In this document: in pieces, positions 1 to 64,000 of the stretch
Layout: every line of letters starts with the position of its first letter
Numbering within the stretch: the first letter of the stretch is position 1
DNA from: Starkeya sp. ORNL1
GTDB lineage: Bacteria > Pseudomonadota > Alphaproteobacteria > Rhizobiales > Xanthobacteraceae
Assembly (NCBI RefSeq): GCF_012971745.1
Contig: NZ_CP048834.1
Location: forward strand, 4,907,001 to 4,971,000
Direction of reading: 5' to 3'
Length of the DNA stretch: 64,000 nt
Made by a program: the position numbers and the translations under genes
Notes under the pieces: model-generated
Seen by the model: the letters and a program-made list of their open reading frames with translations, nothing else
What the model was told of the DNA's origin: nothing
The model's database searches: none

Positions 1-812
1 GTCTTGATCGTGCCGTCGGCCTTCGCCTGGTCGATCGCCTTGTCGAACATGGCCTTCAGCTCCGGATCCGACTTGCGCAGTCCTACGGAACTGCCGGCGC
101 CCAGGAAGCCGCCCTGGAACCGCGGACCGGTGATGACCATGCCCGCATTGGAGGGCTTCTCGACCGCCGTCTTGAGATAGCCCATCGAGGCCATCACCAG
201 GTCGACGCGGCCGGACAGCAGATCGAGGTCGTGCTGCTCGGTGGTCTTGTACTCGCGGACTTCGACCGTGCCCTTCAGATAGGTATCGACGAAACGGGCG
301 GCGATGGACGCGCTCTGCACGCCGATGGTCTTGCCCTTGAGCAGCGGCTTGATCTCCTCCACCGCCTTCTTCGCTCCCGCCTCGTTCGAGGCCAGCGAGA
401 ACAGGTCCCCCTTCAGCGGCAACGCCGCGAGAGGGCTGTCCTTCAGGCTCGCGAAAGCCTGGCCGGTGCTGCCATAGGACGCCGAGAAGTCGATGACCTC
501 CTTGCGCTTATCCGTCGCCGACATGCCGGCCATGATGGCGTCGAACTTGCCCGCGTTCAGCGCCGGGATCATGCCGTCGAAGGACTGCGCGACGAAGGTG
601 CACTCAACCTTCATCTGGGAGCAGAGATGCTTGCCGAGCTCGATGTCGTAGCCGTCCAGCGTACCGTCCGGCCGGGTCAGATTATAGGGCGGGAAGGCGC
701 CTTCGGTGCCGATGGTGATCTTCTCCCACTTCTTGCCCTCAGCGCCGGCCGGAGCGGCCAGCACCAGCATTGCGGATAATGCGGCGAACAAAACTGCGAT
801 CTTGTGCTTCAT
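1..812 (-). CDS. Polar amino-acid ABC transporter substrate-binding protein (3' end missing)
   Basis: Periplasmic binding protein of the SBP_bac_3 (lysine/arginine/ornithine, glutamine) family. It captures a polar amino acid and delivers it to the permease pair encoded at 1621-3062. The protein starts at an ATG at 812 with a Sec signal peptide (hydrophobic stretch ending APAGA, about residues 1-24). The mature start contains ITIGTEGAFPPYN, the usual first strand of this family, followed by the GYDIELG and VDLVMASM segments. The C-terminus is cut by the window edge after about 270 residues, so little is missing. It is the last gene of a leftward operon (M20 hydrolase, two permeases, ATPase, binding protein). 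Substrate cannot be fixed from sequence. Confidence 0.9.
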   Translation of the reverse strand, partial: MKHKIAVLFAALSAMLVLAAPAGAEGKKWEKITIGTEGAFPPYNLTRPDGTLDGYDIELGKHLCSQMKVECTFVAQSFDGMIPALNAGKFDAIMAGMSATDKRKEVIDFSASYGSTGQAFASLKDSPLAALPLKGDLFSLASNEAGAKKAVEEIKPLLKGKTIGVQSASIAARFVDTYLKGTVEVREYKTTEQHDLDLLSGRVDLVMASMGYLKTAVEKPSNAGMVITGPRFQGGFLGAGSSVGLRKSDPELKAMFDKAIDQAKADGTIK

Positions 813-841
813 CTCGATAGATTCCCCTTTTATAGTCTGGA

Positions 842-1624
842 TTATTTGCTGATGAATTGCCGGAAGCGCTCGGATTTCGAGTTTCCGAAGACTGCCGCCG
901 GCGTGCCTTCTTCCTCGATGGCTCCCTTGTGTAGGAAGATCACGCGGCTCGACACGTCGCGCGCAAATCCCATCTCGTGCGTCACGACCAGCATGGTGCG
1001 ACCCTCTTCGGCGAGCTGGCGCATGACGCGCAGCACCTCGCCGACCAGTTCAGGATCGAGCGCGGAGGTCGGCTCGTCGAACAGCATCACCTTCGGGCGC
1101 ATGGCGAGCGCCCGGGCAATGGCGGCCCGCTGCTGCTGCCCGCCCGACAGATGGGCGGGGTAGTGATTCCGCTTTTCGGCGATGCCGACCTTGGCGAGCA
1201 GGGCCTCCGCCTCCTCGATGCATTCGGCCCGGGCTCGCTTCTGCACATGCACCGGCGCTTCGATGACGTTCTCGAGGACGGTCTTGTGGGACCAGAGATT
1301 GAAGCTCTGGAAGACCATGCCGAGCTGCGTGCGGATGCGCTCGACCTGCCGACGGTCGGCCGGGCGAGCCTTGCCGTCGCGGGTGCGCTCCAGCGCGATC
1401 GTCTCGCCGGCGACGGTGATCTCGCCGGCGTCCGGGATTTCGAGCAGGTTGATGCAGCGGAGCATCGTGGACTTGCCGGAACCGGAGGAGCCGAGGATCG
1501 ACACGACCTCGCCCTCGCGGGCCTGCAGCGACACTCCCTTCAGCACCTCGAGCGAGCCGAAGCTCTTGTGCAGGTCGCGGATCGCGATGGCGACCGGTGA
1601 CGTTTGCGCCGGGGTTACATTCAT
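842..1624 (-). CDS. Polar amino-acid ABC transporter ATP-binding protein
   Basis: Cytoplasmic ATPase of a polar amino-acid importer (HisP/GlnQ type), 260 residues. Walker A GSSGSGKS lies at about residues 45-52. Q-loop region [11 protein letters not shown], signature LSGGQQQR, Walker [13 protein letters not shown] and switch histidine (VVTHEMG) follow in order. The reading frame is open 10 codons further upstream, but the ATG at 1624 overlaps the permease stop as ATGA, the usual coupling in such operons, so that start was chosen. It pairs with the two permeases just upstream and the binding protein downstream. Confidence 0.93.
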
Positions 1625-2343
1625 GGCGTCTCTCCTTTCGGGAGGCCCTTCCACGGCAGCGGCGCGCGCAGATGCGGGCTGAGCAGGTGTTCGATCAGCG
1701 CCACGAGCCGCGTGAGAATGAAGTTGATGGTGAGATAGATCGCACCGGCGACGACGAAGACCTCGATGGCGCGATAGGTTTCGGAGATGATCTTGGCGGC
1801 GACGCCGGTTACTTCCATCAGCGTGATGATGGAGGCGAGCGACGTGGCCTTGATCATCGAGATCATCTCATTGCCGTAGCCCGGCAGCGCCTGGCGGATG
1901 GCCAGCGGCAGGGTGATGCGGCGGAAGACGGTGAACGGCGCCATGCCGCAGGCGCGCGCGGCCTCGATCTGCCCATGCGGGACGGAGAGCAGCCCGCCGC
2001 GGATGATTTCCGCCGAATAGGCGGCGGTGTTGAGCATGAGCGCGAGGATCGCGCACCAATAGGGTTCGCGCAGCACCGGCCAGAGGATGCTGTGCCGGAC
2101 CGCGGGAAACTGGCCGAGGCCGTAATAGATCAGGAATATCTGCACCAGCAGCGGCGTGCCGCGGAAGATGAAGATGTAAGCCCGGGCGCTCCAGTCGAGC
2201 ACGCCGACGCCGGAGAGCCGGGCAAGCGCGAGCAGCAGCGCCAGCATCGCGCCAAGGACGATCGCGCTGAGCGCGAGTTGCAGGGTCAGCGGCACGGCGG
2301 CGAGCAGGCTGAGCAGGGTTTCCCAGGCAAAGGCAAAGTCCAT
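1621..2343 (-). CDS. Polar amino-acid ABC transporter permease (HisM-like)
   Basis: Inner-membrane permease of 240 residues with about five hydrophobic segments. The cytoplasmic EAA loop ([19 protein letters not shown] pattern, about residue 150) contacts the ATPase. It begins at ATG 2343, sharing one base with the preceding permease stop, and ends overlapping the ATPase start. Two distinct permease genes in tandem indicate a heterodimeric channel, as in histidine/lysine or opine importers. Confidence 0.92.
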
Positions 2344-3062
2344 CAGACCCTCCTCGTGCCGCGTGAGAAGCGTCGCTCGGCCGATTGCAGCATCAGGCCG
2401 GAGACCGTCGAGATCGCCAGATAGACGCCGGCGGCGATGGTGTAGAAGTCGAAGGGCAGCCCGGTGGAGCCGGCTCCGATCTGCGACTGGCGCATGAGCT
2501 CGACAACGCCCGTCACCGAGACAAGGGCCGATTCCTTCAGCACGACCTGCCAGACATTGCCGAGGCCGGGCAAAGCATGGCGGAGCGTCAGCGGCACGAT
2601 GAACCGCCGGAACCGCAGCCACCGCGACATGCCGCACGCTATGGCTGCTTCCAGCTCGCCGTGATGAACGGCTCGGAACGCGCCCCTGAACACCTCGGTG
2701 TGCTGCGCGCCCGACGTGACCCCCACGGCGCACGCGCCGGCGAGAAACCCCGGAAAGCCGATAAAGCCGTCGGCGCCGAACCAGCGGCCGACGGCGGTGA
2801 CGGCAGCACTGCCGCCGAAATAGAAGAGATAGATGACCAGGAGGTCCGGAATGCCGCGCAATATGGTCGTGTAGCCGTCGGCGACGGCCCGGATCACGGG
2901 TCCGCCGGCGATCTTCGCCCAGGCGCCGAAGGTGCCGATCACCGCGCCGATCAGGAAACCGGCGACGGCGATGAGGACCGTCATCACGGCCCCGGTCGCG
3001 ATGGCCGGTCCCCAACCACCGGCAGAGAAGCTCAGTATGTCGAGGAGGCCGGGATGGTTCAT
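2343..3062 (-). CDS. Polar amino-acid ABC transporter permease (HisQ-like)
   Basis: Second permease subunit of the importer, 239 residues. It has hydrophobic spans at the N-terminus and an EAA-loop sequence (EAAIACGMSRW...VPLTLRHALP) typical of the HisMQ/GlnP family. Its ATG at 3062 overlaps the stop of the upstream M20 hydrolase by four bases (ATGA), so hydrolase and transporter are translationally coupled. This argues that the hydrolase acts on the transported compound. Confidence 0.92.
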   Translation of the reverse strand: MNHPGLLDILSFSAGGWGPAIATGAVMTVLIAVAGFLIGAVIGTFGAWAKIAGGPVIRAVADGYTTILRGIPDLLVIYLFYFGGSAAVTAVGRWFGADGFIGFPGFLAGACAVGVTSGAQHTEVFRGAFRAVHHGELEAAIACGMSRWLRFRRFIVPLTLRHALPGLGNVWQVVLKESALVSVTGVVELMRQSQIGAGSTGLPFDFYTIAAGVYLAISTVSGLMLQSAERRFSRGTRRV

Positions 3063-4480
3063 GCCGCGTCCGCCGGCAGTGGCGGCTCGACATCGTCGGG
3101 AATGGGATTGACGAACGGCGTACCGGCGAGGCGCTCGCGCATGTCCGCCCTGGCGGTTTCGATCAGCGCGGGCTCATGGATGAGACGCAGCGCGGTCGAG
3201 GCCATGACCTTGGCGGCATGGGTCATGCCCTTGTGCGCGGCGGGCAGCTTGCCTTGCGCGACGAGCTGCCAGGAATGACCGGGCGTGCCGATGGCATAGG
3301 TAGCGCCGCGCATCTGCACCGTCGGAACCACCCAGCTCACCGTGCCGACGTCGGTGGAACCCACGGACGTGCCATCGCTGCTGCCGAGCGGGAATATGCT
3401 GTCGCAGAGCGCGAGGTCGCGGCGGAGCTTGAGGCCGAAACGCTCGAACGAGGCCGTGATGTCCTCGCTGGTGAACGTCTCCTGGAATTGCGCCGCGGTC
3501 ATGCGGTCGGCGTCATCGAAGGCCGGCGGCCCGAGCCGCTCCAGCTCGCCATGCATGAGCTGCTCGAGCGGGGTGTTGCCGACGAGATTGGCGTCGCCGC
3601 TCAACACCGCGCTGGTGACCGTCGTGCCGGTCATCAGCGCGGCGCCTTCAGCCACCCGCTTCACGCGCTCGACGAGGGTCAGGAGCTCCGGGAGGGTGCG
3701 CGCACGCACCAGATAGCGGACGGCGGCCTGCGCCTGGACGACGTTCGGCGCATGGCCGCCGGTATCGGTGATGGCGTAGTGGATGCGCGCGGTCGACGGC
3801 ATGTGCTCGCGCAGATAGTTCACCCCGACATTCATCAGCTCGACGGCATCGAGCGCGCTGCGGCCGAGGTGCGGCGAGGAGGCCGCATGGGCGGCGCGGC
3901 CCTTGAAGCGGAAGCTGATCTCGTTGCAGGCGAGCGAAACCGGATTATTGACGCCGGCGAAGGGAGCCGGATGCCAGCAAATGGCGATGTCGACATCGTC
4001 GAACACGCCGGCCCGCACCATGAAGCCCTTGGACGAGCCGCCTTCCTCGGCGGGGCAGCCATAATAGCGTATCCGCCCCTTCAGCCCGTGTCGCGCCAGA
4101 TAATCCTTCACCGCCGCGGCCGCGAGCATCGAGCCGGCACCCAGCAGATTGTGGCCGCAGCCATGGCCATTGCCTGCGGGCACCAGAGGCCGCTGCTCGG
4201 CGCTGCCGGCTTCCTGGCTGAGCCCCGGCAAGGCGTCGAACTCGCCGAGGATGGCGATGACCGGTCCGTCGTCTCCGGCCTCGCCCATCACGGCCGTCGG
4301 CAGGTCGGCGATCCCCTGGCTGACGCGGAAGCCTTCGGCCTCAAGCATCGCGGCGTGGGCGGCGCTGGAGCGATACTCCTCATAATTGGTCTCGGGTGTG
4401 TCCCAGACCCGATCGCTGAGATCCGCGAATGCGGCGGCCTTCCCGTCGACGATCCCCCAGACGGCATCCGCGTTTCGCAT
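3059..4480 (-). CDS. M20 family amidohydrolase (AbgB / aminoacyl-amide hydrolase-like)
   Basis: Metal-dependent amidohydrolase of the M20D group (p-aminobenzoyl-glutamate hydrolase subunit B, N-acyl-amino-acid and indole-acetyl-amino-acid hydrolases), 473 residues. It would cleave an acyl or aryl amide to release an amino acid. Visible features are GEFDALPG (about 79-86), the metal-ligand motif HGCGHN with Cys108 and His110, the acidic pair Glu145-Glu146 in PAEEGG, and His170 in CWHPAPF. A dimerisation-domain insert (about residues 190-310) and a C-terminal HSW motif are also present. No signal peptide is seen, so it acts in the cytoplasm after import. First gene of the operon, facing a GntR regulator across a palindromic operator. 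Confidence 0.88.
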   Translation of the reverse strand: MRNADAVWGIVDGKAAAFADLSDRVWDTPETNYEEYRSSAAHAAMLEAEGFRVSQGIADLPTAVMGEAGDDGPVIAILGEFDALPGLSQEAGSAEQRPLVPAGNGHGCGHNLLGAGSMLAAAAVKDYLARHGLKGRIRYYGCPAEEGGSSKGFMVRAGVFDDVDIAICWHPAPFAGVNNPVSLACNEISFRFKGRAAHAASSPHLGRSALDAVELMNVGVNYLREHMPSTARIHYAITDTGGHAPNVVQAQAAVRYLVRARTLPELLTLVERVKRVAEGAALMTGTTVTSAVLSGDANLVGNTPLEQLMHGELERLGPPAFDDADRMTAAQFQETFTSEDITASFERFGLKLRRDLALCDSIFPLGSSDGTSVGSTDVGTVSWVVPTVQMRGATYAIGTPGHSWQLVAQGKLPAAHKGMTHAAKVMASTALRLIHEPALIETARADMRERLAGTPFVNPIPDDVEPPLPADAA

Positions 4481-4503
4481 GGCGCTTCTCCTCAGGCTCG
4501 GAT

Positions 4504-4535
4504 AGTATCCAAAATTGGCGCCAATTTAGGATACT
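4504..4535. promoter_or_regulatory. 32-bp palindromic operator between M20 operon and GntR gene
   Basis: The outer arms AGTATCC and GGATACT flank the perfect inner palindrome AAATTGGCGCCAATTT. Only one base pair breaks the symmetry over 32 bp. It lies 24 bp upstream of the M20 start and about 107 bp upstream of the GntR start, where an autoregulatory FadR-type repressor would bind to control both divergent transcripts. Binding is inferred from position and symmetry. Confidence 0.7.
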
Positions 4536-4641
4536 GTTCCTCTTTGAGCAACTCCGCATCTTGCCTAAATTTTTGACAGGGACTGATTCGAACCGAGCCG
4601 GCCTCGGCGGCGCCAGGGTTTTGGAAGAGCAAGAGCACGAG

Positions 4642-5274
4642 ATGACCGATACTGAGCAGGAAGACCCGTCAGCTTCCGAGCAGCCTGACGTGACGGACCT
4701 CATCCTTCACGACATTCAGACCGGGGTGCTGGCGCCGGGCAGCTGGCTCAAGCAGATCGACCTCGAAAAGCGGTACCGGCGCGCGCGGCCGGAGGTTCGG
4801 CGTGCCCTTGACCGGCTGGCGCTGAAGCGTGTCGTCGAGCACGTCCCCAATCGCGGCTACCACGTCTATGAACCGGATGGCCGGCAGGCGGAGGAGATCG
4901 CGGAAATCCGCATCATACTGGAGACGGCAATCGCCGAGCGCATCGTTGCCAGGGCGGCGGAGCCGGAGATCCACGCGCTGCGCACGCTGGCCGAGCAGTT
5001 CGACCAGCTCATTCTCAAGGGCACCGTCATCGAGCTCTATGAGGTCAATCTGGCCTTCCACCACCTGCTGGTTTCGCTCGGCGGCAACCAGGAACTGACC
5101 ACGCTAGTCGCGGAGATCCGCCAAAGGGCGTCGTCGGCTCCGGTCTCGCAATGGAAGACGCGTGCGCGCATCGACCAGTCCGCGGCCGAGCACCACAAGA
5201 TCGTGGATGCCATCGCCGCGCGCGATGCCGGCGAACTCCGGCGCCTCATCGCGCTGCACATCGGGCAGCCCTGA
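4642..5274 (+). CDS. GntR family transcriptional regulator (FCD/FadR subfamily)
   Basis: DNA-binding regulator of about 210 residues. The N-terminal winged helix-turn-helix spans about residues 15-75 (GVLAPGSWL, RRALDRLALKR, NRGYHVYEP). The C-terminal all-helical FCD effector domain spans about 80-205 (ETAIAERIV, NLAFHHLLV, EHHKIVDAIAARDAGELR). His residues in the FCD helices are candidate metal/effector ligands. The ATG at 4642, preceded by a purine-rich GAAGAGCAAGAG stretch, fits family length; longer in-frame starts lie in the operator region. Divergent from the amidohydrolase/ABC operon, which it probably represses until the amino-acid conjugate appears. Confidence 0.88.
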   Translation: MTDTEQEDPSASEQPDVTDLILHDIQTGVLAPGSWLKQIDLEKRYRRARPEVRRALDRLALKRVVEHVPNRGYHVYEPDGRQAEEIAEIRIILETAIAERIVARAAEPEIHALRTLAEQFDQLILKGTVIELYEVNLAFHHLLVSLGGNQELTTLVAEIRQRASSAPVSQWKTRARIDQSAAEHHKIVDAIAARDAGELRRLIALHIGQP

Positions 5275-5318
5275 GCGGATGGTTCAGCGCTTGGCGTGCG
5301 GCGCTCGAGCGCGACGGA

Positions 5319-5510
5319 TCAATCTTCGGGATCGCTCGCCAGCTTGCCGGCCGAGCCCCAGTCGTCCTTCGCGATGTGCACGAAGATGATGTCTACCGCT
5401 TCCGGCGAGCATTTCAGGATGCGCGCGCTTTCGCGCGTCACCACCTCGACGAATTCCCGCTTCTGCTCGACGGTGCGCCCCTCGAACAACTCCACGCGGA
5501 TCATCGGCAT
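5319..5510 (-). CDS. 4-oxalocrotonate tautomerase family protein
   Basis: Small cytoplasmic enzyme of 63 residues. After removal of Met the chain begins with Pro, the catalytic general base of the 4-OT family, followed by MIRVELFEGRT with the conserved Arg at about position 11 of the mature chain. The length is typical of a hexameric 4-OT subunit. Family members interconvert enol and keto acids. It lies 50 bp downstream of the SDR gene at the end of the leftward Liv operon and converges on the GntR gene ending at 5274. Substrate is unknown. Confidence 0.85.
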   Translation of the reverse strand: MPMIRVELFEGRTVEQKREFVEVVTRESARILKCSPEAVDIIFVHIAKDDWGSAGKLASDPED

Positions 5511-5560
5511 CGCAGAATTCCTTGCTCTCGAGAATCGTGCCTGCCGGTCTTCCGGCGCAG

Positions 5561-6331
5561 CTAGTGCATCCAGAGTCCGCCGGTCACATTGATCGACTGG
5601 CCGGTCATATAGGCGGATTCGTCGGAGGCGAGGAAGGCTACGACGCGGGCGATGTCGTCGGGCACGCCGACGCGGCCGATGGGGATCAGCGATTCCCGTT
5701 CCTTCGCGGTGGGCAGGCCCTGCTGGACCGACTTCTCGTCCGCGGCATCGCGCATGCGCGTGCCGACGATGGTACCGGGGCACACGGCGTTCACCGTGAC
5801 GCCGAGCGGCGCCAGTTCGGCGGCGAGTGACTGGGTGAGGCCGATCACCGCGAACTTCGAGGCGGAATAGGCCGAGTAGTTCGGCTTGCCGATCTTGCCG
5901 AACCAGGAGGCGGTGTTGATGATGCGGCCGGATCGCCGCTCCACCATATGCGGCACCACCGCCTTGCAGACATGCAGCACGCCGTCCGCATTGATGCGGA
6001 ACACCCGGCGCCATTCCTCCACCGCGAGGTCCATGACCGAGCCGACGGTGACGATCGCCGCATTGTTGGAGACGATGTCGACCTTGCCGAACTCGTCGCG
6101 GAACCGCGCGACGGCGCCCTGGACCTGATCATAGTCGCCGACATCGGCCTCCAGCACCACGCAGCGCCGGCCGGTGGCGGCGACCGCATGGGCGGTCTCC
6201 TCAGCCGCGATGCCGTCGACATCGACGATGCCGATGTCGCAGCCTTCCTCGGCGAGGCGGGTGGCGATGCGACGGCCGATGCCGACCGCGCCGCCGGTGA
6301 TCAGCGCGCTTCTTCCGTCAAGATTGTACAT
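5561..6331 (-). CDS. SDR family NAD(P)-dependent oxidoreductase
   Basis: Short-chain dehydrogenase of the classical type, 256 residues. It has the Rossmann glycine motif TGGAVGIG near residue 12, an acidic residue after strand 2 (VDVDG) suggesting NAD preference, NNAAI, the catalytic Ser in NTASWFG, and YSASK giving the Tyr-x3-Lys pair. The C-terminus VTGGLWMH is usual for SDRs that end by closing the active site. An upstream GTG at 6340 would add three residues; ATG 6331 is preferred. It follows the Liv transporter on the same strand and probably oxidises or reduces a product of the imported compound. Confidence 0.88.
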   Translation of the reverse strand: MYNLDGRSALITGGAVGIGRRIATRLAEEGCDIGIVDVDGIAAEETAHAVAATGRRCVVLEADVGDYDQVQGAVARFRDEFGKVDIVSNNAAIVTVGSVMDLAVEEWRRVFRINADGVLHVCKAVVPHMVERRSGRIINTASWFGKIGKPNYSAYSASKFAVIGLTQSLAAELAPLGVTVNAVCPGTIVGTRMRDAADEKSVQQGLPTAKERESLIPIGRVGVPDDIARVVAFLASDESAYMTGQSINVTGGLWMH

Positions 6332-6379
6332 CGCAGCCACAGTCCAATCGTGGTGGGGTAGGGGAGGCGGCCCGCGGCG

Positions 6380-7138
6380 TCACGACGCCGAATGTCCGTC
6401 GAGGTCGGGCAGGAAAATGTCCTTGATGCGCTCGTTCGCCGCCATCTTCTCGGCCGGGCCGGAGCATTGCAGCGCGCCGTGCTCCAGCGCGTACACATAG
6501 TCCGCGACCTGGAACGCCAGGTCGATATTCTGCTCGACCAGGATGATCGAGACGCCGTTCTCAGCCAGCTTGAGCACGATCTCGAAGATCTGGTGGATGA
6601 TGATCGGGGCGAGGCCGAGCGAGGGCTCGTCGAGCAGCAGCAATTCGGGATTGCCCATCAGCGCCCGGCCGATCGCCAGCATCTGCTGCTGGCCGCCCGA
6701 CAGCCGGCTGGCCGACTGGGTGCGCCGCTCGCCGAGGATCGGGAACAGCTCGAACACCTCGTCGCGCAGTTCGTGGAACGTCTTGCCGCGGCCGGCGACA
6801 TAGCCGGTGATGAGGTTCTCCTCGATCGACAGGTGCTGGAACACGCGCCGGCCTTCCGGGCAGTGGCCGAGGCCGGAGCGTGCCATCTGGTAGGGCTTCA
6901 TGCCGCCGACCGGCTGGCCCTTGAAATGGATCGAGCCGCGGGTCGGCCGGTTCAATCCGCTCAGCGTGCGCAGCAGCGTCGACTTGCCGGCGCCGTTCGG
7001 GCCGATGATGCAGACCACCTCGCCGGAAAGTACTTCAAGGCTGATGCCATGTAATACTTTCACCCTCCCGTAGCCGGACTCGATTCCGTCGACCGCGAGC
7101 AGCGGCTTCGATATCTCTGATCGCTCCTGGCTGGCCAA
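6380..7138 (-). CDS. livF: Branched-chain amino-acid type ABC transporter ATP-binding protein LivF
   Basis: Second ATPase of a Liv-type importer, 252 residues. Walker A GPNGAGKST is at about 46-54, Q-loop and signature LSGGQQQM follow, then Walker B LLLDEPSLGLAP and the switch region VEQN typical of LivF. The frame has no ATG before the domain begins. The start is a TTG at 7138 preceded by a perfect AGGAGG six bases upstream (7145-7150), which fixes it. This places the first 104 bases inside the end of livG. Confidence 0.92.
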   Translation of the reverse strand: MASQERSEISKPLLAVDGIESGYGRVKVLHGISLEVLSGEVVCIIGPNGAGKSTLLRTLSGLNRPTRGSIHFKGQPVGGMKPYQMARSGLGHCPEGRRVFQHLSIEENLITGYVAGRGKTFHELRDEVFELFPILGERRTQSASRLSGGQQQMLAIGRALMGNPELLLLDEPSLGLAPIIIHQIFEIVLKLAENGVSIILVEQNIDLAFQVADYVYALEHGALQCSGPAEKMAANERIKDIFLPDLDGHSAS

Positions 7139-7874
7139 GATAAGCCTCCTGAACTTCGATGTTCGCGCGGATTTCCGCGGCCGTGCCCTGCGCCAGCAGC
7201 GCGCCGCGGTTCATCACCAGGATCCTGTCCGAGATGGACATGATCAGCTTCATGTCATGCTCGATCAGCACCATCGCCATCTCCGGCGCGCGCAGGTCGA
7301 GAATGTATTGCTTCAGCTTCTCGGTCTCGCCGTGATTGAGCCCGGCGGCGGGCTCATCCAGCAGCAGCACGCGCGGCTCCGAGACGATGGCGCGCGCCAG
7401 CTCGACCAGCTTCTGCTGGCCATAAGCGAGGCTGCCGGCAAGCCGGCCGGCATATTGGCTGATGCCGAGCCGCCGCAGCACGGCATGGCACTTCTCGCGA
7501 CGCGCCTCCGCCGCGGCCTTGCCGGCGAGGCCGAAGGTGTCGGCGAGGAGGTGGCCGATGCTTGGTGGCACCAGCACCACTTCGAGGTTCTGCAGCACGC
7601 TCATGCCATCGAACAGCCGGATGTTCTGGTAGGTGCGGCTGAGGCCGGCATGGGCGATGCGGTGCTTGGGCAGTTGCTGCAATTCGGTGTCGTCGATCAG
7701 GATCCGCCCCGAGGTGACGCTGTAGGAGCCGGCCGCCATGTTGACGAGCGTCGACTTGCCGGCGCCGTTCGGGCCGATGATCGCGGTGATGAGCCCCGGC
7801 GCGACGTCGAACGTGACGTCGTTGATGGCGGCGATCGCGCCGAACCGCTTGGTGACGTGCTCGAACCTCAGCAT
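7035..7874 (-). CDS. livG: Branched-chain amino-acid type ABC transporter ATP-binding protein LivG
   Basis: First ATPase of the Liv importer, 279 residues. It has Walker A GPNGAGKS at about 34-41, signature LAYGQQ (LivG proteins carry this variant), Walker B VLLLDEPAAGLN and switch EHDMKL. LivG proteins usually end shortly after the VQEAYLG segment. Here about 30 extra residues follow, encoded entirely in the stretch shared with livF. The start overlaps the livM stop by one base. Substrate is set by the binding protein at 9930-11036. Confidence 0.92.
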   Translation of the reverse strand: MLRFEHVTKRFGAIAAINDVTFDVAPGLITAIIGPNGAGKSTLVNMAAGSYSVTSGRILIDDTELQQLPKHRIAHAGLSRTYQNIRLFDGMSVLQNLEVVLVPPSIGHLLADTFGLAGKAAAEARREKCHAVLRRLGISQYAGRLAGSLAYGQQKLVELARAIVSEPRVLLLDEPAAGLNHGETEKLKQYILDLRAPEMAMVLIEHDMKLIMSISDRILVMNRGALLAQGTAAEIRANIEVQEAYLGQPGAIRDIEAAARGRRNRVRLREGESITWHQP

Positions 7875-8872
7875 CAGCGCCCCCCGAGCTTGCGGACCAG
7901 CCAGCTCGGGCCGAAGTCGCGGCTGATGAGGCCGCGCGGCCGGGCGAGGATGATCATCACCAGGGCCATGCCGTAGAGCAGCAGCCGGTAGTCGGCATAG
8001 GCGCGCAGCAGTTCGGGGATGAGGATCAGCAGCGTCGCCCCGAGCAGCGCGCCGAACGGGTTGCCGAGCCCGCCCACGACGATGACCAGCACGATGACCA
8101 GCGACTCCCAGAATGTGAAGCTCTCCGGGCTGACGAAGCGCTGCATTGCCGCGAAGATCACGCCGCCGGCGCCGCCTATGGATGCGCTGAAGGCGAAGGC
8201 GGCGAGCTTCACCTTGGTGGTGTCGATGCCGCAGCCGCGCGCGGCGTCCTGGTCCTCGCGCACTGCGGCCAGCGCGGTGCCGAGTGCGCTCTCCTGCACC
8301 CGCCAGGCGAACAGGAAGACGATGACCAGCATGCCGGCGAGCAGATAGAGGAAGTCCAGCGGGGTCTCGAGCGTCCAGCCGAAGATACTGGCTTCGTCGA
8401 TGCGAGCGATGCCCTGCGGGCCGTTGGTCAGCCAGTCGAGATTGTTCATCAGCACGCGGATGATCTCGCCGAAGCCGAGCGTGACGATGGCGAGATAGTC
8501 GCCGCGCAGCCGCAGCACCGGAATGCCGAGCAATATGCCGGCGAAGCCGGCGAGCCCGGCGCCGATCAGCAGCACCAGCGCGAACGGCAGGTGGATGTCG
8601 AACTGGCCGGAGGCGAGCAGCGCATAGGTGTAGGCGCCGATGGCGTAGAAGGCGACATAGCCGAGGTCGAGCAGCCCGGCGTAGCCGACCACGATATTCA
8701 GCCCGAGGCCGAGGATGGCGTAGAGCAGGATCATGTCGAGGATGCGCAGCGGATAGGTCGGCAGGAACTGGCCGATCACCAGCGCCGCGATCGGGATCAG
8801 CAGCAGCACCAAAGCCGCGCGGCCGATTTGGGGGCGGCTTGTCGCCGCCTGCGGGTGCGCCTCAGAAGTCAC
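7874..8872 (-). CDS. livM: Branched-chain amino-acid type ABC transporter permease LivM
   Basis: Inner-membrane permease of 332 residues with many hydrophobic segments. The LivM hallmark GYAGLLDLGYVAFYAIGAY follows the second span, and GDYLAIVTLGFGEI lies near residue 140. Translation starts at GTG (8872), read through the last bases of livH, giving an 11-base overlap. It forms the channel with LivH. Confidence 0.92.
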   Translation of the reverse strand: MTSEAHPQAATSRPQIGRAALVLLLIPIAALVIGQFLPTYPLRILDMILLYAILGLGLNIVVGYAGLLDLGYVAFYAIGAYTYALLASGQFDIHLPFALVLLIGAGLAGFAGILLGIPVLRLRGDYLAIVTLGFGEIIRVLMNNLDWLTNGPQGIARIDEASIFGWTLETPLDFLYLLAGMLVIVFLFAWRVQESALGTALAAVREDQDAARGCGIDTTKVKLAAFAFSASIGGAGGVIFAAMQRFVSPESFTFWESLVIVLVIVVGGLGNPFGALLGATLLILIPELLRAYADYRLLLYGMALVMIILARPRGLISRDFGPSWLVRKLGGR

Positions 8873-9803
8873 TCTTGTACACCATGGTTTCTTCGCTGAC
8901 GTGCTCGCCGAGCAGGCCGGCCGGACGGAACAGCAGGATCAGCACCAGCACCGAGAAGGCGAAGATGTCGCGATACTCGGTGCCTATGAGCCCGCCGGTC
9001 AGCACCGGCATCCAGGCCGTGGCGAAGGTCTCGATGGCGCCGAGCAGGAAGCCGCCCAGCACCGCGCCGGGGATCGAGCCGATGCCGCCGAGGATGGCCG
9101 CGGTGAAGGCCTTCATGCCGATGACGAAACCCATGGTGAAGGTGGCGACACCGTAGAAGGACGAATAGAGGATGCCGGCGACGGCGCCGAGGCCGGGGCC
9201 GATGAAGAAGATCAGCGAGATAGCGGTGTTGGGATTGATGCCGACCAGCGAGGCGGTCTCGGCATTCTCGGCGACGGCGCGGATGCGCACGCCGAGATTG
9301 GTGCGGTTCACGAACAGCTCCAGCCCGATCATCAGCAGCACCGCCACCGCGAAGATGGTGATCTGCTTGTAGGTGACGATGGCGCCGAAGAAATCGACGG
9401 ACCCGCTCGGCAGGAAGGAGGGGTAGATCCGCGGCCGCCGGCCGGCGAGCAGCATGACGGCGTTCTGGATCACCACCGCCATGCCGAGCGCGGACAGCAT
9501 GGGCGCGAGGCGCGAGGTGCGGCGCAGCGGGCGGTAGGCGACGATCTCGATGCTGACACCAAGCAGGCCAATGGCGACGAAGGTGATGAGCCCGACAAGT
9601 ATGCCGCCGAGCGGGTGGCCGGTGACGCCGAGCGCTCCGGCGAGCGCGAGGCCGATGAAGGCGCCCGCGGTGAACAGCTCGCTATGGGCGAAATTGATGA
9701 GGCGCAGCACGCCATAGACCATGGTGTAGCCGAGCGCGATCAAGGCGTAGATCGAGCCGACGGTCAGCGCATTGATGGTCTGCTGCAATATCAGGGAGCC
9801 CAT
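8862..9803 (-). CDS. livH: Branched-chain amino-acid type ABC transporter permease LivH
   Basis: Inner-membrane permease of 313 residues. The N-terminus shows the LivH pattern GSIYALIALGYTMVYGV then LINFAHSE, and GINPNTAISL with KAFTAAILGGIGS appears later, all family signatures. About eight transmembrane segments are visible. It is separated from the upstream livJ gene by 126 bp containing a strong hairpin, while livH-livM-livG-livF are tightly overlapped. Confidence 0.93.
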   Translation of the reverse strand: MGSLILQQTINALTVGSIYALIALGYTMVYGVLRLINFAHSELFTAGAFIGLALAGALGVTGHPLGGILVGLITFVAIGLLGVSIEIVAYRPLRRTSRLAPMLSALGMAVVIQNAVMLLAGRRPRIYPSFLPSGSVDFFGAIVTYKQITIFAVAVLLMIGLELFVNRTNLGVRIRAVAENAETASLVGINPNTAISLIFFIGPGLGAVAGILYSSFYGVATFTMGFVIGMKAFTAAILGGIGSIPGAVLGGFLLGAIETFATAWMPVLTGGLIGTEYRDIFAFSVLVLILLFRPAGLLGEHVSEETMVYKSDF

Positions 9804-9886
9804 CGGCAGCCCTCTCTTGTTGGCCGGAGTGGGGAAAATTCTTCCGCGGCATCGGCCGAGGCACGCAAGTCAGGATTGGGCCGCTC

Positions 9887-9911
9887 GCCCGGCGGGTATG
9901 GCCCGCCGGGC
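9887..9911 (-). other. Intercistronic stem-loop between livJ and livH
   Basis: GCCCGGCGGG and CCCGCCGGGC form a perfect 10-bp stem with a 5-base loop. No T-run follows on the minus strand, so it is more likely a 3'-end stabiliser or partial attenuator than a full terminator. It lies just after the binding-protein gene, where such hairpins usually raise binding-protein mRNA relative to the membrane genes. Confidence 0.6.
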
Positions 9912-9929
9912 ACGGCCATCATGCAGCTC

Positions 9930-11036
9930 TCATTTCACCAGCGAGAACTTGTCGCCCTTGACCGCATAAAGGAAGAGGAAAGGCTTCTTCAGTTCGCCTT
10001 CCGGCGTGAAGGCGACATGGCCGACAATGCCGTCGAAGTCGCTCTTGGCGATCTCGGCGATGATGCCGGCGCGGGTCAGCGGGGTCGGCGCCTTCTTCAT
10101 CGCCTCGATGATGATGTTGGCCTCGACATAGCCATAGGCGGAGTAGGGGCCCGGCTCTTCGCCGAAGGCGGCCTTGTAGTCGGCGGCGAACTTCTGCAGC
10201 GCCGGCGAGGAATCATAGGGCGGGGCCTGGAAGGAGACGACTGCGCCTTCCGAGGCCGGGCCGGCGCCGGCGATGAAGTCCGGGGTGAAGGCGGAGTCGG
10301 CGGCGAAGAAGGTGCCCTTCAGCCCGAATTCGCGGGCCTGCTTCACGAACAGGCCGACCGCCGGCATGACGCCGCCGAAATAGATGACGTCGGGATTCTC
10401 GCCGCGGATGCTGGTCAGCAGCGCGCTGAAGTCGACGTCGGTCTGCGCGATGCCGGAGAACGACGTCACCTTGCCGCCGCCCTTGGTGAAGTTGTCGCGG
10501 AACACTTCGGCGACGCCCTGGCCGAAGGCCTGCTTGTCATGAATGATGGCGGCGGTCTTCGCCTTCAGCGTGGTCAGCGCATATTCGGCCGGCGCCGCGC
10601 CCTGCGAGAGGTCGTTGGCGATCGGGCGGAACAGGTTCTTGTAGCCGGACTTCGTGACCTTCGGGTTCGAGGCGTTGGTCACCTGCGGCATGCCGCAACG
10701 GTTGTAGACGTCCGACGAGGGAATGGTGACGCCGCTGTTGAAGTTGGCGACGACGCCGAGGATATCCTTGTTGTCGCAATGCTTCTGCGCGATCAGCGTG
10801 CCCTGCTTGGGGTCGCCGCCATCGTCGTCGCGCTGCAGCACGAGCTTCTGGCCCTGCACGCCGCCGGCAGCATTGGCCTGGCGGACCGCGAGTTCCATGC
10901 CGTTCTGCCAGGTGGTGCCGAACAGCGCCTCGGCATTGCTGGTGGGACCGGCTGAGCCGATGACGATGTCGGCGCGGGCGGCGCCGGTCAGCGCGGCAAG
11001 CGCTGCGGCGGCGAAGAGAAGCGATCTTGTCTTCAT
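9930..11036 (-). CDS. Branched-chain amino-acid type ABC transporter substrate-binding protein
   Basis: Periplasmic leucine-binding-protein-like receptor (Peripla_BP_6), 368 residues. It has a Sec signal peptide of about 22 residues ending AARA. Characteristic segments include NGMELAVRQANAAGG, GVVANFNSGVTIPSS, NASNPKVTKSGY, FRPIANDLSQG, and VIYFGGVMPAVGLFVKQ. LivJ-type receptors in alphaproteobacteria bind diverse amino and aromatic acids, so the ligand is uncertain. The divergent operon encodes amino/imino-acid enzymes, so an amino- or imino-acid-like ligand is a reasonable inference. It lies 79 bp downstream of a GntR gene on the same strand. Confidence 0.9.
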   Translation of the reverse strand: MKTRSLLFAAAALAALTGAARADIVIGSAGPTSNAEALFGTTWQNGMELAVRQANAAGGVQGQKLVLQRDDDGGDPKQGTLIAQKHCDNKDILGVVANFNSGVTIPSSDVYNRCGMPQVTNASNPKVTKSGYKNLFRPIANDLSQGAAPAEYALTTLKAKTAAIIHDKQAFGQGVAEVFRDNFTKGGGKVTSFSGIAQTDVDFSALLTSIRGENPDVIYFGGVMPAVGLFVKQAREFGLKGTFFAADSAFTPDFIAGAGPASEGAVVSFQAPPYDSSPALQKFAADYKAAFGEEPGPYSAYGYVEANIIIEAMKKAPTPLTRAGIIAEIAKSDFDGIVGHVAFTPEGELKKPFLFLYAVKGDKFSLVK

Positions 11037-11056
11037 GCTAGTCCCCTCTGTTTTTC

Positions 11057-11073
11057 CGGCCCGTTGCGGGCCG
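11057..11073. other. GC stem-loop in the livJ leader
   Basis: CGGCCCG and CGGGCCG pair across a 3-base loop between the GntR gene and livJ. On the minus strand it is followed by an A-run, not a T-run, so it does not look like an intrinsic terminator of the GntR transcript. It may shape the livJ leader. Function is not established. Confidence 0.35.
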
Positions 11074-11115
11074 ATGTTTTGATCGGGGTGCCAACATGTG
11101 CCGGCATCCCGGGCT

Positions 11116-11790
11116 TCAGGCGATATCCTTCACCTTTGCGTGGCGGCCCTCGGCCAGCGACGCGATGAGGTTGCGGGAGACTCGCTGAATGTGGGCGCGC
11201 AGCGTGTCGACGCCGCGCCTGGTGTCGCGCAGCCGCGCGAAGGCGGTCAGCGCCTGGTGGTCGGCAAGCTCGCGCTCGACGTCTTCCTCGACCGCGATCT
11301 GCAAATTCACGTAGCGATTGGCGTTGTCGTGGACGGTACGCAGCAGGCGGAGCGCGATGGTGTTGCCGCTGGGGCGATAGAGCGCCTCATGGAAGCGCCA
11401 GTTCAACTCGCCCCAGTTCTCGACGCTGCCGGTGCTCATGGCCTCCTCGGTCACGCGCTCGGCGAGCGCGAAATCCGCCTCGACCATGCGCGGTATGGCG
11501 GCCTCGAACAGCCAGGTCTCCAGCCGCAGCCGGATCTCGAAAAGCTCCTCGATCTCCTCCAGCGACAGCGAGGACACCACGGTGCCCTTGTGCAGTTCGG
11601 AGACGACGAGGCCTTCCGCCTCGAGCTGGCGGATCGCCTCCCGCAGCGGGACGCGGGAGACGCCCAGCTCGGCGGCGAGCCGCTCCTGGCGCAGCGGCGC
11701 ACCTTCCGCCAACTGTCCGGTGATGATCTGGCGCCGCAGCTCGGTGACGATCTGGTCGGTCAGCGACTGGCGTCCGATCTTGGCAGTCAT
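11116..11790 (-). CDS. GntR family transcriptional regulator (FCD/FadR subfamily)
   Basis: Regulator of 224 residues. The winged HTH spans about residues 8-70 (QIVTELRRQIITGQL, GVSRVPLREAIRQLEAEGLV, HKGTVVSSLS), followed by an FCD domain (EIEELFEIRLRLETWLFEAAI, NWRFHEALYR, HQALTAF). ATG 11790 with GGAG eight bases upstream is preferred over a start 14 codons earlier, which would sit in the palindromic operator. It may head the leftward Liv operon, and it faces the cupin-to-proline-racemase operon. The repeated TGAATA...TATTCA sites between the two operons are its likely binding sites. Confidence 0.88.
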   Translation of the reverse strand: MTAKIGRQSLTDQIVTELRRQIITGQLAEGAPLRQERLAAELGVSRVPLREAIRQLEAEGLVVSELHKGTVVSSLSLEEIEELFEIRLRLETWLFEAAIPRMVEADFALAERVTEEAMSTGSVENWGELNWRFHEALYRPSGNTIALRLLRTVHDNANRYVNLQIAVEEDVERELADHQALTAFARLRDTRRGVDTLRAHIQRVSRNLIASLAEGRHAKVKDIA

Positions 11791-11804
11791 GCTCTTCGCT
11801 CCAT

Positions 11805-11825
11805 AATTGAATACGATATTCAATT
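11805..11825. promoter_or_regulatory. Probable GntR operator 1 (21-bp palindrome)
   Basis: Arms AATTGAATA and TATTCAATT are separated by CGA, a perfect 9-3-9 inverted repeat just upstream of the GntR start at 11790. The same core recurs at 11916-11932. Spacing and symmetry fit a FadR-type dimer site. Binding by the adjacent regulator is inferred. Confidence 0.65.
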
Positions 11826-11840
11826 GATGCATCTCAACAA

Positions 11841-11887
11841 GCGTAAATTTTAGGCTATATGCACGCGAATGAGCCTAAATTTTAGCC
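11841..11887. promoter_or_regulatory. Direct repeat of a 15-bp AT-rich motif in the divergent promoter region
   Basis: GCGTAAATTTTAGGC (11841-11855) and GCCTAAATTTTAGCC (11873-11887) agree at 13 of 15 positions and start 32 bp apart, about three helical turns. Each copy is itself nearly symmetric. They lie between the two palindromic operators and stand out from the GC-rich background. They may be a second regulator's site or part of the promoter. Confidence 0.5.
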
Positions 11888-11915
11888 TTTTCCTTGTTCT
11901 GTGGTGGAGCTAGGC

Positions 11916-11932
11916 TGAATATTGTATTCAAT
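11916..11932. promoter_or_regulatory. Probable GntR operator 2
   Basis: TGAATA-TTG-TATTCA, with the right arm extended by AT as in operator 1, lies 39 bp upstream of the cupin start at 11971. Its centre is about 108 bp from operator 1, compatible with bridging by one regulator to control both divergent operons. Confidence 0.6.
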
Positions 11933-11970
11933 CCTGCGCTCCTGGGGCGTTGCGAATCGACGAGGCAGAC

Positions 11971-12495
11971 ATGGCTGAGCAGACACAACAGGCCTCCGCG
12001 TTCGGCGAGGTTTTGATCAAGCAGCCCGGCACCGCAACGAGCTATTGGCAGCCGGTGCCTGCCAACGGCCATATCGAGGTGATCTTCGCGCCGGAATCCG
12101 TGCGCATGGAGCACCCTATCGGATTCGGCACCCAGACGGTCCCGCCCGGCGGCTATGTGCGCGAGCACGCCCATGACCGCAACGAGGAGGTGATTTTCGT
12201 CGTCACAGGCACGGGCCGTGCCGTGATCGACGGGGAGAACCATCCGATGCAGCCGGGCTCCGCCTTCTTCATCGGCAAGAACCGCCGGCACATGTTCATC
12301 AATGAAGGCAGCGAGGACATCACCTGGACCTGGCTGATCGTGCCGAACGGCCTTGAGGACTTCTTCCGCCTCATCGGCCGCCCGCGCGCCGAGGATGAGC
12401 CGACCCCGGCACCTTTCCCGCGGCCTGAGAACGTCCTGCAGATCGAGCGCGACACCGTCTTCGCCGCACAGCCGGCGGACCAGCGCAAGCCCTGA
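11971..12495 (+). CDS. Cupin-domain protein
   Basis: Single-domain cupin of 174 residues. Cupin motif 1 is visible as VREHAHDRNEEVIFVVTG (two His and a Glu as metal ligands) and motif 2 as GSAFFIGKNRRHMFIN with the second His. The family includes dioxygenases, isomerases and binding proteins, so the reaction is open. ATG 11971 with GAGG upstream is preferred to an in-frame TTG seven codons earlier. First gene of the rightward catabolic operon under the double GntR operators. Confidence 0.8.
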   Translation: MAEQTQQASAFGEVLIKQPGTATSYWQPVPANGHIEVIFAPESVRMEHPIGFGTQTVPPGGYVREHAHDRNEEVIFVVTGTGRAVIDGENHPMQPGSAFFIGKNRRHMFINEGSEDITWTWLIVPNGLEDFFRLIGRPRAEDEPTPAPFPRPENVLQIERDTVFAAQPADQRKP

Positions 12496-12538
12496 GCCGC
12501 ACAATGGGCCGGGACAGTCAGTGAATTTGAGGCACAGC

Positions 12539-13291
12539 ATGCGCTTGGCAGACAAGGTTGCGATCATCACCGGTTCGGCGGCGGGGATCGGCGCCGCAGC
12601 GGCGGAAATTTTCGTTCGCGAGGGAGCAAAAGTTCTGCTCGCCGACCGCAATGGTGAGGGCGCGGAGCAACTCGCCGCGCGGCTCGGCCCACAGGCGGCG
12701 GCGTTCCAGGTGGACGTCAGCTCCAGCGCAGAGGTCAAGGCCATGGTCGAGGCCGCGGTGGCGCGGTTCGGCCGCCTCGACATCCTGGTCAATAATGCCG
12801 GCTACGGCATTCCCGGCACCGTGGTGAACACCGATGAGGCCGACTGGGATGCGCTGATGGCGGTGAACCTCAAGGGCGTGTTCCTGTGCTGCAAGCACGC
12901 CATTCCGGTCATGGCCGGGCAGGGCGGCGGCACCATCGTCAACACCGCGTCGAATGTCGCCACCGTCGGCATCTTCGATCGCGCCGCCTATGTCGCCTCC
13001 AAGGGCGGGGTGGCGGCGCTGACCAAGGCGATGGCGCTCGACCATGCCGAGCAGAATATCCGGGTGAACTGCGTGGCGCCCGGCGTCACCTGGTCGAGCT
13101 ATTTCGAGAAGATGGTGGCCGAGCATCCCGACCCCGAGACCTTCAAGGCCAAGCTGAAGGCGCGTTCGCCGATCAATCGCTGGGCCGAGCCTATCGAGAT
13201 CGCCAACGCCATTCTCTGGCTCGCTTCCGACGAGGCTTCCTTCGCCACCGGCGCGATGTTCACCGTCGATGGCGGCATGTCGGCCTGGTGA
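12539..13291 (+). CDS. SDR family oxidoreductase
   Basis: Short-chain dehydrogenase of 250 residues. It has TGSAAGIG (residues about 11-18), an acidic residue after strand 2 (LADRNGEG) suggesting NAD(H), NNAGYG, the catalytic Ser region NTASNVAT, and the YVASK Tyr-x3-Lys pair. FTVDGGMSAW at the C-terminus is typical. Its stop overlaps the start of the NadX-like gene by one base, so the two are coupled. Substrate is unknown. Confidence 0.87.
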   Translation: MRLADKVAIITGSAAGIGAAAAEIFVREGAKVLLADRNGEGAEQLAARLGPQAAAFQVDVSSSAEVKAMVEAAVARFGRLDILVNNAGYGIPGTVVNTDEADWDALMAVNLKGVFLCCKHAIPVMAGQGGGTIVNTASNVATVGIFDRAAYVASKGGVAALTKAMALDHAEQNIRVNCVAPGVTWSSYFEKMVAEHPDPETFKAKLKARSPINRWAEPIEIANAILWLASDEASFATGAMFTVDGGMSAW

Positions 13292-14088
13292 TGGAGATGG
13301 CCGCGCACCAGCATGTCGGACTGATCGGTTACGGCGCCATCGGCCGCGACCTGCATGCGCGGCTGGCCCTTGATCCGCGATACCGCTTCACCATCCTGCT
13401 GCGCGAGGCGGCGGATGCCGTCGCCGGGCGTGAGACCACCACCGTTCGCACGCTCGACGAACTGATCGCTGCCAAGCCCGACCTCGTTGTGGAAGCCGCC
13501 GGACAGGGCGCGGTGGCCGAACTGGTCCCCGCGTTGCTGGAGGCCGGCATCAATGTGGTGGCGGTGTCGAGCGGGGCGCTGGGGGATAGCGAACTGCTCG
13601 GGCGGCTGACCCGCATCGCGCAGAAGAGTGGCGCGCGGCTTACCGTTCCGCCCGGCGCCATAGGCGGGCTGGATTATCTCGCTGCCCTGCACGGCGCGGA
13701 GGGTGCGCGCGTGCGCTACACCTCGCGCAAGCCGGTCGCCGCCTGGGCGGATGAGTTGCGCGAGATCGGGCAGGATCCCGCGGCGCTCCAGGGCGAAGTC
13801 GTGCTGTTCGAAGGCAGTCCGGCCGAGGCGGCACGGCGCTACCCGCGCAACCTCAATGCCGGCCTCACCGTGGCGCTGGCCGCGGGCCATGAGCGCACCA
13901 TTGTGCGCGTGGTCGCCGATCCCTCGGTCATGCGCAACACCCATGAGATCGCAGTCGAGAGCCCGGTCGGCGAGGCCTTCATGAGCTTCGCCAATCTGCC
14001 CTCGCTCTCCAATCCGAAGACCTCCGCACTCACCGCGCTCAGCCTCGCAGCCGTCGTGCGCCGGCATTTCGATCCCGTCATCATCTGA
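13291..14088 (+). CDS. Aspartate dehydrogenase (NadX-like)
   Basis: NAD(P)-dependent amino-acid dehydrogenase of 265 residues in the L-aspartate dehydrogenase family. The N-terminal Rossmann motif GLIGYGAIGRD is at about 10-20. The middle part SGARLTVPPGAIGGLDYL and the C-terminal domain with NLNAGLTVALA, VVADPSVMRNTHEI (conserved His) and PSLSNPKTSALTALS match aspartate dehydrogenases. These convert L-aspartate and relatives to the oxo acid and ammonia. No nadA/nadC genes are nearby, so a catabolic rather than NAD-biosynthetic role is likely. Proximity to a glutamate-mutase-like enzyme makes 3-substituted aspartates possible substrates (inference). Confidence 0.82.
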   Translation: MEMAAHQHVGLIGYGAIGRDLHARLALDPRYRFTILLREAADAVAGRETTTVRTLDELIAAKPDLVVEAAGQGAVAELVPALLEAGINVVAVSSGALGDSELLGRLTRIAQKSGARLTVPPGAIGGLDYLAALHGAEGARVRYTSRKPVAAWADELREIGQDPAALQGEVVLFEGSPAEAARRYPRNLNAGLTVALAAGHERTIVRVVADPSVMRNTHEIAVESPVGEAFMSFANLPSLSNPKTSALTALSLAAVVRRHFDPVII

Positions 14089-14104
14089 GGAAGCCGCCTG
14101 CATC

Positions 14105-15331
14105 ATGTCGCGCATTCTCGTCGTCGGAGCCGGGATCATCGGCCTGTCCTGCGCCCGCTCGCTGCTGGCGGACGGGCACGAGGTGAGCGTGCTCGACCGT
14201 GACCCGGCGGGCGACAAGGCATCGTTCGGCAATGCCGGCGGTGTCGGCGTTACCGAGATCATCCCGGCCTCGGTGCCGGGCCTCGTCTGGAAGGTGCCGC
14301 GCTGGCTGTTCGATCCGCTGGGCCCGCTCTCGCTGCGCACCGCGCATCTGCCGAAGCTCGCCCCCTGGCTGGTGCGCTTCCTGCGCTCCGGTTCGTGGCC
14401 GGATGTCGAGCGCATCGCCGGTGCGCTCGCCGGGCTGTCGGCGCGCACCTATGAGGACATGCTGCCGCTGCTGGCGGAACTCGATCTGCTGGGCGACCTG
14501 CACCAGGTCGGGGCGCTTTGGGTCTATGAGACACGCGAGGGCTTCGAGGCGGATCGGCGCTTCTATGACCTGCGCCGCCGCTACGGCCTGGTCTTCGAGG
14601 AGATGAGTGGCGCGGAGGCTCGGGAGATGGAGCCGGCGCTCAGCGATGTGGTGCGCCACGCGCTGTTCACGCCGCAATGGTCACATGTCTCCGATCCCAA
14701 GCGCATCGTCGATCGGCTGCGGGTGAACCTCGAACAGCGCGGCGTGCCGATGCTCGCCGGCGAGATGGCTGCGCTCGCGGACGGCGCCGTGGTGACGAGC
14801 GCCGGCGCCCGCCTGCCGTTCGACCATCTGGTCATCGCCGCCGGCGCCTGGTCGGGCCGGCTGGCGAAGCTGGTCGGCGACCGCGCGCTGATCGAGAGCG
14901 AGCGCGGCTACAACACCACGCTGCCGAACCCCGGCGTCTCGCTCAGCTGCGAAGTGATCTTCGCCGAGCGCCAGTTCGTGGCGACGCCGCTCGACATGGG
15001 CCTGCGCATAGGTGGTGCCGCCGAGTTCGCCGGACTGGAAGCAAAGCCGAACTATGAGCGTAGCAAAGCTCTGGCCGAACTAGCCCGGCGCTATCTGCCC
15101 GGCTTGAGCATTGCTGGCGGCACGCGCTGGATGGGGCATCGTCCGACCACGCCGGACTCGCTTCCCGTCATCGGCCGCTCGCCGCGGCGCGGCAATGTCT
15201 TCTATGCCTTCGGCCACAGCCACACCGGCCTCACCTTCGGGCCGACCACGGGGCGGCTGATTGGCGAACTCGTCGCCGGGCGCACGCCTTGCGTCGATGT
15301 CGCGCCGTTCGGCATCGAGCGGTTCCAATAG
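14105..15331 (+). CDS. FAD-dependent D-amino-acid dehydrogenase/oxidase (DadA family)
   Basis: FAD oxidoreductase of the DAO superfamily, 408 residues. The dinucleotide-binding motif VGAGIIG is at 7-13, followed by an SFGNAGGV segment typical of DadA. C-terminal RWMGHRPTTPDSLPVIG and FAFGHSHTGLTFGP-like stretches close the FAD site. DadA-like enzymes oxidise D-amino acids or D-imino acids such as cis-4-hydroxy-D-proline, passing electrons to the respiratory chain. The following gene is a proline-racemase-family epimerase, the classic partner, so an L-to-D epimerisation then oxidation is likely. Confidence 0.87.
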   Translation: MSRILVVGAGIIGLSCARSLLADGHEVSVLDRDPAGDKASFGNAGGVGVTEIIPASVPGLVWKVPRWLFDPLGPLSLRTAHLPKLAPWLVRFLRSGSWPDVERIAGALAGLSARTYEDMLPLLAELDLLGDLHQVGALWVYETREGFEADRRFYDLRRRYGLVFEEMSGAEAREMEPALSDVVRHALFTPQWSHVSDPKRIVDRLRVNLEQRGVPMLAGEMAALADGAVVTSAGARLPFDHLVIAAGAWSGRLAKLVGDRALIESERGYNTTLPNPGVSLSCEVIFAERQFVATPLDMGLRIGGAAEFAGLEAKPNYERSKALAELARRYLPGLSIAGGTRWMGHRPTTPDSLPVIGRSPRRGNVFYAFGHSHTGLTFGPTTGRLIGELVAGRTPCVDVAPFGIERFQ

Positions 15332-15349
15332 ACAATGCAGGACATCGCC

Positions 15350-16351
15350 ATGAACCCGCATACCTTCCTCTGCATCGACGCCCATACCTGCGGCAATCCG
15401 GTGCGCGTGGTCGCCGGCGGCGCGCCGCAACTGCCGAATGTCAGCATGGCGGAGAAGCGGCAGATCTTCCTGCGCGACCATGACTGGGTGCGCAAGGCGC
15501 TGATGTTCGAGCCGCGCGGCCATGACGTGATGTCCGGCTCGATCCTCTATCCGCCCTCGCGCGAGGATTGCGAGCTCGGCGTGCTGTTCATCGAGACTTC
15601 CGGGTGCCTGCCGATGTGCGGCCACGGCACCATCGGCACGGTGACCGTCGCGCTGGAACAGGGCTTCGTCGTGCCGCGCACTGAAGGGCGCCTCGCGCTT
15701 GAAGTGCCGGCCGGCAAGGTCGAGGTCGAGTATCAGCGCAATGGCCGCTTCGTCGACCAGGTGCGGCTGTTCAATATTCCGAGCTATCTGCACGCCGCCG
15801 ACGTGGTCGTGGACGTGCCGGGCTTCGGCGAGCTGGTGGTCGATGTCTCCTATGGCGGCAATTACTACGCCATTGTCGAGCCGCAGAAGAACTGGGCCGG
15901 CCTCGACGCGACGAGCGCCGACGAGATCCTGAAATGGAGCCCGATCGTGCGCGCGGCGGTGCAGAAGGCGGTAGCGCCGGTGCATCCCGAGGATGCCCGT
16001 ATCAATGGCGTCAGCCATGTGATGTGGGCCGACGGGCCGAAGCATCCGGAGGCGCATGCCCGCAACGCCGTGTTCTATGGCGCCAAGGGCATCGACCGCT
16101 CGCCCTGCGGCACCGGCTCGTCCTCGCGCATGGCGCAGCGAGTCGCCAAGGGCTTGCTCAAGGTCGGTGACGACTTCGTGCATGAGAGCATCATCGGCAC
16201 GCTGTTCCATTGCCGGGTCGAGGGCACCGCCACGGTCGGCAACTATTCCGCTATCCTGCCGAGCATCGGCGGCTGGGCACGCGTGATCGGCAACAACACC
16301 ATCTATGTCGACGAGCGCGACCCGCTCGCCTTCGGCTTCCAGCTGGCGTGA
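15350..16351 (+). CDS. Proline racemase family epimerase (4-hydroxyproline 2-epimerase-like)
   Basis: Cofactor-independent epimerase of 333 residues. Both catalytic cysteines are present: Cys90 in MCGHGTIG and Cys253 in RSPCGTGSSSRMA. The two-Cys state is associated with racemase/epimerase rather than 3-hydroxyproline dehydratase activity. Other family segments are CIDAHTCGNPVRVV near the start and GIDRSPCGTG near the end. ATG 15350 (MNPHTF) was chosen; ATG 15335 is also open. It works on an imino or amino acid and feeds the adjacent DadA-like oxidase. A divergent paralogue is the last gene of the operon. Confidence 0.88.
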   Translation: MNPHTFLCIDAHTCGNPVRVVAGGAPQLPNVSMAEKRQIFLRDHDWVRKALMFEPRGHDVMSGSILYPPSREDCELGVLFIETSGCLPMCGHGTIGTVTVALEQGFVVPRTEGRLALEVPAGKVEVEYQRNGRFVDQVRLFNIPSYLHAADVVVDVPGFGELVVDVSYGGNYYAIVEPQKNWAGLDATSADEILKWSPIVRAAVQKAVAPVHPEDARINGVSHVMWADGPKHPEAHARNAVFYGAKGIDRSPCGTGSSSRMAQRVAKGLLKVGDDFVHESIIGTLFHCRVEGTATVGNYSAILPSIGGWARVIGNNTIYVDERDPLAFGFQLA

Positions 16352-16358
16352 GGCGGCG

Positions 16359-16673
16359 ATGATCCTCGAGGAACGCGACTACCACATCTTTCCCGGCCGG
16401 CTGGGGGATTTCCTCAAGGCCTATGAGACGCTCGGGCTCGACATCCAGAGGCGCTTTCTCGGCGAGTTCATCGGCCATTTCGTCACCGAGACCGGCGAGC
16501 TCAACCATGTGGTCGCACTCTGGCGCTATGAGAGCATGGCGGACCGCGAGGCGCGCCGGGCCCTCATGCTGGCGCACGAGCCCTGGCAGGACTACCTCGC
16601 CGCCATCAAGGGCATGATCCAGAGCCAGCAGACGCGCCTGCTCACCCCGACCTCGCTCTCGCCGATGCGCTGA
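16359..16673 (+). CDS. NIPSNAP family protein
   Basis: Small protein of 104 residues with the ferredoxin-like alpha/beta-barrel pattern of NIPSNAP/Dabb proteins: LEERDYHIFPGRLGDFLKAYE at the start, then GEFIGHFVTETGELNHVVALWRYESM, the typical family core. No catalytic residues are known for the family. It sits 7 bp after the epimerase and 9 bp before the mutase, so it is part of the pathway. It may act as an isomerase or accessory protein. Confidence 0.82.
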   Translation: MILEERDYHIFPGRLGDFLKAYETLGLDIQRRFLGEFIGHFVTETGELNHVVALWRYESMADREARRALMLAHEPWQDYLAAIKGMIQSQQTRLLTPTSLSPMR

Positions 16674-16682
16674 GGAGCCGAC

Positions 16683-18449
16683 GTGGTCCAGAAGCTGCCC
16701 AGCCGCGACCAGCTGATACCGCCGAACCTTCGGCCGGGACGCGAACTGCTGGATGAAGGGCGCGCCCTGGCGAAGGAGTGGCAGGTCGGGCGCAACGCTT
16801 TCCTCGATGCCAAGGGCGTTGCCTGCGAGGCCGATTACAAGCGTGCCGTGGCGGCTGAGGGCCGCATCATGCAGCATGCCCATATCGGCTTCCGCAGCGT
16901 GGACCGCACCATCGCCGCGATCGCCGAGGTGCACGGCACGTGCGCCAGGCGCGGCGTCGGCGTCGACCGCTTCGGCATCACGCTCGACTGGTCGATGGGC
17001 TATCCCCCGAGCATGCGGCAGGGCAGCCGGCGCGGCACCGGCATCGTGCTGGACGGGCCGGAGGATTTCGCGCGCATCACCAATGCCGCCCCCGCTGCTG
17101 CCCATTTCGGCGACTTCATGCTCGGCCTGCCCGGCGCGCTGGACAACACCAAGGGCGCGCTGGCGGCGGGCGCGACCGCGATCGGCAATCTCGGCCAGTA
17201 TTTCACCTTCCGCATGCCGGACTGGGACGACGACGCCGCCACCACGGAGGCGACCGTCACTGCGCTCGGCCTCATCGCCGCGCAGCCGGTCGAGGTGCTG
17301 GTGCATTCCAATCTCGATGACGGCTTCGCCGGCCTGCTCGCCGACATGAGCTCGACGCTCGGCATGGTGCTGATCGAGAAATACATCGTGGAGACGCTGA
17401 TCGGCGCGCGCGCCTCGCACTGCTTCGGCCACCATTTCACCTCGCCGATGGCCCGCATGGCGTTCCACGAGGCGCTGACCATGGTGACGGACACGCCCGG
17501 CACCATGATCTTCGGCAATACGGTCAGCTACAAATCCACACCCGCCGGCAATTATGCGAGCCTCGCCTCGTACCTGCAGGCCGATATCTGGGCGCTCTCG
17601 CGCGTCAATTCAGGCCATGCCGTCAATCCGGTGCCGGTCACCGAGAATGAGCGCATTCCCGACGTCGACGAGATCATCGACGCGCAGACCTTCGCCTCGC
17701 GGCTTGCAATGCACGCGCAGGATTCGCAGGCGCTGCTCGACTTCACGCAGGTCGACCGAATGGCGGATCGCCTGGTCGCCGGCGCGCACCTTTTTGCCGA
17801 CCGCGCGCTCAAGGGGCTCGAAGAGATCGGCATCGACATGCGCGATCCCGCCGAGCTGCTGCTGGCGCTGCGCCGCATCGGCCCTAAGCGCATCGAGGCC
17901 GCCTTCGGCGCCGGTGAGCCGGATGCCGCGGCGTGGGGCGGACGCAAGGCCATCGCCCTCGCGGAATGGGTCGAGGAACTGGAGCATGCTGCGCACGGCT
18001 GGGCGGGCACCGTGCCTACCGAGACCGCGCGGCGCATCGCGGCCCGCGGACTGACAGCCTGCGTCGCTTCCAGCGACGTCCACGAGCACGGCAAGAACCT
18101 GATCGAGCGCACGCTGGCGCAGCTTGGCGTCGCCATCGTCGATGGCGGCACCTCGGTCGATGCCGATGATCTGGTCACTTCCGCGATCGCCGCGCGGGCC
18201 GATGTGATCGCCATCAGCACCTATAATGGCATTGCGCTGCGCTATGCGCGCGAAGTGCGCGATGGTCTCACCAAGGCCGGCTCTGCCATTCCAGTCTGCA
18301 TCGGCGGGCGCCTCAACCAGATCCCGGACGATTCGAATTCCGGGCTGCCGGTCAATGTCAGCGCCGAGATCCGCGCCATAGGCGTCACGCCGTGCGACAC
18401 GCCGGAAGGGCTGATCGCGCTGCTCGCAGAACTGGCGGCAACCCGATGA
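16683..18449 (+). CDS. Cobalamin-dependent mutase with fused B12-binding domain (glutamate-mutase epsilon-like)
   Basis: A 588-residue two-domain protein. The C-terminal domain (about 455-588) has the cobalamin-binding signature D465-x-H467-x-x-G470 (DVHEHG), then STYNG and GGRLN loops, as in base-off/His-on B12 domains. The N-terminal part (about 60-350) looks like the TIM barrel of the glutamate mutase epsilon chain: RFGITLDWSMGYP, a GNLGQ turn, GHHFTSPMARMAFHEA and VPVTENERIPDVDEIIDA. Such enzymes perform radical carbon-skeleton or aminomutase rearrangements with adenosylcobalamin. Glutamate mutase normally has separate S and E chains, so the single-chain form is unusual. It sits between NIPSNAP and hydrolase genes in the imino-acid operon; substrate not known. 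Confidence 0.72.
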   Translation: MVQKLPSRDQLIPPNLRPGRELLDEGRALAKEWQVGRNAFLDAKGVACEADYKRAVAAEGRIMQHAHIGFRSVDRTIAAIAEVHGTCARRGVGVDRFGITLDWSMGYPPSMRQGSRRGTGIVLDGPEDFARITNAAPAAAHFGDFMLGLPGALDNTKGALAAGATAIGNLGQYFTFRMPDWDDDAATTEATVTALGLIAAQPVEVLVHSNLDDGFAGLLADMSSTLGMVLIEKYIVETLIGARASHCFGHHFTSPMARMAFHEALTMVTDTPGTMIFGNTVSYKSTPAGNYASLASYLQADIWALSRVNSGHAVNPVPVTENERIPDVDEIIDAQTFASRLAMHAQDSQALLDFTQVDRMADRLVAGAHLFADRALKGLEEIGIDMRDPAELLLALRRIGPKRIEAAFGAGEPDAAAWGGRKAIALAEWVEELEHAAHGWAGTVPTETARRIAARGLTACVASSDVHEHGKNLIERTLAQLGVAIVDGGTSVDADDLVTSAIAARADVIAISTYNGIALRYAREVRDGLTKAGSAIPVCIGGRLNQIPDDSNSGLPVNVSAEIRAIGVTPCDTPEGLIALLAELAATR

Positions 18450-18462
18450 AGCGGAGACCCTG

Positions 18463-19284
18463 ATGGTAACGCTCAACGCCTCGGATGGCTGCCGGGTGCA
18501 CTACGAGACCGAAGGCGAAGGCGCGCCGCTGGTGCTGATCCCCGGGCTCGGCGGCGATGGCCGGTTCTGGGCCGCTGCGGCGGCGCACCTGCGTGACCGT
18601 TTCCGGCTGATCATCGTCGATCATCGCGGCGCCGGCCGCAGCGACCGGCCGATCGGGCCCTACAGCATCGGCCGGATCGCCCGGGACATCATCGAGATCC
18701 TCGACGCGGAAGGGATCGGGCGGGCGCATTTCGTCGGCCATTCCACCGGCGGCACGGTGGTGCAGACGCTCGCGCTCGACGCGCCCGACCGTGTCGAGCG
18801 CATTGTCATCAGCGGCAGCTGGGCAGCACCGGATGCGCGCTTTCGGCTGCTGTTCCTGGCGCGCCTCGCACTGCTGGAACGCAACCAGCCGGAGATCTAC
18901 CAGGCCTTCACCCATGTGCTCGGCTACTCCGGCGAATGGCTCTCGGCGCACGAAGCCGAACTCGCCGCCGCGGTGGAGGGCGCACCCGTGGCGCTGGCGC
19001 CGCTGGAGGTTACCGCCGCGCGCATCCGCATGCTGCTCGATTTCGACCGCTCGGCCGAGCTTGCGCGCATCGCCGCCCCGACGCTGGTGATCGGCGCCCG
19101 CGAGGACGAGATGGTGCCGCTTTCCCATTCCGAGCAGATCACCGGACTGATCCCTTCGGCGCGGCTGGAGGTCGTCTCCGGCGCCCATTTCTTCCCCCGG
19201 ACCGAGCCCGCCGACTACGCCGTCCGGATACGAGACTTCCTCTTTGCCGATCCCTGCACACCTTCATCCCTCGCGAGGACCTAG
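18463..19284 (+). CDS. Alpha/beta-fold hydrolase
   Basis: Hydrolase of 273 residues. The oxyanion-hole region VLIPGLGGDGR, nucleophile elbow GHSTGG (Ser94), acid Asp215 in REDEMVP and His242 in GAHFFP form a full triad. The fold and length resemble RutD, 3-oxoadipate enol-lactonase and related ester or C-C hydrolases. It starts 13 bp after the mutase and ends 2 bp before the DapA-like gene. It probably cleaves an intermediate formed by the mutase branch; substrate unknown. Confidence 0.85.
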   Translation: MVTLNASDGCRVHYETEGEGAPLVLIPGLGGDGRFWAAAAAHLRDRFRLIIVDHRGAGRSDRPIGPYSIGRIARDIIEILDAEGIGRAHFVGHSTGGTVVQTLALDAPDRVERIVISGSWAAPDARFRLLFLARLALLERNQPEIYQAFTHVLGYSGEWLSAHEAELAAAVEGAPVALAPLEVTAARIRMLLDFDRSAELARIAAPTLVIGAREDEMVPLSHSEQITGLIPSARLEVVSGAHFFPRTEPADYAVRIRDFLFADPCTPSSLART

Positions 19285-19286
19285 CC

Positions 19287-20201
19287 ATGACCGTCTGGAC
19301 CGGAGTTTTCCCCGCCGTCACCACCAAGCTGCGCGAGGATCAGAGCGTCGACCTCGCCGCCACCCAGGCCAGCCTCGACCGGCTGATCAATAATGGCGTC
19401 TCTGGCGTCATCGTGCTGCCGATGCTCGGCGAGAACGCCTCGCTGACCGCGGCCGAGCGCGAGGCGGTGATCCGCGCGGCGAAGGAAGCCGTTGCCGGCC
19501 GGGTGCCGCTGCTCTCCGGCCTCGCCCATGTCGCCACCACTGAGGCCGTCGCCTCCGCCCGACACTATGAGAAGCTCGGCGCCGAGGGCCTGATGGCGTT
19601 CCCCTCCATCGCCTACAAGAGCGATCCGCGCGAGACCGCCGCCTGGTACAAGGCGCTGGGCCGCGGCTGCGGCCTGCCGATCATGATCTACAACAACCCG
19701 ATCGCCTACGGCGTCGACGTCACCCCGGCGATCCTCAACGAGTTGGCGGACACCCCGAGCATCGTCTGCGTCAAGGAAGAGACCGGCGACATCCGCCGCG
19801 TCACCGACATCTACAACGAATGCGGCGACCGCTTCTCGGTGTTCTGCGGCGTCGACGACCTGCTGCTGGAGAGCATGGCGCTCGGCGTCACCGGCTGGGT
19901 GTCGGGCATGACCAATGCCTGGACCGCGGAATGCGTGCAGCTGTTCAATCTGTGCAAGGCCGGCAAGTACGACGAGGCGCGTGCGCTGTACCGCATCCTC
20001 ACCCCGGCCTTCCATCTCGATACCGACGTCAAGCTGGTGCAGTACATCAAGCTGGCCGAGCAGGTGGTCTATGGCGCCCCGGAATGGGTGCGCGAGCCGC
20101 GCCTGCCGCTGATCGGCACCGAGCGCGCCCGCGTGCTCAGCGTCATCGAGGCGACGGTGACCGCACTCCAGGCGAAGAGCGCGCAGCGCTCCGCCGCCTG
20201 A
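19287..20201 (+). CDS. Dihydrodipicolinate synthase (DapA) family lyase/dehydratase
   Basis: Class I aldolase-fold enzyme of 304 residues. The Schiff-base lysine is Lys163 in CVKEETGD and the conserved tyrosine is Tyr135 in MIYNNP. The GENASLTAAER segment matches the family GE-x-x-LT motif. Members act as pyruvate aldolases or as dehydratase/deaminases, including the pyrroline-hydroxycarboxylate deaminase of hydroxyproline catabolism. With a proline-racemase-family epimerase and a DadA oxidase nearby, that deaminase is the obvious comparison. However, no 2-oxoglutarate-semialdehyde dehydrogenase is seen here. Confidence 0.87.
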   Translation: MTVWTGVFPAVTTKLREDQSVDLAATQASLDRLINNGVSGVIVLPMLGENASLTAAEREAVIRAAKEAVAGRVPLLSGLAHVATTEAVASARHYEKLGAEGLMAFPSIAYKSDPRETAAWYKALGRGCGLPIMIYNNPIAYGVDVTPAILNELADTPSIVCVKEETGDIRRVTDIYNECGDRFSVFCGVDDLLLESMALGVTGWVSGMTNAWTAECVQLFNLCKAGKYDEARALYRILTPAFHLDTDVKLVQYIKLAEQVVYGAPEWVREPRLPLIGTERARVLSVIEATVTALQAKSAQRSAA

Positions 20202-20215
20202 GCGAGGGAACGACG

Positions 20216-21265
20216 ATGCGATTCAGCCGCATGATCACCGTCGTCGGCGCGCACGCTGCCGGCGAGCTCAACGAGGTCATAACCGGCGGCGTCCTCGACG
20301 TCCCCGGCAAGACCATGTTCGAGAAGATGCAATATGTGCAGACCCATCGCGACGAACTGCGCAAGTTCCTGCTGAACGAGCCGCGCGGCCGCGTCTCGCA
20401 ATGCGTCAACCTGGTGCTGCCGCCGACCACGCCGGAGGCCGACGCCGGCTTCGTCATCATCGAGTCCGACTATTATGTGCCGATGTCCGGCACCAACACG
20501 ATCTGTACGGTCACCGTCCTGCTGGAAACCGGCATGATTCCGATGCAGGAGCCGGTCACGCATCTGGTCATGGAGGCGCCCGCAGGCCTGGTGAAGGTCT
20601 CCGCCGAGTGCCGCAACGGCAAGTGCGTGAACGTGACGTTCGACAATGTGCCGGGCTTCGTCTTCACGCTCGACGGCAAGGTCGACGTGCCGGGCCTCGG
20701 CACCATCAATGTCGATGTCGCCTATGGCGGCATGATCTACTGCCTGGTCGATGCCGAGAGCCTAGGCTTCAAGCTCGAACTGCGCGAGGCGGCCCAGCTT
20801 GTCGAGGTCGGCGAGCGCATCAAGAAGGCGGCGGCCGAGCAAATTCCGGCGGTGCATCCGGAGAATCCGGAGATCCACACCATCAACCAGACGCTGTTCG
20901 CCGGACCGCTCATCGATACCGCCGGGGGCAAGCGCTCGAAGAACACGGTGATCGTCTCGCCCGGCCGGCACGACCGCTCGCCCTGCGGCACCGGCACCTG
21001 CGCCCGCATGTCCGTGCTGCATGCCCGCGGGCAGCTCAAGGTCGGCGAGAGCTTCGTGCATGAATCGCTGATCGGCACCGAGTTCATCGGCCATCTGCGT
21101 GGCACCACCGAGCTCGGCGGCCGGCCTGCCGTGCTGCCCACCATCACCGGACCGGCCTGGATCACCGCCTTCCACCAATATGTGCTCGATCCCACCGATC
21201 CGTTCCCGAACGGCTATCGGCTCGGCGACACCTGGCCGGGCTATACCGGAGAGCAGCCGATCTGA
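20216..21265 (+). CDS. Divergent proline racemase family protein (Ser/Cys active site)
   Basis: Second proline-racemase-family protein of the operon, 349 residues. The first active-site position carries Ser91 in PMSGTNTIC instead of Cys-Gly-His, while Cys257 in RSPCGTGTCARM is kept. An N-terminal GELNEVITGG replaces the usual TxGxPxRVV element. Related Ser/Cys proteins exist in the superfamily, with epimerase or hydroxyproline dehydratase activities reported, so the reaction cannot be read from the residues. It is about 16 residues longer than the first paralogue. It ends the operon; 278 bp without a gene follow. Confidence 0.8.
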   Translation: MRFSRMITVVGAHAAGELNEVITGGVLDVPGKTMFEKMQYVQTHRDELRKFLLNEPRGRVSQCVNLVLPPTTPEADAGFVIIESDYYVPMSGTNTICTVTVLLETGMIPMQEPVTHLVMEAPAGLVKVSAECRNGKCVNVTFDNVPGFVFTLDGKVDVPGLGTINVDVAYGGMIYCLVDAESLGFKLELREAAQLVEVGERIKKAAAEQIPAVHPENPEIHTINQTLFAGPLIDTAGGKRSKNTVIVSPGRHDRSPCGTGTCARMSVLHARGQLKVGESFVHESLIGTEFIGHLRGTTELGGRPAVLPTITGPAWITAFHQYVLDPTDPFPNGYRLGDTWPGYTGEQPI

Positions 21266-21543
21266 ACGGCGCTCGCTACCACACACGACGGATAGGCCCG
21301 GTGCCGCGTGAGCGCGCCGGCCGACCGGTTAATACGATTGTGGTAGCATCTTTACCTTATCCGCATAATTTATGGGCAAATGCTCAACAAGAATCGTTGA
21401 AACGCACATCTAATTGCATTGCCGCCCCAACGGATTGGGCGTCCACTAAGGCTACGGCTAGTACTGATTCGAAATGAGGTACGCTAGTAGTTGCGGCCTC
21501 GGTCTGATGTCGGCGTTTTGCAACCGCAATATGCAGAGGCGTC
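21266..21543. other. Intergenic region between the imino-acid operon and prkA
   Basis: This 278-bp stretch has lower GC than its surroundings from about 21330 to 21450. It holds no convincing gene. No intrinsic terminator with a T-run is obvious after 21265. The promoter of the prkA operon should lie here. A weak symmetric element CCGCATAA/TTTATGGG occurs near 21360. A GCAGAGG stretch precedes the prkA start. Confidence 0.4.
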
Positions 21544-23487
21544 ATGTATAACGACTCACTCTTCAATGTATTCGCCCGCTCCTTCGAGGCGCGCCGCGAA
21601 GTCGCCATGTCGATCCCTGAATATCTGGAAGGCTGCCGCAGCGATCCACTGCTGTATGCCAATGCTGCGGAGCGATTGCTCGCTGCGATGGGCGAGCCGC
21701 AGATGCTCGATACGGCCAAGGACCCTCGCCTTGGTCGGATTTTTATGAACAGGACAATCCGTATCTATCCGGCTTTCGCCGGGTTCTACGGAATGGAAGA
21801 GACGATCGAGCGGATCGTTTCCTTCTTCCGGCATGCGGCGCAGGGGTTGGAGGAGCGCAAGCAGATCCTCTATCTGCTCGGCCCGGTTGGCGGCGGCAAA
21901 TCCTCGCTCGCCGAGCGGCTCAAGTCGCTCATGGAAGTCCATCCGATCTATGTGCTGAAAGCCGACGACGAGCTGAGCCCGGTCTTCGAGAGCCCGCTCA
22001 ATCTCTTCGACCCGGTGACGATGGGCCCCATCATCGAGGAACGGTACGGCGTCCCGTCCCGGCGCCTCACCGGATTGATGAGCCCGTGGTGCCTCAGGCG
22101 GTTGGAAGCGTTCGGCGGCGACATCTCGCGCTTCCAGGTGGTGAGGATCCAGCCCTCGCGCCTGCGCCAGATCGCCATCGCGAAAACCGAGCCCGGCGAC
22201 GAGAACAACCAGGACATCTCGGCGCTGGTCGGCAAGGTCGACATCCGCAAGCTCGAGAACCTGGCCCAGAACGATCCCGACGCCTACAGCTATTCGGGTG
22301 CGCTCAACCGTTCCAACCAGGGCATCCTTGAATTTGTCGAGATGTTCAAGGCGCCGATCAAGATGCTGCACCCGCTGCTCACGGCGACGCAGGAGAGCAA
22401 TTACATCGGCACCGAGAACATCGGGGCGATTCCGTTCTCCGGCATCATCCTGGCGCACTCCAATGAGGCCGAGTGGCAGAGCTTCAAGAGCAGCAAGAAC
22501 AACGAGGCCTTCATCGACCGCATCTGCGTGGTCAAGGTGCCTTATTGCCTGCGGGTGGCCGAGGAGCAGAAGATCTATGAGAAGCTGATCCAGGGATCGG
22601 AGCTCAGCACGGCATCCTGCGCTCCTTCGACCCTGGAGACCCTGGCGCGCTTCTCCGTGCTGTCCCGGCTGGCGAAGCACGAGAACTCGACGGTGTTCTC
22701 GAAACTGCGTGTCTATGATGGCGAGAGCCTCAAGGAGACCGATCCCAAGGCCCGCAGTGTCCAGGAATATCGCGACACCGCCGGTGTCGATGAGGGCATG
22801 GACGGGGTTTCGACGCGGTTCGCCTTCAAGGTGCTTGCCGCGACCTTCAATCACGACACCACGGAGGTCGGCGCTGATCCGGTGCATCTGATGTATGTGC
22901 TGGAACAGGCCATCCGCCGCGAACAGCTGCCCGACGAGACCGAGAAGCGCTACCTCGAATTCATCAAGGGCGAGCTTGCCCCGCGCTATGCGGAGTTCAT
23001 CGGCCACGAGATCCAGAAGGCCTACCTGGAATCCTATTCTGACTACGGCCAGAATCTCTTCGATCGCTACGTCGATTACGCCGACGCCTGGATCGAGGAC
23101 ATGGATTTCAAGGATCCCGACACCGGTCAATTGCTCGACCGCGAGTTGCTCAATCAGGAACTGACCAAGGTCGAGAAGCCGGCGGGTATTGCCAATCCGA
23201 AGGATTTCCGCAACGAGATCGTCAAATTCTCGCTGCGCTCGCGTGCCAGCAATGGGGGCCGGAACCCGAGCTGGACCAGCTACGAGAAGATCCGCGAAGT
23301 CATCGAAAAGCGGATGTTCTCTCAGGTCGAGGACCTGCTGCCCGTTATCTCCTTCGGTTCCAAGAAAGACGGCGAATCGGAAAAGAAGCACGGCCAGTTC
23401 GTCGAACGCATGATGACGCGCGGCTATACCGAGCGTCAGGTCCGGCGCCTGGTGGAATGGTACATGCGGGTGAAGCAGGCCGGATAA
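21544..23487 (+). CDS. prkA: PrkA family serine protein kinase / AAA+ ATPase (YeaG)
   Basis: Cytoplasmic PrkA protein of 647 residues. Walker A GPVGGGKSS is at 113-121, and the PrkA-specific AAA core is recognisable (ESPLNLF, GALNRSNQGILEFVEMFKA, ATQESNY, GIILAHSNEAEW). A C-terminal PrkA domain follows from about residue 400. Homologues (E. coli YeaG) act in starvation and stationary-phase responses, and PrkA has been described both as a Ser kinase and as an AAA protein. First gene of the conserved prkA-yeaH-spoVR trio. Confidence 0.95.
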   Translation: MYNDSLFNVFARSFEARREVAMSIPEYLEGCRSDPLLYANAAERLLAAMGEPQMLDTAKDPRLGRIFMNRTIRIYPAFAGFYGMEETIERIVSFFRHAAQGLEERKQILYLLGPVGGGKSSLAERLKSLMEVHPIYVLKADDELSPVFESPLNLFDPVTMGPIIEERYGVPSRRLTGLMSPWCLRRLEAFGGDISRFQVVRIQPSRLRQIAIAKTEPGDENNQDISALVGKVDIRKLENLAQNDPDAYSYSGALNRSNQGILEFVEMFKAPIKMLHPLLTATQESNYIGTENIGAIPFSGIILAHSNEAEWQSFKSSKNNEAFIDRICVVKVPYCLRVAEEQKIYEKLIQGSELSTASCAPSTLETLARFSVLSRLAKHENSTVFSKLRVYDGESLKETDPKARSVQEYRDTAGVDEGMDGVSTRFAFKVLAATFNHDTTEVGADPVHLMYVLEQAIRREQLPDETEKRYLEFIKGELAPRYAEFIGHEIQKAYLESYSDYGQNLFDRYVDYADAWIEDMDFKDPDTGQLLDRELLNQELTKVEKPAGIANPKDFRNEIVKFSLRSRASNGGRNPSWTSYEKIREVIEKRMFSQVEDLLPVISFGSKKDGESEKKHGQFVERMMTRGYTERQVRRLVEWYMRVKQAG

Positions 23488-23506
23488 GCCCAGCAGGGAA
23501 TCGGGA

Positions 23507-24766
23507 ATGCATATCGTCGATCGGCGTCTGAACCCCGGCGGCAAAAGTCTGGAGAACCGCCAGCGATTTCTAAGACGGGCCAGGGGACAACTGAAGCGGG
23601 CGGTCTACCAATCCACACAGGGCCGCGACGTCCAGGACATACTCAAGGGCGGGGAGATCGGCATCCCGCTCGATGGCATGGAGGAGCCGCGCCTTCACCG
23701 CGGCTCCTCGGGTTCACACCAGCACATCCTTCCCGGCAACAAGCAGTTCGTGGAGGGCGACATCATCCAGCGCCCCGAGGGTGGCGGGGGTGGCGGCAAG
23801 CCGCGTGACGGCGGCGAGGGGGTGGGCGAGGACGCGTTCCGCTTCATCCTGACCCGCGAAGAGTTCCTCGACCTGTTCCTCGATGACCTCGAGCTTCCCG
23901 ACCTTGCCAAAAGGCGGCTGGCGAACGCCGATCAGGTCAATCCGGTGCGGGCGGGATATTCGGTGACCGGCTCGCCCGCGAACATCGCCGTGAACCGCAC
24001 CATGCGCCTCGCGATGATGCGCCGGGTGGCGCTGCATCGGCCCAAGCCCGAACGGCTCGCGCAGCTCAACGCCGATATCGCCGAATGCGCCGACCTCGAA
24101 CACCGCCTCGCGCTGGAAGCCGAGGTGAAGGCGCTGGAAGCCAAGTCGCGCCGCATTCCCTATATCGATCCGATCGACATCCGCTACCGCCGCTTCGACA
24201 ATGAGCCGAAGCCGGTGGCGCAGGCGGTGATGTTCTGCCTCATGGATGTTTCCGGCTCCATGTCGGAGCACATGAAGGATCTCGCCAAGCGCTTCTACAT
24301 GCTGCTCTACATCTTCCTCACGCGGCAGTATCGCCGGGTCGAGATCGTCTTCATCCGCCATACCGACCGCGCCGAAGAGGTCGACGAGGATACCTTCTTC
24401 CACAGCCCGGCGACCGGTGGCACCCAGGTGTCGAGCGCGCTGGAGACGATGCAGAAGATCGTCCTGGAGCGCTACCCGCCGGCGGATTGGAACATCTATG
24501 GCGCGCAGGCTTCCGACGGCGACAATGCCCATTCGGACGGCACCAGGACGGAGCAGTTGCTGAACGGCGCGATCCTGCCGATCAGCCAATACTTCGCCTA
24601 TCTGGAGGTTGCCGAAGCCGGGCGCGGATCCATGTCCCGCTCCGCGCTGTGGACGCTCTATGAGCGCATTCGCTCCGGGAGCCCGCAGCTTTCGATGCGC
24701 AAGGTCAGCAGCCGCAGCGAGATCTATCCGGTGTTCCACGACCTGTTCCAGCGCCGCCCGGCTTGA
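23507..24766 (+). CDS. yeaH: YeaH/YhbH family protein (DUF444, vWA-like)
   Basis: Protein of 419 residues in the DUF444 family, the constant partner of PrkA. The N-terminus MHIVDRRLNPGGKSLENRQRF is the family signature. A glycine run is at about 92-97. A von Willebrand A-type MIDAS motif Asp247-x-Ser-x-Ser (MDVSGSMS) is followed by a long helix region. It lies 19 bp after prkA. The family is needed for starvation and acid responses; the biochemical role is unsettled. Confidence 0.94.
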   Translation: MHIVDRRLNPGGKSLENRQRFLRRARGQLKRAVYQSTQGRDVQDILKGGEIGIPLDGMEEPRLHRGSSGSHQHILPGNKQFVEGDIIQRPEGGGGGGKPRDGGEGVGEDAFRFILTREEFLDLFLDDLELPDLAKRRLANADQVNPVRAGYSVTGSPANIAVNRTMRLAMMRRVALHRPKPERLAQLNADIAECADLEHRLALEAEVKALEAKSRRIPYIDPIDIRYRRFDNEPKPVAQAVMFCLMDVSGSMSEHMKDLAKRFYMLLYIFLTRQYRRVEIVFIRHTDRAEEVDEDTFFHSPATGGTQVSSALETMQKIVLERYPPADWNIYGAQASDGDNAHSDGTRTEQLLNGAILPISQYFAYLEVAEAGRGSMSRSALWTLYERIRSGSPQLSMRKVSSRSEIYPVFHDLFQRRPA

Positions 24767-24779
24767 AGGAGCCCGCAGC

Positions 24780-26327
24780 ATGACAGCGCCATCGATGGCA
24801 CGCCTCTACGAGGGAGCCGACTGGGATTTCGCGGCGATCCAGCGGATCTATGGCGCCTGCGAGGAGATCGCCGTCTCCGAGCTGGGCCTCGATGTCTATC
24901 CCAACCAGATCGAGGTCATCACCGCGGAGCAGATGCTGGACGTCTATTCCTCGATCGGCATGCCTTTGCTCTACAAGCACTGGTCGTTCGGCAAGCATTT
25001 CGCCCATCACGAGGCGTTCTACCGCAAGGGCCTGAGAGGGCTCGCCTATGAGATCGTGATCAACAGTTCGCCGTGCATTTCCTACCTGATGGAGGAAAAC
25101 ACCGCGACGATGCAGGCGCTGGTCATCGCGCATGCCGCCTTCGGGCATAACCATTTCTTCAAGAACAATTACCTGTTCAAGCTCTGGACCGATGCCGACG
25201 GCATCCTCGACTACCTGAACTTCGCCAAGGGCTATATCGCCCGTTGCGAGGAACGCCATGGCCACGCCGCCGTCGAGCGGACCCTGGACGCGGCGCATGC
25301 CCTGATGTCGCACGGCGTCCATCGCTATGCTGGCAAGAAGAAGCTCGATCTGCGCGAGGAGGAGCGCCGCGAACAGGAGCGGCGGGCACATGACGAGCGG
25401 GTCTTCAACGATCTCTGGCGCACGGTGCCGGTCGGCGCCGGCAAGAGCGTCCCGGACCTCGATCTCGAGCGGCGGCGCGCGTTCGCCGGATTGCCGCAGG
25501 AGAATATCCTGTATTTCCTCGAGAAGAGCGCGCCGCGGCTGCAGCCCTGGCAGCGCGAATTGCTGCGGATCGTCCGCCATGTCGCGCAATATTTCTACCC
25601 TCAGGGCCAGACCAAGGTCATGAACGAGGGTACGGCGACCTATGTCCACTATCAGATCATGACCCGGCTCCACGAGCGCGGCGCGATCGGCGACGGTGAC
25701 TTCCTCGAATTCCTGAAGTCGCACACCAATGTGGTGTTCCAGCCGGATTTCGACGATCCGCGATACTCCGGCATCAATCCGTACGCGCTCGGCCTCGCCA
25801 TGATGCAGGACATAGAGCGGATCGTCACCAAGCCCGAGGACGAGGACCGGGAGTGGTTTCCCGACATTGCCGGTCGCGGCGATGCGATGGCGGTGCTGCG
25901 GGACCTGTGGGCCAATTACCGCGACGAGAGCTTCATCGCGCAATTCCTCAGCCCCAATCTGATCCGGCGCCTGCGCCTGTTCCACCTGAGCGACGACCCG
26001 GCCGAGACCGCCGGCTTAAGGGTCGAGGCGATCCATGACGAGCGCGGCTATCGCCGCATCCGTCGCCAATTGTCCCGCCAGTACGATGTCGGCTGGATCG
26101 ATGCCCATATCGAGATCGTCGATGTCGATCTCGCCGGCGACCGGCGTCTCATCCTGCACCATACCGTCGCCAATGGCGGCCTGCTGGAGGAGGCCGATGC
26201 GAAGAAGGTGCTCCAGCATCTCGCCGATCTCTGGAGCTATGACGTGCTGCTTCGCGAGGTGGACGGCACCGAGACGGTGCTGAAGGAACATCTCGTCAGG
26301 CCACGCACCGCCGCCGTCGCAGCGTGA
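24780..26327 (+). CDS. SpoVR family protein (YcgB)
   Basis: SpoVR/YcgB family protein, 515 residues. Recognisable blocks are DWDFAAIQRIYGACEEIAV, DVYPNQIEVITAEQMLD, HWSFGKHFAHHE, INSSPCISYLMEENT and HNHFFKNNYLF, the family core rich in His and Tyr. ATG 24780 with AAGGAG upstream fits; the reading frame is open further upstream but only inside yeaH. Third member of the module. In Bacillus the homologue affects spore cortex; in proteobacteria it belongs to the stationary-phase regulon. Confidence 0.94.
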   Translation: MTAPSMARLYEGADWDFAAIQRIYGACEEIAVSELGLDVYPNQIEVITAEQMLDVYSSIGMPLLYKHWSFGKHFAHHEAFYRKGLRGLAYEIVINSSPCISYLMEENTATMQALVIAHAAFGHNHFFKNNYLFKLWTDADGILDYLNFAKGYIARCEERHGHAAVERTLDAAHALMSHGVHRYAGKKKLDLREEERREQERRAHDERVFNDLWRTVPVGAGKSVPDLDLERRRAFAGLPQENILYFLEKSAPRLQPWQRELLRIVRHVAQYFYPQGQTKVMNEGTATYVHYQIMTRLHERGAIGDGDFLEFLKSHTNVVFQPDFDDPRYSGINPYALGLAMMQDIERIVTKPEDEDREWFPDIAGRGDAMAVLRDLWANYRDESFIAQFLSPNLIRRLRLFHLSDDPAETAGLRVEAIHDERGYRRIRRQLSRQYDVGWIDAHIEIVDVDLAGDRRLILHHTVANGGLLEEADAKKVLQHLADLWSYDVLLREVDGTETVLKEHLVRPRTAAVAA

Positions 26328-26380
26328 CCGCCTGATCTCTTCGCGACCTGAAGCATCGTCCGAATAAAACCGGGCGCTGG

Positions 26381-26424
26381 CGTGTTCTCCCCCGTTCGAA
26401 CCAACGGACAACCGGGAGAACACG
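26381..26424 (+). promoter_or_regulatory. Hairpin sequestering the ribosome-binding site of the TPR gene
   Basis: CGTGTTCTCCC (26381-26391) pairs perfectly with GGGAGAACACG (26414-26424), an 11-bp stem whose 3' arm contains the GGGAGAA Shine-Dalgarno and ends at the base before the ATG. A second small stem, CCGTT/AACGG, lies inside the loop. Translation of the gene at 26425 should be blocked unless the stem opens (temperature, protein or RNA partner). Control is inferred; the base-pairing is seen directly. Confidence 0.7.
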
Positions 26425-27117
26425 ATGCAACAGCTTGTGCAGTCACGATCGCGCGTCCGGCGGCCCTCGCGTCTCGCGACCATCCTCCTCAGTGCCGCGC
26501 TCGGTCTCGCCGTTACCTCCGGTCCGGTCTTCGCCCATGGCGGCGGGGGTGACGGAGGCGGTGGAGGCGGCGGCGGGGCCGGTGGTGGAGGCGCCGGCGG
26601 CGGTGGAGCAGGCGGTGGCGGATCCGGCAGCGGTGCCGGTGGGGCCGGCAGCGGCGGCAGCGCCCGCGACATGACCACCTGCAAGAGGGGCGAGATGTGG
26701 AGCATGTGGCAGCGCCGCTGCGTTTCCGCTCGCAAGGGCGAGCTCCCCGACGCCGAGGTCACGGAATACGCCTTTTCGCTCGCCAAGGCGGAACGCTATC
26801 AGGAGGCGCTCGACACGCTCGACCTGCTCGACAATCCGAAGACGCCGCGGGCGCTCAATTATCGCGGTTACGCCACCCGCAAGCTCGGTCGCACCGACGA
26901 GGGCATCAGCTATTACCTGCAGTCCGTCGCGCTCGACCCGCAATATGCGCAGGTGCGCGAATACCTCGGCGAAGCCTATGTCATCAAGGGCAAACTGGAA
27001 CTCGCCCGTGACCAGTTGAAGGTCATCGAGACCCTCTGCGGCACGGAGTGCGAGGAGTATGAGGACCTCGACCAGGCCATCAAGAATCCGGACAGCCTGT
27101 CATCCGACGATCTGTGA
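26425..27117 (+). CDS. Exported glycine-rich protein with TPR repeats
   Basis: Protein of 230 residues. A basic N-terminus and hydrophobic stretch (LATILLSAALGLAVTSG) ending PVFA form a signal peptide, so it is probably exported to the periplasm. A low-complexity Gly/Ala/Ser tract spans about residues 38-80. Then come a Cys-containing linker (TTCKRGEMWSMWQRRC) and two to three tetratricopeptide-like repeats from about 108 to 205 (AFSLAKAERYQEALDTLDLL, YRGYATRKLGRTDEGISYYL, YLGEAYVIKGKLELARDQL). It ends with an acidic tail. TPRs suggest a protein-binding scaffold. Function unknown; its start lies in a hairpin. Confidence 0.8.
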   Translation: MQQLVQSRSRVRRPSRLATILLSAALGLAVTSGPVFAHGGGGDGGGGGGGGAGGGGAGGGGAGGGGSGSGAGGAGSGGSARDMTTCKRGEMWSMWQRRCVSARKGELPDAEVTEYAFSLAKAERYQEALDTLDLLDNPKTPRALNYRGYATRKLGRTDEGISYYLQSVALDPQYAQVREYLGEAYVIKGKLELARDQLKVIETLCGTECEEYEDLDQAIKNPDSLSSDDL

Positions 27118-27156
27118 CGACGCAACCGGGGCGCGGGGCCGTCCCGCGCCCCCGGA

Positions 27157-27194
27157 GCGTGTTCGCGGTCGGAAGACACTGCGACCGAACATGC
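27157..27194 (+). terminator. Bulged stem-loop after the TPR gene
   Basis: GCGTGTTCGCGGTCG pairs with CGACCGAACATGC with one bulged base and one mismatch around a 10-base loop, 39 bp after the stop codon of the TPR gene. No T-run follows, so it may be a Rho-aided terminator or mRNA 3' stabiliser. Confidence 0.45.
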
Positions 27195-27203
27195 CCCAGG
27201 GTC

Positions 27204-27256
27204 TTGAATCGAGAGCACGGTCTTGTCGCCCGGATGGTTCGATCCGAGCGGACAGG
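27204..27256. repeat. 53-bp intergenic repeat, copy A
   Basis: Starts TTGAATCGAGAGCAC and aligns without gaps to 29258-29310. The first 15 bases are identical and the remainder about 70% alike. The imperfect stem CGGAT/ATCCG is kept in both although flanking bases differ. It is a REP-like element in the gap before doxX. Confidence 0.6.
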
Positions 27257-27277
27257 CTTTGATCGGAGGTTTGCACG

Positions 27278-27703
27278 ATGGCTTTCCGCGATCCCCTCGC
27301 GCTTCTAGCGCGGCTGCTGCTGGCCTGGATCTTCATCGCCGAGGGCCTTGCGAAGATCAGGGATTACGCCGGCACCGCCGAGTACATGCAGTCCTATGGG
27401 GTGTCGGGCGACCTGCTGCCGCTCGTCATTCTCACTGAATTCGGCGGCGGATTGCTGGTGGCGTCCGGACTGTGGACCCGCTGGGCGGCGCTTGCGCTTG
27501 CCGGCTTCTGCTGCCTCACCGCACTGTTCTTCCACGCCAATTACGCCGATCCCGACCAGTTCATCCAGTTCCAGAAGAATGTCGCCATCGCCGGCGGCTT
27601 CCTCATGCTGGTGGCGTTCGGTCCCGGCTACTGGTCGCTCGACGGCCTGTGGGCGCGGCGCGAGGCTGCCGGCGCGGCTGCGCGCGAACCGGACATGGTG
27701 TAG
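27278..27703 (+). CDS. DoxX family membrane protein
   Basis: Small inner-membrane protein of 141 residues with four hydrophobic segments. It has the DoxX pattern LLARLLLAWIFIAEGLAKI near the start, ILTEFGGGLLVASGLWTRWAAL in the middle, and QFQKNVAIAGGFLMLVAFGPG at the end. A CGGAGG ribosome-binding site precedes the ATG. DoxX relatives take part in redox homeostasis or sulfur oxidation. The next genes encode an ECF sigma/anti-sigma pair, and DoxX genes are often linked to ECF sigma factors. Exact role unknown. Confidence 0.87.
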   Translation: MAFRDPLALLARLLLAWIFIAEGLAKIRDYAGTAEYMQSYGVSGDLLPLVILTEFGGGLLVASGLWTRWAALALAGFCCLTALFFHANYADPDQFIQFQKNVAIAGGFLMLVAFGPGYWSLDGLWARREAAGAAAREPDMV

Positions 27704-27848
27704 AACGGCCATGGTTGAGCGCGGCGCGGGACAGGATGCCGGACAGTTCGAAGCGGTTCTCGGGTGGCATCAGGCTCCAGCCTATGGAAGTCGCTCACCT
27801 GGCCTGACCCTGGGCCAGAAGACCCCGGGTCACCGTGATCTGTGCGTC

Positions 27849-28382
27849 ATGGCTGCGACGGGACACGAACAGGTGCGAGCCGGCCTGGCGGATCAACTCG
27901 TCCGCCTGTGGCGCTATGCTCTCGTGCTGTCCGGGCGTCGCGACGTGGCCGAGGATCTGGTGCAGGCGACGTGCCTCAGGGCACTGGAGCGCGCCCACCA
28001 GTTCGAGGCGGGATCGCGGCTCGATTTGTGGCTGATCTCCATCCTGCACAGCGTCTGGCTCAATGAGGTGCGCGCGCGCCGCATCCGGCAGGGCGAAGGG
28101 GTGGTCGAGGCCGGACAGGTGCTCAGCACCGACGGTGCCGGCGCGATGGAGGCGCATCTGCTCGCGGGACAGGTGCTGCGCGAGGTGGCGACATTGCCGG
28201 AGGGCCAGCGCATGGCGGTCTTCCTCGTCTATGGCGAGGGCATGAGCTATCGCGAGGCAGCGGACATACTTGCCGTTCCCATCGGCACGGTGATGAGCCG
28301 CCTGGCGGCGGCGCGGCTGGCGCTCGGCCACCGCATGGGAGGCATCAACGGCGAAGGACGCTCAAAGGCGGCGCACAGATGA
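27849..28382 (+). CDS. ECF-family RNA polymerase sigma factor
   Basis: Sigma-70-family ECF factor of 177 residues. Region 2 is visible as LVRLWRYALVLSGRRDVAEDLVQATCLRALERAHQF (core binding and -10 recognition) and region 4 as LPEGQRMAVFLVYGEGMSYREAADIL...GTVMSRLAAARLAL (helix-turn-helix for the -35). ATG 27849 was selected because the domain starts within 20 residues of it. Its stop overlaps the next gene as ATGA; that gene encodes a transmembrane anti-sigma factor. Confidence 0.92.
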   Translation: MAATGHEQVRAGLADQLVRLWRYALVLSGRRDVAEDLVQATCLRALERAHQFEAGSRLDLWLISILHSVWLNEVRARRIRQGEGVVEAGQVLSTDGAGAMEAHLLAGQVLREVATLPEGQRMAVFLVYGEGMSYREAADILAVPIGTVMSRLAAARLALGHRMGGINGEGRSKAAHR

Positions 28383-29203
28383 CAGACGACGACATCCATC
28401 CGTTCGACGCCACGCTGGTGGCCTTGCTCGACGGCATGCTGCCGCCGGACGAGGCCGAACGGGCGAGGCGGCGGATCGCCGCCGATCCCGTGCTCGCCGC
28501 CCGGCTGGACCAGCTCGCCGCCGGCGGCGGGCGGGCGCGCGATGCCTTCTCCGCCTTGCCACAGCCCCCGCCCGAGCTCGGCGCCTGGCTTGCAAGGCAG
28601 ATAGCCGATGTCCCGAAAGTTCAGCCCATCCGCCGGCGCCCGGCATGGTTTGGCCTCCCAGCCCTGCGGATCGCCGCGGCGCTCGCCGCCATGCTGGCGG
28701 CCGGTATCTCCATCGGCTATTTCGCGGGCCGGATCGCTGGCCCGGAGAGCGTCGAGGAAGAAGAGCTGGCGGGGACTCCGGAGGAATGGCGCGAGGCTGT
28801 CGCGCGCTATCTCACCCTCTATACCGCCGATACGCTCGCCGGCCTGCCGGACGATACTGCGCTTCGGGACAGGCAATTGGCGGTGCTGACGAGCCATCTC
28901 GGCATTCCGCTTTCCGCGTCTAATGTCGCGGTGCCGGACCTGACCTTCAAACGCGCGCAGATCTTCGATTATGAGGGCAAGCCGCTCGGCCAGATCGCCT
29001 ATGCCGACGCGCGAGGCGAGCCGGTGGCGCTCTGCATCCTGAAGCAGAAGCTGCCGGACGAGGGCCTCACGACCGAGGAGCGCCACGGCATCAACATCGT
29101 CTATTGGTCGAAGGCCGGGCGCGGCTATCTGCTCGCCGGCCGCCTGCCGCGCGAGCAACTGGAGACGATGGCGGTGGACGTCGCCCGGCGCCTGGCGGGC
29201 TAG
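28379..29203 (+). CDS. Transmembrane anti-sigma factor
   Basis: Protein of 274 residues, translationally coupled to the ECF sigma gene. The N-terminal 70 residues form a short helical sigma-binding region (FDATLVALLDGMLPPDEAERARRRI) typical of anti-sigma domains. One membrane span lies at about 98-120 (IAAALAAMLAAGISIGYFAG), and a periplasmic sensor domain of about 150 residues follows. No zinc-binding HxxxCxxC motif is seen in the N-terminal region. It probably holds the sigma factor at the membrane until an envelope signal is sensed. Confidence 0.85.
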   Translation: MTDDDIHPFDATLVALLDGMLPPDEAERARRRIAADPVLAARLDQLAAGGGRARDAFSALPQPPPELGAWLARQIADVPKVQPIRRRPAWFGLPALRIAAALAAMLAAGISIGYFAGRIAGPESVEEEELAGTPEEWREAVARYLTLYTADTLAGLPDDTALRDRQLAVLTSHLGIPLSASNVAVPDLTFKRAQIFDYEGKPLGQIAYADARGEPVALCILKQKLPDEGLTTEERHGINIVYWSKAGRGYLLAGRLPREQLETMAVDVARRLAG

Positions 29204-29213
29204 AGCATTTCCC

Positions 29214-29304
29214 GATCAGATGGAATCATCTGATCGAAGAGGAATTGCTCCAGCTTATTGAATCGAGAGCACTCATCTGTCGTTCGGATGTTTCCATCCG
29301 AACG
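29214..29304. repeat. Palindromic intergenic element with two hairpins (includes repeat copy B)
   Basis: Hairpin 1 is GATCAGATG-GAAT-CATCTGATC (29214-29235), a perfect 9-bp stem. Hairpin 2 is CGTTCGGATG-TTTC-CATCCGAACG (29281-29304), a perfect 10-bp stem. The part from 29258 to 29310 is the second copy of the 53-bp repeat at 27204-27256. Such elements are scattered in alphaproteobacterial intergenic DNA. Confidence 0.65.
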
Positions 29305-29305
29305 G

Positions 29306-29326
29306 AAAGGGCTCTAGAGCCCTTTT
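29306..29326. terminator. Bidirectional intrinsic terminator
   Basis: AAAGGGCTC and GAGCCCTTT pair around a TA centre, and a T-run follows the plus-strand stem (CCCTTTTG), with TTTCC on the minus strand. It lies between the convergent ends of the anti-sigma gene (29203, +) and the fused permease gene (29328, -), exactly where a shared terminator is expected. Confidence 0.7.
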
Positions 29327-29327
29327 G

Positions 29328-31052
29328 TTACGCCGCGCTCCTCTCCTTCCGGCCCATGCGGGTGGAGACGAGCACGATGGCGAGGCACAGGATCGCCAGC
29401 AGCGTGAACAGCGCATTGACCACGGGGGTGAAGCCGAAACGCATCTGGTTGAACACCCAGATCGGCAAGGTCTGCTCCGATCCCGTCAGGAACAGCGTCA
29501 CCATCACGTCGTCGGCCGACAGTGTCAGGCCGAGCAGCGCGCCGCCGATGATGGCGCTTCGGATCAGCGGCAGCAGGACATGAATGAGGCTGCGCCATTT
29601 GTCGGCGCCGAGGTCGAGCGAGGCTTCCATCAGCGAGGGGTCGAGCTGGCGCAGGCGTGCCAGCACCAGCATCATCGTCACCGGCATGACAAAGCTCGAC
29701 TGCCCGATGATGGTCCTCATGAGGCCGGATGGGACAGAGGCCAGCTCGGTGCCGAGCACCATGACGATGCCGAGCACGACGCCGGGCGTCGCCAACGGCA
29801 AGGCGAGCGCGAACTCGCAGAAGCGCGCGCCCTTCACCCGGCCATAGTGCAGCAGCAGCGCGAAGCTGGTGCCGATCAGCGTGGAGAACATCACCACGCA
29901 CAGCCCGACGACGAGCGAGCGGCGGGCGGCGGCGAGCAGGCTCGTATTGCTGACGAGGTCCTGATACCAGCGCAGGCTGAATTCCGCGATCGGGAAGGCC
30001 TGCAGTTCCGAGGCGCCGAACGAGAAGATCATCATCAGGATCAGCGGTGCATAGAGAAAGCCGATGGCGGCAAGCGATCCGACGATGCCGCCGACGCGCC
30101 CGATCCGGGCGGCCGCTCCGGCATGCGCGGGCGCGGCCTTCACCCCCTCGTCGCCTTGCAGGATGCCGCGCGTGGGGCACAGCCACAGCACCAGGCCGAC
30201 GATCGCGCCCACGCTGAGGATCAGCACGATGGCGAGGGCGGAGCCATAAGGCCAGTTGTTCGCCATGCCGAACTGCGACGAGATCACCACGCCGATGGTG
30301 GTGCCGTCGATGCCGCCGACCATGGATGGCGTCACGTAGTCCCCGACGGTGACCAGGAAGGCCAGCGAGAAGCCGATGGCGAGGCCGCGCCGCGTGAGCG
30401 GCCAGACCACGTGCAGGAAGGTCTGGAATGCGGAGGCGCCGGCATCCTGCGAGGCCTCGAACAGCGCCTGCGGGATCTTCTCGAACGCGGTCAGGCAGGA
30501 GATGAAGATGAAGGGTATGGAAATATAGGCGAAGACGAGGATGACCGAGGCCGGCGTATAGAGAAAGGCTTCGGACGGCTTGTCGAGAATGCCGCTCGTC
30601 ACCAGGAACGAGTTGAGCAAGCCGGACTGGCCGAGGATCAGCCGCCAGGCGAAGACCCGCATCAACAGGCTGATCCAGAGCGGGATGATGATGAGGACGA
30701 CGAAGATCGCCTTGTTCCGCCGCACCACACGGGCGACATAATAGGCGAGCGGATAGGCGACCAGCGCGCCCACGACGCAGGCGAGGAAGCTAAGCCGCAA
30801 CGTCCGCGCCAGCAAAGCCCAGAAGCCCGACGAATTATACAGGCGCGTATAGTTCACCAGTGAGGGCTCCAGCACCAGGAAGCCCTGCGAGGTCTTCAGG
30901 AAGCTGGTTCCGATCAGCAGCGCATTCGGCACCAGCACGATGAGAAGCAGCCAGACATAGATCGGCACGCCGCGCAGCCGGTCGAACACTGACCGGCTGT
31001 TCCGCTTCGCCATGCCGAGATCCATCACGCCATCCGCGACTGCATCAGTCAT
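29328..31052 (-). CDS. Fused PotB-PotC type ABC transporter permease
   Basis: Inner-membrane permease of 574 residues holding two complete binding-protein-dependent permease domains (about 20-300 and 320-565). Each has its own EAA loop: EASQDAGASAFQTFLHVVWP and EASLDLGADKWRSLIHVLLP. In the usual spermidine/putrescine-type systems these are separate PotB and PotC chains, as in the second transporter of this window (41161-42860). No stop or frameshift separates the halves. ATG 31052 overlaps the ATPase gene by 8 bp. Last gene of the sigma-54-driven binding protein-ATPase-permease operon. Substrate is unknown. Confidence 0.88.
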   Translation of the reverse strand: MTDAVADGVMDLGMAKRNSRSVFDRLRGVPIYVWLLLIVLVPNALLIGTSFLKTSQGFLVLEPSLVNYTRLYNSSGFWALLARTLRLSFLACVVGALVAYPLAYYVARVVRRNKAIFVVLIIIPLWISLLMRVFAWRLILGQSGLLNSFLVTSGILDKPSEAFLYTPASVILVFAYISIPFIFISCLTAFEKIPQALFEASQDAGASAFQTFLHVVWPLTRRGLAIGFSLAFLVTVGDYVTPSMVGGIDGTTIGVVISSQFGMANNWPYGSALAIVLILSVGAIVGLVLWLCPTRGILQGDEGVKAAPAHAGAAARIGRVGGIVGSLAAIGFLYAPLILMMIFSFGASELQAFPIAEFSLRWYQDLVSNTSLLAAARRSLVVGLCVVMFSTLIGTSFALLLHYGRVKGARFCEFALALPLATPGVVLGIVMVLGTELASVPSGLMRTIIGQSSFVMPVTMMLVLARLRQLDPSLMEASLDLGADKWRSLIHVLLPLIRSAIIGGALLGLTLSADDVMVTLFLTGSEQTLPIWVFNQMRFGFTPVVNALFTLLAILCLAIVLVSTRMGRKERSAA

Positions 31053-32127
31053 TGAAAACCCGCGCATTGGTGAGATCGAGACGCAGGCGCACAGGCTGGC
31101 CGGCACGGAAGCCGCCCTCGCGCGCGGCCGGCACGCTGGCGATGACGTTGAGGCCGCCGACCCGCACATTGACCTCGAAATTGGTGCCGAGGAACAGCAC
31201 GTCCTCGACGGTGCCGGTGAGCCCGCCGGGCTCCTTCGCCTCGGCTTCCGGCACGATAGTCACCGCCTCGAAGCGCAAGGCGAGGCGCGCCGGGCCCTGT
31301 TTCGGCCCGACCAGATCCGGGAAGCTCTCGCCGGCGATGTTCGCGACCAGCCTGCCGTCGGCCGGTTCGAACAGGATCGGCATCAGGTTGGAGCGGCCGA
31401 CGAACTGCGCCACGAATTCGGAGGTCGGCGCGAAATAGAGATCCTGCGCGGTGCCGAGCTGGGCGATGCGTCCGTCCCGCATGACCGCGATGCGGTTCGA
31501 CATCGACAGCGCCTCGCCCTGGTCGTGGGTGACATAGATGAAGGCGATTCCGAGCTCCTTCTGCAGCGACACCAGCGTGTGCTGCATCTGCTGGCGCAGT
31601 TTCAGATCCAGCGCGCCGAGCGGCTCGTCCAGCAGCAGGATCTTCGGGCGGCAGACGATGGCCCGCGCCAGCGCCACGCGCTGGCGCTGGCCGCCGGACA
31701 ATTGATGCGGCAGCCGGCTGGTGTAGGGCAGCATGTCGACCATTTCGAGCGCCTCGCCGGCCTTGCGGCGGCGCTCGGCCTTCGCTTCGCCCTGCATGCG
31801 CAGCGAATACTCGACATTGTCCTGCACGGTGAGATGCGGAAACAGCGCATAGCTCTGGAACACGGTGCGGACATCGCGCCGGTTCGGCGGCACTTCGGTG
31901 ATATCGGCCCCGTCCATCAGGATGCGGCCGCGATCCGGCGTCTCGAACCCCGCAATCATCCTCAATATCGTGGTCTTGCCCGATCCGCTTGGCCCGAGGA
32001 TGGAGAAGAACTCGCCGGGCGCGACGCGGAAGGAAACGCGGTCGAGGGCCGGCTTGGTGCCGCCGGGATAGGTCTTGTTGACACTCTCGACCGCCAGGAT
32101 GCTCGCGGGGTTGTCGTTGCTCATCAT
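31045..32127 (-). CDS. PotA-type ABC transporter ATP-binding protein
   Basis: ATPase of the spermidine/putrescine/iron/opine (CUT1-like) group, 360 residues. It has Walker A GPSGSGKTT, VFQSYALFPHLTV, LSGGQRQRVALARA, Walker B ILLLDEPLGALD and switch His (VTHDQGEA). A C-terminal TOBE domain spans from about residue 270 to the end, ending RLRLDLTNARVF. Start is ATG 32127 (MMSNDNP); an ATG one codon later is equivalent. The gene lies 16 bp after the binding-protein gene and drives the fused permease downstream. Confidence 0.92.
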   Translation of the reverse strand: MMSNDNPASILAVESVNKTYPGGTKPALDRVSFRVAPGEFFSILGPSGSGKTTILRMIAGFETPDRGRILMDGADITEVPPNRRDVRTVFQSYALFPHLTVQDNVEYSLRMQGEAKAERRRKAGEALEMVDMLPYTSRLPHQLSGGQRQRVALARAIVCRPKILLLDEPLGALDLKLRQQMQHTLVSLQKELGIAFIYVTHDQGEALSMSNRIAVMRDGRIAQLGTAQDLYFAPTSEFVAQFVGRSNLMPILFEPADGRLVANIAGESFPDLVGPKQGPARLALRFEAVTIVPEAEAKEPGGLTGTVEDVLFLGTNFEVNVRVGGLNVIASVPAAREGGFRAGQPVRLRLDLTNARVFND

Positions 32128-32143
32128 GCAGCGTCCCTTGCCG

Positions 32144-33247
32144 TCAGAGGGTGCCGGCCTTGAAGTCGTTCCAGATCTGCAGCCGCCGATCCAGATCCTC
32201 GGGCTTCTGGTACACCACAAGCTTGTCCCAGAAGCCGGGGGCCTCGGTATCGAGGATGTTGGTGATCTTCAGCACGTCGTCGGTGAGGCCGGCCTGCTTC
32301 GCGATGCTCGGCGAGAGGACGCCGTTATTGGTCGACGTCTTGATGAAGCGGGCCTGCCACTGGCTGCTGAGATTGTCGTTGATGAACTTGTAGACGATCG
32401 GCCGATTGCCCTGCTTGGAGATGCCGGCGCAGTCGATCCAGGTCGGGGTGCCTTCCTTCGGCAAGGTGTATTTGAAGTTCTTGCCCTTGCCTTGCAGCGA
32501 GGTCACCACCGCCACGTTCTGGCAATACCCGATGACGGCGTCGCCGGCGGCATAGATGGTGGAGGCGTCGTCGAAGCCGCGCGCAATCACCCGCACCTGG
32601 CGGCGCAGGGCGCGCAGCGCCTCCTCGCACTTGGCGAATTCGGCCTCGGTCAGGTTGAAGGGATCCTTGGCGCCGACATAGAGCGCGATCATCGGGAAGG
32701 TGATCGTGCAGTCGTCGAACATGTTGACCTTGCCTTCATAGGCCTTGTCCCACAGGACAGCCCAGGTGTTCGGCTCCGGCACCACGTCGGCGTTAAACAT
32801 CAGCGGCTGGGTTCCCCAATTATAGGGGATCCCGACGGTGCTGCCGCCGACATTGGTGTACTTCTTCCAGTCGAGCTGCGGGGTGATGTTCGCCGCGTTC
32901 GGCACCTTGGAGACGTCGATCTCCGTGATCAGGCCGGCGGTCTTGAAGCGCGGTAGCGAGCCGGTCTCGATGTACATGATGTCCGGCTTCACCGCGCCGG
33001 AGAAGGGCTGCGAGAACAACTCGTCGACCGAGCCGATGCGCACCGCCTTGACCTGCGTGTTGTTGGCCTTGCTCCATTCCTCGATCCAGGGGTCGTCGTG
33101 ATAGGTCTCCCAGGTCAGGAGCGTGATGGTCTCCGCCGCCCAGGCATTGCGGATGATGGACGGCGCGGACAGCACAGCCGACGCCGCCGCGGCAGCTTTC
33201 AGCACATGGCGGCGGTTCACCGCCGGCAGGAAATCGTGACCAGACAT
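32144..33247 (-). CDS. PotD-type periplasmic substrate-binding protein (Tat signal)
   Basis: Extracellular solute-binding protein (SBP_bac_8 / polyamine-binding class), 367 residues. The N-terminus has a twin-arginine motif (NRRHVLK) before an Ala-rich segment ending AWA, so export is probably by Tat. The mature part begins ETITLLTWETYHDDPWIEEW, a typical PotD-like first strand. ATG 33247 with GAGGGGA upstream was chosen over a longer frame. It is the first gene of a leftward operon with a perfect sigma-54 promoter 59 bp upstream. Substrate may be a cationic or zwitterionic amine (family inference). Confidence 0.88.
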   Translation of the reverse strand: MSGHDFLPAVNRRHVLKAAAAASAVLSAPSIIRNAWAAETITLLTWETYHDDPWIEEWSKANNTQVKAVRIGSVDELFSQPFSGAVKPDIMYIETGSLPRFKTAGLITEIDVSKVPNAANITPQLDWKKYTNVGGSTVGIPYNWGTQPLMFNADVVPEPNTWAVLWDKAYEGKVNMFDDCTITFPMIALYVGAKDPFNLTEAEFAKCEEALRALRRQVRVIARGFDDASTIYAAGDAVIGYCQNVAVVTSLQGKGKNFKYTLPKEGTPTWIDCAGISKQGNRPIVYKFINDNLSSQWQARFIKTSTNNGVLSPSIAKQAGLTDDVLKITNILDTEAPGFWDKLVVYQKPEDLDRRLQIWNDFKAGTL

Positions 33248-33305
33248 AGTCCCCTCGCATTGTTTTGTGGCGGGTTGGGTGACCCGCGGACCGGCTTTGT
33301 GGTCG

Positions 33306-33320
33306 GCAAGCGGCGTGCCA
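33306..33320 (-). promoter_or_regulatory. Sigma-54 (-24/-12) promoter of the fused-permease ABC operon
   Basis: On the minus strand TGGCACG-CCGC-TTGC matches the RpoN consensus exactly, with the invariant GG and GC ten bases apart. It is 59 bp upstream of the binding-protein start at 33247. The activator gene starts downstream of it on the right. This 33248-33629 interval (382 bp) has no gene; it holds this promoter and the GAGACACCCGTCTC element. Confidence 0.85.
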
Positions 33321-33508
33321 TGCCATGCCAGGTGCGCGGCCGGTCGGGGCACCAGGCGCCGCTACGATGCGAGCGCCCGGCGGGCTCGGCAAGCCGGTGG
33401 GTTCAAGCGATTGATTCGGGCCGATTATCCGCTGTGCTCGATGCCGCCTGTGCGGTGCCGGCGCGGCGGCGTGCGCGGCGCGAGCCAGGAGGGATCGTGA
33501 CACTGCGG

Positions 33509-33522
33509 GAGACACCCGTCTC
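33509..33522. promoter_or_regulatory. Probable activator site (UAS) for the ABC operon
   Basis: GAGAC-ACCC-GTCTC is an inverted repeat found almost identically (GAGAC-GCCC-GTCTC) between the two divergent sigma-54 promoters at 37719-37734. Here it is about 190 bp upstream of the -24 element. TTGCGACG follows at 33527, and its inverse TGTCGCAA occurs at 37685. Likely bound by the AcoR-like protein encoded next to it (inference). Confidence 0.65.
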
Positions 33523-33629
33523 ACTCTTGCGACGCGCGTGTCGATGCCGACAGCCGAGGTCCGGCCTGCCGTTGCCGGCGCCGGTTGAGATCGTGGCTGG
33601 AGAGGGATGACGGGGGCCGTGCGGCGCTG

Positions 33630-35615
<1,986 letters not shown>

Positions 35616-35734
35616 CGGCTTTCCCTGGTCTAAGACAGTGAGCCCCTCGAATTTTGTGCGAATTTTAAGCCTGCCGTCAAGTTGAGCAGATATCGCCTAT
35701 GTTTCGGTTCAGGACTGGTCGCCCTGCGCCGGTC

Positions 35735-37003
35735 TCAGTGGAAACGGGCCGGGCTGAACGCGTCCAGCGGCAGCTCGGACGGTCGTCCGGCCAGGAGGTC
35801 GGCGACCGCGCGCCCGGTAGTCGCGCCGGCGGCGAGGCCGACATGGCCGTGGCCGAAGGCATAGACGACGTCGCGGCTGCGGCGCGAAGGCCCGATCACC
35901 GGCAGGGAATCCGGGATGCTGGGGCGGAATCCCATCCAGAGCGACAGGCGTTCCTCGGAATAGGTGTCTCGCAAGGCGGGAAACAGCCGCTGGCCGAGCG
36001 TGAGCAGCTTGCGTGCGCGCCGCCAGTCCGGGTCGGCGTCAAGCCCGGCGAACTCCACGGTGCCGGCGAGGCGCAGGCCCATATCCATCGGTGTCGCCAC
36101 GAACTTGCCGGCGGCATCGAGGATCGAGGTGCGCGGCACCGCCTCCGGATCCTTGATGATGATGTGATAGCCGCGTTCGGTGTCGAGCGGGACGGCATCA
36201 CCGAGTTCGACCGTGAAGGGTCGCGAGCGCGCGCCGGCGGCGACGACGGCCGCGTCGGCCGGCACCTCGCCGGCATCGGTCTTCACGGCGACGAGGCGTT
36301 CGCCATCGAAGCTGAAGCTGCGTGCGGCGGCCACCAGGATCTTGCCGCCGTCGCGCTCGAAGGCGTCGGCGAGGGCGCGCACCAATTGGTTCGGGTTCGT
36401 GGTGTGGCCGTTGTCGGGGATGAACACGCCGAATTGGTAGTCGTGCGACAGGCTCGGCTCCTGCTGCCAGAGCGCGTCGCGTTCCAGCAGGTCGAAGCCG
36501 ATGCCGTTGTCGCGGCGCAGCTTCCAGCCGAGCGCATCGCCTTCGAAATCCTGCTTCGAGCGATAGGCGACGAGATGACCGTTGCGACGCACGAGGTGTC
36601 CGGCGTTGGCATCGCGCACCAGCGGGGCATAGGCGCCGAAGGAGTCATGCAGCAGCGGGCGCAGCGCGGCGGCCTGGTGCGTAACCTTCTCGGGCGTGCC
36701 GGCTCGGACGAAGGCGAGGAGCCAGGGCGCGATCTTCGGCAGATAGCTCCAGCGGATCGACAGTGGCCCGAGCGGATCCAGCAGCCAGCCCGGCACTTTG
36801 CTCAAATTGCCGGGCATCGACATCGGCACCACCGAGGAGGCGTTGAGGCAGCCGGCATTGCCGAAGGACGAGCCCATGCCGATGCCGTCGGGCTCGATGA
36901 TGGTGACGTCGTGCCCGTCGCGCAGCAGCCAGCTCGCGGCACACACGCCGATGACGCCGCCGCCGATCACGGCAACCCGGCGGCCGGTCTTCACTATCGC
37001 CAT
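35735..37003 (-). CDS. FAD-dependent D-amino-acid dehydrogenase/oxidase (DadA family)
   Basis: DAO-superfamily flavoprotein of 422 residues. The FAD motif VIGGGVIG is at 12-19, followed by SSFGNAGCLNASSVVP; near the C-terminus WMGFRPSIPDSLPVIGPS and YAFGHGHVGL complete the FAD-binding fold. It is clearly homologous to the DadA-like protein at 14105-15331 but longer at the N-terminus. ATG 37003 lies 17 bp after the flavin reductase stop. It probably oxidises an amine or D-amino acid taken up by the PotD-type system in the same sigma-54 regulon. Confidence 0.88.
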   Translation of the reverse strand: MAIVKTGRRVAVIGGGVIGVCAASWLLRDGHDVTIIEPDGIGMGSSFGNAGCLNASSVVPMSMPGNLSKVPGWLLDPLGPLSIRWSYLPKIAPWLLAFVRAGTPEKVTHQAAALRPLLHDSFGAYAPLVRDANAGHLVRRNGHLVAYRSKQDFEGDALGWKLRRDNGIGFDLLERDALWQQEPSLSHDYQFGVFIPDNGHTTNPNQLVRALADAFERDGGKILVAAARSFSFDGERLVAVKTDAGEVPADAAVVAAGARSRPFTVELGDAVPLDTERGYHIIIKDPEAVPRTSILDAAGKFVATPMDMGLRLAGTVEFAGLDADPDWRRARKLLTLGQRLFPALRDTYSEERLSLWMGFRPSIPDSLPVIGPSRRSRDVVYAFGHGHVGLAAGATTGRAVADLLAGRPSELPLDAFSPARFH

Positions 37004-37019
37004 GACAAATGATCCAAGC

Positions 37020-37529
37020 TCAAGAGAGCGCCGCCGTCGGGGTGAAGGAGCGTAGAGCGTCGAAGCGCCCATCGACATAGAGCAGCGGCTGGATGGCGTC
37101 GTGGGACAGCTCGATCGCCATTACCTTGCCCAGGAACACGGTGTGGCTCTCGACGTCGATCGCGGTCTGTACCTCGCAATCGAAGCTGGCGAGCGCCACG
37201 GAAAGCGCGGGCGCGCCGGTGGTCAACGCTCGCCATTCGCACTGCGCGAAGCGGCGCTCGCGATGGGCCGAGGAGCTGAACAGGCGGGCGAGCTCGGCGT
37301 CGGTCTCCGAAAGGAGATTGACGCAGAACTTGCCCGAACGATGGATCGCGCCATGCGAGGAGACCTCGCGATTGACGCAGACCAGCAACAAGGGCGACGG
37401 CGCGGCGCATACCGAGGTGACGGAGGTCGCGACGAAGCCCTGGGGTGTCGTCTCGTCCATCGTGGTGACGATCGACACGCCGGAAGCCAGCCGGCGCATC
37501 CCGCGCTTGAACAGGTCAGCATCCGTCAT
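37020..37529 (-). CDS. Flavin reductase family protein (NAD(P)H:FMN)
   Basis: Flavin reductase-like domain protein of 169 residues: FKRGMRRLASGVSIVTT, GFVATSVTSVCAAPSPLLLVCVN, GKFCVNLLSE and a C-terminal HTVFLGKVMAIEL match the HpaC/RutF group. Such enzymes supply reduced FMN to a separate monooxygenase. The natural partner here is the luciferase-like monooxygenase transcribed in the opposite direction at 37865. Start ATG 37529 was chosen by family length; a sigma-54 promoter lies about 100 bp upstream. Confidence 0.88.
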   Translation of the reverse strand: MTDADLFKRGMRRLASGVSIVTTMDETTPQGFVATSVTSVCAAPSPLLLVCVNREVSSHGAIHRSGKFCVNLLSETDAELARLFSSSAHRERRFAQCEWRALTTGAPALSVALASFDCEVQTAIDVESHTVFLGKVMAIELSHDAIQPLLYVDGRFDALRSFTPTAALS

Positions 37530-37630
37530 CGCACACTCCCGCAACTGCTTTTCTTGTCGCCATGGTCCGGTTCCTCGTTCACGCGCCGGCCGCCGCGTTG
37601 GCAGCGATCGGATCGATGGAGGGGCTTTGC

Positions 37631-37645
37631 GCAACTGGCGTGCCA
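37631..37645 (-). promoter_or_regulatory. Sigma-54 promoter of the flavin reductase-DadA-activator operon
   Basis: Minus-strand TGGCACG-CCAG-TTGC, an exact RpoN -24/-12 match, lies 102 bp upstream of the flavin reductase start. The gene-free interval 37530-37864 (335 bp) contains this promoter, its divergent counterpart and a shared inverted repeat. Confidence 0.85.
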
Positions 37646-37718
37646 GACGCCGAAACCACCCGCGAGCGGGGCAATCTGGTCGGCCTGTCGCAAGCCGGCG
37701 TCGGCGGGCGCGAAAAAA

Positions 37719-37744
37719 ATGAGACGCCCGTCTCTGGAGTGAGA
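37719..37744. promoter_or_regulatory. Shared activator site (UAS) between divergent sigma-54 promoters
   Basis: TGAGAC-GCCC-GTCTCT (37719-37734) followed by a direct TGAGAC at 37739-37744. Its centre is about 83-85 bp from the -24 elements on both sides, placing it symmetrically. The GAGAC-RCCC-GTCTC core is shared with 33509-33522. Likely binding site for the AcoR-like activator. Confidence 0.7.
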
Positions 37745-37809
37745 CGAGCCAAGCCTGCCCGGTCGTGCGACCGAGGGCAAATCGTGTCACCTGAAGCGCT
37801 TGCGGGTCG

Positions 37810-37824
37810 TGGCACGCCCCTTGC
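37810..37824 (+). promoter_or_regulatory. Sigma-54 promoter of the monooxygenase-oxidase operon
   Basis: TGGCACG-CCCC-TTGC matches the RpoN consensus exactly, 40 bp upstream of the monooxygenase ATG at 37865. Spacing between the invariant GG and GC is the required ten bases. Confidence 0.87.
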
Positions 37825-37864
37825 CATCCAGTGTCGGGAGTTCTTTCAAGCCACGAGGAAGATC

Positions 37865-38965
37865 ATGAAACTATCTCTCTTCATGATGCCGATGCACAAT
37901 ATGAACAGACCGTATCCGCTGACGCTCGATGAAGACATCGAACAGTTTAGCCTCGCGGATGAACTCGGATTCGAAGAGGCCTGGGTCGGGGAGCACTATT
38001 CGTCGGACATCGAACAGATATCGTCTCCGCTGGTCTTCCTTGCATTCATGGCGTCGCGGACGAAGCAGATAAAGCTCGGCACCGGCGTGCTTGCCTTGCC
38101 TTACTACCACCCGGCGCAGCTTGCCTCGCATGTGGCGCTGGTCGACCAACTCACCAAGGGGCGCTTCATCTTCGGCATCGGCACTGGGGCGCTGGGGTCG
38201 GACATCGAGGTGCTCGGGCTCGAAGGCGCCAACCGCCAGGACATGATGCTCGACTCGATCGAGCTCATCAAAAAGATCTGGACGAGCGACCCGCCCTATG
38301 ACTTCAAGGGCAAGTTCTGGAACATCAAGATCACCGAGAATGTCTGGCCGGATCTCGGCGTCGGTCCGCTGCCGAAGCCGCTCCAGCAGCCCTATCCGCC
38401 GATGGCAATATCCGTCAGCAGCCCGAATTCCAGCTCGATGCGCGTCGCCGCGCAGCACGACCTAATGCCGATCTCCGCCAATTTCGTCGCCTCCTGGGTC
38501 GTGAAGACGCATTGGGAGACCTATCTCGACGAGTGCCGCAAGCTTGGCAAGGTGGCGGACGGGAGCAAATGGCGCGTGGCCCGCAGCATCTTCGTCGCCG
38601 AGACCGACAAGGAGGCCGAGGCCTATGTGCAGAAGCCGGGCGGCGCCTATGACTGGTATTACGACTACATGTTCCAGGTCTATTCCCGCATGAAGGCCCC
38701 CGGCCTGCTGGCGCCCAGGCCCGACACCCCGCCGGAGAGCATCACCCATCAGATGGTGCGCGACAATTTCGTGATCTATGGCAGCCCCGAGACGGTGGCG
38801 CGCAAGCTGCTCGCTCTCAGGGACGAGGTCGGCCCGTTCGGGACGCTGATGATGACCGCCCACGACTGGTCGGACAAGGCGATCATGCGGCGTTCCATGG
38901 AATTGCTGGCCAATGACGTGATGCCGCGCGTCAATGCCGAGCTGAATGCGACACAAGCGGCGTGA
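37865..38965 (+). CDS. Luciferase-like flavin-dependent monooxygenase (LLM class)
   Basis: FMN-dependent monooxygenase of the bacterial luciferase superfamily, 366 residues. Family blocks are SLADELGFEEAWVGEHYSS near residue 30, KLGTGVLALPYYHPAQLASHVALVDQLTKGRF and GIGTGALGSDIEVLGL. It needs reduced FMN from a separate reductase, which the divergent gene at 37020 provides. The best-known relatives are limonene monooxygenase-like and alkanal monooxygenases; the substrate here is not known. ATG 37865 fits domain onset; the frame is open upstream only through promoter DNA. Confidence 0.88.
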   Translation: MKLSLFMMPMHNMNRPYPLTLDEDIEQFSLADELGFEEAWVGEHYSSDIEQISSPLVFLAFMASRTKQIKLGTGVLALPYYHPAQLASHVALVDQLTKGRFIFGIGTGALGSDIEVLGLEGANRQDMMLDSIELIKKIWTSDPPYDFKGKFWNIKITENVWPDLGVGPLPKPLQQPYPPMAISVSSPNSSSMRVAAQHDLMPISANFVASWVVKTHWETYLDECRKLGKVADGSKWRVARSIFVAETDKEAEAYVQKPGGAYDWYYDYMFQVYSRMKAPGLLAPRPDTPPESITHQMVRDNFVIYGSPETVARKLLALRDEVGPFGTLMMTAHDWSDKAIMRRSMELLANDVMPRVNAELNATQAA

Positions 38966-38988
38966 AGCCGCGTCTTCCGGAGACTGCG

Positions 38989-40251
38989 ATGACCGAACCG
39001 ACTGTGCTCAAGCCCGGCCGACTGTGGTGGAACTGGTTTGGCGAGCAATATTTCGTCCCGCGCTACTCGGTGCGTCCGCGCTCCGAGGAGGAGGTTCGGC
39101 AGGCCGTGCTGGAAGCGCGCAGGCTCGGCGTGCCGGTGCGGGCGAGCGGGGCGGGGCATTCCAACCCCGCAGTGGTGCCGACGCCCGGCGTGCATATCGA
39201 TTTCGATGATTTCCGGGAGGTCATCGCGGTCGACAAGGAGAAGCGACAGGTCACGATCCAGCCGGGCATGCGGGTCGGCGACGTCAGCCGCTATCTGCGC
39301 ACGCAAGGCATGTCGCTCAATAATCAGGGCGACATCGATACGCAGACCGCCATCGGCGCGATCATGACCGGCACGCACGGCGCCGGCGTGACGCTGCCGT
39401 GCCTGTCGAACCAGATGATCGCGGCGCGCATCGTCACCGCCGACGGGGAGTTCCTCGACCTGTCGGCGGAGAAGGACGGCGAATTGTTCCGGGCCTTCCG
39501 CTGCTCGATCGGCATGTTCGGCGTGGTGGTGTCGCTGACCCTGCAGGCGGTGCCGTCGTACAACATCCACAAGAGATCGTGGAACACGGATGTCGAGGAT
39601 TGCCTGGACGGACTACACCAGCGCTTGGCCGACAACCGCACGTTCTGGTTCTTCTGGCTGCCGATCAAGGAGTCGGCGGATCTCTATGAGCTGCCGGGCG
39701 GCAGCGTGCCCTCCAGTGCGACTCGCGACTACGACATCTGCCACATGCGCACCTACAATGCGGTGCCGGTCGGCGAGGCGGCGCCGCTCCTGAAGGAGGG
39801 CGAGCAGTTCGACCACAGCTCGGTGATCTTCCCGAACAGCTACATCCCGAACTTCCGCGAGATCGAATATGCGGTGCCGTTCGGGCGCTTCGAGGAGGCG
39901 TTCGCCGAGGTGCGCGATCTGTTCCAGACCAAATACCCGACCGCGCAGTATCCGGTCGAATGCCGACCGGTGAAGGCCGACGATACCTATCTCAGCGCCT
40001 ATGCCGAGCGCGACGGCTACGCACTCTCGATTTCCGGCCCGATGGAATTTGCAAGCTGGGCGATGCTGCAGGACTTCGACGAGTTGCTCGATCGCTACGA
40101 TGCCCGCCCGCATTGGGGCAAGCACCACTTCATGACGGCGGCACGGCTGGAGCGCATCTATCCGCGCTACGACGCGTTCAAGAAGATTCGCCGCGAGATC
40201 GATCCCGACGGTGTGTTCCTGAACGATCATCTGCGCCCGCTGTTCGCGTGA
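38989..40251 (+). CDS. FAD-linked oxidase (aldonolactone/alditol oxidase family)
   Basis: Flavoprotein of 420 residues. The N-terminal FAD-binding (PCMH-type) domain shows SGAGHSNPAV, where His57 is in the position used for covalent FAD attachment in gulonolactone/alditol oxidases, then GDIDTQTAIGAIMTGTHGAG. The C-terminal ALO domain ends with the HWGKHHF motif. Such enzymes oxidise sugar-derived lactones or alditols using O2 or a cytochrome. It lies 23 bp after the monooxygenase and shares its sigma-54 promoter. It is separated from the next gene by a hairpin-rich repeat. Confidence 0.87.
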   Translation: MTEPTVLKPGRLWWNWFGEQYFVPRYSVRPRSEEEVRQAVLEARRLGVPVRASGAGHSNPAVVPTPGVHIDFDDFREVIAVDKEKRQVTIQPGMRVGDVSRYLRTQGMSLNNQGDIDTQTAIGAIMTGTHGAGVTLPCLSNQMIAARIVTADGEFLDLSAEKDGELFRAFRCSIGMFGVVVSLTLQAVPSYNIHKRSWNTDVEDCLDGLHQRLADNRTFWFFWLPIKESADLYELPGGSVPSSATRDYDICHMRTYNAVPVGEAAPLLKEGEQFDHSSVIFPNSYIPNFREIEYAVPFGRFEEAFAEVRDLFQTKYPTAQYPVECRPVKADDTYLSAYAERDGYALSISGPMEFASWAMLQDFDELLDRYDARPHWGKHHFMTAARLERIYPRYDAFKKIRREIDPDGVFLNDHLRPLFA

Positions 40252-40280
40252 GTGCCTGACCGATAATTCCCAGATGGAAC

Positions 40281-40365
40281 CGTCATCCCCGGCCTTGTGC
40301 CGGGGATCTCGATTCCGGACAGCGCGTCAGTGGCCGAGATGGCCGGCACAAGGCCGGCCATGACG
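40281..40365. repeat. 85-bp palindromic element with 31-bp inverted ends (MITE/REP-like)
   Basis: Both ends read inward as CGTCAT, then the core CCGGCCTTGTGCCGG, then ATCTCG. The two 31-bp arms agree at 27 positions. The four differences are paired (CC..GG on the left, GG..CC on the right), so each arm still folds on itself. It occupies the gap between two converging genes and resembles short non-autonomous repeats of alphaproteobacteria. No target duplication was recognised. Confidence 0.65.
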
Positions 40366-40424
40366 TGGGAATGGCCCGCTTCCGAGGCTGCACGGCGCGA
40401 AAGCAAGAGCGCTCGTCGTCAAGG

Positions 40425-41078
40425 CTACTCGACCTTGCTCTTTTCCTCGACGATCCTGTTCTTGATGATCTCGCGCAGCGTCTGCGCAAGATTTGGCGTG
40501 GCGCTCGAGCAGGTGACCAGGATCTCGCTGGAGGGCTCCACCAGCGACAGGTAGCCGTGCTTCATGCTGCTGTCGAGATAGACGCTGTCGCCGGGTTCGA
40601 GATCGGTCGGCTCGTAATATTCGCTGAAGACGCGCACCTTGCCCTTCACCACTTGCACGAACTCCTCGCCGACGTGCGAGGTCAGTTCGCCGATGTGTTC
40701 CGGCCGCGTGGCCCGGATTTCGATGTGGATCGGGATGATCCGCTTATGGGCGACGTCCGAGCAGAGATAAGTGTAGGTGTAATAATTGGTGTCGAGCTTC
40801 TGCCCCTCGAACTGGCGGCTGATGCTGCGGCGGGCGAGGACGACCGCGGGCGGGTTGGCCTCGGCGGTCTGCGGGTCGAGCAGGTCGGCGATCTCGACGC
40901 CGAGACCGCGGCTGAGTTGCAGCACCTTGTCGAAGCTGGGGGACAAGAGGCCGTTCTCGATCTTGGACAAAGTGGACGCGGCGATGCCGGTCATCGAGCT
41001 GACATCGGCCAGCGTCCAGCCATGATGGGCGCGACGGTCGCGCAGCAGCTTGCCCAGCGCGGGAGCCTCATTGTTCAT
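40425..41078 (-). CDS. XRE family transcriptional regulator with C-terminal cupin domain
   Basis: Regulator of 217 residues. The N-terminal helix-turn-helix (about 8-62) has LGKLLRDRRAHHGWTLADVSSMTGIAASTLSKIENGLLSPSF, and the C-terminal half is a cupin sensor (THVGEEFVQVVKGKVRVFSEYYEPTDLEPGDSVYLDSSMKHGY). Proteins of this layout (PuuR-like) often control polyamine or amino-acid uptake. It follows the PotABCD-type operon on the same strand at 83 bp, so it is probably its regulator. ATG 41078 is preferred to a start seven codons upstream. Confidence 0.9.
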   Translation of the reverse strand: MNNEAPALGKLLRDRRAHHGWTLADVSSMTGIAASTLSKIENGLLSPSFDKVLQLSRGLGVEIADLLDPQTAEANPPAVVLARRSISRQFEGQKLDTNYYTYTYLCSDVAHKRIIPIHIEIRATRPEHIGELTSHVGEEFVQVVKGKVRVFSEYYEPTDLEPGDSVYLDSSMKHGYLSLVEPSSEILVTCSSATPNLAQTLREIIKNRIVEEKSKVE

Positions 41079-41160
41079 CCGTTCGCCCCGATCAGCCAAT
41101 TCACGTCAATGCCTACTCATCACTGAAACGCCGGTCATTTCAACGCGCTCGCACTATCCG

Positions 41161-41955
41161 TCATCGTCGTGCCATCGTCTCCTTAAGCGACATCGCGCCG
41201 AGAACGGCAAGCGTGATTGTAACAACCAGGACGATGGAGACGAGGGCGTTCACCTCGGGGGTGAAGCCCACCCGCATCATCGCCCACAGCCGGATCGGCA
41301 AGGTCGCGTCGCCGCCGACCAGGAAGAAGGTCACCAGCGTCTCGTCGAACGACAAAGTGAAGGCGAGCAGGCCGCTGGTGACCAGGGCCGAGCGCAACTG
41401 CGGCAGCACCACATGCAGGAAGGTCTGCCAACCATTGGCACCGAGATCGAGCGAGGCCTCGATCTGGCTGTCCTCCAGGCTTTCCAGCCGGATCATCACC
41501 ATCCGGTAGATGATGGCGAGGATCAGCACGACGTGCCCGATGGTGACGGTGACGAGGCTGCGCTCCAGACCCACTTCGCGGAAGGCGATGAGCAGCGAGA
41601 TGCCGGTGATGATGGCCGGCAGCACGAAGGGCAGGAAGATCACGAACTCCAGGAAGGCCCGGCCGCGGCGCACCCCGGTCTTCATGTAATAGGCGAGGCC
41701 GAGCGCCAGCGCGGTGGCGAGCACCACGGCGCAGGCGCCGACCAGCAGCGTGTTGCCGAGCGCCGCGAGCATCTGCGGATTGTCGCCGAGCCGGGCGTAC
41801 CACTGGAAGCCGAAGCTGCCCCAGTCGATGCCCTCGCGGTTGATGTCGAAGAACGACAGCAGCACCACCATGAAGGCGGGGCCGTAGAGCACGACGAAGA
41901 CGAGGGCGCCGATCGCCCACAGCAGCGTGATGGTGATGCGCTCGGTGGCGGTCAT
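41161..41955 (-). CDS. PotC-type ABC transporter permease
   Basis: Inner-membrane permease of 264 residues, six hydrophobic segments, EAA loop EASLDLGANGWQTFLHVVLP at about 177-197. The sequence resembles the C-terminal half of the fused permease at 29328-31052, giving a direct comparison of fused and split forms. Start overlaps the PotB-type gene by four bases (ATGA). Together they form the channel of the second PotD-type importer. Confidence 0.92.
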   Translation of the reverse strand: MTATERITITLLWAIGALVFVVLYGPAFMVVLLSFFDINREGIDWGSFGFQWYARLGDNPQMLAALGNTLLVGACAVVLATALALGLAYYMKTGVRRGRAFLEFVIFLPFVLPAIITGISLLIAFREVGLERSLVTVTIGHVVLILAIIYRMVMIRLESLEDSQIEASLDLGANGWQTFLHVVLPQLRSALVTSGLLAFTLSFDETLVTFFLVGGDATLPIRLWAMMRVGFTPEVNALVSIVLVVTITLAVLGAMSLKETMARR

Positions 41956-42860
41956 TTCACCCTCGCATGGCGGGAGATGGCGGCCGCGACCAGGATGATG
42001 AGCACGACCGAGAGCAGCAGCACTACGGCGAGCGCGGCGCCGAACGGCCAGTTGAAGGCCATGCCGAACTGGCTCCAGATGGCGCGGCCGAAGGTGAAGC
42101 CCTGGTTGCCGCCGACCATTTGCGGCGTGAGATAGTCGCCCAGCGCCAGCACCATGACGAACAGCGCGCCGACGATCGAGCCGGGCAGGCTGAGCGGCAA
42201 GACCACATTGCGGAAAGTCTGGCCCGGCCGGCCGCCGAGATCGGCTGAGGCCGCCAGCAGCGACGGCGAGATGCGCTCCAGCGACAGGAAGATCGGCAGG
42301 ATGGCATAGGGCAGGTAGATCACCGCCATGGTGATCATCACCGCGGTCTGGTTGAAGATGAACAGCTTGCTCGGCGTATCCAGGATGCCGGTATGGACCA
42401 GCAGCCAGTTCAGGAAGCCGTTATAGCCGAGGATGTTGCGCATCGCGTAGATCTTGACGATGTAGTTCATCGCCAGCGGGATCACGCTGAGCAGCAGCAG
42501 CAAGTAGCGCAGCCGGCCTTCCAGCCGCCACACCAGATAGGCGATGATGTAGCCGAAGATCAGGCTGGTGGCGGCGACGATGCTGGCAAGCCAGAGCGTG
42601 CCGATGAAGACGCCGCGATAGACCGGCTTGGCCAGGAAATCGATGTAGTTCGCCAGTGTGAAGGTCTGCACCACCTGGCCGTCGACCGTGGTCCAGAAGC
42701 TGTAGACCAGGAAGGTCGCCAGCGGCACCAGGATCAGCAGCACCGGCAGCCCATAGACCGCCAGCCGCAGCGCGATGCGGCGCAGCTGCCGGCGGTGCGG
42801 GGAGGGGGCGCCGGCGATCATCGGACCGGCGCCGGATGCGGCGAGCGAGAGATCGGTCAT
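41952..42860 (-). CDS. PotB-type ABC transporter permease
   Basis: Inner-membrane permease of 302 residues with about six spans. It has a long N-terminal extension before the first span (VYGLPVLLILVPLATFLVY) and an EAA-type loop near residue 195 (LAASADLGGRPGQTFRNVVLP), where the usual Glu is replaced. ATG 42860 gives the family length. It ends inside the PotC start and begins 8 bp after the ATPase stop. Confidence 0.9.
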   Translation of the reverse strand: MTDLSLAASGAGPMIAGAPSPHRRQLRRIALRLAVYGLPVLLILVPLATFLVYSFWTTVDGQVVQTFTLANYIDFLAKPVYRGVFIGTLWLASIVAATSLIFGYIIAYLVWRLEGRLRYLLLLLSVIPLAMNYIVKIYAMRNILGYNGFLNWLLVHTGILDTPSKLFIFNQTAVMITMAVIYLPYAILPIFLSLERISPSLLAASADLGGRPGQTFRNVVLPLSLPGSIVGALFVMVLALGDYLTPQMVGGNQGFTFGRAIWSQFGMAFNWPFGAALAVVLLLSVVLIILVAAAISRHARVK

Positions 42861-42868
42861 GGCCCGCC

Positions 42869-43978
42869 TCACGCCGTGAGGACGCTGACATCAGCGTCGG
42901 ACCAGCGCAGCGGCACCGGCCCGCCGACGCCGATCGCGCCACCCAGATCCGGCGTCGGCAAGCGCACCTTGACGGTGTGCGGCGAGCCTTCGCCAAGGCG
43001 CACCACGAGCTGGGTAGTGGCGCCGAGAAAGGTGAGGCTCTCCAGATGGCCAACCATCGAGCGCTGGTCGGCCGCGTCCTTGCCGGTTTCGCCGATGCTG
43101 AAGCTCTCCGGCCGGATGGCGATCGAGACGGCGTCGGCCGGTCCCACACCTTGCAAGGCATGACCGCCGAGCGGGCTCTCGATCGCCGGGGAGGAGCCGG
43201 TCAGTCGCGCCGGCAAGATGTTGTTCTCGCCGAAGAATTTCGCCACGAACTCGCTCTGCGGACGGTAATAGATGTCCTTCGGCGTGCCGACCTGCTCGAC
43301 CTTGCCATGATCCATGACCACGATGCGATCCGACATCGAGATCGCCTCTTCCTGGTCGTGGGTGATGAAGACGAAGGTGGTGCGGATGCGCCGCTGGAGG
43401 GCTTTCAGGAAGTCCTGCATCGAGCGGCGCAGCTCGGCATCGAGCGCGCCGAGCGGCTCGTCGAGCAGCACCACCCTGGGCTCGCAAACGATGGCGCGGG
43501 CAAGCGCCACGCGCTGGCGCTGCCCGCCGCTGAGCTCGGCGGGATAGCGGGCGGCCTTGTCGGCGAGGTCGACGATGGCGAGCACGTCCGCGACCTTGCG
43601 CTCGATCTCTTGGCGCGGGCGCCCGCGCATCTTCAGCCCGTAGCCGACATTCTTCGCCACGCTCATGTGCGGGAACAGCGCGTAGTCCTGGAATACGGTG
43701 TTGAAGGGCCGCTCGAAGATCGGCATGTCGGTGATGTCGATGCCGTCGAGCAGGATGCGACCCATACTCGGCGGCGTGAAGCCGCCGAGCATGCGCAGTA
43801 TGGTGGTCTTTCCGGAACCGGAGGGCCCGAGGATGGTGAGGAACTCGCCGTCGCCGATCACCAGGTCGATCGGCTTCAGCACATTCACCGCGCCATAGGA
43901 TTTGCCGACCCCGGCAAGATGGATGAGGTTGCGGAAGCTCATGCCGGCATCTGCTCCGGTGTTGGGGGCGTCGATCAT
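42869..43978 (-). CDS. PotA-type ABC transporter ATP-binding protein
   Basis: ATPase of 369 residues. It has Walker A GPSGSGKTT, VFQDYALFPHMSV, LSGGQRQRVALARA, Walker B VVLLDEPLGALD, switch His in ITHDQEEA and a C-terminal TOBE domain. It starts at ATG 43978 as ATGA overlap with the binding-protein stop. An upstream start ten codons earlier is less likely. Energises the second PotD-type importer of the window. Confidence 0.93.
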   Translation of the reverse strand: MIDAPNTGADAGMSFRNLIHLAGVGKSYGAVNVLKPIDLVIGDGEFLTILGPSGSGKTTILRMLGGFTPPSMGRILLDGIDITDMPIFERPFNTVFQDYALFPHMSVAKNVGYGLKMRGRPRQEIERKVADVLAIVDLADKAARYPAELSGGQRQRVALARAIVCEPRVVLLDEPLGALDAELRRSMQDFLKALQRRIRTTFVFITHDQEEAISMSDRIVVMDHGKVEQVGTPKDIYYRPQSEFVAKFFGENNILPARLTGSSPAIESPLGGHALQGVGPADAVSIAIRPESFSIGETGKDAADQRSMVGHLESLTFLGATTQLVVRLGEGSPHTVKVRLPTPDLGGAIGVGGPVPLRWSDADVSVLTA

Positions 43979-45018
43979 TCGACCGGCGTCGCCTTGATCT
44001 CGTTCCACAGATCGATGCGCCGCGCGAAATTCTCCGGCGCCTGCAGGAAGACCAGCTTGTCGGCATAGGTCAGGCCGATCGCCGCATTGGCGTCGGCGTT
44101 GGTGGTGTTGCCGTAACCGGTCTTCTCGCTGATATAGGTGCCGACCTTCTTGTCCAGCATGGCATCGATCCAGGCATGGGCAAGCTCCGGATCGCGGGCG
44201 CCGGCGCTGATCGCCCAGCAGTCGATCCAGCCGATGGCGCCTTCCTTCGGAATGGTCAGCCCGACATCGACGCCCTTCTTCTGCAGCATCGGCGCCTGCG
44301 GCTCGCCCATCGACATCATCAGGTCGACGCCGCCCTGGGCGAAGATGCTGACCCCATCATCGAAGCCGGCATAATAGGTCGAGACAAAGCGCTTCTGGTC
44401 CAGGAGCTTCGCCTTGATCTCGGCGAACTGCGCGTCCGTCAGGTTGAACGGGTCCTTGTAGCCGAGCAGCAGCGCGGTGGTGACGATCGCGTTGTTGGCG
44501 TCGTCCATGGCGATGATGCGGCCCTTGTACTTCTCGTCCCAGAGCACACTCCAACTCGCGGGAGCCTGCGCGAACACCTTCTTGTCATAGATCAGCGGGA
44601 TCGACCCCCAGGCGAACGGGACGGCAAAAGGCTTGCCGTCGAACACGATGGCGGAAACATCGCGGAACGCCGGCAGCAGGTTCTTCGCATTGGGGATCTT
44701 GGAGAGATCGACCGGCTGGATCAGCTTTTCCTGCGTCAGGCGCTTGTAGGACGAGGTCTCGATGGCGATGACATCGAAATCCTGGCCCTTCGAGGCCGTC
44801 ATTTTGGCGAAGATCTCGTCGACGCTGCCGGTATAGGTGATCTTCACCTTGGCACCGGTCTTGGCCTCGAAAGCCTTCACCCAGGGCTCGTCGGCATAGC
44901 CTTCCCACGTGAGGATGCGCAGTTCCTTGGGGGCAGCCGTCGCCGGGGCGAGCGTGCCGGCCAATAGCAGTCCGGCAAGACCGGCGGCGGCGCCGGTCAC
45001 GAAATCGCGTCTGTGCAT
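43975..45018 (-). CDS. PotD-type periplasmic substrate-binding protein
   Basis: Solute-binding protein of 347 residues. N-terminal HRRDFVTGAAAG with a hydrophobic Ala/Leu stretch ending ATAA looks like a Tat signal. The mature part starts KELRILTWEGYADEPWV, with SVDEIFAKMTASKGQDFDVI after. It follows the aminotransferase gene by 36 bp and heads the transporter block. Ligands of this class include polyamines, betaines and amino-acid derivatives; the present one is not known. Confidence 0.9.
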   Translation of the reverse strand: MHRRDFVTGAAAGLAGLLLAGTLAPATAAPKELRILTWEGYADEPWVKAFEAKTGAKVKITYTGSVDEIFAKMTASKGQDFDVIAIETSSYKRLTQEKLIQPVDLSKIPNAKNLLPAFRDVSAIVFDGKPFAVPFAWGSIPLIYDKKVFAQAPASWSVLWDEKYKGRIIAMDDANNAIVTTALLLGYKDPFNLTDAQFAEIKAKLLDQKRFVSTYYAGFDDGVSIFAQGGVDLMMSMGEPQAPMLQKKGVDVGLTIPKEGAIGWIDCWAISAGARDPELAHAWIDAMLDKKVGTYISEKTGYGNTTNADANAAIGLTYADKLVFLQAPENFARRIDLWNEIKATPVE

Positions 45019-45054
45019 GGAAGTCGTCCTCTGGATTGTTTTTAGGTCGTCCGT

Positions 45055-45999
45055 TCACGCGGCGGGAGAGACAGTCACCGTTTCGGCGGCGGCATAGTTC
45101 ACCTCGGTGCGGTGCCAGCCTTCCGCATGCTTCTGCCAATAGAGTTCCTTCAGCCGCAGGCTCACCGGGCCGGGGGCGTCGTTGCTCATGATGTGGCCGT
45201 CGACCCGCGAGATCGGCATCACGCCGCCCGCGGTCGTGGTGCAGAACATCTCGTCCGCCTGCATCAGATCCTCGCGGCGCAACGGCGCGATGCGGGCGGG
45301 CAGGCCGGTCATCGCGCAGAGCTCGAGTACCGAGCGGCGGGTGATGCCCTCCAGCGCGCCGCGATCCGGGGTGAGCACCTCGCCGCCGCGGACCATGAAC
45401 ACGTTGAAGCCCGGTCCTTCGGTGACGAAGCCGTCGGTGTCGAGCAGCACGGCGGTGTCGGCCCCGGCATCGTGCGCTTCGAACAGGCCGCGCGTCAGGT
45501 CGCCCCAATGATAATTCTTCATGGTCGGGTCGATCGAGGCGGCCGGGATGCGCGTCACCGAGGCGATGTGGAGATGCGCGCCGCGCGCCTGGACGTCGAG
45601 CGGAATGACGTCGATCCATGGAATGGCATAGGCGCTGAAGAGGTTGTCGCAGTCCGCCGGGCGGCGCGAGCCGAAGACCCGCGGGCGGCCGCGGGTGCAG
45701 ATCATGGCGACATAGGCGTCGCGCAGGCCGGTGAGCGCCACGCAGCGATCGAGGATCGCCGCGATCTCGGCGCGGCTATAGGGCGGCGCCAGCCGGAAGC
45801 CGGCGAGCGAGCGCTCGAACCGGTCAAGGTGATCTTCGAGCCGGAAGAAGCCGCCATGGCGGACATGGACGACGTCATAGGTCACATCCGAGCGGCTGAA
45901 GCCCCAGTCGAGGAGCGAGACCCGGGCTTCCCTGGCGGGCACATAGCGGCCTTCGACGAAGGCGGCGCCTTGGGAGAAGTCATGAGCGTCGGAGGTCAT
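45055..45999 (-). CDS. Class IV aminotransferase (D-amino-acid/branched-chain type)
   Basis: PLP-dependent transaminase of fold type IV, 314 residues. The Schiff-base lysine is Lys161 in PTMKNYHWGD. LLDWGFSRSDVTYDV near residue 30 and the C-terminal EGPGFNVFMVRGG and CTTTAGGVMPI segments (phosphate and cofactor contacts) are typical of D-amino-acid transaminase/BCAT/ADC-lyase relatives. First gene of the leftward transporter operon, so it likely deaminates the imported amine. Divergent from the aldose operon, with the gap 46000-46164 between them. Confidence 0.88.
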   Translation of the reverse strand: MTSDAHDFSQGAAFVEGRYVPAREARVSLLDWGFSRSDVTYDVVHVRHGGFFRLEDHLDRFERSLAGFRLAPPYSRAEIAAILDRCVALTGLRDAYVAMICTRGRPRVFGSRRPADCDNLFSAYAIPWIDVIPLDVQARGAHLHIASVTRIPAASIDPTMKNYHWGDLTRGLFEAHDAGADTAVLLDTDGFVTEGPGFNVFMVRGGEVLTPDRGALEGITRRSVLELCAMTGLPARIAPLRREDLMQADEMFCTTTAGGVMPISRVDGHIMSNDAPGPVSLRLKELYWQKHAEGWHRTEVNYAAAETVTVSPAA

Positions 46000-46164
46000 G
46001 CGTCAAAAGTCCTGCGAGTTGTTCAGGCGGCTTGCAGGTTAGGATGATGCCAAGCTTATATCCGATTGGCAACAGAAATTTCATATACGAAAAATCATTT
46101 GACATATCGGCAATAGACGTCGAAATCTGCCACACCATCCGCAACGCGATCCACGGGAACACGC
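46000..46164. promoter_or_regulatory. AT-rich divergent promoter region
   Basis: The gap between the aminotransferase and aldo-keto reductase genes drops sharply in GC from 46050 to 46130. It contains the inverted repeat TTTC-ATATAC-GAAA (46079-46092) and a TTGACA box at 46099 that could be a -35 for the rightward operon, though no good -10 is seen. The XRE-cupin regulator is a candidate binder. Confidence 0.4.
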
Positions 46165-47151
46165 ATGCCCCTCGCCACGGAAACAGCGCGGCTCGGTCCG
46201 ACCGGCCTCCGGACCACGAAACTGGGGCTCGGCACGGCGCCGCTCGGCGGGCTCTATCAGCCGGTGAACGACGAGGCAGCGGAGGCGACGATCGCCAAGG
46301 CATGGGACCTCGGCCTGCGCTTCTTCGATACTGCCCCGCAATATGGCAACGGGCTCTCGGAGCGCCGGTTGGGTAAGTTCCTCGCCGGCAAGCCACGCGA
46401 CAGCTACGTGCTCTGCACCAAGGTCGGCCGGCTGCTGCGACGGCCTGCCGAGGCGGTCGGCGAGGATGCCTATTACAAGGGAACGCCGCCGGAGCGGCCG
46501 GTGTTCGATTTCAGCTATGACGGGGTGATGCGCGCGTTCGAGGAAAGCCTGGAGCGGCTCGGCACCGGCCGCATCGACGTGCTGCACATCCATGATCCCG
46601 ACGACCATTATGACGAGGCCGTCGCCGGCGCCTATCGGGCGCTCGACCGGCTGCGCAGCGACGGCGTCATCGCCGCGGTCGGCGCCGGCATGAACCAGAG
46701 CGAGATGCTGGCCGACTTCGCCCGTGCCGGCCGCTTCGACTGCTTCCTGCTCGCCGGCCGCTACACGCTGCTGGAGCAGGGCGCGCTGGCCGATTTCCTG
46801 CCGCTGTGCGAGCAGCAGGGCGTCGGCGTCATCATCGGTGGTGTCTATAATAGCGGAATACTGGCGAACCCGACCCTTGGGGCCAAGTTCAACTATGCCG
46901 ACGCCGACCCGGCGCTCGTTGCCCGGGCGCTCGAGCTGGATACGGTGTGCCGGCGCCACGACGTGCCGCTGAAGGCGGCGGCGATCCAGTTCCCGGCCGC
47001 GCATCCGGCGGTCGCTTCCATCCTCACCGGCGCCCGCAACGAGGCCGAGATCGTCGAGAACGAGGCGCTGTTCCGCCATCCGATCCCGCCCGCGCTGTGG
47101 CAGGAATTGCGGGAGCGCGAACTCATCGATCCGGCGGCGCCGACGCCATGA
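46165..47151 (+). CDS. Aldo/keto reductase (D-threo-aldose / L-fucose dehydrogenase-like)
   Basis: AKR of 328 residues that would oxidise an aldose to its lactone. The catalytic tetrad is visible: Asp55 and Tyr60 in FFDTAPQYGNG, Lys86 in CTKVG and a His in VLHIHDPDD (about 143). NAD(P)-binding residues occur in the C-terminal part (STILTGARN-like ASILTGARNEAE). The neighbouring lactonase, FucU mutarotase and FAH hydrolase favour a sugar such as L-fucose, D-arabinose or L-galactose. First gene of the aldose operon. Confidence 0.87.
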   Translation: MPLATETARLGPTGLRTTKLGLGTAPLGGLYQPVNDEAAEATIAKAWDLGLRFFDTAPQYGNGLSERRLGKFLAGKPRDSYVLCTKVGRLLRRPAEAVGEDAYYKGTPPERPVFDFSYDGVMRAFEESLERLGTGRIDVLHIHDPDDHYDEAVAGAYRALDRLRSDGVIAAVGAGMNQSEMLADFARAGRFDCFLLAGRYTLLEQGALADFLPLCEQQGVGVIIGGVYNSGILANPTLGAKFNYADADPALVARALELDTVCRRHDVPLKAAAIQFPAAHPAVASILTGARNEAEIVENEALFRHPIPPALWQELRERELIDPAAPTP

Positions 47152-48044
47152 GCACCGGATCGCCTTTCGTCATCGATGCCCACCAGCATTTCTGGGACCC
47201 GTCGCGCGCCTCCTATCCCTGGATGGCGGGCGAGGCGCTTGCGCCGCTGCGCCGGCCTTATGGCCCCGATGATCTCGCGCCGCTGCTCGCGGGTTCCGGT
47301 GTCGACGCCACCATCATCGTGCAGTGCCGCCACGATGCGGCGGAGACCGAGGAATTTCTGCGCATCGCTGCCGCGACACCGTTCGTCGTCGGCGTTGTCG
47401 GCTGGGTCAACCTGGAGGCGCCCGACGTTTCCGGAGAGATCGCCCGGCTGCGCGTGCTGCCCGGCGGCGATCGCCTGGTCGGCATTCGGCACAATGTCCA
47501 TGACGAGCCCGATCCAGGCTGGCTGAGCCGTCCCGGCGTGCTGCGCGGGCTGGAGGCGGTGTTCGCGGCAGGGCTCACCTTCGACCTGCTGGTCCGCACC
47601 CGCGAGCTGCCCGCGGCAATCTTCTGCGTGCGCCACTTTCCCGGCGCGCATTTCGTGCTCGACCATATGGCCAAGCCGCCCATCGCGCTCGGATTCGATG
47701 CCGAATGGGCGGAGCGTTTCGAGGAGATAGCGGCCTTCGACGGCGTCTGGTGCAAAGTCTCCGGTCTCGTCACCGAGGCCGATTGGGCCGGCTGGTCGCC
47801 GGCGACCTTCGAGCCCTATATCGCGCTGGCGCGCAGCGCCTTCGGCGACCAGCGGCTGATCTTCGGCTCCGACTGGCCGGTGGCGACGCTTGCCGCCGAC
47901 TATGCGGCGGTCAAGGATATCGCCGGGCGATGCTTCTCCGGCGATCCGGAGGCTGAGCGCCGCCTGTTTGCCGGCAATGCGATCGACGCCTATCGCCTCG
48001 AACCGCTGCTTCGCACGGACCCACACAGCGAGACATCCCCATGA
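47148..48044 (+). CDS. Amidohydrolase 2 family lactonase (L-fuconolactonase-like)
   Basis: TIM-barrel metal hydrolase of 298 residues. It has the N-terminal metal motif DAHQHFWDP (His12, His14), a central His in VLDHMAKPP, and the C-terminal FGSDWPV aspartate. These are the marks of L-fuconolactone and L-rhamnono-lactone hydrolases. The start overlaps the reductase stop (ATGA). It would open the lactone formed by the aldo-keto reductase. Confidence 0.88.
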   Translation: MSTGSPFVIDAHQHFWDPSRASYPWMAGEALAPLRRPYGPDDLAPLLAGSGVDATIIVQCRHDAAETEEFLRIAAATPFVVGVVGWVNLEAPDVSGEIARLRVLPGGDRLVGIRHNVHDEPDPGWLSRPGVLRGLEAVFAAGLTFDLLVRTRELPAAIFCVRHFPGAHFVLDHMAKPPIALGFDAEWAERFEEIAAFDGVWCKVSGLVTEADWAGWSPATFEPYIALARSAFGDQRLIFGSDWPVATLAADYAAVKDIAGRCFSGDPEAERRLFAGNAIDAYRLEPLLRTDPHSETSP

Positions 48045-48628
48045 CCGACGTCGATCTCGGCACCGGCCGCTGGCTCAACGAGCCGGCCAGCTGGTCCGTC
48101 GCATCCGGCACCCTGCATCTGACGACGGATGCGGCGACCGATTTCTGGCGCGAAACCCATTACGGCTTCGTCCGCGACAATGGCCATTTCTTCGGTTTTA
48201 CGACCGGCGAGGCCTTCACCGCGGAAGTGCGGGTGCGGGGCAAATACCAGTCGCTTTATGACCAGGCGGGCCTGATGCTGCGCGTTGACGAGACGCGCTG
48301 GGTCAAGGCGGGCGTCGAGTTCACCGACGGCCATCATTATCTCAGCGTGGTGGTCACCGATGGGCGCTCCGACTGGTCGGTGACGCGGCTGGACGGCAAC
48401 CTCGCCGACGTGCGGCTGCGCCTCACCGTACGTGGCGGCGCCTTGCGGGTGCAGGCCTCCACCGACGGCGAGACATGGCCGCTGCTGCGCCTCGCGCCGT
48501 TCCCGGTGGCGGCCGCCTATCAGGTCGGGCCGATGGCCTGCACGCCGGAACGCGGCGGCCTTGAAATCGCGTTCTCGGATTTCCGCATCCTGCCGCCGAC
48601 CGAGCGCGATCTGCACGACCTCTCATGA
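48041..48628 (+). CDS. DUF1349 family protein (concanavalin-like fold)
   Basis: Protein of 195 residues of the DUF1349 (YesU-type, beta-sandwich) family: WSVASGTLHLTTDAATDFWRETHYGF near the start and QAGLMLRVDETRWVKAGVEFTDG with a closing VGPMACTPERGGLEIAFSDFRI. No signal peptide. Concanavalin-like fold suggests carbohydrate binding. Start overlaps the lactonase stop by four bases. Role within the sugar operon is unknown. Confidence 0.85.
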   Translation: MTDVDLGTGRWLNEPASWSVASGTLHLTTDAATDFWRETHYGFVRDNGHFFGFTTGEAFTAEVRVRGKYQSLYDQAGLMLRVDETRWVKAGVEFTDGHHYLSVVVTDGRSDWSVTRLDGNLADVRLRLTVRGGALRVQASTDGETWPLLRLAPFPVAAAYQVGPMACTPERGGLEIAFSDFRILPPTERDLHDLS

Positions 48629-48656
48629 CGACAGCTGAACAAACAGGGCGGACACC

Positions 48657-49085
48657 ATGCTGATCGGCATCGATCCCATACTGAACCCGGACATCCTCCA
48701 TGCACTGCGCGCCATGGGGCATGGCGACGAACTTGTCATCGCCGATGGCAGCTTTCCTGCCGAGACCGTGGCGCGCCGGCTGTTGCGCATGGAGGCGAGC
48801 GACATGCCGCGCATGCTGCGCGCCGTGTTCAGCGTGCTGCCGATCGACGAATCCGAGCCCGATCCCGTGCTCGGCATGGAGGTCATCGGCGAGCCCGAGA
48901 CCATCATGCCCGCCCATGAGGAGATCAGCGCCATACTTGGCGAGGTGACCGGCGGCGCGGTCCACCTCAAGCGGATCGAACGCTACGCCTTCTATGAGCG
49001 GGCCAGGCAGGCCTTCGCGGTGATCGCGACTGGCGAGCGGCTGTTCTACGGCAACGTCATCATCCGCAAGGGAACGGTGGCCTGA
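48657..49085 (+). CDS. FucU/RbsD family sugar mutarotase
   Basis: Sugar mutarotase of 142 residues. It has the FucU-like pattern MLIGIDPILNPDILHALRAMGHGDELVIADGSFPAE at the N-terminus and IERYAFYERARQAFAVIATGE...YGNVIIRKG at the C-terminus, which carries the active-site Tyr/His region. FucU interconverts fucose anomers before dehydrogenation, consistent with the first step being an aldose dehydrogenase. It lies 28 bp after the DUF1349 gene. Confidence 0.88.
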   Translation: MLIGIDPILNPDILHALRAMGHGDELVIADGSFPAETVARRLLRMEASDMPRMLRAVFSVLPIDESEPDPVLGMEVIGEPETIMPAHEEISAILGEVTGGAVHLKRIERYAFYERARQAFAVIATGERLFYGNVIIRKGTVA

Positions 49086-49118
49086 CGCTAAAGCGGCCAG
49101 GCATTTGGAGACACAGAC

Positions 49119-49964
49119 GTGAAACTGCTGCGTTACGGGCCGTCCGGCGAGGAGCGTCCCGGCCTGCTCGACGGCGAAGGCCGCATCCGGGATCTCTCGG
49201 CCATCGTCGCGGATATCTCCGGCAAGACCCTATCGCGATCCGGCATCGAGGCGCTACGGCGGCTCGATCCGGCCGCGCTGCCGCTGGTGGCGGACCCCGT
49301 GCGGCTCGGCGCGTGCGTCGCCGGCGTCGGCAATTTCATCGCGGTCGGGCTCAATTATGCCGACCACGCCCGCGAGAGCGGGCTGCCAATCCCGGACGAG
49401 CCGGTGCTGTTCAACAAGGCGCCGTCCTCGATCTCCGGGCCGAACGATCCGATCATCGTGCCGCCGGGATCGAGCAAGCTCGACTGGGAGGTGGAGATCG
49501 CCATCATCATCGGCGAGGCCGCCTATGGCATCACCGAGGCCGACGCGCCCGGTGTCATCGCCGGCTACTGCATCTGCCACGACGTCTCCGAGCGCGCCTT
49601 CCAGAATGAGCGCGGCGGGCAATGGACCAAGGGCAAGAGCTCCCCGAGCTTCGGCCCGCTCGGCCCCTATCTGGTGACGCCGGACGAGATCGCGAACGCG
49701 CAGGACCTGGCGCTGTGGCTCGACGTCAATGGCGTGCGCATGCAGGCCGGCTCCACCGCGACCATGATCTTCGGTCTCCATTTTCTCGTCTCGTACGTCT
49801 CGCGTTTCATGCGGCTGGAGCCGGGCGACGTCATCACCACCGGCACGCCACCCGGCGTCGGCATGGGGCAGAAGCCGCCGCGTTATCTCCAGCCCGGCGA
49901 TAGCGTCGAGTTGGGCATTGCCGGGCTCGGCAGCCAGCGCCAGCGGGTGCAGGCCCATGGGTGA
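49119..49964 (+). CDS. Fumarylacetoacetate hydrolase family protein (diketo-deoxy-sugar-acid hydrolase)
   Basis: FAH-family metal-dependent hydrolase of 281 residues. Metal ligands are visible in KLDWEVEIAIIIGE (two acidic residues) and CHDVSERAFQ, preceded by VGLNYADHARESG and SSISGPNDPI. Close relatives act on 2,4-diketo-3-deoxy-L-fuconate or -rhamnonate, ureidoglycolate or acylpyruvates. In the sugar operon it fits the last C-C cleavage step of the non-phosphorylative pathway. An in-operon SDR to make the diketo acid is absent. Confidence 0.87.
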   Translation: MKLLRYGPSGEERPGLLDGEGRIRDLSAIVADISGKTLSRSGIEALRRLDPAALPLVADPVRLGACVAGVGNFIAVGLNYADHARESGLPIPDEPVLFNKAPSSISGPNDPIIVPPGSSKLDWEVEIAIIIGEAAYGITEADAPGVIAGYCICHDVSERAFQNERGGQWTKGKSSPSFGPLGPYLVTPDEIANAQDLALWLDVNGVRMQAGSTATMIFGLHFLVSYVSRFMRLEPGDVITTGTPPGVGMGQKPPRYLQPGDSVELGIAGLGSQRQRVQAHG

Positions 49965-51498
49965 TCCGGATGTGGTGGTAAAGCCGGCTCCTCGCAGCGT
50001 CCGGCTCGATCCGGGCGACAATCTCATCGTTGCGGTCGATGCCATCGAGCGCGGCGTCGTGGCAGGTGGTGTCATCGCCACCGATCGCATCCCGCGCGGC
50101 CACAAGATGGCGGTGGCGCCGATCGAAGCCGGCGCGCCGATCATCAAGTTCGGCCAGATCATCGGCTTCGCCACTGCGCCCATCGCGCCGGGCACCTGGC
50201 TGCACGAGCACAATGTCGGCCTCAAGAATTTCGAGCGCGGCTATCATCCGGCCGGGGACACCGGCACCCGGCTGCCGGCCGCCATCGCGCCGCCGGCCAC
50301 CTTCGAGGGCTTTCGCCGGGCGGACGGCAAGGTCGGCACCCGAAACTATCTGGGCATACTCAGCTCGGTGAACTGCTCCGCCACCGCGGCGCGCTTCATG
50401 GCGGAGGAGATTGCCCGTTCCGGCGTGCTGGCGGATTTTCCGAACATAGACGGCGTGGTTCCGCTGGTGCACGGCACCGGCTGTGCCATGGACACAGAGG
50501 GCGAAGGCTTTGAGGTGCTGAAGCGCACCCAATGGGGCTATGCGGCGAACCCCAATATGGCGGCGGTGATCATGGTCGGCCTCGGCTGCGAGGCGTTCCA
50601 GATCGACCGCTGGAAGCAGGCCTACGGCATCGTCGAGAACGAGCGCTTCCGCAGCCTGACGATCCAGCAGACCGGCGGCACGCGCCGCACCGTCGAGGCC
50701 GGCGTCGCCGCGATCCGCGAGTTGCTGCCGCTCGCCAACCAGGTGCGGCGTGAGCGCGTGCCGGCCTCGCATTTGATGCTGGCGCTGCAATGCGGCGGCT
50801 CGGACGGCTATTCCGGCATCACCGCTAACCCGGCGCTCGGCGCCGCCGCGGACCTGCTGGTCGCCCATGGCGGCACCGCGATCCTTTCCGAGACCCCGGA
50901 GATCTACGGCGCCGAGCATTTGCTGGCGCGGCGGGCGGCACGGCCGGAGATCGGCGAGCAGCTGATCGGGCTGATCCGCTGGTGGGAGGATTATGCGGCG
51001 CGCAATCGCGGCGTGATGAACAACAATCCCTCGCCCGGCAACAAGGCGGGCGGGCTCACCACCATTCTGGAGAAGTCGCTCGGCGCCGCCGCCAAGGGCG
51101 GCTCTTCACCGCTGACCGGCGTCTATCGCTATGCCGAGCCGGTGACGGCGAAGGGGCTGGTGTTCATGGACACGCCCGGCTTCGATCCGGTCGCCGCCAC
51201 CGGCCAGATCGCTGGCGGCGCCAATGTGCTCGCCTTCACCACCGGGCGCGGTTCCGCGTTCGGCTCCAAGCCGACGCCCTCGATCAAGCTCGCCACCAAC
51301 ACGCCGATGTATGAGCGCATGGTCGAGGACATGGACATTAATTGCGGCGACATCCTCGACGGCGTGTCGATCGAGCAGAAAGGCCGCGAGATCTTCGAGC
51401 AGATCCTCGCGGTCGCCTCCGGCCGCCGGACCAAGTCCGAGCTGCTCGGCTATGGCGACCACGAGTTCGTGCCCTGGCAGATCGGCGCGACGATGTGA
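49957..51498 (+). CDS. UxaA family dehydratase (altronate/galactarate dehydratase-like)
   Basis: Dehydratase of 513 residues with an N-terminal SAF-type domain (about 15-100: LDPGDNLIVAVDAIERG) and a large UxaA C-terminal domain (GFRRADGKVGTRNYLGILSSVNCSA, CGGSDGYSGITANPALG, NPSPGNKAGGLTTILEKSLGA). Cys residues for the metal site are visible (HGTGCAMD, LQCGGSDG). Such enzymes dehydrate altronate, galactarate or related aldonates. Here it would replace the enolase-type dehydratase found in classical L-fucose pathways. Start ATG 49957 overlaps the FAH gene by eight bases. Confidence 0.88.
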   Translation: MGDPDVVVKPAPRSVRLDPGDNLIVAVDAIERGVVAGGVIATDRIPRGHKMAVAPIEAGAPIIKFGQIIGFATAPIAPGTWLHEHNVGLKNFERGYHPAGDTGTRLPAAIAPPATFEGFRRADGKVGTRNYLGILSSVNCSATAARFMAEEIARSGVLADFPNIDGVVPLVHGTGCAMDTEGEGFEVLKRTQWGYAANPNMAAVIMVGLGCEAFQIDRWKQAYGIVENERFRSLTIQQTGGTRRTVEAGVAAIRELLPLANQVRRERVPASHLMLALQCGGSDGYSGITANPALGAAADLLVAHGGTAILSETPEIYGAEHLLARRAARPEIGEQLIGLIRWWEDYAARNRGVMNNNPSPGNKAGGLTTILEKSLGAAAKGGSSPLTGVYRYAEPVTAKGLVFMDTPGFDPVAATGQIAGGANVLAFTTGRGSAFGSKPTPSIKLATNTPMYERMVEDMDINCGDILDGVSIEQKGREIFEQILAVASGRRTKSELLGYGDHEFVPWQIGATM

Positions 51499-51509
51499 GC
51501 CGACTTACT

Positions 51510-51619
51510 CCCTCTCCCCGTCGGGGAAAGGGTTGGGGTGAGGGGCCTTCACCGCTCCGCAATCGCGTTCCCCCTCACCGACCCGCTTCGCGGGCCACCT
51601 CTCCCCAACGGGGAGAGGG
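51510..51619. repeat. 110-bp palindrome-bounded repeat, copy 1
   Basis: Begins CCCTCTCCCCGTCGGGG and ends CCCCAACGGGGAGAGGG, so the ends are inverted repeats. The central part carries CACCGACCCGCTTCGCGGG. It aligns over 110 bp without gaps with 53923-54032 at about 100 of 110 positions. Sits between the convergent UxaA and monooxygenase genes. No coding capacity. Confidence 0.75.
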
Positions 51620-51636
51620 AATTGCAGGTCAAGCTT

Positions 51637-52977
51637 TCACGCCGCCCGGGATTCCCGCCGGCCTTCGGGACGGGGGAGGTCGTAATGGTCGCGCAGCGTG
51701 GTGCCTTCATACTCGCGGCGGAACAGGCCGCGGCGCTGCAGGATCGGGATCACGCCGTCGACGAAATCCTCCAGCCCGCCGGGAAGATAAGCCGGCATGA
51801 AATTGAAGCCGTCCGCGGCGCCATTGCTGAACCAATGCTCGATGCGATCGGCGAGCTGGTCGGTGCTGCCGACAAAGGTCTGGTGGCCGCGCGCCCCGGC
51901 GAGCCTGTGGAGCAACTGGCGGATGGTCAGCTTCTCGCGCTTCGTCAGCTCGATGACCAGTGCAGTGCGGCTGCGATGACCCTCCACCGCCGCAACATCG
52001 GGGAAGGCGTCGAGCGGCACCGGGGCATCGAGCGGGAAATCACTGAGATCGACGCCGCTGAACTGCCGGAGCTGGCGCAGGCCGTATTCCGGCACGGTCA
52101 ATTCGTTCAACTCCTCGGCGAGCTTTTTCGCCTCGGCCTCGGTGCCGGCGATGATCGGAGAGAGGCCGACCACGATCTTCACGTGCTCCGGATTGCGGCC
52201 GTTCTCGGCCACCTGGCGCTTGAGCTCGGCATAGAAGCGCTGGCCGTCCTCCAATGTGCGCTGGGCTGTGAACACCACTTCGGCATGGCGGGCGGCGAAG
52301 GCGACGCCGGTTTCCGACGAGCCGGCCTGGATCAGCACCGGGCGGCCCTGCGGGGAGGGCGGCACATTGAGCGGACCGCGCACCTTGAAGAATTCGCCTT
52401 CGTGCGAGATCGGATGGATGCGCTCGATGTCGGCATAGATGCCGCTGGCGCGGTCATGGACGATGGCGTCCGAGTCCCAGCTGTCCCACAGCTTCTTCAC
52501 CACCTGGACGAAGTCCTCGGCGCGGCGGTAGCGGTCGCGGTGGGCGATGACGCCGTCGAGCCCGTAATTGCGCGCGGCGTTCTCGCTGGACGTGGTCACG
52601 ATGTTCCAGCCGATCCGCCCGCCGCTGATGAGATCGAGCGAGGCGATCTTGCGGGCGACGTTGAACGGCTCGTTGAACGAGGTGGAAATGGTCGCGGCGA
52701 GGCCGATATTCTGCGTCACCGCGCTCAGCGCGCCGTGCAGCGCCACCGGGTCGAGCTGCTCGACCGGGCGCAGCTTCACATTGTCGGAGAGCGCAGGCGT
52801 ATCGCCGAAGAACACCGCGTCGAGCTTGCCGCGCTCGGCGATGCCGGCGACCTTGCGCTGATAGTCGAGCGCGGTGAGGCGCACCGGCTCCGAGCGCGGA
52901 TGGCGCCACGCGCCCTCATGGTTACCGCCGGTCGAGACGTGGACGTTGAAATGTAGCTGGCGAGGACGCGAAGCCAT
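51637..52977 (-). CDS. NtaA/SnaA/DszA family flavin-dependent monooxygenase
   Basis: Luciferase-superfamily monooxygenase of 446 residues: RQLHFNVHVSTGGNHEGAWRHP at the start, GKLDAVFFGDTPAL, GGRIGWNIVTTSSENAARNYG and PSPQGRPVLIQAGSSETGVAFAARHAEVVFT are NtaA/DszA-family hallmarks. The group attacks nitrilotriacetate, sulfonated or thioether compounds using FMNH2. It is the last gene of an SsuABC-type transporter operon, implying import and oxygenation of a sulfonate or similar compound. The flavin reductases at 37020 or 63337 could supply FMNH2. Confidence 0.88.
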   Translation of the reverse strand: MASRPRQLHFNVHVSTGGNHEGAWRHPRSEPVRLTALDYQRKVAGIAERGKLDAVFFGDTPALSDNVKLRPVEQLDPVALHGALSAVTQNIGLAATISTSFNEPFNVARKIASLDLISGGRIGWNIVTTSSENAARNYGLDGVIAHRDRYRRAEDFVQVVKKLWDSWDSDAIVHDRASGIYADIERIHPISHEGEFFKVRGPLNVPPSPQGRPVLIQAGSSETGVAFAARHAEVVFTAQRTLEDGQRFYAELKRQVAENGRNPEHVKIVVGLSPIIAGTEAEAKKLAEELNELTVPEYGLRQLRQFSGVDLSDFPLDAPVPLDAFPDVAAVEGHRSRTALVIELTKREKLTIRQLLHRLAGARGHQTFVGSTDQLADRIEHWFSNGAADGFNFMPAYLPGGLEDFVDGVIPILQRRGLFRREYEGTTLRDHYDLPRPEGRRESRAA

Positions 52978-53024
52978 GGTGTCACCTTGTCAAGGAGCGG
53001 GACGGGGCAGCGAAATCCGACGGG

Positions 53025-53864
53025 CTATTCGCCCGATGCCGGTACGCGCCAGCGGGAGAGGCGGCGCTCGATCGTGACCAGAAGCTGGTTGATGGCGAGG
53101 CCGATGAAGGCGATCGTCAGTATCCCGGCATACATTTTCGGCAGCAGGAAGTTGAACTGCGCGTAGTTGATCAGATAACCGAGGCCGCGGGTGGCGCCGA
53201 CCATCTCGGCGGCGATCAGCACCAGGATCGAGCTTTGCGCCGCCAACCGGAAGCCGGTGAACACCGACGGCACCGCCGAGGGCAGGATGATCTTGGCGAA
53301 GATGGCCGGAGCCGAGAGCGCGAGCGAGCGCGCCGATTTGATCAGCAGCGGATCGACGCTCTTCACGCCGCTGATGGTGCTGAGCAGGATCGGGAAGAAG
53401 CAGGCGAAGGTGACGATGCCGATCTTCGAGGCCTCGCCGATGCCGAGGAACAGGATGAAGACCGGCAGCAGCGCCAAAGCCGAGGTGTTGCGGAAGAATT
53501 CCAGCACCGGATTGAGGAAGCTGCGCACCCGGGCATACCAGCCGATGGTGAGCCCGAGCGGCACGGCGACCAGCGCCGCGAGGCCGAAACCGGTCACCGA
53601 GCGGGTGAGGCTGCCCACGATATGATTCTGAAGCTCGCCGGAGCGCAGCATTTGCCACAGCACGGCAAGGACCTTGCTGAGCGGCGGGAACCACACCTGG
53701 TCGACGATACTGAGGCGCGGCAACAGCTCCAACAAGGCGAACACGGCGAGCAGCGAGGCAGTCTTCCACAGCGCGCCGCCGAGCAGCCGGGAGGCCGCGG
53801 CAATGCCGCTGGTGAGGCTGGCACCGGCTGCGGCGCGGCGAAGGTCCTCAGTCGTCACGGACAT
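53025..53864 (-). CDS. SsuC/TauC-type ABC transporter permease
   Basis: Inner-membrane permease of 279 residues. Several hydrophobic segments are visible, with the permease core (GSLTRSVTGFGLAALVAVPLGLTIGWYARV, LPVFILFLGIGEASKI) and the conserved loop SALALLPVFI. The C-terminus is AINQLLVTIERRLSRW. It is separated from the binding-protein gene by a 210-bp gap containing repeat copy 2. Typical for nitrate/sulfonate/bicarbonate importers. Confidence 0.9.
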   Translation of the reverse strand: MSVTTEDLRRAAAGASLTSGIAAASRLLGGALWKTASLLAVFALLELLPRLSIVDQVWFPPLSKVLAVLWQMLRSGELQNHIVGSLTRSVTGFGLAALVAVPLGLTIGWYARVRSFLNPVLEFFRNTSALALLPVFILFLGIGEASKIGIVTFACFFPILLSTISGVKSVDPLLIKSARSLALSAPAIFAKIILPSAVPSVFTGFRLAAQSSILVLIAAEMVGATRGLGYLINYAQFNFLLPKMYAGILTIAFIGLAINQLLVTIERRLSRWRVPASGE

Positions 53865-53922
53865 GCTGGTTCTCCCGAGAGCCTAACTCGCAATTGCAAT
53901 CACCCGCCGCGACGGCGACCCT

Positions 53923-54032
53923 CCCTCTCCCCGTCGGGGAGAGGGTTGGGGTGAGAGGTCTTCTTCGCTTCCCAGCCGCGTTCCCCCTCACCGACCCGCT
54001 TCGCGGGCCACCTCTCCCCACCGGGGAGAGGG
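53923..54032. repeat. 110-bp palindrome-bounded repeat, copy 2
   Basis: Second copy of 51510-51619. Its left end CCCTCTCCCCGTCGGGGAGAGGG is a perfect stem-loop. Copies differ mainly in the middle (six of ten changes). Here the element lies inside an operon, between the binding-protein gene and the permease gene, and may act as an intercistronic hairpin. Confidence 0.75.
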
Positions 54033-54074
54033 AAGTATGAGCTGGCAGTGTCTGGACGGACGCTCCAACCGCGC

Positions 54075-55115
54075 TCAGTCCTGGCCCTTCCAGTAGGGAT
54101 TGAAGTCGTTGGTGTAGACCTTCGCGAGGTTCAGCGCGTTGGCGTCGACTTCGCCGCGCGAATTGAGCCATTCGACCCACATCGCGAAGTCCTGCTTCTT
54201 GATCCAGCCGCCTTCGGTCTCGATGCCGAGGCTCTGCCAGTATTTGAGCGGGGCGGTCTGATTGCCACGGCCCTTGCTCTCCAGATATTTGGTGTAGACC
54301 TCGACGACGTCGCCGCGCTTGTTCGCCTTCTCGCGCTCCTGGCTCCAGGCGATGGCCTTGGCGAGCCCCGCCACCAGGTGCTTCGTGGTGTTCGGGTTTT
54401 TGGCGATGAAGTCGGCGCGCAGCACGCCGGTATTGTCGTTGTAGGTACCGAGCAGGTCGACATTGCGCGCCAGCGCCTTGATGCCGCCGCGGGCCAGCGC
54501 CGCGTCGCGGAAGGTGAAGCCGAGGCTCGCCGCGCTGATCTGGCCGTTGCGAAGCGTCTGCTCGACGTTCGGCGTCGGCAGCGGTACGAACGTCACCTGC
54601 TTGATCTCGTCCTGGGTCAGTCCGTTCTTGGCGAGATAGAGATCGGTGACGGCTTCCTGATTGGCGCCGAGCGTGTTGACGCCGACCTTCTTGCCGATCA
54701 GGTCGCGGGCGTTGTTGATCTGGCCATTGTCCAGCGCATAGAGCCCCGGCGAGGTGAGCTCATTGGTGCCGCGCCAACTCACCACCGCGACGAGCGGAGC
54801 GCCGGCGGCGACGATGTTCAGCACCGCGCCGTTGAATGCGGAGGCGATATCGGTCTGGCCGGTGGCCGCGGCCTGGAGATTGGCGGGACCGCCCTGCACG
54901 TCGCCGACGCGCTCCAGCGTGATCGGCTTGAGATAGCCGAGCGCATCGGCCAGCTCGAGCGGGCTGATGTCCGCGCCGGTGCTGGACTGATAGCGGATGG
55001 TCGTGGTTTCCAGCTTCGGTGCGTCCTCGGCGAGGGCGCCCAATGGGAAAACGTGAAGCGAGAGCAGCAGCGTGCCGGCGGCAAGCAATGCGCGGCGGGT
55101 CGAATGGGGAGGCAT
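54075..55115 (-). CDS. SsuA/TauA-type substrate-binding protein
   Basis: Periplasmic binding protein of 346 residues. The N-terminal STRRALLAAGTLLLSLHVFP with cleavage around ALAED looks like a signal peptide; the RR pair could be Tat or Sec. The mature part has TTTIRYQSSTGADISPLELADALGYL and the SsuA-type GKKVGVNTLGANQEA and ITRNGQ-like NGQISAASLG segments. ATG 55115 was preferred to TTG 55133. It lies after the ATPase on the same strand. Sulfonate/aromatic-sulfonate class ligand is inferred from the monooxygenase in the operon. Confidence 0.88.
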   Translation of the reverse strand: MPPHSTRRALLAAGTLLLSLHVFPLGALAEDAPKLETTTIRYQSSTGADISPLELADALGYLKPITLERVGDVQGGPANLQAAATGQTDIASAFNGAVLNIVAAGAPLVAVVSWRGTNELTSPGLYALDNGQINNARDLIGKKVGVNTLGANQEAVTDLYLAKNGLTQDEIKQVTFVPLPTPNVEQTLRNGQISAASLGFTFRDAALARGGIKALARNVDLLGTYNDNTGVLRADFIAKNPNTTKHLVAGLAKAIAWSQEREKANKRGDVVEVYTKYLESKGRGNQTAPLKYWQSLGIETEGGWIKKQDFAMWVEWLNSRGEVDANALNLAKVYTNDFNPYWKGQD

Positions 55116-55129
55116 CGGCGGTCTCACTC

Positions 55130-56020
55130 TCAATTGGCGACGGCGGCCGCCTCGCGCTCGCGGCGCGGTGGCTCATTCGATCTGACGGTTGCGGTGGTGC
55201 GGGCGCGCGCGACTTCGGTGCGCAGCAGGTCCCAGATCTGGTGCCGGTAGCGGGCGAAATCGGGATGCGAGCGGATGTCGGCGTCGAGGTCGCCGCGCGG
55301 CAGCTCGACATCGATCAGCGCCTTGATGCGGCCGGGCCGTGAGGTCATCACCGCGACGCGCTGGCCGAGATAAACCGCCTCGTCGATCGAGTGGGTGATG
55401 AAGACGATCGTGGTCCGGGTGCGCTGCCAGAGGTCGAGCAGCTCTTCCTGCAGCAGCTCGCGGGTCTGGGCGTCGAGCGCGCCAAACGGCTCGTCCATAA
55501 GGAGGATGTCCGGCTCATAGACCAGGCTGCGGGCGATCGCCACGCGCTGCTTCATGCCGCCGGAAAGCTCGTGCGGAAAACGCTGCTCGAAGCCCTTGAG
55601 GCCGACCAGCGCCAGCGCGTCCTGCGCCTTCTGCCGGCGCTGGCGGCGCGACAGGCCGCTCGATGCCTCCAGCGAAAACTCGACATTGGCCAGCGCGGTG
55701 CGCCACGGCAACAAAGCGTATTGCTGGAAGACGATGCCGCGGGAGAGGCTCGGCCCGCGAACCTCGTGGCCGTCGATACGCAGCGAGCCTTCGGTCGGGT
55801 GCGCGAGGCCAGCCAGTATCTCCAGCAGCGTGGTTTTTCCGCAGCCGCTCGGGCCGACGATGGTGAGGAATTCACCGGCTGGCACATCAAGCGCGACGTT
55901 GTTGATGGCGACGAACTCTTCGCTGCCACGACCACTGTCGTCGCGGATGGCGAAGCTGTGGCGATCGATCCTGAGCTGGATCTTCGGGACGGCAGAGCGA
56001 GGGGCGGGTGGCGTTGACAT
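55130..56020 (-). CDS. SsuB/TauB-type ABC transporter ATP-binding protein
   Basis: ATPase of 296 residues. It has Walker A GPSGCGKTT, VFQQYALLPWRT, LSGGMKQRVAIARS, Walker B ILLMDEPFGALD and switch ITHSIDEA, typical of the nitrate/sulfonate/taurine class. It is the first gene of the leftward operon and has an AT-rich palindromic region immediately upstream. The C-terminal extension of about 25 residues is rich in Arg. Confidence 0.92.
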   Translation of the reverse strand: MSTPPAPRSAVPKIQLRIDRHSFAIRDDSGRGSEEFVAINNVALDVPAGEFLTIVGPSGCGKTTLLEILAGLAHPTEGSLRIDGHEVRGPSLSRGIVFQQYALLPWRTALANVEFSLEASSGLSRRQRRQKAQDALALVGLKGFEQRFPHELSGGMKQRVAIARSLVYEPDILLMDEPFGALDAQTRELLQEELLDLWQRTRTTIVFITHSIDEAVYLGQRVAVMTSRPGRIKALIDVELPRGDLDADIRSHPDFARYRHQIWDLLRTEVARARTTATVRSNEPPRREREAAAVAN

Positions 56021-56023
56021 ATC

Positions 56024-56048
56024 ATAATCGATAAAATCTATAGATTAT
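56024..56048. promoter_or_regulatory. AT-rich imperfect palindrome upstream of the SsuABC-type operon
   Basis: ATAATC and GATTAT arms enclose a centre that includes the perfect 12-bp palindrome AATCTATAGATT (56035-56046). It is 3 bp upstream of the ATPase start, so a bound regulator would block transcription. No regulator gene lies beside it; the binder is unknown. Confidence 0.5.
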
Positions 56049-56096
56049 AGAGTCAACACCCTTTCGACCCTGCCGCGTTTTCAATTGGTCCCGCGT

Positions 56097-56546
56097 TCAG
56101 CGCGCTTGCAGATGCTCAACCATCGCCACCACGGCGATCTCGTAGCCCGCGGGACCGAGCCCGATCAGGCATCCGGTCACCGCCGCGGACAGCGGCGAAT
56201 GGTGGCGGAAAGCCTCGCGCTTGAAGACGTTGCTGACATGCACCTGATAGATCGGCTTGCCGAGGGCGGCGAGCGCGTCGAGGATGCCGATCGAGGTGTA
56301 GGACAGGCTGCCGGCATTGATGATGATGCCGTCGGCACTGCCCCGCGCCTGCTGGATCCAGTCGATCAGCACGCCCTCATGGTTCGACTGGCGGCACTCC
56401 AGCTCGGCGCCGAGGCTTTTCGCCCGCGCACGGCACCGCGCTTCGATATCGGCCAGCGTCAGGCTGCCATAAGGGCCGGTGGGGTCGAGGCCATAGAGGT
56501 TGGTGTTGGGGCCGTTGATGATCTCGATCCGATACGGCGCAGGCAT
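56097..56546 (-). CDS. aroQ: Type II 3-dehydroquinate dehydratase
   Basis: AroQ-type enzyme of 149 residues, converting 3-dehydroquinate to 3-dehydroshikimate. Motifs are NGPNTNLYG near residue 11 (usual NGPNLNLLG, here Thr and Tyr), GPYGSLTL with the active-site Tyr region, RQSNHEGVLIDWI, IINAGSLSYTSIGILDAL and the VHVSN His loop. The position beside a glutathione transferase and a TRAP operon suggests quinate/shikimate catabolism rather than only the biosynthetic pathway. It begins 33 bp after the GST stop. Confidence 0.87.
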   Translation of the reverse strand: MPAPYRIEIINGPNTNLYGLDPTGPYGSLTLADIEARCRARAKSLGAELECRQSNHEGVLIDWIQQARGSADGIIINAGSLSYTSIGILDALAALGKPIYQVHVSNVFKREAFRHHSPLSAAVTGCLIGLGPAGYEIAVVAMVEHLQAR

Positions 56547-56579
56547 GTCGAACTCCTGTACTCAAGACGAATAGGGCAG

Positions 56580-57200
56580 TCAGGCCACGCGCTCGCGCGG
56601 GCGGGTCGCGGCCATGGCAGGACGGGCATCGAACTCGGCAAACCATAGCGCAGCCTGAGGACAGCGCTCGCGCCAGCCGAGCTCGGCGAAGCGGAAGTCG
56701 AGATAGCCGAGGGCGCAGCCCATGCTGATGGTGCCGATCGTCATGGCATCATCCAGGGTCGGCACGATCGCCTCGATACGCTGGAGCGCGCCGTCGATCT
56801 TGGCGAGCTGCGCCTCGCGCCAGACCCGCCATTGCTTCTCCTCGGGACGCATGACCGCCTCGTAGCGTGCGGTCAGCGCGGCATCGAGCAGGCCATCGCT
56901 GAGCGCCTGCTGGGTGAGAGCGTTCCACCGTTCCGGCCCATTCGGGGGGAACAGGGAAGGCGCCGAGCCCCGCGCCGCCAGATATTCGCAGATCACCGGG
57001 CTGTCATACAGGGCGGTGCCGTCATCGAGCACCAGTGCTGGAATCTTGCCGAGCGGATTGGCGTCGGTGAGCACCGCGTCGCGGTTCACCGGACTGGCGG
57101 CGTTGAAGACGATCTCGATGGCGTCGAGGAGGCCGGCCTCCTGCGCGACCACCATGACCTTGCGCACGAATGGCGAGGTCGGGGCATGGAACAGCTTCAC
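56580..57200 (-). CDS. Glutathione S-transferase family protein
   Basis: GST of 206 residues. It has the N-terminal thioredoxin-like part MKLFHAPTSPFVRKVMVVAQEAG, conserved cis-Pro region KIPALVLDDGTALYDSPVICEYL, and the all-helical C-terminal domain. It lies 7 bp after dctM, so it is cotranscribed with the TRAP operon. GSTs of this type detoxify or isomerise intermediates in aromatic and organic acid degradation; the substrate is not indicated. Confidence 0.86.
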   Translation of the reverse strand: MKLFHAPTSPFVRKVMVVAQEAGLLDAIEIVFNAASPVNRDAVLTDANPLGKIPALVLDDGTALYDSPVICEYLAARGSAPSLFPPNGPERWNALTQQALSDGLLDAALTARYEAVMRPEEKQWRVWREAQLAKIDGALQRIEAIVPTLDDAMTIGTISMGCALGYLDFRFAELGWRERCPQAALWFAEFDARPAMAATRPRERVA

Positions 57201-57207
57201 GGCGGCA

Positions 57208-58488
57208 TCAGTCCTTCATGTAATTGGGCAGCCATGTGCTGAGCTCCGGCACCGCCATCAGCAGCAGCGTGAACAGGATGATGGCGATGAAATACGGGAT
57301 GTTGGCCTTGAACACCTGGACCTGATCGACGCCCGCGATCCGCCCGGAGATGATGAGCGCGATGCCGATCGGCGGATGCAATTGGCCGATGACCACCGCC
57401 ATCACCATCAGCACGCCGAAATGCACCAAGTCGATCTGGAAGGCGAGCAGCGTCGGCAGGATCACCGGCACCAGCACCGGGATCAGCGGATCAAGGAACA
57501 TGCCGGCGATGATGGCGAGGATCATCAAGGCGACAAGGCGCATGAACATGCTGTCGCCGATGGTGATGGCGTCGATCATCTGCGCCAGCGCCTCGGGAAC
57601 GTGAGCGCTGGCAAGGCTGACGCCAAGCGCGCCGGACAGGCCGACCATGAGCAGCAACTCACCGGACAACTGCACGGCCGCCAGCGTGGCGCGATAGACG
57701 TCGCGCACTCCCATCGAGCGATACACCAGCATGGAGACGGCGATGGCATAGACCACGCCGAAGGCGCCGCCCTCGGTCGGGGTGAAGACGCCAATGGTGG
57801 TGCCGCCGACGATGATGGCGGGCATGCCGATGGAGAAGAAGGCGGATTTGAACGTTGCCCAGATCTCGGGAAGCGAGAGGTCGCCGTGCCGCGGGAAATT
57901 GCGGGTGCGGGCGAGCACGAACACCACGCCCATGAAGACGAGGCCCATCAAAATGCCGGGAATGATGCCGGCCATGAACAGCGCGCCGAGCGAGGTTCCG
58001 GTCACCGCCGAATAGAGGATCATCGGCGAACTCGGGGGGATCATCGGGCCGACGCCGGAGGAGGCCGCGCAGGTGGCGGCGGCGAAGTCCGCCTTGTAGC
58101 CGGCCTTCTTCATCGCCGGGATGGTGATGGAGCCGGTGCCGGCGATATCGGCGGTCGACGAGCCGAACATGCCGCCGAGAAAGATGCTGGTCAGCACATC
58201 GACCTGGGCGAGGCCGCCGCGCATCCAGCCGACGAGCGAATGCGCGAAGTCGAACAGCCGGGTGGACAATCCACCGACATTCATGATGACGCCGGCCAGC
58301 ACGAACAGCGGCAGCGACAGCAGCGTGTAGTCGCTCATGCCGTTGATGATGGATTGCGGCATCACCAGCGCCCATTGGCCGCCGAGAAACAGGCCGACCG
58401 CGACCGACCCGACCAGGGCCGCCACCATCGGCACGCCGAGGATGAGCAGCATGACGAGGAACGAGATGCCGAGCGCGGCGCCGACCAT
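57208..58488 (-). CDS. dctM: TRAP transporter large permease (DctM)
   Basis: Large integral membrane subunit of 426 residues with about twelve hydrophobic segments. The family signature IPMYVLAGxxM appears as LPLFVLAGVIMNVGG, and GGMFGSSTADIAGTGSI and PSSPMILYSAVTG lie in the conserved core. It performs sodium-driven translocation with DctQ, using substrate from the dctP protein. Start lies 25 bp after dctQ. Confidence 0.93.
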   Translation of the reverse strand: MVGAALGISFLVMLLILGVPMVAALVGSVAVGLFLGGQWALVMPQSIINGMSDYTLLSLPLFVLAGVIMNVGGLSTRLFDFAHSLVGWMRGGLAQVDVLTSIFLGGMFGSSTADIAGTGSITIPAMKKAGYKADFAAATCAASSGVGPMIPPSSPMILYSAVTGTSLGALFMAGIIPGILMGLVFMGVVFVLARTRNFPRHGDLSLPEIWATFKSAFFSIGMPAIIVGGTTIGVFTPTEGGAFGVVYAIAVSMLVYRSMGVRDVYRATLAAVQLSGELLLMVGLSGALGVSLASAHVPEALAQMIDAITIGDSMFMRLVALMILAIIAGMFLDPLIPVLVPVILPTLLAFQIDLVHFGVLMVMAVVIGQLHPPIGIALIISGRIAGVDQVQVFKANIPYFIAIILFTLLLMAVPELSTWLPNYMKD

Positions 58489-58513
58489 GTGAAGACCTCC
58501 TCGGTTGGTGTGC

Positions 58514-59092
58514 TCAGGTCTTCTTGACCAGTACGCGGGCGGCCTCGACCAGGAAGCCGGCGACGATCAGCAGGGCACCGATGAACAGCGCCGAGGTGAA
58601 CCAGCTGGTCGGCAGGTCGAGATAGAGCGTGGTGTCGGAGCCGAACAGTTTCAGATAATTAAGCCCGCCAATGGCGAGGTAACAAAAGGAGGCGGCGGAG
58701 AATATATTGACGAAGAGTTCGGCCCCACGTCGCATCGGTGCGGAGAACATGGTGAGGAAATACTCGATGCGGATCAGCTGGCGCTGGCGGATCGACAGAT
58801 ACATGCCGCACATGGCGAGCCAGGGGATCAGGGCGACGATCAGCTCATCCGCCCAGATGACGGTGAAGTTGAGCGCGTAGCGCGTCGTCGCATTGCCAAA
58901 CACCAGGCCCGTGATCGTCAGCAGGATGGCGACGCCGATGAAGCCGACCACGCCGTCGACGACGCGCTCGATGATGTTCTCGCCTTGATGCTGGCCAAGC
59001 TCGAATTCGCTAAGAACGTCGGTGGCGGTCAGGTCGATGTCGACCGGCGAGCCGGCGCCGGCAAAGTCCGCCAGTTCATGGTGCTTCTGCAT
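58514..59092 (-). CDS. dctQ: TRAP transporter small permease (DctQ)
   Basis: Small membrane subunit of 192 residues with four hydrophobic spans. The conserved ADELIVALIPWLAMCGMYLSIRQ block in the middle is the family mark. It begins 162 bp after the dctP stop, a gap containing an 11-bp perfect hairpin. An N-terminal 40-residue cytoplasmic extension is present. Confidence 0.9.
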   Translation of the reverse strand: MQKHHELADFAGAGSPVDIDLTATDVLSEFELGQHQGENIIERVVDGVVGFIGVAILLTITGLVFGNATTRYALNFTVIWADELIVALIPWLAMCGMYLSIRQRQLIRIEYFLTMFSAPMRRGAELFVNIFSAASFCYLAIGGLNYLKLFGSDTTLYLDLPTSWFTSALFIGALLIVAGFLVEAARVLVKKT

Positions 59093-59121
59093 GGCATCCT
59101 TCCTTCAAGGTGCGGGCGCGC

Positions 59122-59150
59122 AGCCGCCTTCGACTTTGCCGAAGGCGGCT
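59122..59150. other. Intercistronic stem-loop between dctP and dctQ
   Basis: AGCCGCCTTCG and CGAAGGCGGCT form a perfect 11-bp stem with a 7-base loop, without a T-run on the minus strand. By position it should stabilise the 3' end of the binding-protein mRNA and lower read-through into dctQM. Confidence 0.65.
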
Positions 59151-59254
59151 CCTGCCCGGCGTCGAGCCGTTCGGGGGCCGGGACTGGAACCGAGACGGGA
59201 CGCGCCGGATGCGGACGTGGCGAGCAAGAGGCGCGCCACGCCCGCAAGCGAGCT

Positions 59255-60247
59255 CTACTTGGTCGCGGCCAGCGTGCTCTTGGCGAGATCTTCGCCGGCG
59301 ATCTTGCCGATCGCGTCATAGAGCGGAGCAGACGCCTTCTTGAAGGATTCGACGTCGATGTCGTTGATGGCGATCTTCTTCTCGTCGCGCAGCTTCTTGA
59401 TCAGCTCGATGTCCTTCTGCGCGCCGATCTCGCGCACCGCGAAGGCCGCCTCCTGCGCCGCCGCCTTCACCGCCGTCTTCTGTTGCGGCGTCAGGGCGTC
59501 GTATTTCGCCTTGTTCATCACCAGCGTGACCGGCGTGTAGACGTGGTTGGAGATCGAGATGTTCTTCTGCACTTCCTGGAGCGAGCGCGCCACGATGTCG
59601 GCGAGCGGGTTTTCCTGGCCGTCCACCGTCCCGCTCTGCAGCGCGACATAGACTTCCGAGAAGCTCATATTCACCGGCGAAGCACCAAGCGTCTTGAACA
59701 TCAGCACGCGGGTCGGGCTGCCGGGCACGCGGATCTTCATGCCCTTGAAATCGGCCGGCGTGGTGATGGGGCGCACATTGTTGGTGATCTGGCGGAAGCC
59801 GATCTCGCCGAAAGCCAGCACTTCAAGGCCGGCCTTGTCGCGCAGCGAGACGCGCAGCTTATCGCCGACGTCGCCGTCGAGGACCTTGGCGACGACGGTG
59901 CGGTCCTTGAACAGGAACGGCATGTCGAAGACCGAGAAGCTCTTGTCGAGCTGCACGATGTCTGAGCCGAACGGATAGACATCGATCTGGCCGGTGCGCA
60001 CCTGCTGCATGTGCACCACTTCGTCGCCGAGCGCGCCGGTGTGGAACAGCTCGAAGGTGAAGCCATCGCCGAGCTTGGCCTTGAGATTGTCGGCGAACTT
60101 CTGGGCCATGACGATGTCGAGGCCGGACGCGGGAGAATCGCCGGAGATGCGCAGCTTGAGGGGCTCGGCGGCGTTCGCGGCCGACAGCAGCGCCGTGCCA
60201 ATGGCTACGGCGCCAAGAAGACTTCTGACGCTCTGGATATTCATCAT
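59255..60247 (-). CDS. dctP: TRAP transporter substrate-binding protein (DctP)
   Basis: Periplasmic binding protein of 330 residues with an N-terminal signal peptide ending SAANAAE. Family blocks: VMAQKFADNLKAKLGDGF, FGSDIVQLDKSF-like, GEIGFRQITNN, KGMKIRVPGSPTRVLMFKTLGASPVNMSFSEVYVALQSGTVDGQENPLADI. The conserved Arg in KIRVPGS binds the ligand carboxylate. The ligand is therefore an organic acid, probably a sugar acid, aldarate or quinate-like compound, given the enolase-superfamily enzyme next to it. Confidence 0.92.
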   Translation of the reverse strand: MMNIQSVRSLLGAVAIGTALLSAANAAEPLKLRISGDSPASGLDIVMAQKFADNLKAKLGDGFTFELFHTGALGDEVVHMQQVRTGQIDVYPFGSDIVQLDKSFSVFDMPFLFKDRTVVAKVLDGDVGDKLRVSLRDKAGLEVLAFGEIGFRQITNNVRPITTPADFKGMKIRVPGSPTRVLMFKTLGASPVNMSFSEVYVALQSGTVDGQENPLADIVARSLQEVQKNISISNHVYTPVTLVMNKAKYDALTPQQKTAVKAAAQEAAFAVREIGAQKDIELIKKLRDEKKIAINDIDVESFKKASAPLYDAIGKIAGEDLAKSTLAATK

Positions 60248-60285
60248 CGGTTAGTTCCCCTGTATCTTGTTGCTATTGCTCTGGA

Positions 60286-61380
60286 TCAGTTCTTCACGAG
60301 TGTTTCTCGCAGCTTTTCTTCGTTCAACGTGACGCCGAAGCCGGGTGCGGAGGGTATCTGGACGCGCCCGTTCACGGCCTTGGGGGCATCGAGGAACATC
60401 TGTTCCTCGACCTGCTCCGATCCCAGGTGAATCTCGGCCAGCGTGCCATTGCGGAAGCCGGCGACATGGTGCAGGCACCAGATGCCGCCACCGCCGGCGT
60501 CGGAAAGCGGCTTGTTGTAGATCTGCGCAAGATGAGCGACCCGCCGGGTCTCGGTCATGCCGCCATTGTACATGCTGTTCGGCATGAAGATGTCGATGCC
60601 GTCATGCTCTATCCATTCGCGGAAGCGCGTCGGATGGCCGTCCATCTGGCCGGCTGAGAGCGGAATGCTGGTGCGCTGGCGCAGCATGCCCATGTCGCGG
60701 GCGTCGACGCGGCGCAGCGGGTCCTCGAACCAAGCGATGTCGTATTCCTCGATCATCGGGCAGAGCCGCATGGCGTCTTCCAGACCGAGGCTCTCATTGG
60801 CGTCGATGGCGAGCAGGATGTCCTCGCCCAGCGCCTCGCGCACCGCCTTCACCCGCGCCGCATCGACCTTGATACCGTCCTTGCTGCCGACCAGCATTTT
60901 CAGCCGGCTGTGCCCCTTGGCGATGAGCTGCCGCCCCATCTCGATGAGCTGGTCGATGTCGTAGGCGGCAAAGCCGTAGGTGACATAGGCGTCGGCATAA
61001 TCCTTGTGGCCACCGAGCAGCTGGGCAACCGTGCGGCCGCTCGCCTTGCCGATGATGTCCCACAGTGCGAGGTCGACCGCCGACACCGCCGACAGATTGA
61101 TGCCCGACATCATGCCGCGCTCGGAGACGATCGGCTGGAGGCGCGCGTGGATCGCCTCGAGATCGCGCGGGTCCATGTCGAGGATGGCGGGCGCGAGATG
61201 GTGGGTGATGATCGCGGCGACGCCGTTCCACAGGAACCGTGATGCCATGCCGATGCCGACATGGCCCTCGTCGGTCTCGATCCGGCAGATGACGCGGTAG
61301 TCGCCCTCCAGCTGCTTGTGGATGAGAGGGATGAAATTGTCGAAGCGATGAACGGTTACGCGGACATCCTTGATCTTCAC
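60286..61380 (-). CDS. Enolase-superfamily enzyme (mandelate racemase/muconate lactonizing type)
   Basis: Acid-sugar dehydratase/racemase-like protein of 364 residues. The start is a GTG at 61380 (the open frame continues further upstream without homology) preceded by GGGGA. Seen are Lys161 in RLKMLVG, Asp193 in AIDANESL, Glu219 in WFEDPL, but the usual third metal ligand (AAGE) is Gln245 in SAGQM, and the C-terminal base region reads SDAGGGG with Asp294 where related dehydratases carry His. These departures make a standard dehydratase assignment uncertain. It lies 38 bp upstream of dctP on the same strand. Confidence 0.75.
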   Translation of the reverse strand: MKIKDVRVTVHRFDNFIPLIHKQLEGDYRVICRIETDEGHVGIGMASRFLWNGVAAIITHHLAPAILDMDPRDLEAIHARLQPIVSERGMMSGINLSAVSAVDLALWDIIGKASGRTVAQLLGGHKDYADAYVTYGFAAYDIDQLIEMGRQLIAKGHSRLKMLVGSKDGIKVDAARVKAVREALGEDILLAIDANESLGLEDAMRLCPMIEEYDIAWFEDPLRRVDARDMGMLRQRTSIPLSAGQMDGHPTRFREWIEHDGIDIFMPNSMYNGGMTETRRVAHLAQIYNKPLSDAGGGGIWCLHHVAGFRNGTLAEIHLGSEQVEEQMFLDAPKAVNGRVQIPSAPGFGVTLNEEKLRETLVKN

Positions 61381-61664
61381 GTCGGTTCCCCACCCCTGGA
61401 GGGGGCGGACCTGTTTCGAACGGTCCGCCTTAGCCAATTGTGCAGCTTTCAAGGCGAATATGCGCGCTATCGACGCCACCACCTTATGTATCGCCGGCCG
61501 GCGACGGTGAGGTGAGGCGATATACACGCCAATACCTCAAGTATATTTACAATGATCTTGCTGATCTTACGGAAAGTCAACAGGCAATTGCAGAAAATGC
61601 ATTCAAGCGAGGCAAATATGCATTTGGCTATTATTCGAACGTCCGAGTGATTAATCGTTGCGCA
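61381..61664. other. AT-rich intergenic region upstream of the TRAP/enolase operon
   Basis: 284 bp between GlcG/HbpS and the enolase-superfamily gene, strongly AT-rich from 61510 to 61655. It holds the near-symmetric ATACCTCAAGTAT at about 61536-61548 and the repeated TGATCTTGC/TGATCTTAC at about 61553-61570. It probably contains the promoter of the downstream minus-strand operon. No gene is convincing here. Confidence 0.5.
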
Positions 61665-62096
61665 TCACGGCACCTGATCCTCGGCGCCGATAGCCGCGAG
61701 TGCGGCGCGTGCCACCTCGACATCCTGCGCGCCGGTGCCGGAGCCGACGCCGACCGCGCCGACGCACTGCCCCTCGATGAAGATCGGCAGGCCGCCTTCC
61801 AGGTTGGTCAGCCTTCCGCCGGCCGCGATCGCCAGCTTGATCTCGTAATTCGGATCGAGCCGCGAGGACGGCTGCCGGTGCGAGGCGGCGGTGATCGCCT
61901 TCGACAGCGAGGTCTCGCGCGATAGCAGCTTCGCCCCATCCATGCGCACGAAGGCAAGCAGATTGCCGCCATCATCGACGACGCTGATGTTCTGCGGCAC
62001 GCCGAGCGTCTCGGCCTTGGCCACGGCGCCGGCGAGCGCCTTCAGCGCCGCGGCGTGGGTCAGCTTCAGGGCAGGGCGCGTGGTTGTCTCACTCAT
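61665..62096 (-). CDS. GlcG/HbpS family heme-binding protein
   Basis: Protein of 143 residues of the GlcG/HbpS (DUF336) fold. It has LTHAAALKALAGAVAKAETLGVPQNISVVDDGGNLLAFVRMDGAKLLSRE, the family pattern, and a Gly-rich VGAVGVGSGTG turn. Family members bind heme or act with flavin/propanediol-type systems. Start ATG 62096 overlaps the DUF1028 gene by eight bases. The function in this cluster is not known. Confidence 0.87.
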   Translation of the reverse strand: MSETTTRPALKLTHAAALKALAGAVAKAETLGVPQNISVVDDGGNLLAFVRMDGAKLLSRETSLSKAITAASHRQPSSRLDPNYEIKLAIAAGGRLTNLEGGLPIFIEGQCVGAVGVGSGTGAQDVEVARAALAAIGAEDQVP

Positions 62097-62766
62097 CGCC
62101 GGGCACTCCATAGGAAGGCGCGGCCCGGGGATCGAGCGCGCGGGTGACATAGGCGTCCATTTGCGGCTGCCACAGCCGCCACAGTGCGGCGAGTTCACCG
62201 ATCGGATCGGCCTCAGACCAGTCGATGCGCAGGTCCGCGACCGGCCAGCCGACGGTGTCGACCAGCAGCATGCCGGCCGAATGCACCGGACCCTCCTCGC
62301 CGCCCGCCTCCAACGCCGCCAGCATGGCGGCGATGATGCGATTGCCGATGTGCTGGTCCGGACCGGCGAGGAAGGCTTCGACCATGCGCGCCGGCACGTC
62401 CGGATTGGCGAGCAGATTGCCGGCCGCGGCGGCATCGGGCGCCAGCGCGATGCGGTGCGTGCCGAGCGTGTGGGCGCCGGAATGGCCGGCGGCACGGCCC
62501 TGCCGGTCCAGCACCACCACTTGCCGGTAGTCGAAATGCGGCGCCTCGGTTGCGAACCGCGCCATCACCTCATCCGCCGACAATCCCTCAGTGAGCAGGG
62601 CAAGGCCGCGCGGTCCCAGCATCGGATCGGTGATGTTCTGCGTCGCCACCACGCCGACGCCGGCGCGCGCATGGGCGCAGCGGGCGGCGACACACGGGCT
62701 CGACGAGGAGACGGCGATGCCGAACATGCCGGTCCGGGAGCAGCGGGCGGAGATGGAGAAGGTCAT
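62089..62766 (-). CDS. DUF1028 family protein (Ntn-hydrolase-like)
   Basis: Protein of 225 residues of the DUF1028 family: MTFSISARCSRTGMFGIAVSSSSPCVAARCAHARAG near the start and GVGVVATQNITDPMLGPRGL, ending in an NHIGNR-like QHIGNRIIAAMLAAL. The N-terminal Thr-containing strand suggests Ntn-hydrolase ancestry. Such genes often occur next to RidA proteins. Reaction unknown. Confidence 0.87.
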   Translation of the reverse strand: MTFSISARCSRTGMFGIAVSSSSPCVAARCAHARAGVGVVATQNITDPMLGPRGLALLTEGLSADEVMARFATEAPHFDYRQVVVLDRQGRAAGHSGAHTLGTHRIALAPDAAAAGNLLANPDVPARMVEAFLAGPDQHIGNRIIAAMLAALEAGGEEGPVHSAGMLLVDTVGWPVADLRIDWSEADPIGELAALWRLWQPQMDAYVTRALDPRAAPSYGVPGDE

Positions 62767-62782
62767 TCCGGCTTCCCGCGCT

Positions 62783-63202
62783 TCACGAGGGATCGGGGAT
62801 GACGGCGGTCACCTCGATCTCGACCACCCATTCCGGGCGGGCGAGCGCGGGCACGACGAGGCCGGTGGAGCAGGGGAACACCCCCTTCAGCCACTTGCCC
62901 ATTTCCTGGTAGACCGCCTCGCGGTAGCGGATGTCGGTGAGGTAGACGACGATCCGGCAGATGTGCGCCATCTCGCTGCCGGCCTCTTCGAGCAGCAGCT
63001 TGATATTGGCCATCGCCTTGGCGGTCTGCGCGCCGGCATCACCGACATGAAGGCTTTCGCGAGTGTCGAGGTCCTGCGCCACCTGGCCACGCAGGAACAC
63101 CATGGTGCCCCGCGCCACCACGCCCTGCGAGAGATCATTATCGAGCTTCTGCTCGGGATAGGTTTCCTTGGTGTTGAACGGGCGAAGGCGCTTGTGAGCC
63201 AT
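62783..63202 (-). CDS. RidA (YjgF/YER057c) family protein
   Basis: RidA-like deaminase of 139 residues. The core FLRGQVAQDLDTRE, VGDAGAQTAKAMANIKLLLEEAGS and VEIEVTAVIPDPS is present. The catalytic Arg of true RidA (PARxxV region) is not seen; the corresponding segment reads FPCSTGLVVPALARPEW. It may therefore belong to an inactive or different-activity Rid subgroup. ATG 63202 fits the family start. It lies 16 bp upstream of the DUF1028 gene. Confidence 0.85.
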   Translation of the reverse strand: MAHKRLRPFNTKETYPEQKLDNDLSQGVVARGTMVFLRGQVAQDLDTRESLHVGDAGAQTAKAMANIKLLLEEAGSEMAHICRIVVYLTDIRYREAVYQEMGKWLKGVFPCSTGLVVPALARPEWVVEIEVTAVIPDPS

Positions 63203-63263
63203 GGGACGCGGTCTCTCTGCGGTAGGGGTCAAGGAGTGGTGCGGGCGGGCCGGCAGCAACGCA

Positions 63264-63289
63264 GAAGGCCCGCGACAGGTGCGGGCTTC
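63264..63289 (-). terminator. Stem-loop between flavin reductase and RidA genes
   Basis: GAAGGCCCGC and GCGGGCTTC form a stem with one bulged base and a 7-base loop, in the 134-bp gap after the flavin reductase gene on the minus strand. A short pyrimidine stretch but no real T-run follows, so it is a weak terminator or attenuator. Confidence 0.4.
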
Positions 63290-63336
63290 CTCGGGTAACG
63301 ATCTAAAGTCGTCGGGCTGGTCATCCTTGCCCCATG

Positions 63337-63828
63337 TCAGGCTGCGTGCAGTCGTCGGTAGGCGCGGTCGGAATAGATCAGCGGCTCGCCGCTGCCGGTC
63401 TCGACGTCCAGCACTTCGCCGGCGACGATGCGGTGCGAGCCGAAATCGAACACACTGGCGATCCGGCAGTCGAAGCGGCAGAGCGCGCCGTGCAGCAGTG
63501 GCGCGCCGGTGATGCGCCGGTCCCAGGTCCCGGCCTGGAACCGGTCCTCGCGCCATTCCGGGATCAGACCGGCGAAGCTGTCGGCGACACGATGCTGGTC
63601 GGCGGCGAGTATGTTGGCCGCGAACACGTCATTGGCGATCAGGTACGGCAGCGCCCGGCTCTCGCGATGGATGCAGAACAGCACCGACGGCGGCTCCAGC
63701 GAGAGCGAGCAGAGCGTCGAGACGGTGACGCCGAAGCGCCCGGCCTCGCCGTCGGTCGTCACCACGGTGACCCCGGCGGCGGTGCGGCCCATGGCGGCGC
63801 GGAAATGGGTGGGATCAAGCGCGTTCAT
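63337..63828 (-). CDS. Flavin reductase family protein
   Basis: NAD(P)H:flavin reductase domain protein of 163 residues: HFRAAMGRTAAGVTVVTTDGEAGRFGVTVSTLCSLSLEPPSVLFCIHRESR, NDVFAANILAADQHRVAD and the C-terminal FGSHRIVAGEVLDVETG. It differs clearly from the reductase at 37020. Start overlaps the preceding protein (ATGA), so both are translated together; that protein is probably its flavin-dependent partner. Confidence 0.88.
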   Translation of the reverse strand: MNALDPTHFRAAMGRTAAGVTVVTTDGEAGRFGVTVSTLCSLSLEPPSVLFCIHRESRALPYLIANDVFAANILAADQHRVADSFAGLIPEWREDRFQAGTWDRRITGAPLLHGALCRFDCRIASVFDFGSHRIVAGEVLDVETGSGEPLIYSDRAYRRLHAA

Positions 63829-64000
63829 TTACCGGCTCCTCGCACCTTGTCGGAAAGGATCTTGTCGGAAAGTCCTGCGGACTTGCGGACGAAGTCGAGC
63901 GGGCCGTCGAAGTCGAAGCTGTTATAGACCGCGGCCAGGTGATTGAAGTGCGGCGCCTGCGCGAACTGCACGAAGGTCAGCCGGTGCCCGGCATAGTCGG
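63825..64000 (-). CDS. C-terminal fragment of a protein coupled to flavin reductase
   Basis: Only the last 57 residues are in the window, from DYAGHRLTFVQ to the end VRGAGK, including AAVYNSFDFDGPLDFVRK. I do not recognise the family with certainty. Because its stop overlaps the reductase start, it is probably a flavin-dependent monooxygenase or oxidase subunit. The rest lies to the right of the window. Confidence 0.55.
   Translation of the reverse strand, partial: DYAGHRLTFVQFAQAPHFNHLAAVYNSFDFDGPLDFVRKSAGLSDKILSDKVRGAGK

What the first reader, a model, noticed from the sequence alone, without database searches (positions are those of the whole stretch)
11971..21265. Uncharacterised ten-gene catabolic operon built around a single-chain B12-dependent mutase
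Seen: cupin, SDR, NadX, DadA, two proline-racemase-family proteins, NIPSNAP, B12 mutase, alpha/beta hydrolase and DapA lyase are tightly spaced on one strand opposite a Liv-type transporter. Known: epimerase-DadA-DapA is the hydroxyproline catabolic core, but that pathway needs no B12 enzyme, NadX or hydrolase, and its semialdehyde dehydrogenase is missing here. Inference: the operon degrades an unusual imino or amino acid, with carbon-skeleton rearrangement to a branched aspartate-like product that NadX deaminates.
Basis: partly seen in the sequence, partly recalled or inferred. Interest (0 to 1): 0.8.

Follow-up and report, generated by a model that had tools for sequence, protein, structure and literature searches.

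The report
Uncharacterised B12 mutase in catabolic operon
This soil-type bacterium carries a tightly packed ten-gene operon, shared with relatives, that seems built to break down an unusual proline-like amino acid with the help of a vitamin-B12 enzyme whose reaction is not assigned in the databases searched.

The parts
11971..12495 (+). small cupin (174 aa); in 43 of 61 relative loci
   Evidence: PF07883 61.7 bits; presence count
12539..13291 (+). SDR oxidoreductase (250 aa)
   Evidence: NF004791 352.8 over cut-off 312; in 30 of 61 relative loci, among them 15 of 21 of the rhizobial layout, there 55-71% identical
13291..14088 (+). NadX, L-aspartate-dehydrogenase family (265 aa)
   Evidence: PF01958 94 bits, PF03447 62.1; NF009828 195.5 over 177; PDB 2dc1 E 3.7e-36 with the NxHEI and NPKTS stretches kept
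14105..15331 (+). DadA/DAAO-superfamily FAD oxidoreductase (408 aa)
   Evidence: PF01266 204.7 bits; 41% identical to the DadA of the genome's own hydroxyproline cluster
15335..16351 (+). PrA1, proline-racemase superfamily, 4-hydroxyproline-epimerase type, dyad Cys95/Cys258
   Evidence: NF010578 574.3 over 376; dyad Cys/Cys in 16 of 16 orthologues of at least 70% identity among the 80 loci
16359..16673 (+). NIPSNAP-domain protein (104 aa)
   Evidence: PF07978 89.1 bits; in 37 of 61 relative loci
16683..18449 (+). single-chain B12 protein: glutamate-mutase-fold barrel plus C-terminal B12-binding domain (588 aa, GTG start)
18463..19284 (+). alpha/beta hydrolase (273 aa), RutD/enol-lactonase-like
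   Evidence: PF00561 115.7 bits; TIGR03611 173 below cut-off 238.5; in 37 of 61 loci
19287..20201 (+). DHDPS/DapA-family lyase (304 aa), dispensable
   Evidence: PF00701 173.5 bits; present in 12 of 15 same-layout loci; 42% to the DapA of L144
20216..21265 (+). PrA2, proline-racemase superfamily, dyad Ser91/Cys257
   Evidence: PF05544 427 bits; NF047722 435.3 below 550; Ser/Cys in 16 of 16 orthologues of at least 70% identity
11116..11832 (-). GntR/FCD-type regulator, divergent
   Evidence: TIGR03338 93.3 bits, below cut-off 271.5; 82-97% orthologues at the same place in 12 congener loci
9930..11036 (-). LivK-type substrate-binding protein
   Evidence: NF011933 240.6 bits, below cut-off 477; at least 84% in the same 13 of 30 congeners that hold the mutase
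8862..9803 (-). LivH-type permease
   Evidence: synteny in same-layout relatives, 77-95%; name by resemblance
7874..8872 (-). LivM-type permease
   Evidence: synteny, 73-91%; name by resemblance
7035..7874 (-). LivG-type ATPase
   Evidence: synteny, 68-89%; name by resemblance
6380..7138 (-). LivF-type ATPase
   Evidence: synteny, 68-90% where inside the locus; name by resemblance

Best explanation
The operon is a catabolic unit for a substituted or hydroxylated proline-like imino acid (or a compound that releases one), imported by the divergent Liv ABC transporter and controlled by the GntR protein. Shown: gene content, compactness, conservation as a unit, and the glutamate-mutase-type fold plus B12 motif of the 588-aa protein. 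Inferred: PrA1 and PrA2 act on C2 of the imino acid (epimerisation, for PrA2 possibly dehydration) and DadA oxidises the D-form to a cyclic imine, as in hydroxyproline catabolism. The B12 protein is an adenosylcobalamin-dependent radical mutase that rearranges the carbon skeleton of an amino-acid intermediate. Its substrate is not glutamate. NadX (ProC-like in some sister clusters) then acts on the amino or imino group next to the mutase step; SDR, cupin, NIPSNAP and hydrolase finish the conversion. DapA is an optional ring-opening or aldol branch.
Confidence: 0.5

Rival explanations
1. It is a second, auxiliary hydroxyproline operon: PrA1, DadA and DapA run the known route for one hydroxyproline isomer, and the mutase, NadX, cupin and hydrolase are a separate unit that happens to share the promoter.
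For: PrA1 over the 4HypE cut-off; 59/41/42% identity of PrA1/DadA/DapA to the ordinary cluster; 4 of the 13 congeners with the operon show no racemase-family gene pair of the ordinary kind within 3 kb (by eye).
Against: The other genes stay with DadA, PrA1 and PrA2 in 15 of 15 loci while DapA, needed for the known route, is lost in 3 of 15; an ordinary hydroxyproline gene pair is already there in 24 of 30 congeners (by eye).
Confidence: 0.17
2. The protein is a single-chain glutamate (methylaspartate) mutase: glutamate becomes 3-methylaspartate, which NadX deaminates.
For: Nearest fold is glutamate mutase epsilon; NadX belongs to the aspartate-dehydrogenase family.
Against: No PF06368 match; the column of GlmE Arg66 holds His or Gln (31 and 3 of 34 rows; equivalence from non-significant profile alignments); L069 has a genuine GlmE/GlmS pair besides this mutase.
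Confidence: 0.12
3. It is not a skeleton mutase but a PLP-dependent aminomutase relative or a corrinoid methyltransferase.
Confidence: 0.1
4. The mutase core (mutase, NadX or ProC-like, cupin, SDR, NIPSNAP, hydrolase) degrades one part of a larger N-heterocyclic compound, and the proline-type module of this window or the Aco/KstD/McbB-like module of rhizobia takes the other part.
For: The core is shared by layouts A and B, whose other enzyme modules differ; a McbB-fold protein in 25 of 61 loci.
Against: No link from sequence to any such compound; the McbB likeness is by fold only (no sequence match to McbB).
Confidence: 0.11

Closest known systems
Glutamate mutase (GlmE + GlmS; PDB 1cb7, 1i9c)
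   Different: one chain with the B12 domain at the C-terminus, 11% identity, no PF06368 match, Arg66 column His/Gln, no GlmL gene among the ten
Methylmalonyl-CoA mutase family
   Same: barrel followed by B12 domain on one chain; best Foldseek E-values
   Different: 588 aa against about 720; no methylmalonyl-CoA mutase Pfam match at E 1e-3; no CoA enzyme named among the ten genes
2-methyleneglutarate mutase (recalled; only its name was seen in a search listing)
   Same: single-chain AdoCbl skeleton mutase of similar size (recalled)
   Different: not compared: no sequence of it was at hand
trans-4-hydroxyproline catabolic operon (4HypE, DAAO, DHDPS, aldehyde dehydrogenase; PMC4113996, passages read)
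   Same: PrA1, DadA and DapA belong to the same superfamilies and lie in one operon
   Different: adds mutase, NadX, cupin, SDR, NIPSNAP, hydrolase; no aldehyde dehydrogenase in the window; coexists with an ordinary cluster (L144)

Membership tests
Glutamate mutase | Pfam PF06368 (Met_asp_mut_E) match | tested here: not met
   only PF02310 found at E 1e-3; no PF06368 match in the own genome
Glutamate mutase | barrel fold of the epsilon subunit | tested here: met
   [not shown]
Glutamate mutase | arginine claw R66, R100, R149 (PMC10947579, passages) | tested here: inconclusive
   R66 column His/Gln in 34 rows, but profile alignments are not significant and R100/R149 could not be placed
Glutamate mutase | separate sigma and epsilon subunits | tested here: not met
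   one 588-aa chain; weak feature, since fused forms with the B12 domain in front exist (L089)
Base-off/His-on B12 enzymes | DxHxxG motif | tested here: met
   D465, H467, G470 and S512 in 34 of 34 rows
PLP-dependent B12 aminomutases | PLP-binding lysine in the B12 domain (recalled) | tested here: not met
   no invariant lysine there in 34 rows
Acyl-CoA mutases | Pfam methylmalonyl-CoA mutase domain | tested here: not met
   no such match at E 1e-3
AdoCbl-dependent mutases | AdoCbl homolysis and skeleton rearrangement | not testable with these tools
   needs purified protein
NadX (aspartate dehydrogenase) | PF01958 and PF03447, curated subfamily cut-off | tested here: met
   PF01958 94 bits, PF03447 62.1 bits; NF009828 (subfamily) 195.5 over 177, but below the cut-offs of the other seven aspartate-dehydrogenase models listed; activity not tested
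4-hydroxyproline operon | 4HypE, DAAO, DHDPS superfamily genes together | tested here: met
4-hydroxyproline operon | alpha-ketoglutarate semialdehyde dehydrogenase in the operon | tested here: not met
   no PF00171 match in the window; weak, since the 19 kb of L144 have none either

The most novel reading that the evidence does not exclude
The 588-aa family is a new reaction class of coenzyme-B12 enzyme that rearranges a cyclic imino acid or other N-heterocycle (ring contraction, expansion or skeleton shift). Alphaproteobacteria couple it to alternative modules: proline-type epimerases and oxidase here, or an acetoin-dehydrogenase-like complex plus a Pictet-Spenglerase-fold protein in rhizobia and rhodobacters. 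That would be an unrecognised catabolic pathway for plant or algal nitrogen heterocycles.
Probability: 0.15. Interest if true: 0.88.

Novelty: new variant of a known kind. Interest (0 to 1): 0.62.

Why it matters
Few AdoCbl skeleton mutases are known and each marks a distinct metabolic route (recalled). Here an unnamed family (the best 120 database clusters are all at least 62% identical) sits in compact, conserved catabolic operons of culturable soil bacteria, so substrate discovery by growth tests and deletion is practical. Source names such as "methylmalonyl-CoA mutase cobalamin-binding subunit" or "cobalamin-dependent protein" hide it.

Tried and rejected
Led nowhere: profile alignment of the barrel with GlmE (only the B12 domain, or non-significant), so the claw residues could not be compared safely. 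Papers: ten searches. Those that paired hydroxyproline or 4-hydroxyproline epimerase with a cobalamin mutase or cobalamin (25, 40), NadX with cupin and gene cluster (75), AdoCbl mutase with genome neighbourhood (85), methylaspartate mutase with Rhizobiales (94) and cobalamin mutase with Ancylobacter (101) found no paper; (hydroxyproline and methylaspartate) found seven, none on catabolism by title. Only open-licence PMC is held, so print elsewhere is not excluded. Regulatory signals: no Rfam match at gathering score, promoter-like sites at chance.

Considered and dropped: ordinary hydroxyproline operon as the sole function (L144); redundant glutamate mutase (L069); B12 methyltransferase (though MtaC ties for the B12 domain alone); L087 plasmid hit (39% over 37% of the query, inside a gene named DUF1349 domain), not used. 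PrA2 as a pure epimerase because of its Ser/Cys dyad was also dropped: the genome's own protein over the t3HypD cut-off has the same dyad.

Rows dropped and limits: one search kept 80 of 88 confirmed loci; counts use 61 of 80 (at least 8 kb on both sides), with identity thresholds that I set, and layout A is defined by DadA, PrA1 and PrA2, so their presence there is by construction. One search used 80 mutase rows with at least 480 aligned residues (duplicate plasmid locus L085 left out) and the quick method; its root is the midpoint. One search scored at most 3 candidates per genome and listed a part; of its 319 of 398 genomes with a match, the listed ones other than four match the C-terminal, B12-domain end only. 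One search reports 1554 proteins at E 0.001 or better but lists 120, and the tail may hold other B12 proteins. Of the 12 congener loci read, 11 are also among the loci, so those counts are not independent. "c54" in L022/L024 is only 30% like the rhizobial carnitine-dehydrogenase-like protein and was not counted. The chance figure for the 13-of-30 agreement ignores shared ancestry.
Full report
OBSERVATION. The window lies at 4907001-4971000 of a single-contig 6.29-Mb genome. The ten genes are as described, in one direction, with gaps of -1 to 43 bp, and a GntR gene plus a five-gene Liv-type ABC transporter run away from them. Family searches confirm the names with two refinements. PrA1 is a 4-hydroxyproline-epimerase type above its curated cut-off. 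PrA2 is nearest trans-3-hydroxyproline dehydratase but below the cut-off, with a Ser91/Cys257 dyad instead of Cys/Cys. The dyads are fixed in 16 of 16 orthologues each. In PMC4113996 (passages read) Ser/Cys is the dyad of a 4-hydroxyproline epimerase and Ser/Thr that of a dehydratase; but the protein of this genome that passes the dehydratase cut-off (L144) also has Ser/Cys, so PrA2's activity stays open.

CONSERVED AS A UNIT. In the 30 congeners (own genome included), mutase (at least 77%), NadX (at least 58%), PrA2 (at least 84%) and LivK (at least 84%) are found in the same 13 genomes; a 14th (G422) has a divergent cluster of the rhizobial layout, and 16 have none at these levels (best NadX 37%, LivK 37%). 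In the 12 congener loci read besides the window, nine genes (all but DapA) are present in 12 of 12 and DapA in 11 of 12; 11 of these 12 loci are the same as loci. The calculation for chance agreement ignores shared ancestry and is only a guide.

NOT THE ORDINARY HYDROXYPROLINE ROUTE. Elsewhere in the same genome, L144 holds a GntR-like gene, an ABC transporter (by resemblance), DapA, DadA, 4HypE (607 bits, cut-off 376), cis-3-hydroxyproline dehydratase (736, cut-off 500) and trans-3-hydroxyproline dehydratase (654, cut-off 550). PrA1, DadA, DapA and PrA2 of the window are 59, 41, 42 and 48% identical to these. A racemase-family gene pair of this kind (45-51% and 34-37% identity to PrA2, within 3 kb) is in 24 of 30 congeners: 9 of the 13 with the operon and 15 of the 17 others (counted by eye). 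No PF00171 aldehyde dehydrogenase lies in the 19 kb of L144 or in the window; 23 matches lie elsewhere in the genome, so the absence from the operon is not telling.

RELATIVES. Of 80 loci, 61 have at least 8 kb on both sides. Layout A, as in the window: 15, of which 10 are congeners and 5 lie outside the genus (Brucellaceae, Beijerinckiaceae, Lichenihabitantaceae). Layout B, rhizobia: 21, with KstD-like FAD dehydrogenase, cupin, NadX, hydrolase, mutase, an acetoin/pyruvate-dehydrogenase-like complex, NIPSNAP, a McbB-fold protein, a carnitine-dehydrogenase-like protein, a ProC-like protein and LivK. Layout D, Bosea and kin: 6, with ProC-like protein, glyoxalase-like protein, oligopeptide-type binding protein, cupin, NadX and mutase. 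C 4, E (PhyH dioxygenase and ProC-like) 4, an intermediate form 1, other 10. NadX or ProC-like: 57 of 61; both: 28. A quick, midpoint-rooted tree of 80 mutases joins A and D (SH-aLRT 97, with one Acetobacter copy) apart from B, C and E, and the Rhodospirillales copies are the most distant. Among the most divergent copies, L078, L162 and plasmid copy L086 sit by ProC-like genes, which suggests, but does not show, that an imine- or amino-acid-handling partner is the old one.

TWO TELLING LOCI. L069 (Mesorhizobium MAG, mutase 59%) has DapA, DadA, aldehyde dehydrogenase, racemase-family gene and SDR before the mutase, and a transporter of the polar-amino-acid type (by resemblance), GlmS, a GlmL-family protein, GlmE (TIGR01503 706 bits, cut-off 390) and the start of methylaspartate ammonia-lyase, cut by the locus end, after it. 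A genuine glutamate mutase beside it argues that this mutase does something else. L086 (Phyllobacterium plasmid, mutase about 52%) also has it beside DapA, FAD oxidoreductase, aldehyde dehydrogenase and a racemase-family gene. With about 0.02 racemase-family genes expected per 21.7 kb, one such case in the 46 loci without layout A is what chance gives, so I treat both as suggestive only.

MECHANISM. Shown: gene content, conservation, fold and B12 motif. Inferred from family knowledge: epimerisation at C2, FAD oxidation to a cyclic imine, radical rearrangement by the mutase, NAD-linked oxidation at an amino group by NadX. Unknown: the substrate and the order of steps; DapA is optional. Against my reading: the mutase core occurs without any proline-type gene in layouts B to E, so the proline-type module might feed the core, drain it, or act on another part of the molecule.

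VERDICT. New variant of a known kind: an unassigned family of the glutamate-mutase-type B12 enzymes in a new operon context.

Noticed in passing
[not shown]
   Followed up: partly
L069:17831-21702: Mesorhizobium MAG locus with GlmS, GlmL family, GlmE and methylaspartate ammonia-lyase start next to the new mutase and a hydroxyproline-type gene set.
   Followed up: partly
window:5319-6340 (-): A 61-aa tautomerase (PF01361) and an SDR follow livF on the Liv strand and may belong to the same regulon.
   Followed up: partly
G408:C1:1644576-1644837: Two short pieces about 80% identical to PrA2 in a congener without the operon look like a remnant of its loss.
   Followed up: no
L161:9144-12758: A distant mutase copy lies beside an AsnC-type regulator (by resemblance) and a PALP-family enzyme that looks like ACC deaminase (family, the finer name recalled).
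   Followed up: no
L163:8743-11173 (own genome, 4.29 Mb): The genome's second NadX (36%) lies with a DHDPS-family protein, a protein that looks like 3-hydroxyanthranilate dioxygenase (recalled) and its own Liv transporter.
   Followed up: partly
L146:7149-13520 (own genome, 5.65 Mb): Another racemase-family gene (about 36% to PrA1) lies beside two aldehyde dehydrogenases.
   Followed up: no
window:21544-26327 (+): Downstream genes look like the PrkA-YeaH-SpoVR stress module (by resemblance, recalled); separate unit, 278 bp away.
   Followed up: no
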